A stretch of DNA of 64,000 nt, taken from NCBI RefSeq assembly GCF_013266755.1, contig NZ_JABRWJ010000006.1, positions 496,001 to 560,000 of the forward strand. Direction: 5' to 3'. The notes beneath the pieces were generated by a model that worked only from the letters and a program-made list of their open reading frames with translations, made no database searches and was not told the origin of the DNA. The DNA is from Pseudaquabacterium terrae (GTDB taxonomy: Bacteria > Pseudomonadota > Gammaproteobacteria > Burkholderiales > Burkholderiaceae_C). The position numbers and the translations under genes were made by a program. Position 1 is the first letter of the stretch; each line of letters starts with the position of its first letter. Shown here in pieces: positions 1 to 64,000 of this stretch.

Positions 1-697
1 CGCAAACGCCGAGAAGACCTGTGCCACCTGCGCCGCGCCGTGCAGCGGCCGCGGCACCGCGGCGACCTTGCCGCCGCCGTCGGACAGGAATACCGCATCG
101 TCGGCGAGCAGCGCGGCCAGGCCCTCGACATCGCCTGAGCGGCTGGCGTCGACGAAGGCCCGCAGCAGCGGCATAGCCTCTTCTTCCTGCACGTCGATGC
201 GCGCCTGGCCGGCCTGCACGTGCGCTCGGGCGCGGGCCGCCAACTGGCGGCATGCGGCGGCGCTGCGGCCGAGGCGGGTGGCGATCTCGTCGAAGCCGAT
301 GTCGAAGACGTCGTGCAGCAAGAACGCGGCGCGCTCCAGCGGCGTCAGCCGTTCGAGCGCCAGCAGGAAGGCCACCGACACCTCCTGTGCGTACTCGGCG
401 CGCGCTTCCGGGCCGGCGTCGACCTCGGCCGCGTCGCCGTCGACCAGCGGCTCGGGCAGCCAGACGCCAACGTAGTGCTCGCGCCGCACGCGCGCCGACT
501 GCAGCCGGTCCAGGCACAGGTTCGTGGCCACACGCGACAGCCAGGCGCGCGGCTGCTCGATCGTCGCCGGATCGGCGGCCTGCCAGCGCAGCCAGCAGTC
601 CTGCACGATGTCCTCGGCCTCGGCGCGCGCCGAGCATGCGCCAGGCGAGGGCGCGCAGGTGGCGGCGCTGGGCTTCGAAGACCGCCGCCTCGTTCAT
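1..697 (-). pseudogene. SigJ-type ECF RNA polymerase sigma factor, apparent frameshift, runs off the left edge
   Basis: The gene starts with ATG at 697-695, and its ATG overlaps the TGA of the upstream AhpD-like gene by four bases, so translation is probably coupled. The first 20 or so codons give FEAQRRHLRALAWRMLG, the usual start of sigma region 2. The continuation AEAEDIVQDCWLRW, and then RAWLSRVATNLCLDRLQSA, lies in another frame. The switch falls in a CG run near 621-632, consistent with loss of one GC dinucleotide. Later sequence shows sigma region 4 (DIGFDEIATRLGRS) and the beginning of a SnoaL-like C-terminal domain (LLRAFVDASRSGDVEGLAALL), which defines the SigJ group. The C-terminus lies outside the window. 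A sequencing error in the GC run would give the same picture. Confidence 0.75.
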
Positions 698-1242
698 GGC
701 TTGCCGAATCGCAGTTCCTGCGCGCCGACCTGCACGCGCCGGCAGGCTTCGGCGTGGCCGAGCGCAGACTTGATCATCGGGAACAGCCGTGCCGCCGACA
801 TCGCCAGCGCCAGCGACGCCAGCCCGGCGTCGCCGAAGCGGCGCTGCACGTCGGCGCGCGCCTCGGCGAGCTCGGGCGCCGCGGCGACCCAGGCGCGCGC
901 GAAATGAACGGCGGCGGCCGCGTCGGCATCGAGCGCGCGCAGCGCAGCGTCGTCGTCGGCCAGCACCGCGCGCAGCAGCGCATCGGCCACGCCGTCGGCG
1001 CGTGCCATGTCGACCACCAACTGCGTGCACGGCCCGCAATCCTCGGCGCGCACTGCCACCAGCTTGGCCGCATGCCAGGCGGCGAGCGGCACGGCTTCGC
1101 GGTGGGCGGCCAGCGGCAGGATCTTCGAGAAGCGCCAGAAGCCGCGCCGGCTCGCGGCGAGCAGCGCGCGGGCGTAGTCCATCGGGTAGTTCCAGCGCGT
1201 TTCGAAGGCGGCGAGCTGGCGGCGGATCAGCCATTCGATCAT
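694..1242 (-). CDS. AhpD-like / carboxymuconolactone decarboxylase-family protein
   Basis: This 182-residue protein carries the motif EDCGPCTQLVVDMA, the CxxC centre of AhpD-like proteins of the carboxymuconolactone decarboxylase superfamily, which usually act as peroxidase-linked thiol-disulfide reductants. I chose ATG 1242 because it overlaps the stop of the upstream membrane-protein gene by four bases (ATGA). The gene's own stop overlaps the sigma-factor start in the same way. AhpD-like genes are commonly found beside SigJ-type sigma factors, so a role in an oxidative or envelope stress circuit is a reasonable inference. The exact substrate is unknown. Confidence 0.8.
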   Translation of the reverse strand: MIEWLIRRQLAAFETRWNYPMDYARALLAASRRGFWRFSKILPLAAHREAVPLAAWHAAKLVAVRAEDCGPCTQLVVDMARADGVADALLRAVLADDDAALRALDADAAAAVHFARAWVAAAPELAEARADVQRRFGDAGLASLALAMSAARLFPMIKSALGHAEACRRVQVGAQELRFGKP

Positions 1243-1640
1243 CGCCGGCCTCCCGCAAGCCCCAGCGCCAGCGCGGCCGGCACGATCACGCCGGGCACAT
1301 CGGCCAGCAGCGTGCGCCAGCCGCAGATCCCGGCCAGCGTCTCGCCGACGTGGATCGCCGCATGCAGCAGCAGGAACAGCGCACCGAGCTGCGCCGCCGG
1401 CGCTGCGATCGGGCCCCGCCACGCGCGCCAAGCCAGGCCCAGTGCCGCGGTGGCGTAGGCCGCGCCGATGTCGCGCACGAAGTGCGGATTGAACGGGCCG
1501 GTGAACTCGACGCCGGGCACGCTGCGGTACCAGGTCGCCGGCGCGGCGAGCATCGCAGCGCCATTGGCCAGCAGGCCGCCGGCGAGCAATACGCGCAGCG
1601 CCTGCGGCGCGTGGGAGGAGAGGCTTCGATGGGTGTTCAT
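1239..1640 (-). CDS. Small integral membrane protein of unknown function
   Basis: A 133-residue protein with about four hydrophobic segments (for example LRVLLAGGLLANGAAML, AAYATAALGLAW and QLGALFLLLHAAIHVGE). It contains no motif I can assign with confidence, although the layout resembles small DoxX-like or DUF4345-like membrane proteins. I prefer the ATG at 1640 to a TTG nine bases upstream. It is the first gene of a three-gene unit with the AhpD-like and sigma-factor genes, with four-base overlaps at both junctions, so it probably belongs to the same stress or redox circuit. Confidence 0.6.
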   Translation of the reverse strand: MNTHRSLSSHAPQALRVLLAGGLLANGAAMLAAPATWYRSVPGVEFTGPFNPHFVRDIGAAYATAALGLAWRAWRGPIAAPAAQLGALFLLLHAAIHVGETLAGICGWRTLLADVPGVIVPAALALGLAGGRR

Positions 1641-1676
1641 ACCCACCAAGACGGCGCAGCCCGGCGCCGTGTGACA

Positions 1677-2726
1677 TCAAGCGCGCTGGCGCTCGAGCAG
1701 CATCGCGTCGCCGTAGCTGAAGAAGCGGTAGCGCGACTCGATCGCGTGGCGGTACAGCGCGCGCACCTGCTCGTGGCCGGCGAAGGCCGACACCAGCATC
1801 AGCAGTGTGCTCTTGGGCAGGTGGAAGTTGGTCACCAAGAGGTCGACGACATGGAACGCGAAACCGGGGCGGATGAACAGGTCGGTGTCGCGCGCGCCCG
1901 CCTGCAGCGAGCCGCCGAGCGCCGCCGATTCGAGCGCGCGCAAGGTCGTGGTGCCGGCGGCGACGATGCGGCCGCCGCGTGCGCGCGCCGCGGCGATCGC
2001 GTCGATGGTGGCCTGGCTGACCTCGAACCACTCGCTGTGCATCTTGTGCTCGTCGAGGTTCTCGCTGCGCACCGGCTGGAAGGTGCCGGCGCCGACGTGC
2101 AGCGTGACCTGCGCGCGCTGGACGCCGCGGGCCTGCAGCGCCGCCAGCACCGCGGCGTCGAAGTGCAGCGAAGCGGTCGGCGCGGCGACGGCGCCGGGCC
2201 GCTCGGCGAACACCGTCTGGTAACGCTCGATGTCCTCGGCCGCGTCTTCGTGCGTGATGTACGGCGGCAGCGGCACGTGGCCGTGCTGCTGCAGCAGCGC
2301 GAGCGGATCGGCGGGCAGGCGCAGGTGGAACAGCGCGTCGTCCGGCCCGGCGCGGCCGAGCACCTCGGCCTCGAACGCGCCGTCGGCGAAGCTGATCGTG
2401 CCGCCGGGCTTCGGCGCCTTGCTCGCGCGCAGGTGGGCCAGCACCTCGTGGTTCGGCAGGATGCGCTCGACCAGCGCCTCGACCGCGCCGCCGGTCGGCT
2501 TCTCGCCGTACAGCCGCGCCTTGATCACGCGGGTGTCGTTGAAGACCAGCAGGTCACCGGGCTGCAGCAGCCCGGGCAGCTCGTGGAACACACGGTCGAC
2601 GGGCCATTGGCCGCGGCCGTCGAGCAGCCGCGCGGCGCTGCGGATCGCCGCCGGATGCTGGGCGACCAGCTCGGGCGGCAGGTGGAAGTCGAAATCGCTG
2701 AGGGTGTGGGCGTGGGGCGTCTTCAT
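1677..2726 (-). CDS. queA: S-adenosylmethionine:tRNA ribosyltransferase-isomerase
   Basis: A 349-residue QueA, the cytoplasmic enzyme that transfers the ribosyl part of S-adenosylmethionine to 7-aminomethyl-7-deazaguanine in tRNA, the penultimate step of queuosine synthesis. Family signatures seen are [15 protein letters not shown] near residue 60, [12 protein letters not shown] near 180, [13 protein letters not shown] near 210, and [17 protein letters not shown] near 300. The length matches the family. In many bacteria queA precedes tgt, but here the next genes on the strand are the membrane/AhpD/sigma set, so tgt is not adjacent. The start at ATG 2726 agrees with the conserved N-terminus ([17 protein letters not shown]). 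Confidence 0.97.
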
Positions 2727-2807
2727 CGTGCACAGGCTTTACCGGCCTGGTGGCAGAGTGCGGGGACCGGGCGATTGTTCCATGCCGGTCGCCGCCGGGC
2801 CGTTCCC

Positions 2808-2870
2808 AAGGCGACCGACCCCCTCGGGGGGCCAGCCCGAAGGGCTGTGGGGGCGCTCGCTTGCAGGTGT
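2808..2870. repeat. GC-rich intergenic element (CCCCCGAGGGGG type)
   Basis: The gap between mrcA and queA holds a run with the inverted core CCCCCTCGGGGGG at about 2820 and a second small hairpin, AGCCCGAAGGGCT, just after it. Read on the minus strand, the core GCCCCCCGAGGGGG matches the element at 12490-12510. It looks like a dispersed palindromic intergenic repeat of the kind frequent in Burkholderiales chromosomes. No coding sequence was seen here. Confidence 0.5.
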
Positions 2871-2892
2871 TTGCTTACGGCCGACCGCTCGA

Positions 2893-5238
2893 TCAGGTGC
2901 CCGGGGCGGCGCCGGACGCCGCCGAAGCAGGGGGCATCGGCGGCTCGGGCACCAGCTCGAAGCCGATCTGGCGCACGTACTGCCCGTCGGCCCATTCGTC
3001 GTAGAGCCAGTCGCTGCCGCTGCGTTGCAGGCCTTCCGGCGGGTCGCGCTGGGCTTGCGCCGGCACGCCGCTCAGCGCCTGGCGCATGTAGGCGATCCAC
3101 ACCGGCAGCGCGAGGCCGCCGCCGGATTCGCGGTCGCCCAGGCTCCTCGGAACGTCGTAGCCGATCCAGACCACTGCCACCAGCGAGGGCTGGAAGCCGG
3201 CGAACCAGGCGTCGACCGCGTCGTTGGTGGTGCCGGTCTTGCCGTACAGGTCGCTGCGGCCGAGCTGGGCCTGCGCCTTCGCGGCGGTGCCCGAGCGCGT
3301 GACCTCGTTCAACAGGCTGTTGGTGACGAAGACGTTGCGCGCCGGCAGCACGCGCGCCTCCTCGGCCAGCGGCTCCGCCGGCGGCGCCTCGTACAGCACG
3401 GCACCCTTGGCATCGGTGATGCGCTCGATCAGCAGCGGCGTGACGTGCCAGCCGCCGTTGGCGAACACCGCGTAGGCCTGCGCCAGCTGCAGCGGGGTCG
3501 TCGAGCCGGTGCCGAGCGCCAGCGTCAGGTTGTCCGGCTGGCGCTCGGCGTCGAAGCCGAAGCGCTGCATCCAGTCGCGCATCGGACCCAGGCCCACGTG
3601 CTGCAGCAGCCGCACGCTGACCGAGTTCTTCGAGCGCGCCAGCGCCTCGCGCAGCCGCATCGGGCCGTCGAACTGGCCGTCGGAATTCTTCGGCGACCAG
3701 CTGCCCGGCCCGTCGGCGCCGGGCAGCGAGAGCTCGGCGTCGTTGACCAGCGTCGCCGGCATCACGCCGTGCTCGAGGGCCGCCGAATACAGGAAGGGCT
3801 TGAAGCTCGAGCCGGGCTGGCGCCAGGCCTGCAGCACGTGGTCGAAGTTCTGCTCGGTGAAATCGAAGCCGCCGACCCAGGCGCGCACGCGGCCACTCTG
3901 CGGGTCGAGTGACACGAGCGCACCCTCCGCCTCGGGCCATTGCGCGATCTGCCACAGCACTTCACCCTTCGGCCCGCGCTTGTCCTGCTGCATCGCGCGC
4001 ACCACCGAGCCGCGGCGGATCGCCAGCTCGCGGCGCGCCTTCGGCTGCAGCCCGGGCTGCGCCCAGCGCAGGCCCTCGCCGGTGATCGCCAGTTGCTCGC
4101 CGCTGGCCAGCTGCAGCAGCACCTCGCGCGGCGTCGCGGCCAGCACGATCGCGCTGCGCAGCATCTCGTCGTCGTGGTGCTCCTTCAGCGCGAGTGCGGC
4201 GGCGCGTTCGAGCTCGGGCGCCGGCGTGCCTTCGGGCGGCAGGTCTTCCTGGTCCTCGGGGCCGCGCCAGGGCTGCTTGCGCTCGTGTTCCAGCACGCCG
4301 CGGCGCAGCGCGGCCCAGGCGGCGGCCTGGTCGGCCGCGCGCAGCGAGGTGGTGACGCGGATGCCCTGCGCGTACACCTCCTGGCCGAAGCGCTCGACGA
4401 CCCAGCGCCGCGCCAGCTCGGCGACGTGTTCGGCATGCAGCACGCCGTCGCGACCCGAGCGGATCTTCAGCGGCTCGATGCGCGCGGCACTCCACTGCTT
4501 CTCGTCGATCACGCCGGTGTCGCGCATGCGCAGCAGCACCGTCAGCTGGCGGGATTTCGCGCGCTCAAGGTTGGTCACCGGGTTGGCATACGACGGGTTC
4601 TGCGGCAGCCCGGCCAGCATCGCGGCCTCGGCAATCGACAGCTGCTCGAGCTTCTTGCCGTAGTAGGTCTGCGCCGCGGCGGCAAAGCCGTAGGCGCGCT
4701 GGCCGAGGTAGATCTGGTTCATGTACAGACCCAGGATCTGGTCCTTCGACAGCTCACGCTCGATGCGCAGCGCCAGCAGCGCTTCCTTCAGCTTGCGCTC
4801 GGGGGTGCGGCGCGCGCTCAGGAAGAAGTTGCGCGCCACTTGCTGCGTGATCGTCGACGCGCCGTGGATGCGTCCGCCGGTCAAGGCAGCGCCGACGGCG
4901 CGCGTGACGCCGATCCAGTCGATGCCGCTGTGGGTGCGAAAACGCGCATCCTCGACCGCCAGCACCGCGTCCTGCATCAGCTTCGGGATTTCCTCGATCG
5001 GCCGGTAGTGGCGGCGTTCGGCGCCGAACTGCGCGATCTCGACGCCGTCGCTGCTCAGGATCTGCAGCGGCTGGCGCGGCTGGTAGGCGGTGACACGGTC
5101 CAGCGCCGGCAATTGCGGCAGCACCAGCGCGATCGCCAGCACCAGCGCGGCGATGGCGCCGATGCCGAGGCCGAGGGTCGCGCCGAGACCGAAGCGCAGC
5201 GCGCGGCGGCGGTCGAAGCGGGGAAGACTGAGATTCAT
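2893..5238 (-). CDS. mrcA: Penicillin-binding protein 1A (bifunctional transglycosylase/transpeptidase)
   Basis: A 781-residue class A penicillin-binding protein, anchored by one transmembrane helix (about residues 14-40) and acting in the periplasm. The glycosyltransferase-51 domain shows the catalytic glutamate in AVEDARF (E96), followed by GASTITQQVARN and KEALLALRIE. The transpeptidase domain has SxxK at S477-K480 (GSSFKP), then SKNS, and the KTGTTND box at K667. It polymerises and cross-links peptidoglycan. In many proteobacteria ponA/mrcA lies beside the pil genes; here it is followed by queA on the same strand with a 166-base gap that contains a repeat, so a shared transcript is not certain. 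Confidence 0.96.
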   Translation of the reverse strand: MNLSLPRFDRRRALRFGLGATLGLGIGAIAALVLAIALVLPQLPALDRVTAYQPRQPLQILSSDGVEIAQFGAERRHYRPIEEIPKLMQDAVLAVEDARFRTHSGIDWIGVTRAVGAALTGGRIHGASTITQQVARNFFLSARRTPERKLKEALLALRIERELSKDQILGLYMNQIYLGQRAYGFAAAAQTYYGKKLEQLSIAEAAMLAGLPQNPSYANPVTNLERAKSRQLTVLLRMRDTGVIDEKQWSAARIEPLKIRSGRDGVLHAEHVAELARRWVVERFGQEVYAQGIRVTTSLRAADQAAAWAALRRGVLEHERKQPWRGPEDQEDLPPEGTPAPELERAAALALKEHHDDEMLRSAIVLAATPREVLLQLASGEQLAITGEGLRWAQPGLQPKARRELAIRRGSVVRAMQQDKRGPKGEVLWQIAQWPEAEGALVSLDPQSGRVRAWVGGFDFTEQNFDHVLQAWRQPGSSFKPFLYSAALEHGVMPATLVNDAELSLPGADGPGSWSPKNSDGQFDGPMRLREALARSKNSVSVRLLQHVGLGPMRDWMQRFGFDAERQPDNLTLALGTGSTTPLQLAQAYAVFANGGWHVTPLLIERITDAKGAVLYEAPPAEPLAEEARVLPARNVFVTNSLLNEVTRSGTAAKAQAQLGRSDLYGKTGTTNDAVDAWFAGFQPSLVAVVWIGYDVPRSLGDRESGGGLALPVWIAYMRQALSGVPAQAQRDPPEGLQRSGSDWLYDEWADGQYVRQIGFELVPEPPMPPASAASGAAPGT

Positions 5239-5361
5239 ACCAGCGCGCGATTATCCGAAGTTGCGGGCGCTGCCCTCGGTTAGCATCGCAACCGGCTGTG
5301 CGCAAAGCACGGCCGGCGTCGCTCGGACGGTTCCGGGCGCTTACGTTGAAAGCAAACTTCC

Positions 5362-6564
5362 ATGTCGGTTTCCGGCCAGCGCCGCTTTGCGCGCATCGAT
5401 CGTCTTCCCCCGTACGTCTTCAACATCACCGCCGAGCTGCGCGCCGCCGCCCGCCGCCGCGGCGAGGACATCGTCGACATGAGCATGGGCAACCCCGACG
5501 GGGCCACGCCTGCGCACATCGTCGCCAAGCTGGCCGAGGTCGCGCAGCGCCCCGACACGCATGGCTACTCGGCGAGCAAGGGCATCCCGCGGCTGCGGCG
5601 CGCGATCTCGCACTGGTACCGCGAGCGCTACGCGGTGGACATCGATCCCGAGCGCGAGGCGATCGTGACCATCGGCTCGAAGGAGGGCCTGGCGCACTTG
5701 ATGCTCGCGACGCTGGACCGCGGCGATTCGGTGCTGGTGCCTGACCCGAGCTACCCGATCCACATCTACGGCGCGGTGATCGCCGGCGCCGACATCCGCT
5801 CCGTCCCGGTGGCCGAGGGCATCGACTTTTTCGCCGAGCTGGAGAAGGCGATCCGCGGCAGCTACCCGAAGCCGAAGATGATGGTGCTGGGCTTCCCGTC
5901 GAACCCGACCGCGCAGTGCGTCGAGCTCGACTTCTTCGCCCGCGTGATCGCGCTGGCCAAGAAGCACGAGATCCTGGTGGTGCACGACCTGGCCTACGCC
6001 GACATCGTCTACGACGGCTGGAAGGCGCCCTCGATCATGCAGATCCCGGGCGCGAAGGACGTGGCGGTCGAGTTCTTCACCTTGAGCAAGAGCTACAACA
6101 TGGCCGGCTGGCGTGTCGGCTTCATGGTCGGCAATGCCGGCCTGGTGCACGCACTCGCTCGCATCAAGAGTTATCACGACTACGGCAGCTTCACGCCGGT
6201 GCAGGTCGCAGCGATCGCCGCGCTCGAAGGCGACCAGCAGTGCGTCAAGGACATCGTGGCCACCTACCAGAAGCGGCGCGACGTGCTGGTCAAGGGCCTG
6301 CGCGAAGCGGGCTGGCCGGTGGAATGCCCGAAGGCCTCGATGTACATCTGGGCCAGGATCCCCGAGGCCTACCGCGCGCTCGGCTCGCTGGAATTTTCCA
6401 AGCAGCTGCTGGCCAAGGCCCGAGTCAGCGTCTCGCCCGGCATCGGCTTCGGCGACCACGGCGACGAGCATGTGCGCTTCGCGCTGATCGAGAACGAATC
6501 GCGCATCCGCCAGGCGGTGCGGGGCATCAAGGCGATGTTCAAGGCCGACGGCGTGGCGGGCTGA
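5362..6564 (+). CDS. alaC: PLP-dependent aminotransferase, AlaC (alanine transaminase) type
   Basis: A 400-residue fold-type I aminotransferase. The PLP lysine is K243 in [15 protein letters not shown]; substrate and cofactor motifs include [19 protein letters not shown] and GFPSNPTAQ. These match the AlaC/YfdZ subgroup that interconverts alanine and pyruvate. In many Burkholderiales this gene stands directly upstream of hom and thrC, but neither is here. The start ATG 5362 gives the conserved N-terminus ([22 protein letters not shown]); no clear ribosome-binding site precedes it. It is transcribed divergently from mrcA across a 123-base gap. Confidence 0.9.
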
Positions 6565-6677
6565 TCCCGCCCCCCGAGCGCGGGGGATGGGTTGGCCCGC
6601 GGGCGTGCCGGATGCCGCTTGCTTTCGATCTGCGCAGGCGCAGAATGTTTGCGAGCAGACTTCCCGAAGGAGCGGCC

Positions 6678-7061
6678 ATGGGCACGTCGACCTGGATTCC
6701 CGGTGTCAGCCCCGATCGGCGGTCAGGGGGTCCCGATCGGCGCGTCGCGCAATCGATCCTCTGCCAGGAGGCGCTGGCGCGCATCGTCGTCGAGACGCGC
6801 GGCGAGGATTCGTACGCCGGCCGCGCGCTGCAGGAGCTCGCGCGGCGGCGCGCCGAGGCCCCCGAGCCGGCCACCGGCGACGACGAGCTGGTGATCTACT
6901 CGCTGCGCGGGCGCTGGCTGGTCGGCACCGTGCGCGAGGTGCGCGCCGAGATGGTCGAGGCCGCGCAATCCGCCTGCCGGCGCCGCTCGAGCGCGGCGGC
7001 GACGCTGGCCGAGCAGCAGCTCGCGGCCGAGCTGCCGCCGGGCAGCACCGAGTCGCACTGA
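6678..7061 (+). CDS. Hypothetical protein, 127 residues
   Basis: I do not recognise this protein. ATG 6678 follows a good ribosome-binding site (GAAGGAG, 6-7 bases upstream). The sequence is charged and cytoplasmic-looking: an Arg-rich start (SPDRRSGGPDRR), then a helical part (QEALARIVVETRGEDSY) and the strand-like segment ELVIYSLRGRWLVGTVREVRAEM. There is no signal peptide or membrane segment. It lies 113 bases after alaC and ends 36 bases before the convergent glpK, so it is probably expressed alone or by read-through from alaC. Confidence 0.55.
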   Translation: MGTSTWIPGVSPDRRSGGPDRRVAQSILCQEALARIVVETRGEDSYAGRALQELARRRAEAPEPATGDDELVIYSLRGRWLVGTVREVRAEMVEAAQSACRRRSSAAATLAEQQLAAELPPGSTESH

Positions 7062-7097
7062 ACGGCCGACCACCGCGCGGATGCGAGCGAAGCCACC

Positions 7098-8591
7098 TCA
7101 GGCCACCGTCGACTGCCGCACCGCCCGTTCCCAACGCGCCATCAGCTCGGCCGCACGTTCACGCGGCAAGGTCGGATGAAAACGCCGCTCGACCTGCCAT
7201 AGCGCGGAGAGTTCTTCCAGCCCCGCATACACGCCGGTCGCCAAACCCGCCAAGTAAGCGGCCCCGAGCGCAGTCGTCTCGACGACCTGCGGCCGCACGA
7301 CCGGGATGCCCAGCAGGTCGGCCTGGAACTGCATCAGCAGGTTGTTGACGCAGGCGCCGCCGTCGACGCGCAGTTCCGCCACCGCCGCGCCGCCGGCGGC
7401 CTGCGCATCGCGGCTCATCGCCTGCAGCAGCGCCGCGCTCTGGAACGCGATGCTCTCCAGCGCCGCGCGCGCGATGTGCGCCATCGTGCTGCCGCGCGTC
7501 AGGCCGGTGATGGTGCCGCGCGCGTTCGCGTCCCAGTAGGGCGCGCCCAGGCCGGTGAAGGCCGGCACGACCATCACGCCGCCGGAGTCGGGCACGCTCT
7601 CGGCCAGCGCCTGCACCTCGCCGCTGGCCTTGATCGCGTTCAGGCCGTCGCGCAGCCATTGCACGACCGCGCCGCCGATGAAGACGCTGCCCTCGAACGC
7701 GAATTCGGGTTTGTTCGACGGTTGCGCGGCACTGGTGGTGATCAGCCCGTTGGCCGACACCTGGAACTTCTCGCCGGTGTGCATCAGCATGAAGCAGCCG
7801 GTGCCATAGGTGTTCTTCGCGAGCCCGGCCGAGAAGCAGGCCTGGCCGAAGAGGGCGCTCTGCTGGTCACCGGCGATGCCGGCGATCGGGATCGCGCCGC
7901 CGAAGTGCGCCGCATCGGTCTCGCCGAAGACATGGCTCGACGGATGCACCTGCGGCAGCAGGCTGTCGGGCACGTGCAGCACCTTCAGCAGCTCGTGGTC
8001 CCAGGTGTTGTGGCGGATGTCGAACAACATCGTGCGCGCGGCGTTGCTGACGTCGGTGGCGTGCACGCGGCCGTTGGTCAGCTTCCACAGCAGCCAGCTG
8101 TCGACGGTGCCGAAGGCGAGTTCCCCTTGCGCGGCGGCGATGTGCGCGCCGCTGGCGTGGTCGAGGATCCAGCGGATCTTGGTGGCCGAGAAATACGCGT
8201 CGACCACCAGCCCGGTCGATTGGCGGATCGTCTCGGCATGGCCTTGCGCACGCAGCTGCGCGCACAGCGGCTCGCCGCGCCGGTCCTGCCAGACGATGGC
8301 GTTGTGCACCGGCTGCCCGGTGCGGCGGTTCCAGACGACGGTGGTCTCGCGCTGGTTGGTGATGCCGATCGCCTTGATGTCCTTGGCCGTCAGTCCGGCC
8401 TGCGCGAGCGCCTGCTGCGCGGTGGCGAGCTGGCTTTGCCAGATCTCTTCCGGGTCGTGCTCGACCCAGCCCGGCTGCGGAAAGATCTGGCGAAATTCAC
8501 GCTGCGCCATCGCGACGATGTGGCCGTCGCGATCGAAGACGATGCTGCGCGAGCTGGAGGTGCCCTGGTCGAGGGCGAGCAGGTAGGTCAT
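7098..8591 (-). CDS. glpK: Glycerol kinase
   Basis: A 497-residue FGGY-family kinase that phosphorylates glycerol to glycerol-3-phosphate. The N-terminal phosphate-binding segment [14 protein letters not shown], the conserved [12 protein letters not shown], the [11 protein letters not shown] region and the late [17 protein letters not shown] motif are all present, and the length equals the family standard. The product feeds GlpD, encoded divergently at 9744, and the substrate is imported by the GlpSTPQUV transporter downstream of glpD. It sits 172 bases after glpR on the same strand. That gap shows no repeat of the GlpR-like boxes found upstream of glpR, so glpR-glpK may be one transcript. 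Confidence 0.97.
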
Positions 8592-8763
8592 TTCTGTTGC
8601 TCCGCGCTGGCGAGTGGCTGTTTGCGGCCCGTTGCTGCCATTGCGATTGAAGACTCAGCGAGATCAGGCCGCCAGAGTGCCCTGTTGCGCTCGTGTCCCC
8701 CGTGGCCTTGGCTCGCTCTGTCTCTGCATGCGGCGCCGAACGACCGCAACCGACCGTGAGTCG

Positions 8764-9549
8764 TCATGCCGTCGCCTCCACCGCCCGCCCGACCACATCG
8801 CAATCAACCCCCGCATCCGCCAGCAGCGCCGGGAAAGGCTCCGGCGGCTCGCGGTCGGTGAAGATGCGATCGATCTCCGACAGCCGTGCCAGTTCGACCA
8901 TCGCCGGGCGGTTGAACTTGGTGTGGTCGGCAGCGAGCCAGGTTTCGCGCGAGTGCTCGATGATCGTGCGCGCCACCTTCACCTCGCGGTAGTCGAAGTC
9001 GCGCAGCGTGCCGTCGGCCTCGATCGCCGAGATGCCGATCAGGCCGATGTCGACGCGGAACTGGCGCATGAAGTCGATCGTCGCTTCGCCGATCACGCCG
9101 CGGTCGCGGCTGCGCACCAGGCCGCCGGCGACGATCAGCTCGCAGTCGGGGTTGTCGGACAGGATCAGCGCCACGTTCAGGTTGTTCGTTATCACGCGCA
9201 ACCCCTTGCGCCGCACCAGCTCGCGCGCCACCGCCTCGATCGTCGTGCCGATGTTCATGATCAGCGAGCAGCCGTCGGGAATGCGCGCCGCGATCAGCCG
9301 GGCGATCAAGGTCTTGCCGTCGGCGTTCAAGGATTGGCGCTGCCGGTAGGCGATGTTCTCGGTGGTCGAGCTCAGCACGCGCACGCCGCCGTGGAAGCGC
9401 GCGACCAGGCCGGCATCGGCCATGCGCTGCACGTCGCGCCGCACCGTCTGCAGCGTGACGCCGAGCTTGTCGGCAAGGGCCTCGACGGTGACGCTGCCGC
9501 GCGCCTGCACTTCCTCGAGCAACTGGGCCTGGCGGGGGTTGGGCGTCAT
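8764..9549 (-). CDS. glpR: DeoR-family repressor of glycerol metabolism
   Basis: A 261-residue DeoR-family regulator: an N-terminal helix-turn-helix at about residues 20-45 (VEALADKLGVTLQTVRRDV) and a C-terminal sugar-phosphate-sensing domain (DGCSLIMNIGTTIEAVARELV, LIVAGGLVRSRDRGVIG). It is expected to respond to glycerol-3-phosphate and to repress glp genes. The start ATG 9549 was chosen because the family begins with a short lead before RQAQLLEEV; a longer frame reaching 9645 would run through the promoter and operator sequences. It is divergent from glpD and upstream of glpK. Confidence 0.9.
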   Translation of the reverse strand: MTPNPRQAQLLEEVQARGSVTVEALADKLGVTLQTVRRDVQRMADAGLVARFHGGVRVLSSTTENIAYRQRQSLNADGKTLIARLIAARIPDGCSLIMNIGTTIEAVARELVRRKGLRVITNNLNVALILSDNPDCELIVAGGLVRSRDRGVIGEATIDFMRQFRVDIGLIGISAIEADGTLRDFDYREVKVARTIIEHSRETWLAADHTKFNRPAMVELARLSEIDRIFTDREPPEPFPALLADAGVDCDVVGRAVEATA

Positions 9550-9553
9550 GTTC

Positions 9554-9567
9554 GGAAACGAAAACGG
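9554..9567. promoter_or_regulatory. Putative GlpR operator, glpR side
   Basis: The segment GGAAACGAAAACGG carries the AACGAAAACG core that recurs at 9662-9677. It lies a few bases upstream of the glpR start codon and downstream of its proposed promoter, as expected for autorepression. The assignment rests on repetition of the motif within the window and on the position. Confidence 0.5.
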
Positions 9568-9601
9568 TTGTGCGGACCGGAGCCTAAAGCGAACCAAAAC
9601 G

Positions 9602-9653
9602 AATCTAACTAGGGAAAACCACGCCTTCAAACAAGGGAAGCGCAAGCTATAAA
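9602..9653. promoter_or_regulatory. Overlapping divergent promoters of glpR and glpD
   Basis: On the minus strand TTGAAG (9630-9625), a 17-base spacer and TAGATT (9607-9602) form a sigma-70-like promoter for glpR. On the plus strand TTCAAA (9626-9631), a 16-base spacer and TATAAA (9648-9653) form one for glpD. The two -35 boxes share the same bases, so the promoters are face to back and could be controlled together. The surroundings are strikingly AT-rich for this genome. This is read from consensus only. Confidence 0.5.
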
Positions 9654-9661
9654 GAAAAAAA

Positions 9662-9677
9662 GAAAACGAAAACGAAC
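9662..9677. promoter_or_regulatory. Putative GlpR operator, glpD side
   Basis: The segment GAAAACGAAAACGAAC contains two copies of GAAAACG in direct order and lies just after the proposed glpD -10 box, across the likely transcription start. A related motif is at 9554-9567, and a weaker GAACCAAAACG is at 9591-9601. Direct repeats of this type are typical of DeoR-family sites. Binding by GlpR is inferred. Confidence 0.5.
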
Positions 9678-9743
9678 CGAATCGCGCTCACTCCGCCCGG
9701 CCGGCGCTACCATCGCCGGCCCGACCCAACCCCGCTGCCTCCC

Positions 9744-11399
9744 ATGCGTCATCCCGCATCCGATCCGAACGTTCGCCTGCACCCGCCGCCGGCTGCCGGT
9801 GTCGCGCCGGCTGTCCCTGCCGTGCCGGCCGTACCGGCCGCGTGCGACGTGCTGGTCGTCGGCGGCGGCATCAATGGCGTGGGCATCGCGCGCGACCTGG
9901 CCGGCCGCGGTTTGTCGGTGGTTCTGGCCGAGCGCGAAGACCTGGCGCAGCACACCAGCTCGGCCTCGACCAAGCTGATCCACGGCGGGCTGCGCTACCT
10001 CGAGTACTACGAGTTCTCGCTGGTGCGCAAGGCGCTCGCCGAGCGTGAAGGCCTGCTGCGCGGCGCGCCGCACATCATGCGGCCGCTGCGCATCGTGATG
10101 CCGCACGATCCGTCGATGCGCCCGGCCTGGATGCTGCGCGCCGGGCTGTTCCTGTACGACCACCTCGCCAAGCGCGAGATGCTGCCGGGCTCGAACGCGG
10201 TCGACCTGCGCCGCGATGTCACCGGCGCGGCGCTGAAGAAGCACTACACCAAGGGCTTCGTCTATTCGGACGGCTGGGTCGACGACGCGCGGCTCGTGGT
10301 GCTGTGCGCGATCGATGCGGTCGAGCGCGGCGCGACGGTGCTGACGCGCTGCGCGGTGACCAGCGCGATGCGTGGCGCGGCGGGCGCCGGCTGGACCGCG
10401 ACGCTGCAGTCCGAAGACGGCAGCGCGACCACCGTGAAGGCCCGTGCGGTGGTCAATGCCGCCGGCCCGTGGGCCGAACGCTTCCTGCGCGAGCAGGCGC
10501 AGCAGCAGGGCGTCAAGTCGCTGCGGCTCGTCAAGGGCAGCCACATCGTCGTGCCCAAGCTGTTCGACCACGACCATGCCTACATCTTCCAGAACCCCGA
10601 CAAGCGCATCATCTTCGTGCAGCCCTACGAGGGTGACTTCACGCTGATCGGCACCACCGATGTCGAGCACAACGGCGCGATCGGCGCCGCGCGCATCGAC
10701 GAGGACGAAGTGCGTTATCTCTGCGAGCAGTCCAGCCGCTATTTCGACCAGCCGATCCGGCCCGCCGACGTGGTGTGGAGCTACTCCGGCGTGCGCCCGC
10801 TGATCGACGACGAGTCGAGCGATGCCGCAGCGGTGACGCGCGACTACCTGCTCGAGCTCGACACGGCCGGCGGCGCGCCGCTGCTGAACGTCTGGGGCGG
10901 CAAGCTGACCACCTTCCGCCTGCTCGGCGAAGAAGCCGCCGACTTGCTGGCCGGCCCGCTGCAGGCAAAGAAGGCCGCGTGGACGCACGGCGCGGTGCTG
11001 CCGGGCGGCGACCTGTCGCGCTGGATCGGCCCGCCGAACAAGGCCTCGCGGCCCGATGCCGATCTGCGCCGCTTCGTGCAGGCGCTGCAGCGGCGCTATC
11101 CGGTGCTGCCGGAAAAGGTGCTCGCGCGCTGGGCCCGCCTGTACGGCGCACGCGTCGAGCTGCTGATGGCCGGCGGCGCGCCGGGCGCGGAAGTCGCCCC
11201 CGGCGTCTACGAAGCCGAGCTGCGCTACCTGGCCGAACACGAATGGGCCCGCTCGGCCGACGACATCCTGTGGCGTCGCACCAAGCTCGGCCTGCATCTG
11301 GACGATGCGCAGCGCGCGCGCATCAGCGCCTGGTGCGATGAACACCTCGCCGCGCCCGGGCGCGACGGCAAAGCGACTCTGGAGCGTGCATGGAACTGA
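9744..11399 (+). CDS. glpD: Aerobic glycerol-3-phosphate dehydrogenase
   Basis: A 551-residue FAD-dependent, membrane-associated dehydrogenase that oxidises glycerol-3-phosphate to dihydroxyacetone phosphate and passes electrons to quinone. The dinucleotide-binding motif VLVVGGGINGVGIARDLAGRG begins at about residue 36; SSASTKLIHGGLRYLE and GSHIVVPKLF are GlpD signatures. The first 33 residues are a Pro/Ala/Val extension with the repeat VPAVPAVPA, beyond the usual N-terminus; a later start is possible but I see no better ribosome-binding site. Its stop overlaps the start of glpS by ten bases, so glpD leads the transporter operon. Confidence 0.95.
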   Translation: MRHPASDPNVRLHPPPAAGVAPAVPAVPAVPAACDVLVVGGGINGVGIARDLAGRGLSVVLAEREDLAQHTSSASTKLIHGGLRYLEYYEFSLVRKALAEREGLLRGAPHIMRPLRIVMPHDPSMRPAWMLRAGLFLYDHLAKREMLPGSNAVDLRRDVTGAALKKHYTKGFVYSDGWVDDARLVVLCAIDAVERGATVLTRCAVTSAMRGAAGAGWTATLQSEDGSATTVKARAVVNAAGPWAERFLREQAQQQGVKSLRLVKGSHIVVPKLFDHDHAYIFQNPDKRIIFVQPYEGDFTLIGTTDVEHNGAIGAARIDEDEVRYLCEQSSRYFDQPIRPADVVWSYSGVRPLIDDESSDAAAVTRDYLLELDTAGGAPLLNVWGGKLTTFRLLGEEAADLLAGPLQAKKAAWTHGAVLPGGDLSRWIGPPNKASRPDADLRRFVQALQRRYPVLPEKVLARWARLYGARVELLMAGGAPGAEVAPGVYEAELRYLAEHEWARSADDILWRRTKLGLHLDDAQRARISAWCDEHLAAPGRDGKATLERAWN

Positions 11400-12469
11400 A
11401 GTTGGAAGGGGTCTCCAAGCAGGTCGGGGCGGCAACGCACCTGTACCCGCTGGACTTCGTTTTGCACCCGCGTGCAGTCACCGTGTTGCTGGGCGCGACG
11501 CAGGCCGGCAAGACTTCGCTGATGCGCCTGATGGCCGGCCTCGATGCGCCGAGCCAGGGCCGCGTGAAGGTCGACGGCCACGATGTCACCGGCGTGCCGG
11601 TGCGCGAACGCAACGTCGCGATGGTCTACCAGCAGTTCATCAACTACCCGTCGATGACGGTGGCCGACAACATCGCCTCGCCGCTGAAGCTGCGCGGCGG
11701 CAGCACGCGCGCAACGATCGCCAAGCGGGTCGAGGAGCTGGCGCGCAAGCTCCACATCGAGCCGTTCCTGAAGCGGCTGCCGGCCGAGCTGTCGGGCGGC
11801 CAGCAGCAGCGTGTCGCGCTGGCGCGCGCGCTGGCCAAGGGCGCGCCGCTGATGCTGCTCGACGAGCCGCTGGTCAACCTCGACTACAAGCTGCGCGAAG
11901 AGCTGCGCGAGGAGCTGTCGGAGCTGTTCGCCGCCGGCGATTCGACGGTCGTCTATGCCACCACCGAGCCGACCGAGGCGCTGCTGCTCGGCGGCTACAC
12001 AGCGGTGATGGATGCCGGCGAGGTGCTGCAGTACGGGCCGACCGCCGAGGTCTTCCACCGGCCGAAGTCGATCCGCGTCGCGCGCGCGTTCAGCGACCCG
12101 CCGATGAACCTGGTCGAGGCGCGTGCCGCATCGCTGGGCGTGCAGCTGAGTTCGGGCCTGCAGCTGATGGTGCCGCTGCAAAAGAGCTTCGACAGCGGCT
12201 TGACGGTGGGCCTGCGCGCCGGCGCGCTGCGCGTGCACCAGCGGCCGGGCGACGTCGCGCTGCCGGGCAAGGTGGAGCTGGCCGAAATCTCCGGCTCCGA
12301 CACCTTCGTGCACGTGCACACCGACGCCGGCGAACTCGTCGCGCAACTGACCGGCGTGCACTACTTCGACCTCGGGCAACCGATCACGCTGTACCTGGAC
12401 CCCTCGCAGGCCTACGTGTTCGACCCGCGCGGCGACCTGCTGGTCGCCCCGCCGGCCAAGGGAAACTAA
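11390..12469 (+). CDS. glpS: Glycerol ABC transporter ATP-binding protein GlpS
   Basis: A 359-residue MalK/UgpC-type ATPase of the rhizobial-type glycerol importer. It has a variant Walker A (GATQAGKT, 35-42), a canonical signature LSGGQQQR (from 134) and Walker B with catalytic glutamate (LMLLDEPLVNLD). The H-loop is changed: YATTEPTEA replaces the usual YVTHDQVEA, with T192 where the histidine should be. A C-terminal TOBE-like region follows. A ribosome-binding site (GGAG) lies five bases before ATG 11390, inside the end of glpD. It pairs with GlpT, which has the opposite set of changes. Confidence 0.9.
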   Translation: MELKLEGVSKQVGAATHLYPLDFVLHPRAVTVLLGATQAGKTSLMRLMAGLDAPSQGRVKVDGHDVTGVPVRERNVAMVYQQFINYPSMTVADNIASPLKLRGGSTRATIAKRVEELARKLHIEPFLKRLPAELSGGQQQRVALARALAKGAPLMLLDEPLVNLDYKLREELREELSELFAAGDSTVVYATTEPTEALLLGGYTAVMDAGEVLQYGPTAEVFHRPKSIRVARAFSDPPMNLVEARAASLGVQLSSGLQLMVPLQKSFDSGLTVGLRAGALRVHQRPGDVALPGKVELAEISGSDTFVHVHTDAGELVAQLTGVHYFDLGQPITLYLDPSQAYVFDPRGDLLVAPPAKGN

Positions 12470-12473
12470 TGCC

Positions 12474-12541
12474 CCGACGCTCACTTCGTTCACTGCCCCC
12501 CGAGGGGGCGCAAGCCTCCCTTGGGGCGGCCCGGCAGGAGG
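12474..12541. repeat. GC-rich intergenic element inside the glp operon
   Basis: This 79-base gap is the only sizeable break between glpD and glpQ, whose other junctions overlap. It contains GCCCCCCGAGGGGG (about 12495-12508) and CTTGGGGCGGCCCGGC (12520-12535). The second is identical to 41128-41143, and the first matches the element at 2808-2870 read on the other strand. The element ends in AGGAGG, which serves as the ribosome-binding site of glpT. It is probably a mobile or dispersed palindromic repeat. Confidence 0.6.
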
Positions 12542-12548
12542 CTTGATC

Positions 12549-13597
12549 ATGGCCCGCATCGACCTCGACCTCGCGCACTCGTACCGCCCGAATCCGAAGC
12601 AGGACAGCGACTACGCGCTGCTGCCGCTGAAGATGACGTTCAACGACGGCGGCGCCTATGCCTTGCTCGGCCCCTCGGGCTGCGGCAAGAGCACGATGCT
12701 GAACATCATCTCGGGCCTCGTCGCGCCGTCGCACGGCAAGGTGCTGTACGACGGCAAGGATGTCACGCTGAAGACGCCGCAGCAGCGCAACATCGCGCAG
12801 GTGTTCCAGTTCCCGGTGATCTACGACACGATGACGGTGGCCGAGAACCTCGCGTTCCCGCTGCGCAACCGCGGCGTGGCGCCGGATCGCATCAAGGCGC
12901 GTGTCGGCCAGATCGCCGAAATGCTCGAAATGAGCGGCCAGATGGACCAGCGCGCCGCCGGCCTGACGGCCGATGCGAAGCAGAAGATCTCGCTCGGCCG
13001 CGGCTTGGTGCGCGAGGACGTCTCGGCGGTGCTGTTCGACGAGCCGCTGACGGTGATCGACCCGCACCTGAAGTGGCAGCTGCGGCGCAAGTTGAAGCAG
13101 ATCCACCACGAGCTGAAGCTGACGCTGATCTACGTCACCCACGACCAGGTCGAGGCGCTGACCTTCGCCGACCAGGTGGTGGTGATGACGCGTGGCCGCG
13201 CGGTGCAGATCGGCTCGGCCGATGCGCTGTTCGAGCGGCCGGCGCACATGTTCGTCGGCCACTTCATCGGCTCGCCGGGCATGAACTTCCTGCCGGCCGC
13301 GCTGCTGCCGAAGGCGCCGGCGCAGGCCGCGACCATCGGCGTGCGGCCCGAGTACGTGACGCTCGCCGTGCCCGGCGCGCCGGGCGCGCTGCAGGCCGAG
13401 GTGGTGCAGGCGCAGGACATCGGCACCTACTGGCTGATGAGCGCGCGCATCGGCGAGACCGCCGTGCGCGTGCGCCTGAGCCCGGACGCCGGCGTACCGC
13501 GGGTGGGCGAGACGGTGTGGCTGGGCCTCGTCGGCCAGCACACCTGCTGGTACGGCGCGAACGAAGAACTCATCGAATTGAGCGAAGGGGCGGTGGC

Positions 13598-13601
<4 letters not shown>
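12549..13601 (+). CDS. glpT: Glycerol ABC transporter ATP-binding protein GlpT
   Basis: A 350-residue ABC ATPase, the partner of GlpS. Walker A is canonical (GPSGCGKS, 41-48), Walker B is present (AVLFDEPLTVID), and the H-loop histidine is intact (YVTHDQVEAL, H198). The signature motif is lost: LTADAKQ (139-145) stands where LSGGQ is expected. I chose ATG 12549, seven bases after AGGAGG, over a TTG two codons earlier. The stop overlaps the glpP start by four bases (ATGA). The name follows the rhizobial glycerol transporter and should not be confused with the E. coli antiporter also called GlpT. Confidence 0.9.
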
Positions 13602-15287
<1,686 letters not shown>

Positions 15288-15297
15288 GGAAATCGCC

Positions 15298-15606
15298 ATG
15301 TTCGACTGGATGGTCTGGACCACCCCGGTGGCCGTGTTCTTCACCTGCATCGCGCTGACGCTCGTCGGCATGACGGTGTGGGAGATCAAGGCGCCCAACA
15401 TCAAGCGCAAGGGCTTCCTGCCGATTGCGACGACCCGGGGCGACCGCCTCTTCATCGGCCTGCTCAGCGCCGCCTACATCAACCTCGCCTTCGTCGGCCT
15501 GGCCGGCAAGCTGACCCAGTGGTTCAGGCTCGATGCCGAGCCCAGCATCTGGATCAGTTTCGTGATCTCGATGGGCGCACTGGCGCTGATCATGCGCAAG
15601 GGCTAG
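15298..15606 (+). CDS. glpU: Small membrane protein of the glycerol transporter (DUF2160, GlpU)
   Basis: A 102-residue protein with three hydrophobic segments (TTPVAVFFTCIALTLVGM, LFIGLLSAAYINLAFVGL, IWISFVISMGALALIM). It matches the small DUF2160 membrane protein consistently found between the permeases and the binding protein in rhizobial-type glycerol transporters. Its role is not established; it may stabilise the permease. I chose ATG 15298, seven bases after AAGGA, rather than GTG 15280, which overlaps glpQ. Confidence 0.85.
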   Translation: MFDWMVWTTPVAVFFTCIALTLVGMTVWEIKAPNIKRKGFLPIATTRGDRLFIGLLSAAYINLAFVGLAGKLTQWFRLDAEPSIWISFVISMGALALIMRKG

Positions 15607-15697
15607 CGCCCTCGTTTGAGCGGGATCCGGCCCGGAGCTTCCCCGGGGCCGTGGCACCCCACACACCATACGGGGAAGCACCCTGAGGAGATCAGCA

Positions 15698-17428
<1,731 letters not shown>

Positions 17429-17452
17429 CCGCCTGACGGCCTGACGCGCCTG

Positions 17453-17491
17453 ATGCGGGCCCCCGGACCGAGGGGGTCCGGGACCCCGCAT
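17453..17491 (+). terminator. Strong hairpin terminator after glpV
   Basis: The arms 17453-17469 (ATGCGGGCCCCCGGACC) and 17475-17491 (GGTCCGGGACCCCGCAT) pair over 17 bases with two mismatches around a five-base loop. A T-containing tract (TGTTCATTGTTCTG) follows shortly after. It begins 25 bases after the glpV stop and separates the glycerol operon from the FIST operon. Confidence 0.7.
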
Positions 17492-17602
17492 CGCATGTTC
17501 ATTGTTCTGAATGCCTCCAGTTCACTCCGGCGGTGCGGGTTCCCCCCGCTCCGTGCGGAGTGCTTTTTGGTCTGCAATGCGTAGTGATTGGAGGTCTCGA
17601 TC

Positions 17603-18769
17603 ATGCGCAGCAAGTCCGCCAGCTCCACCAATCCCGACCCCTACCGGGCTGCACTGGCCATCGGCGAATCGCTGGCCGAGATCGCGCCCGAAGTGGTGTT
17701 TCTGCACACCACCGTGCACTACTCCGATTGGCATGAATTCATCGAAGGCCTGTACGACGGCTTGGGGCACCGCGACGTGCGCCTGGTCGGCGCCAGCGGG
17801 GACGGCATCCACGAAGCCGGCCGCACGGTCGACGTCGGCGCTGCGGCGCTGGGCCTGAACAGCGGCGGCCAGGTGCGCTGGCATGTCGCGTTTGCGCGCG
17901 GCGTCAAGAACGATCCCGAGGCCACGGTGCGCGCCGCATTGGCAACGCTAGCTGACAAACTGGGCGGCCGCACGCCGGCGCTCTACTACTTCATCTCCGA
18001 CTTCGACACCGACGCCAGCCGCATCGAGACCGTGCTGCGCGACGAGGTCAGCGTGCCGGTGGTCGGCGGCATGGCCGGCGACGACAACGACCGCATGGAC
18101 CACTGCTCGCTGTTCGCCGACGGCGAGCGGCTCGACGACGCGGTGGTGATGCTGGCCGCGGAAGGCGCGCTCGACTTCCGCGTGCACATCGGCAACTCGA
18201 TCCGCCCGGTCGGCCGGCCGGGGCGCGTGCAGGCCGCCGAAGGCAAGGTCGTGCACCGCATCGATGGCGTCGACGCCACCGAGTTCGTCACGCGCGAGTC
18301 GGGCAAGCCGTTCCTGCGTGCCGACCAGGGCATCGTCACGCTGGCGGTACTGAACACCGCCGGCCCTGGCGAGAAGCGGCTGCGCGCGGTGGCCAAGGAC
18401 CGCGGCGAAGCAGCAGGCTCACTGGCGCTGCACGGCGGCATCCACACCGACGACGACGTGCAGGTCTGCGTCAGCAGCCCGCAAGACCTGCTGCATGAAG
18501 TGCAAACCCTCGCCGCCGGCGCCGCGGCCGACGGCTTCGACCCCGCCGCCGCGCTGGTGATCACCTGCGCCGGCCGCAAGTGGCTGGTCGGCGGCAACAT
18601 CCGCTACGAGGTCGACGCGGTGTTCGGCGCCTTCGGCCGCACGCTGCCGCTGGCCGGCTTCGCGTCCTTCGGCGAGATCGGCCCGCTGCGTCACGACGGC
18701 CAGTACACCCGCAACCTGTTCCACAACATGACCTTCGTGCTGCTGCTGATCGGCAGCAATGGCAGCTGA
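17603..18769 (+). CDS. FIST-domain sensor protein (NosP-like)
   Basis: A 388-residue cytoplasmic protein with a FIST_N domain (about 30-220, ending in VPVVGGMAGDDNDRMDH) and a FIST_C domain (about 230-370, with ALVITCAGRKWLVGG and GFASFGEIGPLRHDG). FIST proteins are ligand sensors; NosP-type members bind haem and nitric oxide and control a co-transcribed histidine kinase. Here the kinase starts ten bases before this gene's stop and an EAL response regulator follows, the same arrangement. Haem binding is inference from the context. ATG 17603 lies seven bases after GGAGGT. No membrane segments are present. Confidence 0.8.
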   Translation: MRSKSASSTNPDPYRAALAIGESLAEIAPEVVFLHTTVHYSDWHEFIEGLYDGLGHRDVRLVGASGDGIHEAGRTVDVGAAALGLNSGGQVRWHVAFARGVKNDPEATVRAALATLADKLGGRTPALYYFISDFDTDASRIETVLRDEVSVPVVGGMAGDDNDRMDHCSLFADGERLDDAVVMLAAEGALDFRVHIGNSIRPVGRPGRVQAAEGKVVHRIDGVDATEFVTRESGKPFLRADQGIVTLAVLNTAGPGEKRLRAVAKDRGEAAGSLALHGGIHTDDDVQVCVSSPQDLLHEVQTLAAGAAADGFDPAAALVITCAGRKWLVGGNIRYEVDAVFGAFGRTLPLAGFASFGEIGPLRHDGQYTRNLFHNMTFVLLLIGSNGS

Positions 18770-20117
18770 CCACCGTCACATGCCCGACCCGAGCGACCGC
18801 CCGCTGTTCCTGACGCCGTGTGACCCGGCGCCGGCGGGCTTTCGCCAGGTGATGCTGGCCAAGCGCCACCTGCTGGCCGGGCCGGTCGCGGTGCTGGTGA
18901 ACGACCTGGCGCAGTGGCAGGCCTGCAGCGCCGGTTTCGGCGACCGGCTGATCGGCCTGGTGTTGACGCCGACGGCGGCCGCGCAGCCGCACTGCGAGCG
19001 CCTGGCGCCGCTGGCCTGGCATCTGGCGATCCCGGCCGACTGGCTGCCTGCGGCGCCGAGCATCTTCGGCGGCTGGCTGCAATCGATCGCCGAGGCCGAT
19101 GCGCAAGGCCAGCAGGTCTTTGCGCTCGAACACCGCATGGAGCGGGTCGGCCGCGAGTTCGAGCTGACGCGCCACGACTACAACGAGCTGACCGGCCGGC
19201 TGCAGCACCAGGTGCAGCAGTTGCTCGCGACGCAGGGTGAGCTGGGCCGGCTGAACGAAACCCTCGAAGCGCGCGTCGCCGAGCGCACCGCCGACCTCGG
19301 CCGCGCCAACGAAGGCCTGTACCAGGCGCTCGCCGAGCTGAAGGCCACTCAGAACGAGCTGCTGAAGAGCGCCGAGCTCGCGCACCTGGGCGCGCTGGTC
19401 GCCGGCATCGCGCACGAGCTGAACACGCCGATCGGCAATGCGCTGACGGTGGCCACCGCGCTGTCGCACGAGACCGCGCAGCTGCGCGCCGAACGCGAGG
19501 CCGGCGGCATCCGCCGCAGCTCGCTCGACCGGCTGCTCGCGCGCGTCGACGAGATCGCGCTGGTGCTGGAGAAGAACCTGGTGCGCGCGGCGGACATCAT
19601 TCACCACACCAAGCCGCTGGCGGTCGACCGGCTGAGCGAGCAGCGCCGGCGCTTCCGCGTCGCCGAGGTGATCGACGACACGCTGGCTGCGCTGAGCCCG
19701 CAGCTGCGGCGCGCGCCGGTGACGCTGGCGGTGCAGGTCGACGGCACGGTCGAGATGGACAGCTTCCCGGGCGCGCTGGGCACCGTGCTGTCGAACCTGG
19801 TGACCAACGCGCTGACGCACGCCTTCGAAGGGCGCGACCAGGGCCGCATGCAGCTGCAGGCGCGGCCCTGCGACGACGGCCAGCTCGAGATGGTCTTCAG
19901 CGACGACGGCGCCGGCATGGCGCCGGCGGTGCTCGGCCGCGTCTTCGAGCCGTTCTTCACCACCCAGCTCGGCCGCGGCGGCTCGGGCCTGGGGCTGTAC
20001 ATCACCTACAACCAGGTGCGCCGCATGCTGGGAGGCAACATCTCGGTCACCAGCACGGTCGGCCGGGGCACGTCGTTCCGCTTGCTGCTGCCGCGCATTG
20101 CGCCGCAGCCGGCCTGA
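18759..20117 (+). CDS. Sensor histidine kinase co-transcribed with the FIST protein (NahK-like)
   Basis: A 452-residue soluble histidine kinase. An N-terminal region of about 110 residues without a recognised domain is followed by a coiled coil (HQVQQLLATQGELGRLNETL) and the kinase core. The H-box GIAHELNTPIGN has H219; the N-box is LSNLVTNALTHAF, then DDGAGM, FEPFFTTQ and GSGLGLYI. There is no membrane helix, PAS or receiver domain. ATG 18759 overlaps the FIST gene by eleven bases; ATG 18780 is a second candidate. It is expected to phosphorylate the receiver of the next gene under control of the FIST protein. Confidence 0.88.
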   Translation: MAADHRHMPDPSDRPLFLTPCDPAPAGFRQVMLAKRHLLAGPVAVLVNDLAQWQACSAGFGDRLIGLVLTPTAAAQPHCERLAPLAWHLAIPADWLPAAPSIFGGWLQSIAEADAQGQQVFALEHRMERVGREFELTRHDYNELTGRLQHQVQQLLATQGELGRLNETLEARVAERTADLGRANEGLYQALAELKATQNELLKSAELAHLGALVAGIAHELNTPIGNALTVATALSHETAQLRAEREAGGIRRSSLDRLLARVDEIALVLEKNLVRAADIIHHTKPLAVDRLSEQRRRFRVAEVIDDTLAALSPQLRRAPVTLAVQVDGTVEMDSFPGALGTVLSNLVTNALTHAFEGRDQGRMQLQARPCDDGQLEMVFSDDGAGMAPAVLGRVFEPFFTTQLGRGGSGLGLYITYNQVRRMLGGNISVTSTVGRGTSFRLLLPRIAPQPA

Positions 20118-20139
20118 GGGCGACGGGGTGGAGCGCAGG

Positions 20140-22461
20140 ATGGGCACCTTCGATCTGCAGTGGGCGCAGCGGCGCGGCGTCGAGGCGGCGTTGACCGGCT
20201 GGCCGCCGCTGGCGGCGAGCGCCGACGCCGTGGCGCCGGACACCGACGACGCGCTGGTCTTCGCCGCCGAGGACGAGCTGGCGCTGCGCGCGCCGCTGGC
20301 GCCGCCGTGGTCGATCCTGGTCGTCGACGACGACCCGGAGGTGCACGAGGCGACGACGATCGCGCTCGACGGCGAGATCGTCGATGGCCGGCCGCTCGCC
20401 TTCCTGCATGCCTACAGCGCACGCGAGGCGCGCGCTCTGCTGGCCTCGACGCCGGACATCGCCGTCGTGCTGCTCGACGTGGTGATGGAGAACGAATACG
20501 CCGGCCTGCAGCTGGCGCGCGCGATCCGCGAGGACCTGGGCCTGGCGGAGGTGCGCATCGTGCTGCGCACCGGCCAGCCGGGTTATGCGCCCGAGCTGCA
20601 GGTGATCCGCGAGTACGACGTCAACGACTACAAGACCAAGTCCGAGCTGACGCGCACGCGGCTGGTGACGACGATCACCACCGCCGTGCGCAGCTACGAG
20701 CAGTTGCGCCGCATCCGCGCCAGCCAGGCCGGGCTGCAGCACATCGTGCATGCGGCGGCCGAGCTGGCGACCAAGCGCGAGCCGGTCGACTTCGCCGAGG
20801 GCGTGCTGCAGCAGGCGGCCGCGCTGCTGCGCGTCGCGCCGCACGGGCTGGTCTGCGCAGCGGTCGACGGTGGCGCGGACGAGGCGCTCGAATCGATGCG
20901 CGTGGTCTGGGCCGACGGGCCGTACCGGCCCTTGCGCGGCCGGACTGCCGAAGCGCTGGAGCCGGCGCTGCGCGTGCCGCTGCGGCGCTGCCTGGCCGAA
21001 CGCCGCCACCACCATGCCGACGGCCGGCTGGTGCTGCACGTGGCCGCCGGACGCGCTCAGGCGATGCTGCTGATCGACCTGCCGCAGGCGCCCGACGACG
21101 CGTTGTGGCCGCTGCTCGCGGTGTTCGGCGTGCACCTGGCGGCCGGCTTCGCCAACGTGCAGCTGTTCAGCCGCCTGAACCACCTGGCGTACACCGACCG
21201 CCTGTGCGGGCTGCCGAACCGGCAGCGGCTGATCGAGCACATCGATAACCTTCAAAGTCAACGTCCAACGATCGACGCGCCGGCGCAGGCGCTGCTGCTG
21301 ATCGACCTGCAGCAGTTCTCGCAGATCAACGATGCGCTCGGGCCGCGCGCCGGCGACCTGCTGCTGCTGGCGGTCGCCGCGCGCCTGCGCGAGCGCGCCG
21401 CAGACGGCCTGCTGCTGGCGCGCGTCGCCGCCGATGTCTTCGCACTGCTCGGCCCCGAGCAGCGCATCGATGCGGCGGCCGTCACGGCCGTCTTCGACAC
21501 GCCGTTCCAGGTCGAGCGTTATCCGCTGCCGGTGCGCGCGACGCTCGGCCAGGTGCGGCTGGCCGACGTCGACGGCGACGGGCTCGATGCGCTGAAGTGC
21601 GCCAACATCGCGCTGAACCGCGCCAAGACGCAGGGTGATGCGCACTGCCACTACAGCCGCCGCATGGCCGGTGACCTGCGCCGCCGGCTGCGCTTGCTGA
21701 ACGACTTGCAGGCGGCACTCGACCAGGCCGCGCCGGTCCAGCTGCAGCTGCACTACCAGCCCAAGGTTGCGCTGCCGCACGGCCGCATCGTCGGCGCCGA
21801 GGCGCTGCTGCGCTGGCGCACCGCGGCCGGCGACGAGGTGCCGCCGGAGCAGATCGTCTCGCTGGCCGAATCGGCCGGACTGATGGTCGCGCTCGGCGAG
21901 CGCGTGATGCATGCGGCCTGCCGCGCCGCCGCCGCATGGCGCGCCGGCGGCCACCCCGACTTCGGCATCGCGGTCAATGTCTCGCCGAGCCAGTTCCGCA
22001 GCCCCGGTTTCGTCGAGAGCGTCCAGCGCTGCCTGGCGGCCACCGGCCTGGCCGCCGCCGGCCTCGAGCTGGAGATCACCGAGACCATCGCGATGCAGGA
22101 CATCGATGCAGTGATCGGCGTGCTGCATGCGCTGCGGCGCCTGGGCGTTCGCATCGCGCTCGACGACTTCGGCACCGGCTTCTCGTCGCTGGCCTACCTG
22201 CACCAGCTGCCGATCCACACGCTGAAGATCGACCGCTCGTTCCTGCGCGATTTTCCGGCGCCGCGCGGCCGCACGACGATGGCCGAGCTGGTCGTGCGGC
22301 TGGGCCGGCGCCTGAAGCTCGACCTCGTCGCCGAAGGCATCGAGACCGCCGCGCAGGCCCAGGCGCTCGAGCGCATGGGCTGCCGCGGCGGGCAGGGCTA
22401 CCTGTTCTCGCCGCCGCTGGCCGAAGGCGCGTTCGCCGCGCTGCTCGCCGCGCGGCGCTGA
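20140..22461 (+). CDS. Response regulator with REC, DUF3369, degenerate GGDEF and EAL domains
   Basis: About 773 residues. The receiver domain (WSILVVDDDPEVHEAT; phospho-acceptor D113 in LLDVVME) is followed by a DUF3369 segment (QHIVHAAAELATKREPVDFA). The GGDEF domain has lost its signature (AADVF in place of GGDEF), and the EAL domain is intact (EALLRW at E554, EITETIAM, DDFGTGFSSLAYL, KIDRSFL, AEGIET). It is therefore probably a cyclic-di-GMP phosphodiesterase switched by phosphorylation from the upstream kinase. ATG 20140 follows GGTGGAG; a GTG at 20128 is also possible. Its last 64 bases overlap the convergent PEP-CTERM gene. Confidence 0.88.
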   Translation: MGTFDLQWAQRRGVEAALTGWPPLAASADAVAPDTDDALVFAAEDELALRAPLAPPWSILVVDDDPEVHEATTIALDGEIVDGRPLAFLHAYSAREARALLASTPDIAVVLLDVVMENEYAGLQLARAIREDLGLAEVRIVLRTGQPGYAPELQVIREYDVNDYKTKSELTRTRLVTTITTAVRSYEQLRRIRASQAGLQHIVHAAAELATKREPVDFAEGVLQQAAALLRVAPHGLVCAAVDGGADEALESMRVVWADGPYRPLRGRTAEALEPALRVPLRRCLAERRHHHADGRLVLHVAAGRAQAMLLIDLPQAPDDALWPLLAVFGVHLAAGFANVQLFSRLNHLAYTDRLCGLPNRQRLIEHIDNLQSQRPTIDAPAQALLLIDLQQFSQINDALGPRAGDLLLLAVAARLRERAADGLLLARVAADVFALLGPEQRIDAAAVTAVFDTPFQVERYPLPVRATLGQVRLADVDGDGLDALKCANIALNRAKTQGDAHCHYSRRMAGDLRRRLRLLNDLQAALDQAAPVQLQLHYQPKVALPHGRIVGAEALLRWRTAAGDEVPPEQIVSLAESAGLMVALGERVMHAACRAAAAWRAGGHPDFGIAVNVSPSQFRSPGFVESVQRCLAATGLAAAGLELEITETIAMQDIDAVIGVLHALRRLGVRIALDDFGTGFSSLAYLHQLPIHTLKIDRSFLRDFPAPRGRTTMAELVVRLGRRLKLDLVAEGIETAAQAQALERMGCRGGQGYLFSPPLAEGAFAALLAARR

Positions 22462-23213
22462 ACACTTCTGCCGCGCCGGCCGGCCGCGACGGCCAGCGGC
22501 AGGCTCATCGCCAGCAGGGCCCACGGCGCAGGCTCGTTCACTTGCGCAATGACGTCGGTGCCGACGCGCACCGCGAAATTGTCGACGCCGAGCTGCGTGT
22601 GCGCCGCGGTGCAGCTGCCCGCGTTGCAGGTCAGGCCGAGGTCGTAGCGGTAGCCGAAGTGGAGCGGTGCGCCGGTGGCGGAGAAGTCCGGCGCCAGCGT
22701 GCCGCCCAGGTCGACCCACGCCGACTCGTCGCTGAACAGCTGGTCGATCGTCAGCCACTGGCTGCCCAGGTCGATGCGCGTGCTGGTGTTCAGCACCGAA
22801 TAGATCACGCCGCCCTGCTCGATCACCGGCCGCACGAAGCCGCTGACCGCACTGCTGATGCCGGTGGACAGCAGGCCGCGGGCATCGAACGAAAAGCGGA
22901 TCGTCTCGACGGCGCCCTGCGTCGCGGGATTCCACGCCGCGCCGGCGAACACGTTGGCGATCACATCGCTGGTATTGCCGGGGCCGGCCGGCCGTGCGAA
23001 GTCGGTCAGCCAGAAGCTGCCACCGTTGCCGCCGGCCGCGGGTGCGGAGAAGCCGACCGCGGCGTTGCCGGTGTCGCGCAGCACCTGCTGCGCCCACTGA
23101 GCGGCCTGCATGTCGGCCACATCGGCGACCGTCGTGGTCACCAGCGTGGCCTGCGCGGCACCGGCGGCGGCGAGCAGCAGGCCGGCCAGCATCGATGTCA
23201 TCGAGCTCTTCAT
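22398..23213 (-). CDS. Secreted PEP-CTERM-type protein
   Basis: A 271-residue protein with a signal peptide (MKSSMTSMLAGLLLAAAGAAQA), an extracellular domain rich in Gly, Ser and Thr with one likely disulfide (CNAGSC), and a C-terminal EPAPWALLAMSLPLAVAAGRRGR from E227: a PEP-CTERM-like signal for exosortase sorting. Unlike most members, which end right after the basic residues, about 25 further residues follow. These are encoded in the part overlapping the end of the EAL gene on the other strand. ATG 23213 was chosen for the signal peptide. It lies 59 bases downstream of the large regulator on the same strand, so the two may be co-transcribed. Confidence 0.7.
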   Translation of the reverse strand: MKSSMTSMLAGLLLAAAGAAQATLVTTTVADVADMQAAQWAQQVLRDTGNAAVGFSAPAAGGNGGSFWLTDFARPAGPGNTSDVIANVFAGAAWNPATQGAVETIRFSFDARGLLSTGISSAVSGFVRPVIEQGGVIYSVLNTSTRIDLGSQWLTIDQLFSDESAWVDLGGTLAPDFSATGAPLHFGYRYDLGLTCNAGSCTAAHTQLGVDNFAVRVGTDVIAQVNEPAPWALLAMSLPLAVAAGRRGRSVQRRAASSAANAPSASGGENR

Positions 23214-23272
23214 TCGCGACTCCCGAAACAACAAAGGTGTCGCGATGTTGCGCAGCGGGCGTCTCCGCAGCG

Positions 23273-26200
23273 TCAATCGCAGCGCGGCTCGCGCAGCGCC
23301 GCACGCGCGGCGTCGAAGCCACTGGCCGGCGCGTCGGCCAGCAGCGGCGCCAGCGCGGCCTGCGCGCGTTCGGCCAGCGCCGGTTCGCGCGCCAGCGTGG
23401 CCAGCCGTGACCAGGCGCGCCAGCCGAGGTCGCGGTAGCCCTGGCTGTCGGCCAGCGTCGCCGCTTCGCGCACCCAGGCTGCGGCCGCGTCGCACGCCGG
23501 CGCGGCGCGGGCCTGCAGCAGCAGCGCGTCGGCCAGCACTTCCAGCAGCCCCGCCGGGCGCGCAATCGCCGCCATGCGCGCGGCGGCGGCCAGCGCATCG
23601 TCCGGGCGGCCGGCGGCGAGCGCGAACTCGACCTCCACCCGCGCCAGCCGCGCATGCACCAGCGGATGGGCGCTGCGCCAGCAGGCCGCCTGCAGCCGCG
23701 TGCGCAGCGCCTCGTCGGGCGATCGCTGCAAGGCCACCGCGGCCGTGACCTGCGCGGCCAGCAGCTGCGACAGCCGCAGCGGGTTGTCGTCGTCGCGCAC
23801 CAGCGGCGCCGCGCGCTCGGCCTGCGCCAGCGCATCCTCGAAGCGGCCGCAGCAGGCCAGCAGGCGCGTGCGCCGGCCGTGCACCTCGCTGGCGAAGAGC
23901 TGCGAGCCCTGGCGCCGCGCCAGCTGCTCGGCCTGGTCGAGCGCCGCGGCGGCCTCGCCATAACGGCCGCCACTGGTCAAGGTCGAGCCCAGCACCAGCA
24001 GCGACAGCGTCTCGGTGTGCGCCACGCCCTTCCAGCTCGCCAGGCTGCGGCGGGCCATCGCCTCGGCCTGCGCCAGGTCGCCGAGCGCCTGGCACATCAC
24101 CGCCAGGTCGTTCTCGATCGTCAGCCCGCAGCAGTACTCGGGATGGCGCTCGAGCAGCCGCTCGAAGGCCTCGCGCGCCGCCTGCGGCCGGCCGCCGAAC
24201 CAGTGGATCTGGCCCTCGAAGCTGTCCAGCGACGGCCGCATCGGCTGCAGCCGGCGTGCCTCGGCGAGCAGCGCGTTGGCGTCGTCGATGTCCGGCTCGC
24301 GCATCGCCAGCTCGATCAGCACTTCGATCGCATGCACGCGTTCTTCGGCGCCCAGCCGCGGCAGCAGCGGCCGCAGCTGCGCGCTCATCCGGCGCGCTCG
24401 TGGCTGGTCGCCGGCGAAGACGCGGTTGTCGACCAGGCCGGCCAGCGTCTGCGCCTCGAGCTGGTCGCGCACCGCCGGGTCGGCGATCGCCGCCACCTGC
24501 TCGAGCACCGCCTCCAGCGCATCGCGGCCGGCGTCGAGGTCCTCGAACAGCGCGCACTCGGCCAGCGCCAGCCGCGCGCGGATCTGCAGCGCCGGGTCGT
24601 TGGCCTGCTGCGCGATCTGCTGCCACAGCGCGCGCGCCTCGTCGAGGCGGCCGAAGTCCTTGTGCTGCAGCGCGCCGCGGTGGCGCCAGGTCAACGCGGT
24701 CTGCGGCTCGCCGGCTTCCTGCCAGTGCTGCGCCAGCGCCAGCGGCGCGGCCAGCGGGCCGAGCGCCAGCGCGGCGCGCCGGTGCAGCCATTGGCGGCGC
24801 GGCAGCGACAGCGCGCTGGTGACCGCGCCGCGGATCAGGTCGTGGCGGCATTCGAGGCCGCCGGCTGATTCGACGAGCAGCCCGGCGGCGAGCGCCTGTT
24901 CGCAGCCGGTGACGCAGTCCGGCAGCGCGTGGTCGAGTCCGCTGACCGCTGCCAGCACCGGCAGAGCAACCGGCTGCGCCAGCACCGCGGCGGCTTCGAG
25001 CACCGCTTGCGCCGCCGGCGGCAGCGCGCGCAGCCGGCCCTGCAGCAGCTCGTTGCTGCGCTGGGGCACGGCCGCGGGGTCCGCCGCCGCGCTGTGCAGC
25101 TCGAGCGCGAAGAACGGGTTGCCGCCGCTGCGCTGCAGCAGGGCCTGGATGCGGTCCGCCGGCCAGTGCTCTAGCGGCCAATGGGCGCGGCAGAGGGCGT
25201 CGAGCCCGGCGGCGTCGAGCGCGCCGAGTGCGGCTTCGGCGAGCAGGCTGGCCGAGCGCAGCGCCTGCAGGGCCTGTTTCGCCGGCAGCGGCAGCGCATG
25301 GGTGCGCGCGGTCGCCACCCAGCGCAGCCGGCCGCGGTGGGCGACGAAGACCAGCCATTCGAGCGTCGCGACATCGCACCACTGCAGGTCGTCGACCAGC
25401 AGCAGCGGCGCGTGCTGCTCGATGAGCCGCGCCAGGCCTTCGAGCAGGCGCAGCTTCGCGGTGTGCGCATCCAGCGGCGGCAGCGGCTCGTCGGGTGCGA
25501 TCTCCGGCAGCAGCCGCGCGATGTCGAGCCGGTAGGCACCGGCGGCGGCCAGCCAGCCGCGTTCGCGCCGCAGCAGCTCGGCGAGCGGGCCGAAGGGCAC
25601 CGCCTCGAGTCCTTCGCGGCCCCGCAGCAGCGGTGCGCCGGGGAAGGTGGCGGTGACCAGCGCCGTCTTGCCGATGCCGGGTTCCCCGCCGACGACGGTG
25701 GCCGCCGCGCGCAGTGCGCGCAGGCTGGATTGCTCGGCGCCGCGGCCGGCCAGCGGCTGCGCGGCCGGCGCATACGTCAACGGCTGCGTGGCGGCCGTGT
25801 GTGTCAACGGGAGATCGGCGCCCGCGACGCTCGCGCGCCAGTGCCGCCACAGCGCGGCGGCTGCTTCAACCTGCGCGTGGGGCCGCAGCCGCTCCAGCGC
25901 GTCAGCGCTCGCCAGCTCCTGGGCCTGCCAGGCGTCGAAGAGCCGCGCCGCCGCCTCGCTGCCGCCGGCGGCCAGCGCCGCGCCGAGCGCGCGCTCGACC
26001 GCCTGCGACCAGGCACGGGTCAGCCGCTGGCGCTCGCCGTCGACCCACTGCTGGTAGTCCTCGAAGCCCGCAATGCGAAAGCCGTCGAGCAGAGCCCAAG
26101 GCCGCTGCGCGAGCAGGGTGTGCTCGTCCGGCGCGTCGAGCGTGGTCTCGAGCTGCTGCAAGTCGGTCGGCAGCGTCAGGCCGATGCGCTGGCGCTCGCT

Positions 26201-26449
26201 GCGCAGCGGGTCGGCTTCGAGGCCCCAGCCGCGCAGCTGCGTGCGCAGCCGGTGCAGGTTGACGCGCAGGTTGTGCAAGGCCTCGGCCGGCGGCCGGTCG
26301 GGCCAGAACAGGCATGCGGCGCGCTCGCGCTCGACCCAGCCGCGCTGCGCGGCGAGGTGGATCGCCAGCGCCGAGGGCAGCGTGCACGGCAGCAGCACGG
26401 CCTCGGCGCCATCGGTTTGCCAACTCGGCGATTGCAGCAGTCTGAGCAT
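23273..26449 (-). CDS. AfsR/SARP-like regulator: winged helix + BTAD, P-loop ATPase and TPR-like repeats
   Basis: A 1058-residue cytoplasmic protein. The N-terminus (about 1-100) resembles the winged-helix domain of SARP/AfsR proteins (ACLFWPDRPPAEALHNLRVNLHRLR), followed by a bacterial transcriptional activation domain (about 100-205). A STAND-type ATPase follows, with Walker A GGEPGIGKTA (about 253) and Walker B LLLVDDLQWCD (about 349). The last 500 residues are helical TPR-like repeats (ARALWQQIAQQANDPALQIRARLALAECA and similar). There is no C-terminal LuxR helix-turn-helix, unlike MalT-type proteins. It is probably an ATP-dependent activator; the targets are unknown, and the nearest candidate is the PEP-CTERM gene just downstream. 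Confidence 0.8.
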   Translation of the reverse strand: MLRLLQSPSWQTDGAEAVLLPCTLPSALAIHLAAQRGWVERERAACLFWPDRPPAEALHNLRVNLHRLRTQLRGWGLEADPLRSERQRIGLTLPTDLQQLETTLDAPDEHTLLAQRPWALLDGFRIAGFEDYQQWVDGERQRLTRAWSQAVERALGAALAAGGSEAAARLFDAWQAQELASADALERLRPHAQVEAAAALWRHWRASVAGADLPLTHTAATQPLTYAPAAQPLAGRGAEQSSLRALRAAATVVGGEPGIGKTALVTATFPGAPLLRGREGLEAVPFGPLAELLRRERGWLAAAGAYRLDIARLLPEIAPDEPLPPLDAHTAKLRLLEGLARLIEQHAPLLLVDDLQWCDVATLEWLVFVAHRGRLRWVATARTHALPLPAKQALQALRSASLLAEAALGALDAAGLDALCRAHWPLEHWPADRIQALLQRSGGNPFFALELHSAAADPAAVPQRSNELLQGRLRALPPAAQAVLEAAAVLAQPVALPVLAAVSGLDHALPDCVTGCEQALAAGLLVESAGGLECRHDLIRGAVTSALSLPRRQWLHRRAALALGPLAAPLALAQHWQEAGEPQTALTWRHRGALQHKDFGRLDEARALWQQIAQQANDPALQIRARLALAECALFEDLDAGRDALEAVLEQVAAIADPAVRDQLEAQTLAGLVDNRVFAGDQPRARRMSAQLRPLLPRLGAEERVHAIEVLIELAMREPDIDDANALLAEARRLQPMRPSLDSFEGQIHWFGGRPQAAREAFERLLERHPEYCCGLTIENDLAVMCQALGDLAQAEAMARRSLASWKGVAHTETLSLLVLGSTLTSGGRYGEAAAALDQAEQLARRQGSQLFASEVHGRRTRLLACCGRFEDALAQAERAAPLVRDDDNPLRLSQLLAAQVTAAVALQRSPDEALRTRLQAACWRSAHPLVHARLARVEVEFALAAGRPDDALAAAARMAAIARPAGLLEVLADALLLQARAAPACDAAAAWVREAATLADSQGYRDLGWRAWSRLATLAREPALAERAQAALAPLLADAPASGFDAARAALREPRCD

Positions 26450-26508
26450 TCAGCAGCAGGGTGCGCGGCGAGCGTCTCCGCCGCGTCACTGTGCCATGCC
26501 CGGATGCG

Positions 26509-28068
26509 CTAGGCGGTCAGCCGGAACTGCGAGACGGTCTCGGTCAGCCGCGCCGCCTGGCCCTTCAGGCTCTCCGCCGCCGCGCTGCTCTGCTCGACCA
26601 GCGCCGCGTTCTGCTGCGTCATCGTGTCGAGGTCGTTGACGGCGATGCCGATCTGGCCGATGCCCGATTCCTGCTCGGCCGACGCGTGCGTGATCTCGGC
26701 GACCAAGGTCGAGACCTGCTGCACGCGGGCGACGATGTCGGCCATCGTCGCGCCGGCCTGCGTGACGAGGCGGCTGCCGCCGTCGATGCGCTCGACCGAA
26801 TCGGAGATCAGCGTCTTGATCTCGCGCGCCGCCTGCGCACTGCGCTGCGCGAGGCTGCGCACCTCGGCGGCGACGACCGCGAAGCCGCGGCCCTGCTCGC
26901 CGGCGCGCGCCGCCTCGACCGCGGCGTTGAGCGCCAGGATGTTGGTCTGGAAGGCGATCGCGTCGATGACGCCGATGATCTCGGTGATCTTGCGGCTCGA
27001 GGCCTGGATTTCCTCCATGCGCCGCACCACCTCGTTGACCGTCGTGCCGCCGTCGCCGGCGACTTGCGCCGCCGAGCTGGCGAGGCTGCTCGCCTCGCGC
27101 GCCGAGTGGGTGTTGGCGCGCACCGTGTCGGTCAGCTGGGCCATCGAGGCGCTGGTTTCCTGCAGGTTCGAGGCCTGCTGCTCCGTGCGCGTCGACAGGT
27201 CGAGGTTGCCGTGCGCGATCTCGCCGCTGGCCACCGACACCGAATCGGCCGATTGCTTGATCCGCACGACCAGCGTGCGCAGGCCCGCCTGCATCTCGTG
27301 CATCGCGGCGAGCAGGCTCGAGTCGTCGCCCGAGCGCAGCGCGATGTCGACCCCCAGGTCGCCGGCGGCGATGCGGCGCGCGACGTCGCGGGCATAGGCC
27401 GGCTCGCCGCCGAGCTGGCGCACCAGCGCGCGGCCGATGCCGACACCGAGGCCGGCGCTCAGCAGCAGCGCCAGCACGCCGCCGCCGATCAGCCCGATGG
27501 TCGCGGTGGCGGCGCCCGCCTTCATCGAATCAGCGCCGGCGGCCGTGCGCTTGCCCTGCAGGTCGATCAGCGCCTGCATCGCGTCGATCCACTGCGTCTG
27601 CGGCTTCTGCACCTTGTCGATCAGCGTCTCGCTGGCCATTTCCTTCATGCCGCGCTGCGCCTGGTCCATCGCTTCGTCGAGCAGCGGCAGCACGACGCCG
27701 CGCAGCTCGCCGATCGTCGCGTAGAGCTTCTTCTCCTCGTCGTCGACGAGCAGCGCCGCCAGCGACGCGTAGGTGGCGTCGAAGCGCTTGCGGGCTTCGA
27801 GCTGCAGCTCCTTCTGCTTGGCCTGCACGGCGCTGTCGCGGGTGACGATCAGGTTGCGCACCGAGCGCGCGCTTTCCTCCAGCTCGGCGCGCAGGCGCCA
27901 GGCCATGTCGGTCTTCTGGTTGTTCTGGCGCACGATGACGTCGACGCCCTGCGAGGTGCGGTGCAGCACCCAGCCGGCGCTGCCGGCGATCAGCACCAGC
28001 AGCAGCGACGACAGGCCGAAGCCGAGCGCGAGGCGGCGCCCGACGGTGAGGTGGCGAATCCAGCTCAT
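26509..28068 (-). CDS. Methyl-accepting chemotaxis protein
   Basis: A 519-residue inner-membrane receptor of the Tar/Tsr-like 4HB class. An N-terminal helix (about 12-34) and a second helix (about 185-210) frame a periplasmic four-helix-bundle domain of about 150 residues. A HAMP segment ([19 protein letters not shown]) and the signalling domain with the CheA/CheW hairpin ([29 protein letters not shown]) follow. The start ATG 28068 is preceded by AGGAGA at eight bases; an earlier in-frame start at 28095 lacks one. No other chemotaxis genes are nearby and the ligand cannot be told. Confidence 0.93.
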
Positions 28069-28223
28069 GGAGTCTCCTGGGATCTGGTTGGACAAGGGCT
28101 TGATTGGGGCAAGCGGCGACCAGAATCCCCCACACGCAATGGTCTATATCGGCTGACAGAGCGATGTCCTGAAATCGCGAACTTTCCGGCCTCAGTTCCG
28201 TGCCGCGTGCCATCATTCACGGG

Positions 28224-29063
28224 ATGCAAGGCGTGCCCGACGCGTTCGACCATCCGGCCGACCGAGCCCGTTTCCGCCGCCTGGCCGGGGTCGAGGGCAT
28301 CGAGCTGTACCGCGCGCACATCGTGCGCCACGCCTTCGAGCCGCATGCGCACGACGGCTTCGGCCTCGGCGCGATTCACAGCGGCGTCGAGCGCTTCCGC
28401 TACCGCGGCAGCGACCACCTGGCCGGCCGCGGCTCGCTGGTGCTGATGAACCCCGAGGTGCTGCACACCGGCCGTGCCGAGAGCGACGGCGGCTGGCGCT
28501 ACCGCATGGTCTACATCGCGCCGGCGCTGGTCGAGGCCATCAGCGGCCAGCGCGGCTGGTGGTTCGCGCAGCCGGTCGGCCACGACCCCGCCACGGCGCA
28601 GCGCCTGGCCGCGCTGCTCGACGCGCTGTGGGCCGCCGCCGACGATGCGCTCGCGGCGCAGGGCCTGCTGCTCGAGACGCTGCAGCTGCTGCAGCCGTGG
28701 GCGCGGGCCAATGCGGGCGATGACGCGCCGGCCGGCCGCAGCGCCGATCGGGCCGACGCCCGCGCACTCGCGCTGATGCATGACCGCCTGGCCGATCCGC
28801 TGCAGCTCGACGAGCTGGCCGCCGCGGCCGGCTTCAGCCCCTTTCACTTCCAACGCCGCTTCAAGGCGCAGCAAGGCGTCACGCCGCACCAGATGCTGAT
28901 GGCGCTGCGCCTCGCGCGGGCCAAGCAGCTGCTGGCGGCCGGTCGCGCGCCGGCAGCGGTGGCCGCCGAGGTCGGGCTGGCCGACCAGGCGCACCTGACG
29001 CGGCGCTTCGCCCGCATGTACGGCGTCACGCCGGCGCGTTACCAGCGCCAGCTCGGGTTGTAG
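28224..29063 (+). CDS. AraC-family transcriptional regulator
   Basis: A 279-residue regulator with an N-terminal cupin-like ligand domain (HAFEPHAHDGFGLGAIHSG) and a C-terminal double helix-turn-helix (about 180-279: LQLDELAAAAGFSPFHFQRRFKAQQGVTP, then AVAAEVGLADQAHLTRRFARMYGVTPARY). ATG 28224 is preferred; a GTG at 28200 would add eight residues. It ends eight bases before the TonB-dependent receptor gene on the same strand, so the pair is probably an operon in which the regulator senses or controls the substrate of the receptor. The gene is divergent from the chemotaxis receptor. Confidence 0.88.
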   Translation: MQGVPDAFDHPADRARFRRLAGVEGIELYRAHIVRHAFEPHAHDGFGLGAIHSGVERFRYRGSDHLAGRGSLVLMNPEVLHTGRAESDGGWRYRMVYIAPALVEAISGQRGWWFAQPVGHDPATAQRLAALLDALWAAADDALAAQGLLLETLQLLQPWARANAGDDAPAGRSADRADARALALMHDRLADPLQLDELAAAAGFSPFHFQRRFKAQQGVTPHQMLMALRLARAKQLLAAGRAPAAVAAEVGLADQAHLTRRFARMYGVTPARYQRQLGL

Positions 29064-29071
29064 GGCCGGCG

Positions 29072-31183
29072 ATGTCGATGCCGCGCGCCGTGCCGCTCTT
29101 CGCCGCGTGCATGCTGGCGGCGCTGGCGGCCTCGCCCGCGCACGCCGCGGTCGACGAGGAAGGCCTGGAGCAGGTTTATGGCGACCGCTCGACGATCAGC
29201 ATCGCCACCGGCCGGCGCCAGCCGATCCAGCGTGCGCCGGCGGTGGCCACCGTGATCACCGCCGACGACATCGCCGCGCTCGGCGCCACCGATCTCGACG
29301 AGGTGCTGGCGACGGTGCCGGGCCTGCACGTCGGGCGCGGCCACATCGAGCTGATGGCGCTGTACCTGATCCGCGGCATCTACCACCGCATCAACCCGCA
29401 GACGCTGGTGCTGCTCAACGGCATGCCGATGACGACGCTGTTCGTCGGCAACCGCGGGCTGGCCTGGAGCAGCTTTGCGCTCGACGACATCGCGCGCATC
29501 GAGGTCATCCGCGGCCCCGGCTCGGCGCTGTACGGCGCCGATGCCTATGCCGGCGTGATCAACCTGATCACCAAGTCGGCTGCCGAGCACGACGGCCACG
29601 AAGCCGGGCTGCGGGTCGGCTCGTTCGGGCGCCGCGAGGGTTATTGGCAGTACGGCGGGCGACGCGGCCCGCTCGACGTCGCGGCCTACCTGCACCTGGG
29701 CCGCAGCGACGGTCCGCGCAACCGCATCGAGGCCGACGCGCAGACCGCGCTCGATGCGCTGTTCGGCACCCGTGCCAGCCTGGCGCCCGGGCCGATCAGC
29801 AACGGCCACGAGGCGGTCGATGCGCGGCTCGAGCTGGCGCATGAACGCTGGCGCCTGCGCACCGCCTGGATGCTGCGCGACAAGGTCGGCGCCGGGGCCG
29901 GCGTCGCCGAGGCGCTGGACCCGGTCGGCGTGATCCGCACCGACCATCGTTTCGCCGAGCTGTCGCTCACCGAGCAGCCGCTGGGTCCCGATTGGCGGCT
30001 GAACCTCGGCGTCGGCTGGCACGGCTACTCGCAATACCACCACCGCCCGCTGCAGCTGTTCCCGCCCGGTGCCTTCGGCGGCAGCTTCCCGAACGGCATG
30101 TTCGGCGCGCCCAACACCTGGGAGCGCCAGTGGCGCCTGTCGGCGGCGCTGGTCTACACCGGGCTGGCGCGGCACCGGTTGCGCATCGGCGTCGGTTTCG
30201 ACGACCTCGACCTGTACCGCACCCAGGAATTCAAGAACTTCAACATCATCACCAGCGGCCCCGCTGCCGGGCTGCCGGTGCCGATCGGCGATGGTTCGAC
30301 GGTCGTTTCCGCGTCGCCGGGCGACATCTTCCTGCTGCCGCAGCACCGCACGGTGCGCTATGCCTACCTGCAGGACGAGTGGGACCTGGCGAAAGACTGG
30401 TCGCTGACCGCCGGCGTGCGCCACGACCGGTTCTCCGACGCCGGCCACACCACCAACCCGCGCGCCGGCCTGGTCTGGCACGCCGACTACGAGCTCACCG
30501 CCAAGCTCTTGTACGGCCACGCCTTCCGCGCACCGGCCTTCAACGAGCAGCACAGCATCAACAACCCGGTCGAGCGCGGCAACCCGGCGCTGAAGCCCGA
30601 GACGATTCGCACGCTGGAGGCGGTGCTGGCCTGGCAGGGGGGCTCGTGGCAGGGGCAGCTCAGCGTCTTTCGCCACCGCATGCGCGACATCATCCGCGCG
30701 GTGCCGGACGTCGCGTCCGTCGGCAGCAGCTACCAGAACACCGGCGCCCAGCGCGGCCGTGGGCTGGAGGCCGAGTTCCGCTGGGATGTCACGCGCGAGT
30801 TGCGCCTGGCCGGCCACGCCGCCTGGCAGCGCTCGACCGACGAGGCCACCGGCCGCGATCCCGGCTACGCGCCGCGCCGGTTGCTGAACCTGCGCGCCGA
30901 CTGGACGCTGCCGCAGGCCTGGCAGCTCGGTATGCAGGTGCGCGAGGTGGCCGGCCGCCGCCGTCCGCCGGGCGATGCGCGCGCGCCGCTGGCCGATTAC
31001 ACGAACTGGGATGCCCACCTGCGCAGCCCCGCCTTCGCCGGCGGCTGGCGCGTGATGCTGGCCGTCAACAACGTCTTCGACGCCGACCGCCGCGAGCCGA
31101 GCACCGCGCCGGGTGTGTCCCTGCCGAACGACATTCCGCTGCCCGGGCGAGCGGCGGTGCTGCAGGCGAGCTGGCGTTTCTGA
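29072..31183 (+). CDS. TonB-dependent outer-membrane receptor
   Basis: A 703-residue outer-membrane protein with a signal peptide (about 1-26, ending AHA). The plug domain (about 45-165) shows APAVATVITADDIAALGATDLDEVLATVPGLHV and IEVIRGPGSALYGADAYAGVINLITK. The rest is a 22-strand-type barrel ending in an aromatic C-terminus (ASWRF), as required for BAM insertion. I do not see a clear substrate signature; the barrel is closest in style to vitamin B12 or siderophore-type and related receptors. It follows an AraC regulator by eight bases. No TonB-ExbBD genes are in the window. Confidence 0.92.
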   Translation: MSMPRAVPLFAACMLAALAASPAHAAVDEEGLEQVYGDRSTISIATGRRQPIQRAPAVATVITADDIAALGATDLDEVLATVPGLHVGRGHIELMALYLIRGIYHRINPQTLVLLNGMPMTTLFVGNRGLAWSSFALDDIARIEVIRGPGSALYGADAYAGVINLITKSAAEHDGHEAGLRVGSFGRREGYWQYGGRRGPLDVAAYLHLGRSDGPRNRIEADAQTALDALFGTRASLAPGPISNGHEAVDARLELAHERWRLRTAWMLRDKVGAGAGVAEALDPVGVIRTDHRFAELSLTEQPLGPDWRLNLGVGWHGYSQYHHRPLQLFPPGAFGGSFPNGMFGAPNTWERQWRLSAALVYTGLARHRLRIGVGFDDLDLYRTQEFKNFNIITSGPAAGLPVPIGDGSTVVSASPGDIFLLPQHRTVRYAYLQDEWDLAKDWSLTAGVRHDRFSDAGHTTNPRAGLVWHADYELTAKLLYGHAFRAPAFNEQHSINNPVERGNPALKPETIRTLEAVLAWQGGSWQGQLSVFRHRMRDIIRAVPDVASVGSSYQNTGAQRGRGLEAEFRWDVTRELRLAGHAAWQRSTDEATGRDPGYAPRRLLNLRADWTLPQAWQLGMQVREVAGRRRPPGDARAPLADYTNWDAHLRSPAFAGGWRVMLAVNNVFDADRREPSTAPGVSLPNDIPLPGRAAVLQASWRF

Positions 31184-31201
31184 CGCCGCCGCGGGCCGGG
31201 A

Positions 31202-31876
31202 TCAGCCCGGCGCGGCGTGGTCCAGCTGCGAGAAGCGCACCGGCAGCAGCTCACGCGTGGCGAGTGCGCCATCGAGCGTCTTCTGCACCACGATCAGCCG
31301 CTGCGCATCGGGCGGCCCGGCCGGCAGCACCAGGCGGCCGCCGAGCTTGAGCTGCGCGATCAGTGCCGGCGGGATCTGCTCCGGCGCGGCGGTGACGATG
31401 ATCTTGTCGAACGGTGCCTGCTCGGGCCAGCCGTGGTTGCCGTCGCCGATGCGCAGCTCGACGTTGTCGCAGCCGGCGTCGGCGAGGCGCCGCCGCGCCT
31501 GCAGCGCCAGCGTCTCGATCAGCTCGACGCTGTAGACCCGCCGCGCCAGCGCCGACAGCACCGCGCACTGGTAACCCAGGCCGGTGCCGATCTCCAGCAC
31601 GCGGTCGGTCGGCTGCAGCTCGAGCAGGTCGGTCATCACCGCGACGATGAAGGGCTGCGAGATCGTCTTGTCGCAGCCGATCGGCAGCGGGCGGTTCAGG
31701 TAGGCCAGCGGCCGCAGCAGCGGCGGCACGAAGAGGTGCCGCGGCACGTCGCCGAGCGCGTCGAGCACGCGGCGCTGCAGCGCGGCCTTGCCGAGCTGGC
31801 CGCAGCTGAACACCGTCATCGCGACGATCTCGCCGATCATCGTCTGGCGCAGTTCGGAGAATTCGGTATCGGTCAT
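31202..31876 (-). CDS. pcm: Protein-L-isoaspartate O-methyltransferase family protein
   Basis: A 224-residue SAM-dependent methyltransferase of the PCMT family, which repairs isoaspartyl residues in aged proteins. SAM motif I is VLEIGTGLGYQCAVLSALA (about 92); the family segments PIGCDKTISQPFIVAVMT and FDKIIVTAAPEQIPPALIAQL are present. The start at ATG 31876 gives the usual length. Its C-terminus converges on the TonB receptor gene with a 17-base gap. In many Burkholderiales a pcm copy lies upstream of a rhodanese gene and tolC; that context is absent. Confidence 0.88.
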   Translation of the reverse strand: MTDTEFSELRQTMIGEIVAMTVFSCGQLGKAALQRRVLDALGDVPRHLFVPPLLRPLAYLNRPLPIGCDKTISQPFIVAVMTDLLELQPTDRVLEIGTGLGYQCAVLSALARRVYSVELIETLALQARRRLADAGCDNVELRIGDGNHGWPEQAPFDKIIVTAAPEQIPPALIAQLKLGGRLVLPAGPPDAQRLIVVQKTLDGALATRELLPVRFSQLDHAAPG

Positions 31877-31978
31877 GAGGTGCCGCCCTGACCCATCGCC
31901 CGACCATCGTACGCCGCTGGCGCGCCAGCGCAATCCGGTACAAGACCGCGCGAATGCGGGGGCCTAAGCTCTTCCGGC

Positions 31979-32935
31979 ATGTGGATCGGAACTTCGTACG
32001 CGCTCGCCGCCGGCCTGATGTGGGGCCTGGTCTTCATCGGCCCCTTGCTGCTGCCGGACTACCCGGCGGCGCTGCTGTCCTTCGGCCGCTACGTCGCCTT
32101 CGGGCTGATCGCCGTGCCGCTGGCCTGGGCTGATCGGGCGAAGCTCGCGCAACTGTCGCGTGCCGACTGGCTGGAAGCGGCGCGGCTCGGGCTCATCGGC
32201 AACATCGTCTACTACCTGTTCCTCGCCAGCGCGATCCAGCAGGCCGGCGGGCCGCTGCCGACGATGATCATCGGCACGCTGCCGGTGTTGATCGCGCTCG
32301 CTTCGCGGCTGCGCGAGCGCGGCCGCGGCGATGCCGCCCTCGGCTGGACACAGCTCGCGCCCTCGCTGCTGCTGATAGGCGCCGGCATCGCCTGCGTCAA
32401 CCAGGTCGAGCTCGACGCGCTGCGCGCCGCCCCGGCCGCCGACTTCGGGCGTTATGCCGCCGGCGCCGCACTGGCCGTCGGCGCGCTGCTGTGCTGGACC
32501 TGGTATCCGATCCGCAACGCCGACTGGCTGCGCGCCCACCCCGACCGCAGCCCGCGCGCCTGGGCCACCGCGCAAGGCCTGGCGACGCTGCCGATGGCGC
32601 TGGCCGGCTACCTCGGCTGGATGCTGTGGGCGTCGTTCGCCGAGCCGGCGTTCGCTCTGCCGCTCGGCCCGCGGCCCGAACGCTTCCTGGCGCTGATGTT
32701 CGCGATCGGCCTGTTCGCGTCCTGGCTCGGCACGCTGTGCTGGAACGCCGCCAGCCAGCGCCTGCCGACCGCGCTGGTCGGCCAGCTGATCGTCTTCGAG
32801 ACGCTCGCCGCGCTGGCCTATGCGCTGGCGCTGCGCGGCGACGCGCCGGCGCCGGCGACGCTGATCGGCGCCGCGCTGCTCGTGGCGGGGGTCGTGTGGG
32901 CGCTGCGCACGCCGCGCGGCCTGCGGCTTGCCTGA
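31979..32935 (+). CDS. EamA-family (DMT) transporter
   Basis: A 318-residue inner-membrane protein with about ten hydrophobic helices arranged as two repeats, matching the drug/metabolite transporter superfamily (EamA). Segments such as GLIGNIVYYLFLASAIQQAGGPLPTM and WNAASQRLPTALVGQLIVFETLAALAYAL are characteristic. The substrate is unknown; members export amino acids or metabolites or carry organic cations. It is divergent from pcm, with a 102-base gap, and its end faces glcF with a 13-base gap. No ribosome-binding site is obvious before ATG 31979. Confidence 0.87.
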   Translation: MWIGTSYALAAGLMWGLVFIGPLLLPDYPAALLSFGRYVAFGLIAVPLAWADRAKLAQLSRADWLEAARLGLIGNIVYYLFLASAIQQAGGPLPTMIIGTLPVLIALASRLRERGRGDAALGWTQLAPSLLLIGAGIACVNQVELDALRAAPAADFGRYAAGAALAVGALLCWTWYPIRNADWLRAHPDRSPRAWATAQGLATLPMALAGYLGWMLWASFAEPAFALPLGPRPERFLALMFAIGLFASWLGTLCWNAASQRLPTALVGQLIVFETLAALAYALALRGDAPAPATLIGAALLVAGVVWALRTPRGLRLA

Positions 32936-32948
32936 ACTCGCCCCGTGA

Positions 32949-34187
32949 TCAGGCGCCGGCCAGCGCCTCGTCGACCAGCTCGATCCAGTGCGCGACGCGC
33001 GTCGTCGTGCCGCCTTGCAGGTGCTGGATGCAGCCGATGTTCGCCGAGACGATGACCGCGGGCTCGAGCGCGCCGAGGTGGCCGAGCTTGCGGTCGCGCA
33101 ATTGCTTGGCAAGTTCAGGCTGCAGCACCGAATAGGTGCCGGCCGAGCCGCAGCACAGGTGGCTTTCGTTCAGCGGCAGCGTGACCTCGAAGCCGAGGGC
33201 GCGCAGGCCCGCCTCGACGCCGCCGCGCAGCTGCTGCCCGTGCTGCAAGGTGCATGGTGGATGGAAGGCGAGCTTGCGTGCATCGGCGCGGCGCAGCTTC
33301 GGCTGCAGCGCAGCCACGAGCTCCGGCAGCAGCTCCGACAGGTCCCTGGTCAGCGCCGCGATGCGCCGGGCCTTGTCGGCATACGCCGGATCACGCGCCA
33401 GCGCGTGGCCGTAGTCCTTGACCATCACGCCGCAGCCCGACGCGTTCATCACGATCGCCTCGACCTCGCCGCGCTCGACCTGCGGCCACCAGGCATCGAT
33501 GTTGCGGCGCATGTCGGCCAGGCCGCCGTCGTGGTCGTTCAGGTGCGTGCGCAGCGCGCCGCAGCAGCCGGCGTCCGGCGCCACCCGCGTCTGGATGCCG
33601 GCGGCATCGAGCACGCGCGCGGTCGCGGCGTTGATGTTCGGCAGCATCGAGGGCTGCACGCAGCCGGCGAGCAGCAGCACCTTGCGCGCATGCGTGCGGC
33701 GCGGCCAGTGATGTGCGCGCGGCGGCGCGGCGGCCGGCACTTTGTCCTGCAGCGCCTTGGGCACGAAGGGCCGCGCCAGCTTGCCCAGCGCCATTGCCGG
33801 CGCGAACAGCGGCGACGGCAGCCCTTCCTTCAGCAGCCAGCGCTGCATCCGCTCGGCCGCCGGCCGCTCGACCTTGCGCTCGACGATCCGACGGCCGATC
33901 TCGACCAGCGCGCCGTACTGCACGCCGGATGGGCAGGTGGTTTCGCAGTTGCGGCAGGTCAGGCAGCGGTCCAGGTGCAGCTGCGTCGCGCTGGTCGGCG
34001 CCTGGCCCTCGAGGACCTGCTTGATCAGGTAGATGCGGCCACGCGGACCGTCGAGCTCGTCGCCGAGCAATTGGTAGGTCGGGCAGGTTGCGGTGCAGAA
34101 GCCGCAGTGCACGCACTTGCGCAGGATGGCTTCGGCGGTCTCGCCGTCGGGCGTGCCCTTGAACTCGGGGGCGAGGTCGGTCTGCAT
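32949..34187 (-). CDS. glcF: Glycolate oxidase iron-sulfur subunit
   Basis: A 412-residue protein with two [4Fe-4S] ferredoxin motifs, CVHCGFCTATCP (C25, C28, C31, C35) and CLTCRNCETTCP (C75, C78, C81, C85). Two CCG-type heterodisulfide-reductase-like domains follow (GCCGALRTHLNDHD, CCGSAGTYSVLQPEL). It links GlcD/GlcE to the respiratory chain for oxidation of glycolate to glyoxylate. ATG 34187 gives the typical N-terminus (LAPEFKGTPDGETAEAILRKC). It is separated from glcE by a methyltransferase gene, which is unusual for this operon. Confidence 0.95.
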   Translation of the reverse strand: MQTDLAPEFKGTPDGETAEAILRKCVHCGFCTATCPTYQLLGDELDGPRGRIYLIKQVLEGQAPTSATQLHLDRCLTCRNCETTCPSGVQYGALVEIGRRIVERKVERPAAERMQRWLLKEGLPSPLFAPAMALGKLARPFVPKALQDKVPAAAPPRAHHWPRRTHARKVLLLAGCVQPSMLPNINAATARVLDAAGIQTRVAPDAGCCGALRTHLNDHDGGLADMRRNIDAWWPQVERGEVEAIVMNASGCGVMVKDYGHALARDPAYADKARRIAALTRDLSELLPELVAALQPKLRRADARKLAFHPPCTLQHGQQLRGGVEAGLRALGFEVTLPLNESHLCCGSAGTYSVLQPELAKQLRDRKLGHLGALEPAVIVSANIGCIQHLQGGTTTRVAHWIELVDEALAGA

Positions 34188-34201
34188 ATGTCTCTGCGAG
34201 C

Positions 34202-34861
34202 TCAGGCCAGCGTGTAGGCCAGCCGCCAGTAGTGGCGCGTTGCCGACCACTGCGGGTCGCGGGCGCGCGCGCCGAGCTGCGCGATCGCCTCGTCGCGCTC
34301 GGGAAAGTTCTTCAGCACCTCGTGGATCGAGCCGTCGGAGAGCGTGCGCTGCTGGTAGCTGTTGCCCTCGGCATCGCGGCGCGTGATCGGCGTGCTGCTG
34401 CCTTCGGCGTAGGCGTTGTCGAGCATCACGATGCGCGCGCCGGGTTCGAGCCTTGCGTGCAGCGTGTCCAGCCAGGCCGGCAGGCGCGCGCGCGGCACGT
34501 GCGACCACCAGTGGCCGGCGAACGCGGCGTCGAAGCGCTCGCCGTCGAGGCCGGCCAGCGTGTACGCGTCGAGCGAGCGCAGCTCGACCGACGCCGGCAG
34601 CGGCTTGGCGCGGGCGATCGCCATCGTCTCGGGATTCAGGTCGGTTGCCAGCCAGTGCGCGGCGTCGCGCGCGCCGTGCACGGTCCACCAGCCGGTGCCG
34701 CAGGCGATCTCCAGCACGCGGCGGCCGCTGAAGAAGGCCGGCAGCGTGGTTTCCAGCGCGCGCAGCTCGGCCTGGCGCTCGGGCTTGTGATAAATCCGTT
34801 CGTACTCGGCCGCGCGGCGCGCGTAGTACACGGCCATGTCTGCTTCGGGGGTCGTGGTCAT
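34202..34861 (-). CDS. Class I SAM-dependent methyltransferase, inserted in the glc operon
   Basis: A 219-residue Rossmann-fold methyltransferase. Motif I is VLEIACGTGWWTVH (about 49), followed by the acidic residue at the end of strand 2 in LATDLNPETM and by FDAAFAGHWWSHVPR. The substrate is unknown; small-molecule O- or N-methylation is as likely as anything. ATG 34861 directly abuts the glcE stop (next base 34862), and 14 bases separate its own stop from glcF. It must be translated from the glcDEF message, yet it is not a standard part of it. Confidence 0.8.
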   Translation of the reverse strand: MTTTPEADMAVYYARRAAEYERIYHKPERQAELRALETTLPAFFSGRRVLEIACGTGWWTVHGARDAAHWLATDLNPETMAIARAKPLPASVELRSLDAYTLAGLDGERFDAAFAGHWWSHVPRARLPAWLDTLHARLEPGARIVMLDNAYAEGSSTPITRRDAEGNSYQQRTLSDGSIHEVLKNFPERDEAIAQLGARARDPQWSATRHYWRLAYTLA

Positions 34862-35947
34862 CTACAGGTCGGGATAGAGGCGGCCGGGGTTGAAGATCCG
34901 CTCGGGGTCGAAGGCATGCTTGATGCCGCGCTGGATGCGCAGCTGCGCGTCGGGCAGTGCCGCCAGCACGCCGGCCGACTTGTCGCCGCGGAAGACCACC
35001 GCGTGGCCGCCGAGCTTGGCCGCCGCTTCACGCAGCAGCGCGGCCGGCGCGCTGGTAACGAGCCAGCGCTGCGCGCCGCCCCACTCGATCAGCTGCTCGC
35101 CGCTCAAGGCCAGCGGCGGTGCGGTCTGCTTGACCGACAGGCGCCACAGCGTCGCGCCGCCGGCGAGCGCGCGCTGGGCGCTCTGGAAGAACTCGTCGCG
35201 CTGGTCGCGCAGGCCGCGCCAGAAGGTGTCGGCCAGCGCCGCGTCGATGCGCTCGCCGCCGAGTTGCCCGGCGGCCGCCTGCACCGCCGCCGACGCACCC
35301 GACAGCCGGACCACGAGCATGCCGCTCCACCACGCGCTGGCATTGATCGGCAGCGGCTCGCGGCCCCAGGCGTTGAGCTGGCGCAGCGCCTCGGCCTGTT
35401 CACGCTCGAAGCGCAGCGTGATCGTCGCCGGCGCGATCGGCAGCACCTTCAGCGACACCTCGAGGATCACGCCGAGGATGCCCATCGAGCCGGCCAGCAG
35501 TCGCGAGACGTCGTAGCCGGCGACGTTCTTCATCACCTGGCCGCCGAAGCTCAGGACTTCAGCGCGGCCGTTCAGCAGCGTCGCGCCGAGCAGGTAGTCG
35601 CGCAGCCCGCCGCTGGCCGCGCGCGCGGGGCCGGCCAGGCCGGCGGCGACCATGCCGCCGACGGTGCCGCCGTCGGCGAAACGTGGCGGCTCGAAGGCCA
35701 GGCACTGGCCTTGTTCGGCGAGTGTCGACTCGAGCTCGGCCAGCGGTGTGCCGGCGCGCACCGTGACCACCAGCTCGCTCGGCTCGTAGCGGCTGATGCC
35801 GGTGAGCGCGCGTGTGTCCAGCGGCTCGCCTTGCGGCGCCTCGCCGTAGAAGTCCTTGCTGCCGCCGCCGCGGATGCACAGCGGCGTGCGGCTCGCTCGG
35901 GCGGTCTGCACGCGGTCGATCAATGCCGTGAGGGCGGCGTCAGCCAT
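34862..35947 (-). CDS. glcE: Glycolate oxidase FAD-binding subunit
   Basis: A 361-residue FAD-binding-4 protein. The flavin-binding segments are RTPLCIRGGGSKDFYG, FADGGTVGGMVAAGLAGPARAA and GGQVMKNVAGYDVSRLLAGSMG; the C-terminus RGIKHAFDPERIFNPGRLYPD is typical of GlcE. It works as a complex with GlcD and GlcF in the conversion of glycolate to glyoxylate. It starts two bases after the glcD stop and is followed without a gap by the methyltransferase gene. Confidence 0.95.
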   Translation of the reverse strand: MADAALTALIDRVQTARASRTPLCIRGGGSKDFYGEAPQGEPLDTRALTGISRYEPSELVVTVRAGTPLAELESTLAEQGQCLAFEPPRFADGGTVGGMVAAGLAGPARAASGGLRDYLLGATLLNGRAEVLSFGGQVMKNVAGYDVSRLLAGSMGILGVILEVSLKVLPIAPATITLRFEREQAEALRQLNAWGREPLPINASAWWSGMLVVRLSGASAAVQAAAGQLGGERIDAALADTFWRGLRDQRDEFFQSAQRALAGGATLWRLSVKQTAPPLALSGEQLIEWGGAQRWLVTSAPAALLREAAAKLGGHAVVFRGDKSAGVLAALPDAQLRIQRGIKHAFDPERIFNPGRLYPDL

Positions 35948-35949
35948 CG

Positions 35950-37449
35950 TCAGAAACGCTCCAGGTCCGGAAAGGGCAGCAGACCCTTCTTGACGTGCAT
36001 CTTCCCGTACTCGGCGCAGCGCTGAAGCGTCGGAATCAGCTTGCCGGGATTCAGCAGGCCCTGCGGGTCGAAGGCGGCCTTCAGCGCCGTCATCTGCGCC
36101 AGCTCGGTGGCGCTGAACTGCACGCACATCGAATTGAGCTTCTCGACGCCGACGCCGTGCTCACCGGTCACCGTGCCGCCCATCGCGACGCTGGTCTCGA
36201 GGATGTCGGCGCCGAACAGCTCGGCACGGTGCAGCTGGTCGGGATCGTTGGCGTCGAACAGGATCAGCGGATGCAGGTTGCCGTCGCCGGCGTGGAAGAC
36301 GTTGCAGCAGCGCAGCGCGTAACGCTGTTCCATCTGCTGGATCGCGAGCAGGATGTCGGCCAGCCGCTTGCGCGGGATCGTCGAGTCCATGCACATGTAG
36401 TCGGGGCTGATGCGGCCCGAGGCGGGGAAGGCGTTCTTGCGGCCGCTCCAGAACTTCAGCCGCTGCGGCTCGTCCTCGCTGACTTCGAGCCGCGTCGCGC
36501 CGCAGCCGGCGAGCACACCGCGCATGCGCTCGACCTCTTCGGCCACCTCTTCGGGCGTGCCGTCGCTTTCGCACAGCAGGATCGCCGCGGCGTCGAGGTC
36601 GTAGCCGGCGCCGACGAAGGCCTCGACCGCGGCGGTCATCGGCTTGTCCATCATCTCCAGGCCCGCTGGGATGATGCCGGCGGCGATGATCGCCGCCACG
36701 GCATCGCCGGCTTTGCGCACGTCGTCGAAGCTGGCCATGATGCAGCGCGCGAGCTGGGGTTTCGGCAGCAGCTTGACGGTGACTTCGACGATCACCGCCA
36801 GCATGCCCTCGCTGCCGATCACGATCGGCAGCAGGTCCAGCCCCGGCGCATCGAGCGCCTCGCTGCCGAACTCGACCGGCTCGCCCTCGATCGTGAAGCC
36901 GCTCGCTTTAAGCACGTTGTGCAAGGTCAGCCCGTACTTCAGGCAATGCACGCCGCCGGAGTTTTCGGCGACGTTGCCGCCGATCGTGCAGGCGATCTGG
37001 CTCGACGGGTCGGGCGCGTAATAAAGCCGATAAGGCGCGGCCGCCTCGCTGATCGCCAGGTTGCGCACGCCGCATTGCACGCGCGCGGTGCGGCTCGCGA
37101 CGTCGACCGCCAGGATGCGGTTGAACTTGGCCAGCGACAGCGTGACGCCCAGCGCATGCGGCATCGCGCCGCCCGACAGCCCCGTGCCGGCGCCGCGCGC
37201 GACGACCGGCACGCGCAGGGCATGGCAGGCGCGCAGCACGGCGGCCACCTGCGCCTCGGATTCCGGCAGCGCGACGACCAGCGGCGTCTCGCGGTACGCG
37301 GTCAGGCCGTCGCATTCGTAGGGCACGGTGTCCTCGCGCCGGTACAGCAGCGCATGCGGCGGCAGCAGTGGCGCAAGCGCCGCGATCACCGCGGCCTGGC
37401 GCGTGGCGCGCTCGGCGGGCTGCAGCGAATCGAGCAGGGGAGAAGACAT
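35950..37449 (-). CDS. glcD: Glycolate oxidase catalytic subunit
   Basis: A 499-residue FAD-linked oxidase. Flavin-binding motifs VPVVARGAGTGLSGGAMP and ACTIGGNVAENSGGVHCLKYG, the metal/substrate region CCNVFHAGDGNLHPL, and the GGTVTGEHGVGVEKL motif with the catalytic-site histidine are present. It oxidises glycolate (and often D-lactate) to the 2-oxo acid. It is first of the structural genes glcD, glcE, methyltransferase and glcF, and lies 70 bases after a LysR-type regulator on the same strand. No GntR-type GlcC is seen, so control by the LysR protein is a plausible guess. Confidence 0.96.
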   Translation of the reverse strand: MSSPLLDSLQPAERATRQAAVIAALAPLLPPHALLYRREDTVPYECDGLTAYRETPLVVALPESEAQVAAVLRACHALRVPVVARGAGTGLSGGAMPHALGVTLSLAKFNRILAVDVASRTARVQCGVRNLAISEAAAPYRLYYAPDPSSQIACTIGGNVAENSGGVHCLKYGLTLHNVLKASGFTIEGEPVEFGSEALDAPGLDLLPIVIGSEGMLAVIVEVTVKLLPKPQLARCIMASFDDVRKAGDAVAAIIAAGIIPAGLEMMDKPMTAAVEAFVGAGYDLDAAAILLCESDGTPEEVAEEVERMRGVLAGCGATRLEVSEDEPQRLKFWSGRKNAFPASGRISPDYMCMDSTIPRKRLADILLAIQQMEQRYALRCCNVFHAGDGNLHPLILFDANDPDQLHRAELFGADILETSVAMGGTVTGEHGVGVEKLNSMCVQFSATELAQMTALKAAFDPQGLLNPGKLIPTLQRCAEYGKMHVKKGLLPFPDLERF

Positions 37450-37519
37450 CGCGGGGCAGTCTAGTGCAGCGCTCGCGCGCCCCCGGCTGAAAGTTCTGCG
37501 CTGCCTGCGTGAAGGAAAT

Positions 37520-38407
37520 TCAGGCCAGCGACTGCTGCAGCCAGTCGGCGAAGGCGGCGCACTCCCAGCGTTTCAGCGTTCCCGGCTTCCAGCACAGCCA
37601 GTGCTGGTGCGGCGAGTTGACCACGCGCGGCGACAGGCGCATCAGCCGCCCGCTGTCGAGCCAGGCCGCGCCGAGCTTCAGCCGCGCCAGCGTGACGCCG
37701 AATCCGGCCGCCGCGGCATCGAGCATCAGGCCGACGTCGTTGAACTGCGCACCTTCGCGCGGTTCGGGCAGCCCCAGGCCGCAGGCGGCGAACCAGGTCG
37801 ACCAGGGCTCGAGCGGGCTGCGGATCAGGCGCACGCGGCTGCACTCGGCGGCGCTTTCGAAGTGATCGTCGAAGGGGCCGTGCTCGGCCAGGAAGTCGGG
37901 GCTGCAGGCGGGGGTGACTTGGTCGGTGAGCAGCAGGCGGTAGTCGAGGCCGCTGCCGGCGGCGGGCTCGGCGCCGAAACGAATCTCCAGATCGGCCGGT
38001 TCCCCCGTCACATCGAGCAAGGGAATGGCCACCTGCAACACCAGCTCGACATCCGGCCAGGCACGCCGGAAACCGGCCAGCCTCGGCAGCAGCAGCTCGC
38101 GCGAGAAGGTCGGCGTGACGGCGATGCGCAGCCGCGCGCCGCCACCGTCGCCGCAACGCGGCAGTTGCGCCAGCGCGGTGAGCGCCGGCCGCACCTGCGC
38201 GAGGCAGGCGACGCCGTCGGCGGTCAGCGTGAAATCGGCGCGCTCGAAGAGCCGCGTGCCGAGCTGGGTCTCGAGCTGGCGCAGCCGGTGGCTGACGGCG
38301 CTGGGCGTCACGTTCAGCTCGTCGGCCGCCTGCGTCACGCTGCGCAGCCGCGCCAGCGCCTCGAAGGCCTGCAGGTTCTGGATCGGCGGGATGCGCGGCG
38401 CGGCCAT
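37520..38407 (-). CDS. LysR-family transcriptional regulator (GcvA-like)
   Basis: A 295-residue regulator with an N-terminal winged helix-turn-helix (LRSVTQAADELNVTPSAVSHRLRQLETQLGTRLFER, about 20-60) and a C-terminal periplasmic-binding-protein-like effector domain. The PPIQNLQAFEALAR start is typical of the GcvA subgroup. It starts seven bases after the GNAT gene and ends 70 bases before glcD, all on the same strand. Regulation of glcDEF is suggested by the position only; LysR proteins more often regulate divergent genes. Confidence 0.88.
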   Translation of the reverse strand: MAAPRIPPIQNLQAFEALARLRSVTQAADELNVTPSAVSHRLRQLETQLGTRLFERADFTLTADGVACLAQVRPALTALAQLPRCGDGGGARLRIAVTPTFSRELLLPRLAGFRRAWPDVELVLQVAIPLLDVTGEPADLEIRFGAEPAAGSGLDYRLLLTDQVTPACSPDFLAEHGPFDDHFESAAECSRVRLIRSPLEPWSTWFAACGLGLPEPREGAQFNDVGLMLDAAAAGFGVTLARLKLGAAWLDSGRLMRLSPRVVNSPHQHWLCWKPGTLKRWECAAFADWLQQSLA

Positions 38408-38414
38408 CGGATGC

Positions 38415-38963
38415 TCAGGCCGCGCGGCTCCAGCCCGGCGGCGTGCAGTACAGCAGGTGCGGCTGCAGCGGATGGCCGGGCAGGTTCGGATGATCGAAGG
38501 CGCCGGCCAGCGCCAGCGCCAGGCGCTGCATCACCGCCTGCGACTTCAGGTTGCCGACGGTGGTGAACGAGACGATGCGCGGGCGGCGCAGCTCGTCGCG
38601 CGCGAAATCGAGCAGCAGACGCGCCGCTTCGCTCGCATAACCCTGGCCCCAGGCGGCCCGCGCGAGGCGCCAGCCGATCTCGAGCTGCGGCGCGTCATCG
38701 AAGCCCGGCAGCGGGATCGTGAACGGCGGCACCGACAGGCCGACGAAGCCGGCGAAGCCCAGCCCCGGCACGTCGAGCGCGTAGTGGCCCCATCCCTGCG
38801 ATTGCAGCCGCTCGGCCATGCGCCGCGCCATCGCGTCGCTGTCTTCGCGGGCGAGCGGCGCCTTCAGGTAGCGCATCACCTCGGGATCGGCATTCAGCGC
38901 GGCGAAGGCCGGCAGGTCGTCGTCGCGCCAGGCGCGCAGCCGCACGCGCGGCCCCTCGAACAT
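38415..38963 (-). CDS. GNAT-family N-acetyltransferase (RimJ/RimL type)
   Basis: A 182-residue acetyltransferase. The N-terminus MFEGPRVRLRAWRDDDLPAF and the acetyl-CoA-binding part LEIGWRLARAAWGQGYASEAARLLLDFA define the RimJ/RimL-like subgroup of GNAT enzymes. The substrate may be a ribosomal protein N-terminus or a small amine; the sequence does not decide. I chose ATG 38963. A GTG at 38975 overlaps the stop of the upstream FIST gene (GTGA), so either way the gene is probably translated together with it. Confidence 0.85.
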   Translation of the reverse strand: MFEGPRVRLRAWRDDDLPAFAALNADPEVMRYLKAPLAREDSDAMARRMAERLQSQGWGHYALDVPGLGFAGFVGLSVPPFTIPLPGFDDAPQLEIGWRLARAAWGQGYASEAARLLLDFARDELRRPRIVSFTTVGNLKSQAVMQRLALALAGAFDHPNLPGHPLQPHLLYCTPPGWSRAA

Positions 38964-38971
38964 GAACGAGC

Positions 38972-40210
38972 TCACCGGCCGACGAACACCGTCAGCACCC
39001 CGGTGTAGCCGTAGAGGTGGCGATGCCCGATCTCGCCGCCGGCGAAGAAGCCGACCAGCGGCACGTCGCCGAGCGCGCGCTGCACGATCAGCGCCTCGGC
39101 CGAGGGCGAGCCGAAATGCGGCCCGCCGCGGCCGGCGCAGGAGACGTAGATCGCGCCGGCGATGTGCGGTGCGCTGGCCTCGCCGGTGCCGCCGAGCAGC
39201 GCCGGTACCGGCCGGTCGGGCGCCAGCGCCTCGACCTCCTCGCGGATCTCGCTGCAGACGCGCACCAGGTCGCGGCGCGCGGCTTCGGCATCGCGGCGGC
39301 AGAAGGTGAGCTGCTCGCCCGCCACCGCCAGGTCGGCGATGGCCACCGCATCACGCGCCGGGTCGATGCCGATCAGGTGGCGCACGCGGGTCTCGACGCC
39401 GAACTGCCCGCCGTGGCCGAGCGGCGCGGCGTCCGCATCGGCCAGCCCGACCAGCGTCGCACGCAGCGCGCGGATCGCCGCTTCCGGGCGGTCCAGCGTC
39501 TGGCCCAGGTCGGCCAGCAGCAGCGGCAGCGCCGGCTGGCCGTCGAGCTCGAGCACGATGTTGCTGACTTCGGTGCCGGGCCGGCCGCGTGGTGAGTCGC
39601 TGCTGGCCGCCACGCCGGTGATGCGCCGCACCGGGCCGACCGGCTGGCAGCCCTGCGTCACGCGCGAGACCAGCGCCACGTCGGGGCCGAAGGCGACGCC
39701 CGACAGCCCACCCTCGAAGACGCCGTCGGCCAGGTGCAGCGAGCGCTCGCGCGAGCTGGCCAGGCCGCCGAACAGGTAGCCCGACTGCGTGCGCTCGCTG
39801 AGCTCGGCGATCAGCTCGGCGAGCTCGGGCGTGCCCGGATCGGCATGCACGAGCGCCGTGCGGGCATCGCTGGACGACAGCGGGCGCCGACCGTTGAAAA
39901 GCTGGAAATCGGTTTCGGGCAAGTCGCCGAGCATCAGCGACAGCGCCGGTGCGTCGATGTATTCGGCGCCGCTGCCGATCACGCCGATGCCGACCGCGCC
40001 GGCCCAGGCGACGCCCGGCCAGCGCCGCTGCGCGTCTTCGAGCAGCCGCTCGGCGTCGGCGGCGAAGTGGTCGGTCAGGTAAATCAGGCCGAGCGTCGGC
40101 ACGAAGGCCGGCGCGCGCTGGCTGCGCTGCGCGTCGATCTGCGCGGCGACGAGCGCCAGCGCCATCCCGGCGTCGGGATGGGTGGCGTGCGCGGCGAAGA
40201 AACTGCTCAT
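38972..40210 (-). CDS. Second FIST-domain protein
   Basis: A 412-residue soluble protein with FIST_N (about 35-215; PTLGLIYLTDHFAADAERLLED, SGYLFGGLASSRER) and FIST_C (about 225-395; ALLGGTGEASAPHIAGAIYVSCAGRGGPHFG, LVGFFAGGEIGHRHLYGYTGVLTVF). It is clearly different from the FIST protein at 17603 and has no kinase or cyclic-di-GMP gene beside it. Its stop overlaps the possible GTG start of the GNAT gene, and it lies 33 bases after phaM on the same strand. The ligand and output are unknown. Confidence 0.82.
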   Translation of the reverse strand: MSSFFAAHATHPDAGMALALVAAQIDAQRSQRAPAFVPTLGLIYLTDHFAADAERLLEDAQRRWPGVAWAGAVGIGVIGSGAEYIDAPALSLMLGDLPETDFQLFNGRRPLSSSDARTALVHADPGTPELAELIAELSERTQSGYLFGGLASSRERSLHLADGVFEGGLSGVAFGPDVALVSRVTQGCQPVGPVRRITGVAASSDSPRGRPGTEVSNIVLELDGQPALPLLLADLGQTLDRPEAAIRALRATLVGLADADAAPLGHGGQFGVETRVRHLIGIDPARDAVAIADLAVAGEQLTFCRRDAEAARRDLVRVCSEIREEVEALAPDRPVPALLGGTGEASAPHIAGAIYVSCAGRGGPHFGSPSAEALIVQRALGDVPLVGFFAGGEIGHRHLYGYTGVLTVFVGR

Positions 40211-40243
40211 CGGCGGAAAGCGGGGCAAAAGGGGCGGCGACTG

Positions 40244-41065
40244 TCAGCGCGGCGTGGCGGCCCGCTTGCGCGGCCGCGCGGCCGGCTGGCGTGCACCCGT
40301 GGCAGGCGGCGTGCCGGCTGCCGAGCTGTCGCCGATGGTGCTGCGTTTGGCCGGTGTGGCGCGGCCATTGCCCGCGGCCTCCTTGCGCTCGGCGGAGGCG
40401 CGCGCGGCCTTCTGCGCCACATCGGCCGCCGTCTTCGCCACCGCCGCCGGCATCGCGGCCGCCTTCTTCAGCGTTTCGCTGGCGGCATCGAAGCCCTGCT
40501 TGACCATCGCGCCGGCGAGCCCCTTGGCGGCATCGGCCGCGCTGTCCTTCATCGCGTTGGCCGCCAGCTCGGTGAACTGCTTGGTCAGCGCGCCCCACCA
40601 CTGCATCGGGTCGGGCACGCCCGGCGGCACCTGCGGCGCGGCGCTGGCGCGCGGCTTGCGCGCGGGGCTGGCCTTGGCCGGCTCCGCTTCACGGTCGGGC
40701 TCATCGGCTTCGTCGTCGTGGTCGTCATCGCCATCGTCGGCGGCCGGCGCGGGGGCCTCGGGCAACTTGATCTTCAGCGATTCGGTCAGGTCGCCGAGCG
40801 AGACGTTCATCGTCTTCAGCGTCGACAAGGTCATGCGCTGCACCTCGAGCGCCTGGATCGTCGCGCCCAGCATGCGCGCGTTCTGCTCGAGCCAGAACTG
40901 CACCGTGCGCAGCTCGCTGATGCGCTTCTCGAGCTCCTCGGGATTCAAGGTCGGCGCGACCCACTGGCCGACCGAGGGCAGCGCCGCGCCGGCGTTCTTG
41001 ACCAGGCCTTGCAGGAAATCGAAGCCCGGCACGAGCTTGCTGAACGCGGCGGTCGGATCGGCCAT
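40244..41065 (-). CDS. phaM: PhaM-family PHB granule protein
   Basis: A 273-residue protein whose N-terminal 100 residues (FSKLVPGFDFLQGLVKNAG, NPEELEKRISELRTVQFWL) match PhaM, the activator of the PHB synthase PhaC that also tethers granules to the nucleoid. An acidic stretch (ADDGDDDHDDEADEPDRE) is followed by an Ala/Lys/Pro-rich basic tail (ARKPRASAAP, AARPRKRAATPR) suited to DNA binding. A ribosome-binding site (GGAG) lies close to ATG 41065. No phaC, phaA or phaB is in the window. Confidence 0.85.
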   Translation of the reverse strand: MADPTAAFSKLVPGFDFLQGLVKNAGAALPSVGQWVAPTLNPEELEKRISELRTVQFWLEQNARMLGATIQALEVQRMTLSTLKTMNVSLGDLTESLKIKLPEAPAPAADDGDDDHDDEADEPDREAEPAKASPARKPRASAAPQVPPGVPDPMQWWGALTKQFTELAANAMKDSAADAAKGLAGAMVKQGFDAASETLKKAAAMPAAVAKTAADVAQKAARASAERKEAAGNGRATPAKRSTIGDSSAAGTPPATGARQPAARPRKRAATPR

Positions 41066-41080
41066 GAGGTCTCCTTTGAT

Positions 41081-41156
41081 GTTGGCCCCCAGGCGCCTTC
41101 GGCGCCGGCCCCGAGGGGCACTCGTCGCCTTGGGGCGGCCCGGCGGCGCCGGGTGA
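41081..41156. repeat. GC-rich intergenic element upstream of phaM
   Basis: The 128-base gap between phaM and the TraB-family gene contains the small palindrome GGCGCCTTCGGCGCC, a CCCCGAGGGGC core, and CTTGGGGCGGCCCGGC (41128-41143), identical to 12520-12535 in the glp operon. A further palindrome, GGCGCCG, ends the element. It seems to be a third member of the dispersed repeat family. Confidence 0.6.
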
Positions 41157-41193
41157 AGTTGCCCGCCGATGGTAGTCCGGGATGGCGACGAAG

Positions 41194-42228
41194 TCAGTCT
41201 TGCTTGGCGGCGGGTGCGAAGCTCACGCGCTGCACGCTGTAGCCGCGTTTTTCCATCAGGTGCGGCAGGCCGAGCGGCCCGGTCATGTGCAGCGAGCCGA
41301 CGGCCGCGAAAACCGTCTTGCCGCCGCTGTGCAGCGCGTCGATGCGTTCGGCCATCGGGCCGTTGCGTTCGTCGTTGACGCGGCGCAGGAAGGCGCGGTC
41401 ATCGTCGGTCTCGATGCACTCGCACCATTGTTCGTAGCGTGACAGCACGTCCAGGTCACCCTGCTCCCAGGCCCGCGCGACGCGCACCAGCGCCGTGCGC
41501 GAGGCGCCGCGTTCGAGCTGCGACAGCGCCTGCTCGGCCATCGCCACGGCCTGCTTGGCATCACCGGGCACCAGCAGCGCGGCCTGTTGCACGGCCGACT
41601 CCAGCGCGACGATCGGCTTGGCTGCCGCGCGTGCGAAGCCGCCCAGCACCAGCTCCTGCGCATAGGCCGGATCGAAGCCTTCGCGCCGCGCCGACAGCAC
41701 CGTCAGCGTGATCGCCTGCATCACCGGGTGCTGGCCGGACAGCAGCTCGAGCCCGAGGCAGGCGGCTTCGGCCTGGCGCGCGAGCCGCTGCTGCATCGCC
41801 GGCGGCAGCTGAAATCGCGCATCGCCGGCGGTGCTGCGGGAGAGCTCGTCGAGCGTCTTCGGATCGGTCAGGTCGAGCTCCAGCGCCAGCGCCTGTGCGC
41901 CCATCAGCGCCTCGCGCACCTGCGGGCCGGGAAAAGCCCAGTCGAGCTTGCCGACGTGGATCGTGCCGTACAGGTACGAATTGCGGCCGTCCTTGCTGAT
42001 GCGCCAGAGGAAGCCGCGGTCGCGCGCCGCCTGCACGGCGGCCTGCACCTGCTCGGACGTCGGCGCCTGCGCCACCGGCGGGCAGTCGGCGACGCGGGGC
42101 GCGGCCGAGGCGGCCGGCGTCGCGCTCGGCGGCGCGGCCGGGGCCGGCAGCGGCACGAACAAGGTGGCGAACGGTGCCGCAAGGGTTGCCAGGGCCCGGG
42201 CGAGACGCCCGCGGAAGCGAAGATTCAT
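41194..42228 (-). CDS. TraB/GumN-family (Tiki-like) putative periplasmic protein
   Basis: A 344-residue protein with an N-terminal signal sequence (LARALATLAAPFATLFVPLPAPAA). It has the two GxxH-type motifs of the TraB/GumN family, YGTIHVG (H91) and AAVGSLHM near the C-terminus, thought to form a metalloprotease-like site. Four cysteines, including WCECI, could form disulfides. The biological role of bacterial members is unknown. It stands alone between an intergenic repeat and hairpin-bearing sequence. Confidence 0.8.
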   Translation of the reverse strand: MNLRFRGRLARALATLAAPFATLFVPLPAPAAPPSATPAASAAPRVADCPPVAQAPTSEQVQAAVQAARDRGFLWRISKDGRNSYLYGTIHVGKLDWAFPGPQVREALMGAQALALELDLTDPKTLDELSRSTAGDARFQLPPAMQQRLARQAEAACLGLELLSGQHPVMQAITLTVLSARREGFDPAYAQELVLGGFARAAAKPIVALESAVQQAALLVPGDAKQAVAMAEQALSQLERGASRTALVRVARAWEQGDLDVLSRYEQWCECIETDDDRAFLRRVNDERNGPMAERIDALHSGGKTVFAAVGSLHMTGPLGLPHLMEKRGYSVQRVSFAPAAKQD

Positions 42229-42261
42229 GGGCCGACGATGCCATGAATTCCACGCCGGCCC

Positions 42262-42305
42262 GAAGGCCGGTTGTCACGCCCGGCACCGGAGGCCGGGTTT
42301 TCCCC
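42262..42305. other. Two adjacent GC hairpins between two minus-strand genes
   Basis: Two stem-loops lie in the 86-base gap: CCGGCCCGAAGGCCGG, and CCCGGC-ACCGGA-GCCGGG followed on the plus strand by TTTTCC. The T tract lies on the plus strand, while both neighbouring genes are on the minus strand. A classical terminator for the gene ending at 42315 is therefore not well supported. They may act as RNA-stabilising or Rho-assisted structures. Confidence 0.4.
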
Positions 42306-42314
42306 TGGCCGCGT

Positions 42315-42938
42315 TCAGCGCGCGGCCAGCGGGTACCACCAGCCGTCGGCGCCGCGCTGGTAGTACTGGCCGCCGGCATCGACGTGGTAGGTCTGGCCCT
42401 GGTGCACGTGGGTCGTATTGCGCTGCCAGGTGTGCGGCAGCACGCGGGCGCTGCCGTCGCGGGCCTGGTAGCTGCTGTTGCCCATCAGCTGCCGGCCGGC
42501 CTCGGCCTGGTTGGCGTAATAACCGTCACGCAGGCCTTGCTGCGCCTGCGCGCGCTGTGCCTGGGCCTGCTGCAGGCCTTGCCACGCGGCGCGTTCGCGG
42601 GCCTGGTTGCCGGCCTCGGTCGAGCGCATGTGCGCCATGCCCTGCGCGCTGTAGCCGTTGGTGTAGACGTAGTAGTAGGTGAAGTTCGCGTAGTCCATCG
42701 GCGCGCGGCCGCTGGCCTGGGCCTGCGCCACGTGCTGGCGGTACATCGCCTGCACCTGCGGGTCCTGCATGCGCTGCTGCACGATGCCCTGCACCATCTG
42801 CTGGCCGCGCGCGATGTTGGCGTTCATCGCCGCCATCGACCGCTGGACCATCGCGCCGTAGTCCTGCGCGGTGGCGGCCAGCGGCAGGGCGGAGATCAGC
42901 AGGGCGGCGGCGCTGCGCAGAAAGGTCGTGAGATTCAT
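42315..42938 (-). CDS. Secreted Gln-rich hypothetical protein
   Basis: A 207-residue protein with a signal peptide (LRSAAALLISALPLAATAQ). The mature part is rich in Gln, Ala, Met and Tyr, with helical stretches (ARGQQMVQGIVQQRMQDPQVQAM) and a C-terminal domain with TTHVHQGQTYHVDAGGQYYQR. I recognise no catalytic motif. The start ATG 42938 gives a clear signal sequence. It may be a periplasmic or surface protein; the function is unknown. Confidence 0.65.
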   Translation of the reverse strand: MNLTTFLRSAAALLISALPLAATAQDYGAMVQRSMAAMNANIARGQQMVQGIVQQRMQDPQVQAMYRQHVAQAQASGRAPMDYANFTYYYVYTNGYSAQGMAHMRSTEAGNQARERAAWQGLQQAQAQRAQAQQGLRDGYYANQAEAGRQLMGNSSYQARDGSARVLPHTWQRNTTHVHQGQTYHVDAGGQYYQRGADGWWYPLAAR

Positions 42939-43031
42939 CGTCGGGCTCCGGTGGAAGAAGGGATGCCCGAACGATAGAAACCGACCATTAGGCGAACGCT
43001 AGCGCCACTGCATTCAGCGCCGTGACCAAGG

Positions 43032-44021
43032 TCACTCGGCGTTCGAATCCACCACGCGCTGCTCGATGGCGCCGAAGATCGACTGGCCGTCGCGGCCCTT
43101 CATCTCGATGCGGATGGTGTCGCCGAACTGCATGAAGTCGGTCTTCGGCGCGCCGTCCTCGATGGTCTCGATGGCCCGCTTTTCGGCGATGCACGAATAA
43201 CCGCGCGACCAGTCCTGGTTGCTGACGGTGCCCGAGCCGACGATCGAGCCGGCGCGCACGCGGCGCGTCTTCGCCAGGTGGGCGATCAGCTGGCCGAAGT
43301 GGAAGGTCATCTCGGGGCCGGCATCGGTCAGCCCGACCTTGCGGTCGTTCCATGCCGATTGCAGCGTCAGGTGCACGCGGCCGCCTAACCAGGCCTCGCC
43401 CAGCTCGTCGGGCGTCACCGCGACCGGGCTGAAGGCGGTGGCCGGCTTGGCCTGCAGGAAGCCGAAGCCCTTGGCCAGCTCGTCGGGGATCAGGTGGCGC
43501 AGGCTCCAGTCGTTGGCCAGCATCACCAGGCGGATGCCTTCGAGCGCGGCATCGGGGCTCGCGCCGGCGGGTACGTCACCGGTGATCACCGCGACTTCGG
43601 ATTCGAAATCGATGCCCCAGTCGGTGCTGGCAAAGCGCGCATCCTCGCAGGGGCCGAGGAAGTCATCGCTGCCGCCCTGGTACATCAGCGGGTCGGTGTA
43701 GAAGCTCTCGGGCACCGTCGCGCCGCGCGCCTTGCGCACCAGCTCGACGTGGTTGATGTAGGCCGAGCCGTCGGCCCACTGGTAGGCGCGCGGCAGCGGC
43801 GCCATGCATTGGCGCGGCTCGAACGGGAAGGCATGGCGCGCCCGGCCGTGGTTCAGCGTGACGTACAGGTCCTGCAGCTGCGGCGACAGGTAGTTCCAGT
43901 CGTCCAGCACCTGCTGCAGCCGGGTGGCGATGCCGTTGGCGTAGTGGGCGGTCGCGAGGTCGCGCGAGACGACGATCAGCTGGCCGTCGCGCGAGCCGTC
44001 CTGGTAGGTGGCGAGTTTCAT
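43032..44021 (-). CDS. Fumarylacetoacetate hydrolase-family protein
   Basis: A 329-residue FAH-family enzyme with the N-terminal FAA_hydrolase_N-like part and the catalytic/metal core: DWGIDFESEVAVITGDVP (acidic metal ligands), VMLANDWSLRHLIP and VGSGTVSNQDWSRGYSC. Full-length members cleave acylpyruvates or fumarylacetoacetate-like compounds in aromatic degradation. No hmgA, maiA or gentisate genes are adjacent, so the substrate is open. ATG 44021 is the conserved MKLATY start; the frame stays open a long way upstream only because it is antisense to the DUF3108 gene. The palindrome GTGACCAAGGTCAC (43022-43035) covers the stop codon. Confidence 0.88.
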   Translation of the reverse strand: MKLATYQDGSRDGQLIVVSRDLATAHYANGIATRLQQVLDDWNYLSPQLQDLYVTLNHGRARHAFPFEPRQCMAPLPRAYQWADGSAYINHVELVRKARGATVPESFYTDPLMYQGGSDDFLGPCEDARFASTDWGIDFESEVAVITGDVPAGASPDAALEGIRLVMLANDWSLRHLIPDELAKGFGFLQAKPATAFSPVAVTPDELGEAWLGGRVHLTLQSAWNDRKVGLTDAGPEMTFHFGQLIAHLAKTRRVRAGSIVGSGTVSNQDWSRGYSCIAEKRAIETIEDGAPKTDFMQFGDTIRIEMKGRDGQSIFGAIEQRVVDSNAE

Positions 44022-44060
44022 TGTTCGAAGCGGGTGACAGCTTGGTGGCAGCATTGTCCG

Positions 44061-45158
44061 ATGCTGTGGATGCCGGCCCGTCCAGAACGCCGCGAACGCC
44101 GCCCCGGGCCGCGGCCGCGGGTGCTGGCGCCGCTCGCGCTGGCGGTGGCGGCGTTGCACCTCGCGCTGCTGCTGCGCTGGGCGCCGAGCGACGAAGGCGA
44201 GCGGCCCGGCGCGCTGTCGCGGCCGGTGCCGGTGATGCAGGTGGTGCAGGCGATCGTGCCGCCGCCGCAGCAACAGGTCGTGGTGACACCGGCGACCCCG
44301 ATGCCGGCGATCACCGCGCCGGCGCCGGCCGCCGCGCCGCTGCCGCACGCAGCGGCGCTTCCGCTGCCCGCGGTCACCGTGCGCGTGCCCGAGGCGCCGC
44401 CGGCCAGCGCCGAGCCGCCGACCGCCGCTGCGGAAGCCGACGCCGACGAAGCCCCGATCGCCGCCGGCGACACACCGCCGCCGGTCTACGCCACCACGCT
44501 GCCCGGTGCGACGCAGCTGCGCTACCGCATGCAGCGCGGCCCGCTGAGCGGCGAGGCGCAGCTCGTCTGGCGGCCCGACGGTGACCGCTACACGCTGCAT
44601 TTCGAGGCCCGCGGCGGCGCCGGCCGGCCGCTGATCGAACAACACAGCCAGGGCCTGCTCGATGCCGGCGGCCTGGCGCCCGATCGTTTCAGCGACCGCC
44701 GCCGCGCCCGCGGCGCGCAGTCGGCGCACTTCGACCGCGGCGGCGGCCGCATCCACTTCAGCGGGCCGGGCCATGCGTACCCCGCCTGGCCCGGTGCGCA
44801 GGACCGGCTCGGCTGGATCGTGCAGCTGGCGGCGATCCAGTCTGCTGCGGCGCACCAGAGTTCCGACGGCCTGCCGCTGCCCGAGGTCCGGCTCTTCGTC
44901 GTCGGCGCGCGCGGCGGCGCCGGCTGGTGGACCTTCCAGCGCCAGGGGCGCGAAACGGTCGCCACGCCTTTCGGCACCCCGGTCGAGGCCTGGCACTACG
45001 AACGGCGGCCGGCGATCGCGCGCGACCTGCACGTCGAGGCCTGGCTCGACCCGGCGCGCGGCTTCTGGCCGGTGCGCCTGCGCTGGCGGCCGGCGATCGG
45101 CGGGCCGGCCCTCGAGCTGCTGCTGTCGGCCGAGCCCGACATGGCCGCGGGGCGTTGA
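44061..45158 (+). CDS. DUF3108 protein with membrane anchor and Pro-rich linker
   Basis: A 365-residue protein: a basic start (RPERRERRPGPRPR), one transmembrane helix (VLAPLALAVAALHLALLLRWA), a Pro/Ala/Val linker of about 100 residues resembling TonB, and a C-terminal DUF3108 domain (TTLPGATQLRYRMQRGPLSG, then AWHYERRPAIARDLHVEAWLD). DUF3108 domains are periplasmic and of unknown function. ATG 44061 is used; ATG 44070 is almost as good. It is divergent from the FAH gene with only 39 bases between the starts. In related genomes DUF3108 genes often follow purN, which is absent here. Confidence 0.8.
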   Translation: MLWMPARPERRERRPGPRPRVLAPLALAVAALHLALLLRWAPSDEGERPGALSRPVPVMQVVQAIVPPPQQQVVVTPATPMPAITAPAPAAAPLPHAAALPLPAVTVRVPEAPPASAEPPTAAAEADADEAPIAAGDTPPPVYATTLPGATQLRYRMQRGPLSGEAQLVWRPDGDRYTLHFEARGGAGRPLIEQHSQGLLDAGGLAPDRFSDRRRARGAQSAHFDRGGGRIHFSGPGHAYPAWPGAQDRLGWIVQLAAIQSAAAHQSSDGLPLPEVRLFVVGARGGAGWWTFQRQGRETVATPFGTPVEAWHYERRPAIARDLHVEAWLDPARGFWPVRLRWRPAIGGPALELLLSAEPDMAAGR

Positions 45159-45210
45159 CCGACCTTGAATTGCCCCGCTGCGGCGTCAACTGGGGGCGAA
45201 GGAGTTCCCC

Positions 45211-45474
45211 ATGCAGCTGCTTTACAACTCGGACAACTTCGTCGTCGTTGCGTTCGAGCTCAGCGCCGGCGAGCCGGGCGTGTCGGACGCCCGCGGCGGC
45301 TACGAGATCGTCGACAAGTTCAATCGCAAGGAAATCTTCATCGAGGGTGAGCTGGCCCAGAGCTTCAAGCTGGGCGTGCAGGCGCTGGTCGATGCCGGGC
45401 CGACGGAGGAAGACCTCGACGAATACATCAGCCGCTATACGGCGCTGGCACAACAACCGGTGTTGATGCACTGA
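45211..45474 (+). CDS. DUF3567-family protein
   Basis: An 87-residue protein matching the small betaproteobacterial DUF3567 family (MQLLYNSDNFVVVAFE, YEIVDKFNRKEIFIEGELAQSF, TEEDLDEYISRYTAL). The function is unknown; the fold appears compact and cytoplasmic. A clear GAAGGAG ribosome-binding site stands before ATG 45211. It lies 52 bases after the DUF3108 gene. Confidence 0.85.
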   Translation: MQLLYNSDNFVVVAFELSAGEPGVSDARGGYEIVDKFNRKEIFIEGELAQSFKLGVQALVDAGPTEEDLDEYISRYTALAQQPVLMH

Positions 45475-45521
45475 CGGCGGCACTGACGGCGGCACTGAGG
45501 GCCGATGAGGCACTGAAGCCG
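45469..45521 (+). repeat. 12-base tandem repeats at the DUF3567 stop codon
   Basis: The unit CACTGACGGCGG is present at 45469-45480 and 45481-45492, followed by a diverged copy (CACTGAGGGCCG, 45493-45504) and a further CACTGA at 45511. The first copy includes the TGA stop codon of the DUF3567 gene, and each later copy repeats a TGA in the same register. Confidence 0.7.
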
Positions 45522-45595
45522 TGCGGGGCAGCGGGCAGGCCCCTTGCCCGCGCGGTCGCGCTGCGCCAAGATGGCCCCGAGAGGGGACATTCATC

Positions 45596-47914
45596 TTGAA
45601 AGGCCCGACCAGCCACAGCAGCGCGCAGTGGATCGTGTCGCCCGGCCTCGCCCAGGCGCCGGTGCTCGATCGGCTGTGCTCGCATTTCGTGCTGACGCTG
45701 ACGCGCGCGCAAGCCGGTCAGTTCAACCTGCGGCGCGACTGGGGCGGCCTGCTCGCACTGGTCGGTCGCCACCTCGTCTGGCCGGCCAGCGTGCTGGGCC
45801 GCCTGCGTGCCTATCTGAACAAGCGCTGCGAGGGCAACGTGCTGTGGCGCGGTCATCGTGAGCTCGCCGACGCGGCCTTCATCGAACGCCACGGCCTGTG
45901 GCGCGGCCCGTATGAAGAGGGCACGCTCTTCTTCTACCTCGACGAGTACATCAAGGACGCGCCCAAGGACCTCGCCGCGGTGCTGTCGGCCACCTGCGAC
46001 TGGCTCGGACGCGACCTGAAGAAGCAGTCGACGCTGGTGCAGAAGAACATCGACGCGCTCGGCAGCCTGCTGCAGCTGAATCCGGCCGAGCGTGCGCTGC
46101 TGCTGTACGGCACGCTGGCGCGCTACCAGCGTGAGCTGCGCGGGCTGCTGGTCGAGTTCAAGGTCTCGAATGCGCAACAAGCCTACGCGGCGATCGCCGC
46201 GGTGGCCGGCGTCGACGAGCGCGAGGTCGCCGAGGCGCTGCGCGCCGGCAGCCGGCTCGAGCGCATCGGCATGGTCGAGAACCTGATCTCGGAGCACAAC
46301 ATCACCGACCTGGCCGACCTGATGAAGGTCAGCGAGCAGCTGCCGCCGGTGCTGATGCGCGAGTACAAGGGGCCCGACGAGCTGATGGCGGTGTTCACCC
46401 GCCCGGCCACCAAGTCGGAGCTGAAGCCGGCCGACTTCGGCTTCGTCGCCGACGACGTCACGATGCTGACGCGGCTGCTGCGCAACGCCGCATCGAGCGA
46501 GGCGCATGGCGTCAACGTGCTGCTGTACGGGCCACCGGGCACCGGCAAGACCGAGCTTGCGAAGGTCTGCGCGCAGGCCGCCGGGCTGGTGCTCTACGAG
46601 GTGGAATATGCCGATCGCGACGGCAATTCGCTGTCCGGCCGCGACCGCTACCGCTCGCTGCAGATCAGCCAGGTGTTCCTCAAGGGCAGCCCCGAGGTCG
46701 CGCTGCTGTTCGACGAGGTCGAGGACGTCTTCCCGCCGCTGTCGGCCGATGCCGCGCAGTGGATGGCGCGGCTCGATTCGTCCGGCGCCGAGTCGCCGCC
46801 GTCGGCCAGCGTCAGCGGCAAGGCCTGGGTCAACCAGATCCTCGAGACCAACCGCGTGCCGGTGATCTGGATCACCAACCGCATCGAGCAGATCGACCCG
46901 GCCTTCCGGCGCCGCTTCCAGTACCACCTGGAGCTGAAGTCGCCGCCGCCCGGCGCGCGCCTGGGCCTGGTGCAGCGGGCGCTCGACGGCGAGCCGGTCA
47001 GCGAGAGCTTCGCCGCCAAGCTCGCCGAGCGGCGTGGGCTGACGCCGGCGCAGATCCGCACCGCGGTGCGCTTCGCGCGGCTCGCCGGCGAAACGGGGCA
47101 GACCGAATCGCTGATCGAACGCCAGCTCGGCAATGCCGACCGCGCACTCGGCCAGACCGCCGCCGGCGCGCCGGCGCGGCCGATCGTCACCCGCTACGAC
47201 CTGGCGCTGCTGAACCTCGAGAGCCGCTTCCCGATCGAGCGCATCGTCGAGGCGCTGCGCCGGCGCGGCCATGGCACCTTGTGCCTGCACGGGCTGCCGG
47301 GCAGCGGCAAGACGGCGCTGGCCGAGTACATCGCCCAGGCCTTGAGCCGGCCGCTGATGGTGCGGCTGGCGAGCGACCTGGTCAGCAAGTTCGTCGGCGA
47401 AACCGAGTCCAACATGGCGCGCATGTTCGCCGAGGCCGAAGCCGAGCAGGCCGTGCTGCTGCTCGACGAGGCCGACAGCTTCCTGCGCAGCCGGCGCCGC
47501 GCCGAGCGCCACTACGAGGTCACCGAGGTCAACGAGATGCTGGCCGGCATGGAGCGTTTCGCCGGCATCTTCATCTGCACGACCAACCTCTTCGAGGACC
47601 TCGACGAGGCGGCGCTGCGCCGCTTCACCTTCAAGATCGCCTTCCGCGCGCTGGCGCCGGCGCAGCGCGAGCGCATGTTCATCGCCGAGGCGCTGCAGGG
47701 CCAGGGCGAGCCCGATGCCGAGCAGCGCGCTCGCCTGGCCGCGCTCGACCTGCTGACGCCGGGGGACTTCGCGTCGGTGCAGCGCCAGATCGACATCCTC
47801 GGCGCGCCGCTGCAGCCGGACGAGTTCCTGAGCCAGCTCGAAGGCGAGCACCGCGTGAAGCCCGAGGTGCGCGAGCGCCGTTCGATCGGCTTCGGCGCGC
47901 CGCGGCCGAGTTGA
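45596..47914 (+). CDS. Tandem AAA ATPase, function unknown
   Basis: About 772 residues with two complete AAA modules. Module 1 has Walker A GPPGTGKTE (about 311) and Walker B VALLFDEVEDVF; module 2 has Walker A GLPGSGKTA (about 565), Walker B AVLLLDEADSF, and an arginine-containing segment EAALRRFTFKI. The first 300 residues are helical, without a recognised domain. The start is uncertain: TTG 45596 lies eight bases after AGGGGAC; no in-frame ATG is suitable. The architecture recalls Cdc48-like or SpoVK-like remodelers. The neighbours (DUF3567, GGDEF-EAL) do not show its target. Confidence 0.8.
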   Translation: MKGPTSHSSAQWIVSPGLAQAPVLDRLCSHFVLTLTRAQAGQFNLRRDWGGLLALVGRHLVWPASVLGRLRAYLNKRCEGNVLWRGHRELADAAFIERHGLWRGPYEEGTLFFYLDEYIKDAPKDLAAVLSATCDWLGRDLKKQSTLVQKNIDALGSLLQLNPAERALLLYGTLARYQRELRGLLVEFKVSNAQQAYAAIAAVAGVDEREVAEALRAGSRLERIGMVENLISEHNITDLADLMKVSEQLPPVLMREYKGPDELMAVFTRPATKSELKPADFGFVADDVTMLTRLLRNAASSEAHGVNVLLYGPPGTGKTELAKVCAQAAGLVLYEVEYADRDGNSLSGRDRYRSLQISQVFLKGSPEVALLFDEVEDVFPPLSADAAQWMARLDSSGAESPPSASVSGKAWVNQILETNRVPVIWITNRIEQIDPAFRRRFQYHLELKSPPPGARLGLVQRALDGEPVSESFAAKLAERRGLTPAQIRTAVRFARLAGETGQTESLIERQLGNADRALGQTAAGAPARPIVTRYDLALLNLESRFPIERIVEALRRRGHGTLCLHGLPGSGKTALAEYIAQALSRPLMVRLASDLVSKFVGETESNMARMFAEAEAEQAVLLLDEADSFLRSRRRAERHYEVTEVNEMLAGMERFAGIFICTTNLFEDLDEAALRRFTFKIAFRALAPAQRERMFIAEALQGQGEPDAEQRARLAALDLLTPGDFASVQRQIDILGAPLQPDEFLSQLEGEHRVKPEVRERRSIGFGAPRPS

Positions 47915-47998
47915 TCCGGCGCAGCGGTTGTTCATTTTTGCGACTTTCGGCGCGCCTTGGCGCTCAAGCCGAGGCCGCCGGGCGTCGATCTGTCAGCC

Positions 47999-49495
47999 AT
48001 GGATTCGTTTCATCGCTGGCTTGGCCTCGGCCCCGCGCTGCTGCTGGCCGTGCTGGCCATCGGCTTCGCGCTGCTGTACTGGCGCCAGCGGCGCGCCGGC
48101 CGGCGGCTCGCCGCTTCGCTCGAAGCGCTGACGACACGCCAGGGCGACTCGCGGCTGTTCGAGCTGCCGGGCCTGTTCACGCGGCCGCAGTACGACGAGG
48201 CGTTCGACGATGCGGTGCGGCGCTGTGACCGCGGCCTCGCGGAACTGACGCTGCTGTTCGTCGACATCGACAACTTCAACAGCGTCAACGACGCGCATGG
48301 TTACGACGGCGGTGACCAGGTGATCGCCGAGATCGCCGCCCGGCTGGTCGACTGCGCCGGTCCCGAGGCGGTGCTGACGCGGCTGGGTGCCGATGAATTC
48401 CTGGTGCTGCTGCCGGCCGGGCTGAACGTGGCCAGGGCGCTGGCCAAGGCGCTGGTCGCCCAGCTGGCGCGGCCGGTGAAGCTCGGGCTGCGCCGGCAGG
48501 CGACGCTGAGCGGCTCGATCGGCATCGCCGCCTATCCGGAGCACGGCTCGCGCGCGCGCCTGGTCGGCCACGCCAGCACCGCGATGCGCTGCGTCAAGCT
48601 GGCCGGTGGTGGCGACTACATGGTGTTCGAGCCGCGCATGGCGGTCGATACGCGCGACCAGGCCGAGCTGCTGCACGATCTGCGGCATGCCGTCGCCAAC
48701 GGCGAGCTCGAGCTGTTCTACCAGCCGAAGATCGATGCCCAGAGCCTGCAGATCACCGCCGCCGAAGCCTTGCTGCGCTGGCACCACCCGCTGCGCGGGC
48801 TGGTCAGCCCGGGGATCTTCATTCCGATCGCCGAGCGCTACGGCCTGATCGGCACCATCGGCCAGTGGGTCATCGACGAAGCCAGCCGGCAGGCCGCCGA
48901 CTGGCGCGCGAGCGGGCTGCGCATGCGCGTGGCGATCAACATCTCGGCCTACCAGATGCGCCAGCACGACCTGGTCGACCGCCTGGTCGCCGCACTGAAG
49001 ACCCACGGCCTGCAGCCGGGCCGCTTCACCTGCGAGATCACCGAATCGCTGGCGATGGAGGACACCCGCGTCACGCAGCGCAGCTTCGAGCGCATGCGCC
49101 GCGCCGGCCTGCACGTGTCGATCGACGACTTCGGCGTCGGCCAGGCCAGCCTGTCCTACCTGCGCCGGCTGCCGGCGGCCGAGCTGAAGATCGACGGCTC
49201 GTTCGTGCGCGACCTGGCCACCAGCGCCGACGCGCGCTCGATCGTCGACGCCGTGGTCAAGCTCGCCCATGCGCTGCAGCTGCGTGTCGTCGCCGAAGGC
49301 GTCGAAACCGAGGCCCAGCGCGACCTGCTGGTGACCATGGGCTGCGACGAGCTGCAGGGCTTCCTGTTCGCGCGGCCGATGACGGCGCGTGCGCTGACGC
49401 TGTGGGCGCTCGACGACGGCCAGCGCACGACGATGAAGCACGACTTCCGCCCCTCGCTGTTCCAGGAGACGGTGCCGGCGCCGCAAAGCGATTGA
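47999..49495 (+). CDS. Membrane-anchored GGDEF-EAL protein
   Basis: A 498-residue protein with one N-terminal helix ([19 protein letters not shown]), a GGDEF domain whose signature reads GADEF (130-134), and an EAL domain with intact EALLRW (E256), [29 protein letters not shown] and AEGVETEAQ motifs. Phosphodiesterase activity is therefore likely; cyclase activity is doubtful because of the glycine-to-alanine change. There is no sensor domain beyond the short N-terminal part. It follows the AAA gene by 84 bases and ends 22 bases before metH part 1. Confidence 0.9.
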
Positions 49496-49517
49496 GCGCC
49501 TTTCTACAATCGACGCC

Positions 49518-50582
49518 ATGAATGCCGCCGCCCGCCCGCCGATCGCCTACACCCGCGCCGCCGACCTGCCCGCCCTGCTCGCGCAGCGCATCGTCATCAT
49601 CGACGGCGCGATGGGCACGATGATCCAGCGCTACAAGCTCGGCGAGGCCGACTTCCGCGGCAGCCGCTTCACCGATCATCCGAAGGACCTGAAGGGCAAC
49701 AACGACCTGCTGCCGCTGACCCGGCCGGACGTGCTGCACGAAATCCACTCGCAGTACCTCGCGGCCGGCGCCGACATCATCGAGACCAACACCTTCGGCG
49801 CGACCTCGATCGCGCAGGAAGACTACGGCCTGGCCGAGGTCGCCCGCGAGCTCAACGTCGAGGCCGCGCGCATCGCCCGCTCGGCCGCCGACGCCTTCAC
49901 GACGCCCGAGCGCCGCCGCTATGTCGCAGGCGCCTTGGGGCCGACGCCGCGCACCGCGAGCATCAGCCCCGACGTGAACGACCCTGGCGCGCGCAACGTC
50001 AGCTTCGAGCAGCTGCGCGCCGCGTACCACGAGCAGGCCAGCGGGCTGCTCGAAGGCGGCGCCGACCTGTTCCTGGTCGAGACGATCTTCGACACGCTGA
50101 ATGCCAAGGCCGCGATCTTCGCGCTCGACGAGCTGATGGAGGCCACCGGCGAACGCCTGCCGGTGATCGTCTCGGGCACCGTCACCGATGCGTCGGGCCG
50201 CATCCTGTCGGGGCAGACCGTGTCGGCGTTCTGGAACTCGGTGCGCCACGCGCGGCCGATCGCCATCGGCCTGAACTGCGCCTTGGGCGCGACACTGATG
50301 CGGCCGTACATCGAGGAGCTGGCCAAGGTTGCCGGCGACACGTACATCAGCTGTTATCCGAACGCCGGCCTGCCGAACCCGATGAGCGACACCGGCTTCG
50401 ACGAAACGCCGGAGATCACCGGCGCGATGCTGGCCGAGTTCGCGCAGGCGGGATTCCTGAACATCGTCGGCGGCTGCTGCGGCACGACGCCGGACCACAT
50501 CGCCGAGATCGCCCGGCGAGTCGGCGAGTACCGCCCGCGCACGCGGCACGATCCCCTCTTCAGCGGATTGCTCGCCGCCTGA
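49518..50582 (+). CDS. metH: Methionine synthase part 1 (homocysteine-binding domain of split MetH)
   Basis: A 354-residue protein equal to the N-terminal homocysteine S-methyltransferase domain of cobalamin-dependent MetH. It begins with [15 protein letters not shown]; the three zinc-binding cysteines are C254 (LNCALG) and C320-C321 (GGCCGTTP). In many Burkholderiales MetH is encoded by two genes, and this protein acts with the second part at 52658 to make methionine from homocysteine and methyltetrahydrofolate. Here the halves are about 2.1 kb apart with two unrelated genes between them, and only the second has the SAH riboswitch. Confidence 0.95.
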
Positions 50583-50649
50583 TCTGCGATCCAGGGGTCG
50601 CGGCCGTGCGGCTGGCGTGATAGAACGTTCGCTCTTCGAGGGAGCGGAC

Positions 50650-51930
50650 ATGAACAACAGCACACGGGTCCTGATTGGGGCCACGATGATCGCGGCACTG
50701 GCCGCTTGCGGCGGCGGGTCGGGTGGCTCGCAGCCGACCGACAGAGCGCCGACCGACAGCACGACGACGGCGCCGGCGGCAGCCACGACGACCCTGGCTG
50801 CCTACGTCGCGACCCGCGGCGATCGGGTCAGCGTGCAGGGCTTCCCGGCGCCGACCGCCGAGGAGCGTGCCTGGCTCTTCGACGACAGCCGCGAGCGGGC
50901 GGTGGCCCAGGTGGCGGCGGCGCTGCCGACGTCGGGCAACGCCATCGCGCTTCCGCCGCTGCAGGCCTCCTTCATCCAGACGGTCGCTGCCGCGGCGCGC
51001 GGTGAAACGCTGGCCGAATTGCTGCGTGCCTACCCGGCGACGGCGCCCGGCTTCTATTCGTCGATGCTGCGCACGCAAGGCGTGCAACGCCAACTGCTCT
51101 CTGCGCCCGGCGCGCGTTTCCTCCCCGGCTTCCTCGAAGCTACCGATTCGTACGGTCCGCTGCCGCCGCTCGCGGCCTGGGTCGGCAAGGAAACCGGCGA
51201 CCTCGGCTTCAGCGGGGATGTTCGGCTGGTGGTGACGGACGAGTTCCGAGAGCGCGTCACCATGCCGAAGGGCGAGTTGTTCGACGGCATTTTCGCCGAC
51301 GAGGCCCAGGTACGACAACTCGTGCCGATGACGCGTTTTACCGTCGGTGTCGTGCAGCACAGGGGCAGCGACTTCGTCGCACAGGCGCTGACGCTCGGCG
51401 GTCGCCTGCTGGTGAAGATCGAACCCACCGCGGCCAGCACCCTGGCCTTCTCCCGTCAGCGGCTGTCACCCGCCTTGACAGAGGTCGTGCAGATCGTCAC
51501 CGCGCCAACGCTGGTGGCGCTGCCGCAAGGCGCCATGGTGTTGCCGCGTGCGGGGCTCGCCCCCGATGGCTTGGAAGTGGCTCCGGCCGCGCTGTCACGC
51601 GCTTTCGATGAGTTGCGGGCTGACTTGCGAGGTCTCGATGGTGGAGGCACGTATCTGCGCGCTTACAGCGGGCCGAGCGCGCTGCGGATCGACGACAGCG
51701 TGATGGAGGTGGGTGGCTACCACGACTTGGCCTTCGTTCACAGTCAACGCAACCCCTACAGCCCCGGCACGTATGCCGGCGGCACTACCTTGTGGTCATG
51801 GGGCGTGGAGTGCCCCGCAGGCGCCGCCGACCTGCGCAGCTTCTTCCTCGTTTTGCTGGACGCGGACAAGCGCGTTCTCGCGTTGGCGGCGGTCGGTGCG
51901 CTCGAGGCAGAGTACTGCTGGGATCAATGA
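50650..51930 (+). CDS. Divergent serpin-fold lipoprotein
   Basis: A 426-residue protein with a lipoprotein signal (IGATMIAALAAC) and a Thr/Ala-rich linker. Several segments follow the order of serpins: NAIALPPLQASFIQTVAAAA-RGET (helix B region), LAAWVGKETGDLG (INxWVexxT), DVRLVVTDEF, LVPMTRF, RADLRGLDGGGTYLRAY (the ADLSGI segment before the hinge) and DLRSFFLVLLDADKRVLALA (the FLFLIRD end). The stretch where the EEGTEAAA hinge and reactive loop should be reads DSVMEVGGYHDLAFVHSQRN, so inhibition is doubtful. ATG 50650 has a GGGAGCG site. It lies between the two metH genes and overlaps the convergent OmpA-like gene by seven bases. Confidence 0.7.
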   Translation: MNNSTRVLIGATMIAALAACGGGSGGSQPTDRAPTDSTTTAPAAATTTLAAYVATRGDRVSVQGFPAPTAEERAWLFDDSRERAVAQVAAALPTSGNAIALPPLQASFIQTVAAAARGETLAELLRAYPATAPGFYSSMLRTQGVQRQLLSAPGARFLPGFLEATDSYGPLPPLAAWVGKETGDLGFSGDVRLVVTDEFRERVTMPKGELFDGIFADEAQVRQLVPMTRFTVGVVQHRGSDFVAQALTLGGRLLVKIEPTAASTLAFSRQRLSPALTEVVQIVTAPTLVALPQGAMVLPRAGLAPDGLEVAPAALSRAFDELRADLRGLDGGGTYLRAYSGPSALRIDDSVMEVGGYHDLAFVHSQRNPYSPGTYAGGTTLWSWGVECPAGAADLRSFFLVLLDADKRVLALAAVGALEAEYCWDQ

Positions 51931-52469
51931 CCCGACCGCTGCTGCATCGCCGGAGCGCTGTCCTCCAAGCGCCCGATGCCCGCCGGCGCCAGGCTCAGGC
52001 GCAGCGCAACGCCATCTGCTGACCCGGCCGTTTGCGCCGCGACGCGGTGTGCCGCCACCCCACGCGACACCAGGTGCGCGCGCGCGGCCTGTGCCCGCTC
52101 GCTGCCCGCGGCGCCGATCGTCAGGCGGCTCGTGGGCTGCCGCTTCAGGCTCTGGCCGAGCTTGTCGAGCACGACCTTCAATGCGGGCTTCGGCTTGGCC
52201 GACGCGCCGTCGAAGGCGTGCACCATCGGCACCAGCAGGTTGACGCCGCCGTCGGCATCGCTGCTGATCACCACCGGCGTGCCCTCGAAGAGTTGCGACA
52301 GCCAGCGCTGCTCGGCCGCCAGTGGCGCGGGCTTCGGCGCCGGCGCGGCCGGCTTCGGCGCTTCGGCGCGCGGCGCGCCTGGGCTGGTCGACGGCGCTGG
52401 CGCCGGGGCGCGGCTGGCACAGCCGGCCACCAGCAAGACGAGTCCGCAGGTCAGGAGTCTTCTTTTCAT
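51924..52469 (-). CDS. OmpA-like lipoprotein
   Basis: A 181-residue protein with a lipobox (LLTCGLVLLVAGCAS), a Pro/Ala linker (PAPAPSTSPGAPRAEAPKPA) and a C-terminal domain resembling OmpA-type peptidoglycan-binding or YiaD-like modules (LDKLGQSLKRQPTSRLTIGAAGSERAQAARAHLVSRGV). The typical OmpA arginine/aspartate signature is only partly kept, so peptidoglycan binding is not certain. It is probably an outer-membrane lipoprotein. It is divergent from metH part 2 and convergent with the serpin-like gene. Confidence 0.7.
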   Translation of the reverse strand: MKRRLLTCGLVLLVAGCASRAPAPAPSTSPGAPRAEAPKPAAPAPKPAPLAAEQRWLSQLFEGTPVVISSDADGGVNLLVPMVHAFDGASAKPKPALKVVLDKLGQSLKRQPTSRLTIGAAGSERAQAARAHLVSRGVAAHRVAAQTAGSADGVALRLSLAPAGIGRLEDSAPAMQQRSGH

Positions 52470-52545
52470 GAGCCGATTGGAGCAAGTGGCGTGCTGTATC
52501 TGCGTACAGCCATGTAAGCGCAGTATGCAGCCGTGAAGCAGCTCT

Positions 52546-52551
52546 TAGAAT
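52546..52551 (+). promoter_or_regulatory. Putative -10 box for metH part 2
   Basis: TAGAAT at 52546-52551 would place a transcription start near 52558, exactly at the 5' end of the riboswitch. The -35 region is not a good match to the sigma-70 consensus. The position relative to the RNA element is the main support. Confidence 0.4.
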
Positions 52552-52558
52552 CCGCCCT

Positions 52559-52624
52559 CCCGAGGAGCGTTGCAACGGCCCTCCGCCGCCAGGCTCGGGA
52601 CTTTCCCGCAGCAACGGCGCTCAC
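52559..52624 (+). promoter_or_regulatory. S-adenosylhomocysteine (SAH) riboswitch
   Basis: The segment matches the SAH riboswitch consensus: CCCGAGGAGCGTTGCAACG at the 5' end, CCAGGCTCGGG in the middle and GCAACGGCGCTCAC at the 3' end. Helix P1 forms between 52559-52564 (CCCGAG) and 52594-52599 (CTCGGG). The pseudoknot helix forms between GAGCG (52565-52569) and CGCTC (52618-52622). Known members turn on expression when SAH accumulates and lie before ahcY, metF or metH. It ends 33 bases before ATG 52658 of metH part 2, so it probably acts on that gene. Confidence 0.9.
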
Positions 52625-52657
52625 CCAAGCCAAGCAGTCGCCCTGGGTGAAGCGTTC

Positions 52658-55396
<2,739 letters not shown>

Positions 55397-55399
<3 letters not shown>

Positions 55400-55428
55400 A
55401 GGCGTAAAGGCGTAAAGGCGTAAAGGTG
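55397..55428 (+). repeat. Four 8-base tandem repeats at the metH part 2 stop codon
   Basis: TAAAGGCG occurs at 55397-55404, 55405-55412 and 55413-55420, followed by TAAAGGTG at 55421-55428. The first TAA is the stop codon of metH part 2. Being a perfect short repeat, it could vary in copy number by slippage without affecting the protein. Confidence 0.85.
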
Positions 55429-55591
55429 CGGCCGCGGCGCGACAGTCGACGGCCGCTGCCGATGGCGGTTAGCACGGGCTGTAAGCCCGGCAACCACCCG
55501 TAAGCGCCCCTCCGTTCGTGACAAAGTTTGCAACTCGCGCGACGGGCAAGCCCCAAGAATCCGCCCCACAAACGGACGGGGCGAGGGCGAG
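55429..55591. other. Non-coding gap between metH part 2 and the DUF1800 gene
   Basis: No gene is seen. A six-base-pair hairpin CGGGCT-GTA-AGCCCG stands at 55475-55489 without a T tract, so it is only a weak terminator candidate. The remaining sequence should carry the promoter of the DUF1800-DUF1501 pair, but I could not identify convincing boxes. Confidence 0.4.
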
Positions 55592-57409
55592 ATGCGCAAG
55601 AACGTCAGGACATCGACGCGTTGGGCGGCCGCGCTGCTGGCACTCGGGCTGACGGGTTGCGGCGGCGGACAAGAGGACGCGGCGCCGCAGCAGGCGGCGC
55701 AAACTGCTCCGCAACAGGCTGCGAACCAGACCGCGCTGGCCGCGCCAGGCCCCGGGACAGCCGCCCCGGCGCCCGCGGCCGCGCCCAGCGTCGCCGAGGC
55801 GCACCGGCTGCTGACCCAGGCGAGCTTCGGCCCGACCGAAGCCGCGATCGCCGACGTGCAGGCTCGCGGCAGCGCCGGCTGGATCGACCACCAGTTCACC
55901 CTCGGCACGCCCGGCACGATGCGCGCGTACTGGGAGGCCGCCGATGCGGCGATCCAGGCCGTCGACCCGAACCGGCGCGCCGGCAGCACCGAGGTCTACA
56001 ACGGCTTCTGGAAACAATCGCTGAGCGCGCCCGACCAGCTGCGGCAGCGCGTGGCGTTCGCGCTGTCGGAGATCTTCGTGGTCTCGCTCGACGGCGCGCC
56101 GAACAGCAACCCGCGGGCGGTCGCCGCCTGGTACGACATGCTCGGGGCTCATGCCTTCGGCAACTACCGGCAGCTGCTCGAGGCGGTGTCGCTGCACCCG
56201 ATGATGGGCGTGTACCTGTCGCACCTGCACAACCAGAAGGCCGACCCGCAGACCGGCCGCGTGCCCGACGAGAATTTCGCGCGCGAGGTGATGCAGCTGT
56301 TCTCGATCGGCCTGGTGCGGCTCAATGTCGACGGCACGATGCCGCGCGACAGCGCCGGCCAGCCGCTGCCGACCTACACCGGCGCCGACATCGCCGGCAT
56401 GGCCAAGGTTTTCACCGGCTGGAGCTGGGCCTGCCCCGACGCGCCGCACAAGAACTGCTTCCTGTACGGCCAGGCCAATGGCCGCAGCGATCCGGACCGC
56501 GGCTTCAAGCCGATGGTGGCCTACCCGCAGTACCACAGCACCGAGGAAAAACGCTTCCTCGGCGCTGTCGTGCCGGCGCAGTCGACGCCGAACCCGCAGG
56601 CGAGCCTGAACGTCGCGCTCGACACGCTGTTCCACCATCCGAACGTCGGCCCGTTCATCGCTCGCCAGCTGATCCAGCGCCTGGTCACCAGCAACCCGAG
56701 CCGGGCCTACATCCGCTCGGTCGCCGCGGCCTTCGCCAACAACGGCGCCAACGTGCGCGGTGACATGAAGGCGGTGGTCCGCGCCGTGCTGCTGCACCCC
56801 GAGGCGCGCAACGCGCCGACGAGTCTGACGCAGGGCAAGCTGCGCGAGCCGGTGCTGCGCCTGACCGCGCTGCTGCGTGGCTTCGGCTACAGCTCGGACA
56901 GCGGGTTGTACCGGCTCGGCGACACCAGCAATCCCGGGGCCGCGCTGGGCCAGCAGGCGCTGAAGTCGCCGTCGGTCTTCAACTTCTTCCGGCCCGGCTA
57001 CGTGCCGCCCGGTACGCTGGCCGCGGCGCAGGGGCTGACGGTGCCGGAGATGCAGCTGCTCCACGAGACGACGGCCGCCGGCTACGTCAACACGCTGCGC
57101 AACGCGATCGGCTCGGGGCTGGGTTCGTGGAACGCCACGCTGCAGCGCGCAGACCTGCAGCCGGACTTCGGCGCCGAGCTGGCGCTGGCGACGCAGCCGC
57201 CCGCGCTGGTCGACCGGGTCGCGTTGAAGCTGATGGGCGGCGCGATGCCGCAGCCGCTGCGCACCGAGATCGTCAATGCGGTCGCCGCGATCACGATCCC
57301 GACGCCGAACGCCGGCAATGCCACGCAAGTCGAGCGCGCCAAGCGCAACCGGGTCAATGCCGCGGTGCTGCTGACCGCCGCGTCGCCCGAATTCCAGATC
57401 CAGAAGTGA
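55592..57409 (+). CDS. DUF1800-family lipoprotein
   Basis: A 605-residue protein with a lipobox-type signal (LLALGLTGC), a Gln/Ala/Pro-rich linker, and a DUF1800 domain: AEAHRLLTQASFGPTEAAIADV, LRQRVAFALSEIFVVSL, VPDENFAREVMQLFSIGLV (the strongly conserved ENFARE motif), HPNVGPFIARQLIQRLVTSNPS and SPSVFNFFRPGYVPPG. DUF1800 proteins are secreted or periplasmic, of unknown function, and nearly always paired with a DUF1501 protein, as here. The gap to the partner is 14 bases, so they form an operon. Confidence 0.9.
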   Translation: MRKNVRTSTRWAAALLALGLTGCGGGQEDAAPQQAAQTAPQQAANQTALAAPGPGTAAPAPAAAPSVAEAHRLLTQASFGPTEAAIADVQARGSAGWIDHQFTLGTPGTMRAYWEAADAAIQAVDPNRRAGSTEVYNGFWKQSLSAPDQLRQRVAFALSEIFVVSLDGAPNSNPRAVAAWYDMLGAHAFGNYRQLLEAVSLHPMMGVYLSHLHNQKADPQTGRVPDENFAREVMQLFSIGLVRLNVDGTMPRDSAGQPLPTYTGADIAGMAKVFTGWSWACPDAPHKNCFLYGQANGRSDPDRGFKPMVAYPQYHSTEEKRFLGAVVPAQSTPNPQASLNVALDTLFHHPNVGPFIARQLIQRLVTSNPSRAYIRSVAAAFANNGANVRGDMKAVVRAVLLHPEARNAPTSLTQGKLREPVLRLTALLRGFGYSSDSGLYRLGDTSNPGAALGQQALKSPSVFNFFRPGYVPPGTLAAAQGLTVPEMQLLHETTAAGYVNTLRNAIGSGLGSWNATLQRADLQPDFGAELALATQPPALVDRVALKLMGGAMPQPLRTEIVNAVAAITIPTPNAGNATQVERAKRNRVNAAVLLTAASPEFQIQK

Positions 57410-57423
57410 GCGGGAGCACGACG

Positions 57424-58983
57424 ATGAACCACTTCGATGCTTCGCGCCGCCAATGGCTGGGCCGCGCCGCGGCGCTTTCCGGCTGTGCCGCCGGCGCACC
57501 GCTGGCGCTGAACCTGGCGGCCCTCGGCAGCGCCGCCGCGGTATCCGGCAGCGCCGCGGCGCAGAGCGCCGGCGACTACAAGGCGCTGGTCTGCGTCTTC
57601 CTGTTCGGCGGCAACGACGCCTACAACATGGTGCTGCCGACCGACAGCGCCTCGTGGCTGAACTACACGACGGTGCGCAACCAGGCGCCCGATCCGATCG
57701 CGCTGCTGGCGCCGGGCACGCCGCCGAACGGCGCGGCGCCCGCCGCCACGCCGGCGCGGCTGGGCGGCGTGCTGCCGCTGGCGCCGTTGGTGGCGCCGGC
57801 GCGGGCGTTTGCCCTGCATCCGGTGCTCGGCCACCTGCAGACGCTGTTCAACCAGGAGCGCCGGCTGGCGATCGTCTCGAACGTCGGCCCGCTGGTGATG
57901 CCGACCACCAAGGCGCAGCTCGGCCAGGAGCTGCATCCGAGGCCGCTGAACCTGTTCTCCCACAACGACCAGCAGAACACCTGGCAGGCGCTGGCGCCCG
58001 AGGGCGCCACGCGCGGCTGGGGCGGCCGCATGGGTGATCGGCTGGCGGGGCTGAATTCGCAGCCGGTGTTCACCTCGGTGTCGGCCGCCGGCAATGCCGT
58101 CTGGCTGGCCGGCGACTCGGTGCAGCAGTACCAGGTCGGCAGCAACGGCGCGATCCGCCTCGGCAGCGATGCGAACGGCCGGGTCTACGGCTCGCCGGCC
58201 GTCGCGCAGGCGCTGCAGCGCATCGCCGGCACGCCGCGCGGCGCGCATGTGCTGGAGGCCGATCTGGCGGCGGTCGCGCAGCGCTCGATGGCCGCCGAGG
58301 AGGCCCTGCGCAACGCGCTGCGCCCGGCCGACAGCGCGCCCTTCGGCACGCCGCCCGCGAGCGGCAACTACAGCGCCGAGAACGACCCGCTGCTGCGCTA
58401 CACCAGCCCCTTGACCGGCAGCGGTGCGGGCAATGGCCTGGCGCAGCAGCTGCAGGTCGTCGCGCGCATGATCGACGCCGGCCGCTCGACGCTCGGTGCG
58501 CGCCGCCAGGTGTTCTTCGTCAGCCTGGGCGGCTTCGATACCCACGATGCGCAGAACCGCGGCCAGGCCGACCTGCTGGCGCGGCTCGGCCAGGGCCTGG
58601 CGTACTTCGACGCGACGATGGGCGCCCTGGGCCTGCGCAACCAGGTCACGCTGTTCACGGCCAGCGACTTCGGCCGCAGCTTCACCAGCAACGGCGACGG
58701 CACCGACCACGGCTGGGGCGGCCACCACGTCGTGCTCGGCGGCGCGGTGCGCGGCGGCACGCTGGTCGGCAGCCTGCCGGTGCTCGGCGCGAAGAATCCG
58801 AACAACAACCAGTTCGACTCGAGCCCGGACCAGCTCGGCAATGGCGCGCTGCTGCCGTCGACCTCGGTCGACCAGCTCGGCGCGACGCTCGGGCGCTGGT
58901 TCGGCCTGAGCGACAGCGAGCTGCTGGACATCTTCCCGAACCTGAAATACTTCTCCCAGCGCAACCTGGGTTTCATGGCCTGA
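57424..58983 (+). CDS. DUF1501-family protein with Tat-like signal
   Basis: A 519-residue protein. The N-terminus SRRQWLGRAAALSG is a twin-arginine-type signal followed by a hydrophobic stretch and an Ala-rich cleavage region. The DUF1501 domain shows LVCVFLFGGNDAYNMVLP, NLFSHNDQQNTWQ, VFFVSLGGFDTHDAQN and TDHGWGGHHVVLGGAV, the histidine and aspartate motifs of this sulfatase-like family. It pairs with the preceding DUF1800 protein; both are probably exported. The biochemical role is unknown. Confidence 0.9.
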   Translation: MNHFDASRRQWLGRAAALSGCAAGAPLALNLAALGSAAAVSGSAAAQSAGDYKALVCVFLFGGNDAYNMVLPTDSASWLNYTTVRNQAPDPIALLAPGTPPNGAAPAATPARLGGVLPLAPLVAPARAFALHPVLGHLQTLFNQERRLAIVSNVGPLVMPTTKAQLGQELHPRPLNLFSHNDQQNTWQALAPEGATRGWGGRMGDRLAGLNSQPVFTSVSAAGNAVWLAGDSVQQYQVGSNGAIRLGSDANGRVYGSPAVAQALQRIAGTPRGAHVLEADLAAVAQRSMAAEEALRNALRPADSAPFGTPPASGNYSAENDPLLRYTSPLTGSGAGNGLAQQLQVVARMIDAGRSTLGARRQVFFVSLGGFDTHDAQNRGQADLLARLGQGLAYFDATMGALGLRNQVTLFTASDFGRSFTSNGDGTDHGWGGHHVVLGGAVRGGTLVGSLPVLGAKNPNNNQFDSSPDQLGNGALLPSTSVDQLGATLGRWFGLSDSELLDIFPNLKYFSQRNLGFMA

Positions 58984-59063
58984 GCGGCGGGGGCGATGGC
59001 GAGCTTGGCTATCATTCCCGCACGAGCCGCCCCCATCGAGCGGCGGCGCCACGCCCGGTCACC

Positions 59064-59330
59064 ATGCCCCTGCGCCGAACCCTTTCGCCCGAGCAGCGCG
59101 CGGCCCTCGCGCGCATCCAAGGGCTGATCGAATACTGGCAGATCACTGCCGACGAAATCGACGCGGCGCCCGAGGTGGCGCTGCCGGCGTCGCCCGTCTC
59201 GGCCGCCGCGCGCTACCGCCATCCGACCTCCGGCGAGACCTGGGACGGGCGCGGCGAGCACCCCGAGTGGCTGCGCCGCGCGCTGCTGACAGAGGGTTAC
59301 CGCGTCAGTGACATCAAGCTCGACGGCTGA
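59064..59330 (+). CDS. Short H-NS-family DNA-binding protein
   Basis: An 88-residue protein whose C-terminal half (YRHPTSGETWDGRGEHPEWL) matches the H-NS DNA-binding domain of Burkholderiales, with GRG-type minor-groove-binding loop. The N-terminal oligomerisation part is only about 45 residues (RRTLSPEQRAALARIQGLIEYWQI), shorter than usual. It may silence AT-rich DNA or act as an H-NS modulator. It stands 80 bases after the DUF1501 gene. The neighbouring gene on the other strand has visibly lower GC. Confidence 0.8.
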   Translation: MPLRRTLSPEQRAALARIQGLIEYWQITADEIDAAPEVALPASPVSAAARYRHPTSGETWDGRGEHPEWLRRALLTEGYRVSDIKLDG

Positions 59331-59419
59331 GCGCAGCTTGTCGACGGCATCGTGGTGTTCACGCAGTTCATCGCCAACGACGATGGCATCGGCGCCGTTC
59401 CTGAGGGCGCTCGGCCGCC

Positions 59420-60802
59420 TTACGGCACAGCCACGGCGCTCAGCTCGGTTGCGTACGCGCCTGTCAACACCACGGCGGTCTTCGGCAAGGCGCCGCGCCT
59501 CAGACCGCTGGCGCCTGGTAGCAGGGTCAGCTGGCTTCCACCACTGTTGACATAGAGACGGTCGTTTGCAGCGTCGAAGGTGACGCCCCATGCGCCGGGA
59601 ACGGCTACCAGCTCGCTCGCGACATTGCTGGCGGCCGCAGTGCTCGCATTGGTCACGATGTGAACGCCACTCTGCAAGCCGTTGTCCCCGATATAGAGGC
59701 GGTCGCGCCGAGCATCGACGGCCAGCCCGCGGTGCGAGGCCTCGGAACCGAGCGAGAACGAGCGCGTCGTCGGCAGTGCGCCGCTTCGGATGGCATCGAT
59801 GTTGGTGACGACGATGACGCCGCTCCCGAACGAAAAGTAGCCGATCGATCGACTCAGATCGACAGTGAACGTGTTGATCTGGCGGTCGATCGTCAGCATC
59901 CGGTCGGCCGTGACGAGGCCGCCGATCGTGCTGACATTGTTCAGCACGGCCAAACGCCCCTCGGACTGGGCATTCACGCCCAGGAGATAGATCATGTCGC
60001 GAGCCGCGTCGTACACGATGTGCCATCCCCAGTCGAGGCCCTCGACCTTGATCGTGCGCGTGGGCGTGACCGATCCGGACATGTTCTTGGCTTGATCGAA
60101 GACCCAGAGCCCGCCTCGAGCGGCGACGAACAAGCGGTCGTTCCGGCCATCGTAGGCCATGTGGCTTCCGAATCCCTGTTCGGTCAGGCCGCTGTTCGGA
60201 GCCGGACTCGCCGAGCTGCCCACGACCACCGTACCGGCTCTCGGCGCCTTGTGGCGCAGCACGTAAATCTGGTTCGTGTTCCCATCGAGCACGAACATCG
60301 GCCCGTCTTCCGGGCCGTTCGAGGCACATGCGTTCGGGTTGATCTGGCAGGCAAAGTCCGCAGCCTTGCCGACCCATTGGACGGTGCCACCGCCGACGGG
60401 TCCTGCGATGTAGACGTCATCGCCGGCCATTCCCACATAGTTCTTCGTGCTGCTGTAGTAGCGATAGCTGTATGAGTCGAGGGTCGTGGTTTCCGGGGTG
60501 CGGAAGTAATAGTGCGAGTTGTAGACCCTGCTCCAGCTGCCCCAGCCCGGGAACAGCGCGTAGTGCGCCTTCTGAGCCCAATCGAACAGCGTCTGCGGGA
60601 TCACCAGTTGCGCCTCGTTGGTGGGCGATGCCGCGGAGCGTGGTACGGCGCCGCGTGGCGCTTGCGCATCGGCGGCCGAGGCGGCGAAGGCCACTGCGGC
60701 AATGGCGACGGCGCGGATCGCCGTGCCCCTCGACTGCTTCCAAGTGCTCTCGCCGTTGCTTCTGCAAGGCGACAACGGAATGCCGCGTTCGGCTGTGCGC
60801 AT
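59420..60802 (-). CDS. Secreted propeller-like hypothetical protein
   Basis: A 460-residue protein with an internal signal sequence (IRAVAIAAVAFAASAADAQA) preceded by about 28 extra residues; TTG at codon 10 could be the true start. The mature part contains repeated blade-like elements (FVLDGNTNQIYVLRHKAP, AYDGRNDRLFVAARGGLWVFD, VDARRDRLYIGDNG, FDAANDRLYVNSGG), the pattern of a seven-bladed beta-propeller of the YncE type. Base composition is lower in GC than its neighbours (60% in a sampled line against 75% in the DUF1501 gene), suggesting acquisition. Function unknown. Confidence 0.65.
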   Translation of the reverse strand: MRTAERGIPLSPCRSNGESTWKQSRGTAIRAVAIAAVAFAASAADAQAPRGAVPRSAASPTNEAQLVIPQTLFDWAQKAHYALFPGWGSWSRVYNSHYYFRTPETTTLDSYSYRYYSSTKNYVGMAGDDVYIAGPVGGGTVQWVGKAADFACQINPNACASNGPEDGPMFVLDGNTNQIYVLRHKAPRAGTVVVGSSASPAPNSGLTEQGFGSHMAYDGRNDRLFVAARGGLWVFDQAKNMSGSVTPTRTIKVEGLDWGWHIVYDAARDMIYLLGVNAQSEGRLAVLNNVSTIGGLVTADRMLTIDRQINTFTVDLSRSIGYFSFGSGVIVVTNIDAIRSGALPTTRSFSLGSEASHRGLAVDARRDRLYIGDNGLQSGVHIVTNASTAAASNVASELVAVPGAWGVTFDAANDRLYVNSGGSQLTLLPGASGLRRGALPKTAVVLTGAYATELSAVAVP

Positions 60803-61035
60803 GTGTTTTCCTCCCTCGCGTCTTCATTGTTGCAGTACCGGCGGCTGGCAGGCGATCGGCGCTGCCGCCGGCTGCGCTTGGCGCGGATCATAGGACGCCG
60901 TGATGGCGCCTTCGTTGTGATCGGTGCGAATCGTCATCCCTGAAACGGGTGGTGCATCGGACGCTGGCGGTCCGATGCGTTGCGCCTTCGCGCGAGGAGT
61001 TCTCTGCCGCCGCGGGGGTATGAACGACGGCCGTG
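60803..61035. other. Non-coding gap with a 9-base-pair hairpin
   Basis: This 233-base gap contains no gene that I can support. A perfect nine-base-pair stem, GCATCGGAC (60954-60962) and GTCCGATGC (60970-60978) with a seven-base loop, is the only clear structure. It may end the comM transcript, which comes from the right, although no T tract follows on either strand. The remaining part should hold the promoter of the propeller-like gene. Confidence 0.4.
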
Positions 61036-62562
61036 TCAACCCGCGGCGAATGCGCGCCGGAACTGCAGCGCCTCGGCAAGGTGCGTGACGGCGAGGGCCT
61101 CGTCGCCGGCCAGGTCGGCGATCGTGCGCGCGACCTTCAGCACGCGGTGCAACGAGCGGCCGGACCAGCCGAAGCGCTGCGCCGCCTGTTCGAGGAAACG
61201 CGCCGGCGCTGCCGCCAGCCGGCAGGCTTGGTCGAGCTGCGCCGGCAGCAGCGCGCCGTTGGGCACCCCCTGGCGCGCGAGCTGCCGTTCGCGGGCCCGC
61301 GCGACGCGCTCGGCGACCAGCGCGCTCGGCTCGCCGGCCGGCTGCGCCAGCATCTCGGCCGCCGGCACCAGCGCCACCTCGACCTGCAGGTCGATGCGGT
61401 CGATCAGCGGCCCGGACAGGCGGCCCTGATAACGCGTTATCTGATCGGGTGAGCAGCGGCACGCACGGCCCGAAGCGGCCGGCGCGCCGAGCCAGCCGCA
61501 GGGGCAGGGGTTCATTGCCGCGATCAGCTGGAACGCCGCCGGAAAGAGCGCCTGCCGCGCCGCCCGCGAGATCGTGATCTGGCCGGTCTCCAGCGGCTCA
61601 CGCAGGGCCTCGAGCGCGCTGCGCGGGAATTCGGGCAGCTCGTCGAGGAACAGCACGCCGCCGTGGGCCAGCGAAATCTCGCCCGGCCGCGGCGGCGCGC
61701 CGCCGCCGACCAGCGCCGCGGCGCTCGCCGAATGGTGCGGCGCGCGCACCGGCCGCTGGCGCCAGCGCAGCGGATCGAAGCCGCCGGGCGCCAGCCCCTG
61801 CAGCGCGGCGCTGGCCAGCGCCTCGGCGTCGCCCATCGGCGGCAGCAGCCCGGGCAGACGCTGCGCGAGCATCGACTTGCCGGTGCCGGGCGGGCCGACC
61901 ATCAGCAGACTGTGGGCGCCGGCGGCGGCGATCTCCAGCGCCCGCTTCGGCGCCGCCTGGCCGCGCACCTCGCACAGGTCCGGCGCCGCGGCGGGCGCGG
62001 CCTGCGGCGGCGCGACTGCGCGCGGCAGCGGCTCGCCGCCATCGCCCGGCAGCATCGCGCGCACGACTTCGAGCAGATGGGTGGCGCTGTGCACCTCGGC
62101 GTCGGAGACGCGCGCGGCCTCCTGTGCGCTGGCCCACGGCAGCACCAGCGGCCGCTTGGCCCCCGAGCGGCCGGCCCCCAGTGCCAGCGCGAGCGCGCCG
62201 CGCACCGGCCGCAGCTCGCCGGCCAACGACAGCTCGCCGGCGAACTCGCAGCGCGCGAGCTTGGCCGCATCGAGCTGGCCGTCGGCGGCCAGGATGCCGA
62301 GCGCGATCGGCAGGTCGAAGCGCCCGGACTCCTTCGGCAGGTCGGCCGGCGCCAGGTTGACGGTGATGCGCTTGTTGTGCGGGAAGGCGAAGCCCGAATT
62401 GACCAGCGCCGCGCGCACCCGCTCGCGCGCTTCCTTGACCTCGGTGTCGGCCAGGCCGACGAGCGTGAAGCTCGGCAGGCCGTTGGCCAGGTGCACCTCG
62501 ACCTGCACCTCGGGCGCCTGCAGCCCGTCCAGCGCGCGGCTGCCGATCACTGCCAGCGTCAT
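61036..62562 (-). CDS. comM: ComM/YifB-family Mg-chelatase-like AAA ATPase
   Basis: A 508-residue protein with an N-terminal ChlI-like domain (LPSFTLVGLADTEVKEARERVRAAL), a P-loop (GPPGTGKS, about 222), Walker B (GGVLFLDELPEF) and a cysteine-containing zinc region (NPCPCGWLGAP, CRCSPDQI). ComM is a hexameric helicase that promotes branch migration during natural transformation. The start ATG 62562 (MTLAVIGSRALDG) is the conserved one; the open frame upstream to 62703 has no support. It is divergent from torF. Confidence 0.94.
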   Translation of the reverse strand: MTLAVIGSRALDGLQAPEVQVEVHLANGLPSFTLVGLADTEVKEARERVRAALVNSGFAFPHNKRITVNLAPADLPKESGRFDLPIALGILAADGQLDAAKLARCEFAGELSLAGELRPVRGALALALGAGRSGAKRPLVLPWASAQEAARVSDAEVHSATHLLEVVRAMLPGDGGEPLPRAVAPPQAAPAAAPDLCEVRGQAAPKRALEIAAAGAHSLLMVGPPGTGKSMLAQRLPGLLPPMGDAEALASAALQGLAPGGFDPLRWRQRPVRAPHHSASAAALVGGGAPPRPGEISLAHGGVLFLDELPEFPRSALEALREPLETGQITISRAARQALFPAAFQLIAAMNPCPCGWLGAPAASGRACRCSPDQITRYQGRLSGPLIDRIDLQVEVALVPAAEMLAQPAGEPSALVAERVARARERQLARQGVPNGALLPAQLDQACRLAAAPARFLEQAAQRFGWSGRSLHRVLKVARTIADLAGDEALAVTHLAEALQFRRAFAAG

Positions 62563-62668
62563 GCCCCGTCCCCACTCGTTCGAAGCGGGCGATTGTGGGT
62601 GGATCACGGGTGCAGGCGGGCGGTGCATCCCCAGTTCGTCCGCAGTCGGAGCGAAGACCATGACTGGC

Positions 62669-62711
62669 GCACCGTTGAGGTGCTTGTGCGCCATTTGCGC
62701 CACAACGGTGC
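62669..62711. promoter_or_regulatory. Two NtrC-like binding sites
   Basis: The dyads GCACC-GTTGA-GGTGC (62669-62683) and GCGCC-ACAAC-GGTGC (62697-62711) resemble the NtrC consensus (TGCACCA-N-TGGTGCA). Their centres are 28 bases apart, and they lie about 95-125 bases upstream of the start expected from the sigma-54 promoter at 62775. That is the usual enhancer arrangement for nitrogen-regulated genes. Confidence 0.6.
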
Positions 62712-62774
62712 GCTATCACGCCGCAAAACGGTTCGTGTTCACCATCCTGGGGCGAAACTCGCCGGGCGGAGCGG

Positions 62775-62790
62775 TGGCATGGAAGCTGCA
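62775..62790 (+). promoter_or_regulatory. Sigma-54 promoter of the torF-glnK-amt operon
   Basis: TGGCATGGAAGCTGCA matches the -24/-12 consensus TGGCACG-N4-TTGCA with the GG and GC dinucleotides separated by the required ten bases. Transcription would begin near 62801, about 32 bases before ATG 62833 of torF. Together with the NtrC-like dyads upstream this indicates nitrogen-limitation control. Confidence 0.7.
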
Positions 62791-62832
62791 AAACCCCGGT
62801 GGACCTTTTCCATGCCCTCGGAGCTCCCCCAC

Positions 62833-63917
<1,085 letters not shown>

Positions 63918-63945
63918 GCACGTTAGAACACACCAGAGACAACCC

Positions 63946-64000
63946 ATGAAGAAATTCATTGCTTCCCTGGCCCTGGGCCTCGCGGTCTTCGGCTTCGCCG
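63946..64000 (+). CDS. amtB: Ammonium transporter, N-terminal fragment (cut by the window edge)
   Basis: Only the first 18 residues (MKKFIASLALGLAVFGFA) are inside the window. They form a signal-peptide-like start, as seen in betaproteobacterial Amt proteins. The identification rests on the invariant glnK-amtB order and on the nitrogen-type promoter upstream of the operon, not on the protein itself. Confidence 0.65.
   Translation, partial: MKKFIASLALGLAVFGFA

Follow-up and report, generated by a model that had tools for sequence, protein, structure and literature searches.

Some prokaryotic serpins depart from the classical picture of the inhibitor. Passages of the literature class part of them as membrane anchored (PMC8233489), and the miropin of Tannerella forsythia is cited as most likely surface-exposed in an excerpt of a paper whose own prediction is cytoplasmic (PMC4604654). 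The Streptomyces group U serpins have a changed breach and shutter and are, in the relevant part of the same source as the anchoring classes, thought possibly non-inhibitory (PMC8233489). Whether prokaryotic serpins have any non-inhibitory function is still unknown, according to a passage of a further paper (PMC10090351). In this context, we analysed a 64,000-nucleotide stretch of the Pseudaquabacterium terrae genome (the window), where a gene for a serpin-like lipoprotein lies between the parts of a split metH gene.

For comparison, we assembled 19 serpins, recognised via PF00079 or by similarity. A fragment (L047) and a second record of one gene (L048, the same gene as L046) were left out, as were all but 8 of 95 plasmid records with a serpin match. 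Scored by a simple pattern, 7 of the 19 have a lipobox-like start, five of the seven belonging to Pseudomonadota, with one near-identical pair among the five. Because of this count and the published classification (PMC8233489), we consider a lipid anchor ordinary in prokaryotic serpins, and the view in a preliminary description of the locus that a membrane-anchored serpin is unusual in a Gram-negative bacterium is not supported. The lipidated prokaryotic serpins (L042, L043, L044, L084 and L086) share with the window protein a serpin domain after a lipobox-like start, but keep the E(K)GTEAAA-type hinge. The Streptomyces group U serpins, together with L087 and L083 (the irregular hinges among the 19, less so in L083), are likewise prokaryotic serpins off the inhibitory consensus; they differ in having clear similarity to other serpins, and the hinge is retained in many of those from Streptomyces. 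In the window family, by comparison, there is no PF00079 detection, and hinge and shutter are changed together.

The comparison set also yielded observations of separate interest. The annotated serpin at 176-1447 of a Tsukamurella plasmid (L087) has a lipobox-like start and the irregular hinge GTATDTATA, and is a candidate non-inhibitory bacterial serpin. In three of three rhizobial plasmid regions (L088, L089 and L090), a serpin gene lies between genes for a trypsin-like serine protease and a serine/threonine protein kinase, which suggests that the serpin and the trypsin-like protease form a protease-inhibitor pair. A viral IMG/VR contig (L079, 1501-2598) carries a serpin domain inside a 1366-codon stop-to-stop frame; a serpin scan of viral contigs with A4 gave none among 30 stretches.

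An accessory gene between the halves of metH

The features of the locus are collected in Table 1. A purine-rich GAGGGAG, picked out by eye, lies at 50638-50644 upstream of the ATG at 50650, and a promoter and terminator scan of 49300-52700 returned 0 and 0. The translated frame holds the landmarks previously quoted for it, AAWVGKETGDLG, LVPMTRF, RADLRGLDGGGTYLRAY and FFLVLLDADKRVLAL, in that order, and the lipobox reported with them is also there. A signal peptide with lipobox and cysteine (motif judged by eye) is present in all three members of the family, as LAA-C20, LAA-C20 and LGA-C38.

Table 1. Features of the serpin-like gene and its neighbours (window coordinates)
Feature	Position	Strand	Basis
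Neighbour, MetH homocysteine S-methyltransferase half	49518..50582	+	PF02574, E 1.1e-96
Serpin-like lipoprotein gene, 426 aa plus stop (coding part 50650-51927)	50650..51930	+	ORF, translation, homologues L001/L003 and L004, serpin profile match
Lipobox LAAC (Cys20), then Gly21	50698..50709	+	sequence; Cys and next two Gly invariant in 3/3 members
Equivalent of serpin SPxS/helix B (N97...LPPLQASF...AARGETLAEL)	50938..51021	+	alignment with serpins
ADLRGLDGGGTYL, most conserved stretch of the family; first part aligns with serpin ADFSGI	51619..51657	+	family and serpin alignments
Reactive-loop equivalent Q366-S397, with displaced GTYAGGTT at 373-380	51745..51840	+	alignments; register uncertain
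Cys388 to Cys423 around s4B/s5B-like SFFLVLLDADKRVLALAAVG	51811..51918	+	Cys spacing 35 in 3/3
Neighbour, small lipoprotein, weakly OmpA-like	51924..52469	-	PF00691 below cut-off, E 0.093
Neighbour, MetH pterin, B12 and activation half	52658..55399	+	PF00809, PF02607, PF02310, PF02965

One relative, 55% identical, occupies the same position in Aquabacterium humicola (L001 and L003, the same place). The third and most distant member (L004), 36% identical, lies at a different location in another genome of the genus (G015). Among 21 genomes of the genus, a protein query matched four, three of them full-length and all three with an open frame, and a profile of the mature proteins gave three full-length and three weak partial matches. 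At family level, the protein query matched 15 of 399 genomes (2 full-length, 13 within residues 3-119) and the mature profile 26 of 299 with E of 0.1 or lower (two full-length, 24 weak); nine of these weak matches were read as frames and none resembled a relative. G015 lies outside the family sample. Across 399 genomes of the order, a full profile matched 21, full-length only in the window's own genome and partially in 20. A search of genome contigs returned 1 relative among 108 stretches; the family was found in none of 38 stretches of viral contigs and had no match on plasmids. Scoring in the large homologue searches was limited to some 4 to 6 candidates for each genome, and distant members may therefore have been missed.

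The serpin-like protein changes fast, yet is under purifying selection. It is only 55% identical to its A. humicola counterpart, whereas the adjacent metH half is 93% identical, and dN/dS between the two copies is about 0.36 (0.373/1.025; Nei-Gojobori method, own script). The gene is real, and the copies in A. humicola and G015 and this dN/dS value indicate that it is maintained.

The preliminary description had the gene between two metH genes. Sequences of metH do flank it, the upstream one ending 67 bases before its start, but domain matches show that they are halves of one split metH, and two separate genes are rejected. The small lipoprotein gene also sits between the halves; it converges on the serpin-like gene, whose 3' end it overlaps by 7 bases. 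The first metH half occurs in 17 of the 21 genus genomes, and the second was recognised in 10 of these 17 loci within the fetched stretches. The serpin-like gene is an accessory gene, because only 2 of the 17 metH loci carry it (the window and G003) and the G015 copy is elsewhere, where its neighbours encode PspA/IM30, DUF2170 and a radical-SAM/TRAM protein. A six-frame check for a serpin-like remnant near the first metH half in relatives (L097-L111) gave 4.6 bits at best, and we saw no link of the gene to methionine synthesis. The G015 metH spacer contains the small lipoprotein gene only.

The spacer itself (window 50583-52657, loci L096-L111) varies within the genus. It is short in some genomes and about 850-900 bases in several, and the small lipoprotein gene accompanies the first metH half at 4 of the 17 genus loci, window included.

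Evidence for serpin ancestry

Standard library and sequence searches do not call the protein a serpin. In Pfam, the PF00079 gathering score was not reached and there was no row for the window protein, L003 or L004; no PF00079 match was found anywhere in the window's own genome, and only 1 of 399 sampled genomes of the order has one. NCBIfam names no serpin for the window protein (its two weak matches, at E 0.024 and 0.087, are to non-serpin entries), and PDB sequence searches gave no serpin chain. With HMMER at maximum sensitivity and a profile of the 19 serpins, only L004 rose above shuffles (6.2 bits, E 0.22); the window protein and L003 were absent from the best 12 matches, which included several shuffles. 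Of the 49 columns at least 75% conserved in the serpins, the window protein shares the serpin residue in only 15, by our own count on the L-INS-i alignment.

The case for serpin ancestry comes from profile-profile comparison. Aligned by hhalign with the 19 serpins, the three-member profile gave a local match of Prob 93.7 (E 2e-7, for a one-on-one comparison) over 212 columns, 55-277 against 83-344, which ends before the loop, and a global match of Prob 96.2 over 328 collinear columns. The family scored 59.7 locally and 51.1 globally, against 21.3 and 15.0 for the best of 150 column shuffles and 15.8 and 1.4 for the reversed family profile. Within the window, the stop-to-stop frame of the gene ranks first among 123 ORFs of at least 250 aa in its serpin match (local 26.4, next 22.3; global 17.5, next 10.3), and among the matches listed it is the only one with a long collinear alignment.

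This signal is carried largely by L004, which alone gave Prob 94.5 locally and 88.6 globally (score 61.4 vs 21.8 for the best of 200 shuffles). The mature window protein alone gave a local Prob of 4.7 and a global alignment of 7 columns only, and the A. humicola protein alone was at noise level (Prob 0.98). The match also depends on the serpin set chosen. Against 6 serpins, the family stays in register at Prob 2.3 (25.3, with 24.5 as the maximum of 200 column shuffles). Leaving out the two most diverged serpins gave Prob 77.5 and leaving out four rhizobial-type serpins 93.8; those four as the only target gave 0.3, and five viral/archaeal serpins as the only target gave 0.9 for the family and 80.4 for L004 alone. 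A single-sequence AlphaFold2 model had a pLDDT of 34 and matched nothing in the PDB at E 0.001, and a model helped by serpin rows resembles serpins, which is circular.

The reading first made from the letters is thus partly supported. The controlled match of the three-member profile speaks for its serpin assignment, although no curated library match backs it and the window sequence by itself would not convince. On the sequence comparisons, we regard homology to serpins as highly probable, although not certain.

Changed hinge and shutter, and a conserved cysteine pair

The family has in common with the serpin superfamily (PF00079) the motif order N..P, the GAxGxT-like AARGET, the INxWV-helix Trp, VPM, LP, xAFxxxADxxG and the s4B Phe, and of these the INxWV-helix Trp, LP and s4B Phe occur in every member. 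It differs in lying below Pfam detection, in its changed hinge and shutter serines and in two extra invariant cysteines; in the window protein, the breach Trp is changed too. This Trp is present only in L004 and missing from the window and A. humicola proteins. The SPxS shutter serines have a role in inhibitory serpins. Both are replaced by Leu in every member of the family, with the Pro kept, while at least 18 of the 19 serpins have Ser.

The canonical hinge (P17-P9 ExGTEAAAA; EEGTEAAAAT) is also absent from all three members, so that the alteration first noted in the window protein extends to its homologues in A. humicola and G015. The earlier statement that a small-residue hinge is lacking is correct for the canonical register, but GTYAGGTT, starting at G373, lies about four residues further on. 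In one MAFFT alignment (A6), roughly four inserted residues bring this segment opposite GTEAAAAT; three other MAFFT modes align different residues with the hinge. The residues at this place are DTSSGGSV in A. humicola and PTYYETGE, which are not small, in L004. Judged from these substitutions, classical inhibition is unlikely.

Conservation is concentrated elsewhere. All three members agree at 14 of the 20 residues of the block 321-340, the most conserved one. The stretch ADLRGLDGGGTYL falls within this block and is identical in three proteins with as little as 36% overall identity, and the loop is less conserved. Each member has exactly two non-lipid cysteines, at 388/423, 388/423 and 419/454. 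A disulfide between Cys388 and Cys423 is likely because the protein is predicted to be exported. To our knowledge, a cysteine pair of this kind is absent from classical serpins.

Competing readings and what they would mean

We favour, with somewhat better than even confidence, a very diverged serpin-superfamily lipoprotein that is lipid-anchored in the envelope and most likely acts as a static serpin scaffold presenting binding surfaces. The protein would be exported and then lipidated at Cys20 by the established pathway. In E. coli, the residue after the lipobox Cys indicates the membrane (the +2 rule), and the Gly at this position suggests an outer-membrane location. The protein would retain the core of a serpin and a loop roughly as long as in serpins, and the scaffold is taken to be static because the residues that enable loop insertion into sheet A appear to be lost. 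A disulfide joining Cys388 to Cys423 across this s4B/s5B-like hairpin would pin the loop at its C-terminal side, and the stapled loop, the conserved ADLRGLDGGGTYL patch or both may bind a protein or ligand in the envelope.

A serpin fold that still inhibits proteases is unlikely. Here, the insertion of about four residues would shift the hinge, so that G373-T-Y-A-G-G-T-T enters sheet A and the protein protects envelope proteins. Alignment A6 is consistent with this, as it places GTYAGGTTL opposite GTEAAAATA, and so are DTSSGGSVL at the same place in A. humicola and a loop that, counted by eye, is of about serpin length. The reading fits poorly with PTYYETGEVM in L004, whose residues are not small, with the disagreement of the other three MAFFT modes over the hinge residues, and with the loss of the shutter serines throughout and of the breach Trp in two members.

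Two further readings are both improbable. The gene may be serpin-derived but weakly constrained, heading for loss and without an important function. Its full-length presence in 3 of 21 genus genomes and in none of the other genomes sampled would agree with that, as would its low identity to A. humicola beside the well-conserved metH half and its changed shutter and hinge residues; yet the frame is open in every copy, dN/dS is about 0.36, and the lipobox, the cysteine spacing of 35 and ADLRGLDGGGTYL are preserved across 36% identity. Slightly harder still to credit is an unrelated envelope lipoprotein whose profile likeness to serpins is coincidental. Coincidence would poorly explain collinearity across 212 to 328 columns with scores well beyond those of the shuffles and the reversed profile, or a window frame that outscores the other 122 window ORFs. 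On the other side stand the missing curated library and PDB sequence matches, the weak scores of two of three members alone, the variation with the serpin set, and a single-sequence AlphaFold2 model too poor to give an independent confident structure.

With the static scaffold as the preferred reading, the window protein is best described as a serpin-fold lipoprotein of the envelope that is rare, evolves fast and probably does not inhibit proteases. The sequence data show the gene, the lipobox, the three-member family, the serpin profile match, the altered hinge and shutter residues and the cysteine pair; from these we infer the detail of the fold, the disulfide, the outer-membrane location, the lack of protease inhibition and the binding role. 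The family seems new in combining divergence below PF00079 detection with a hinge and shutter changed in all its members and a conserved cysteine pair; we found no description of such a serpin-like family in the literature searched, with most subscription journals outside it. Tentatively, the family could represent a bacterial serpin lineage that lost moving-loop inhibition entirely and turned into a binding scaffold in the envelope, held by a lipid anchor and stapled by a disulfide. Such a lineage would parallel, in prokaryotes, the animal serpins that do not inhibit.

If true, the serpin superfamily would extend beyond what current profiles detect, which would suggest unrecognised serpins in an order where PF00079 is found in so few of the sampled genomes (1 of 399). 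It would also bear on whether prokaryotic serpins have non-inhibitory functions, a question raised in a passage of PMC10090351.
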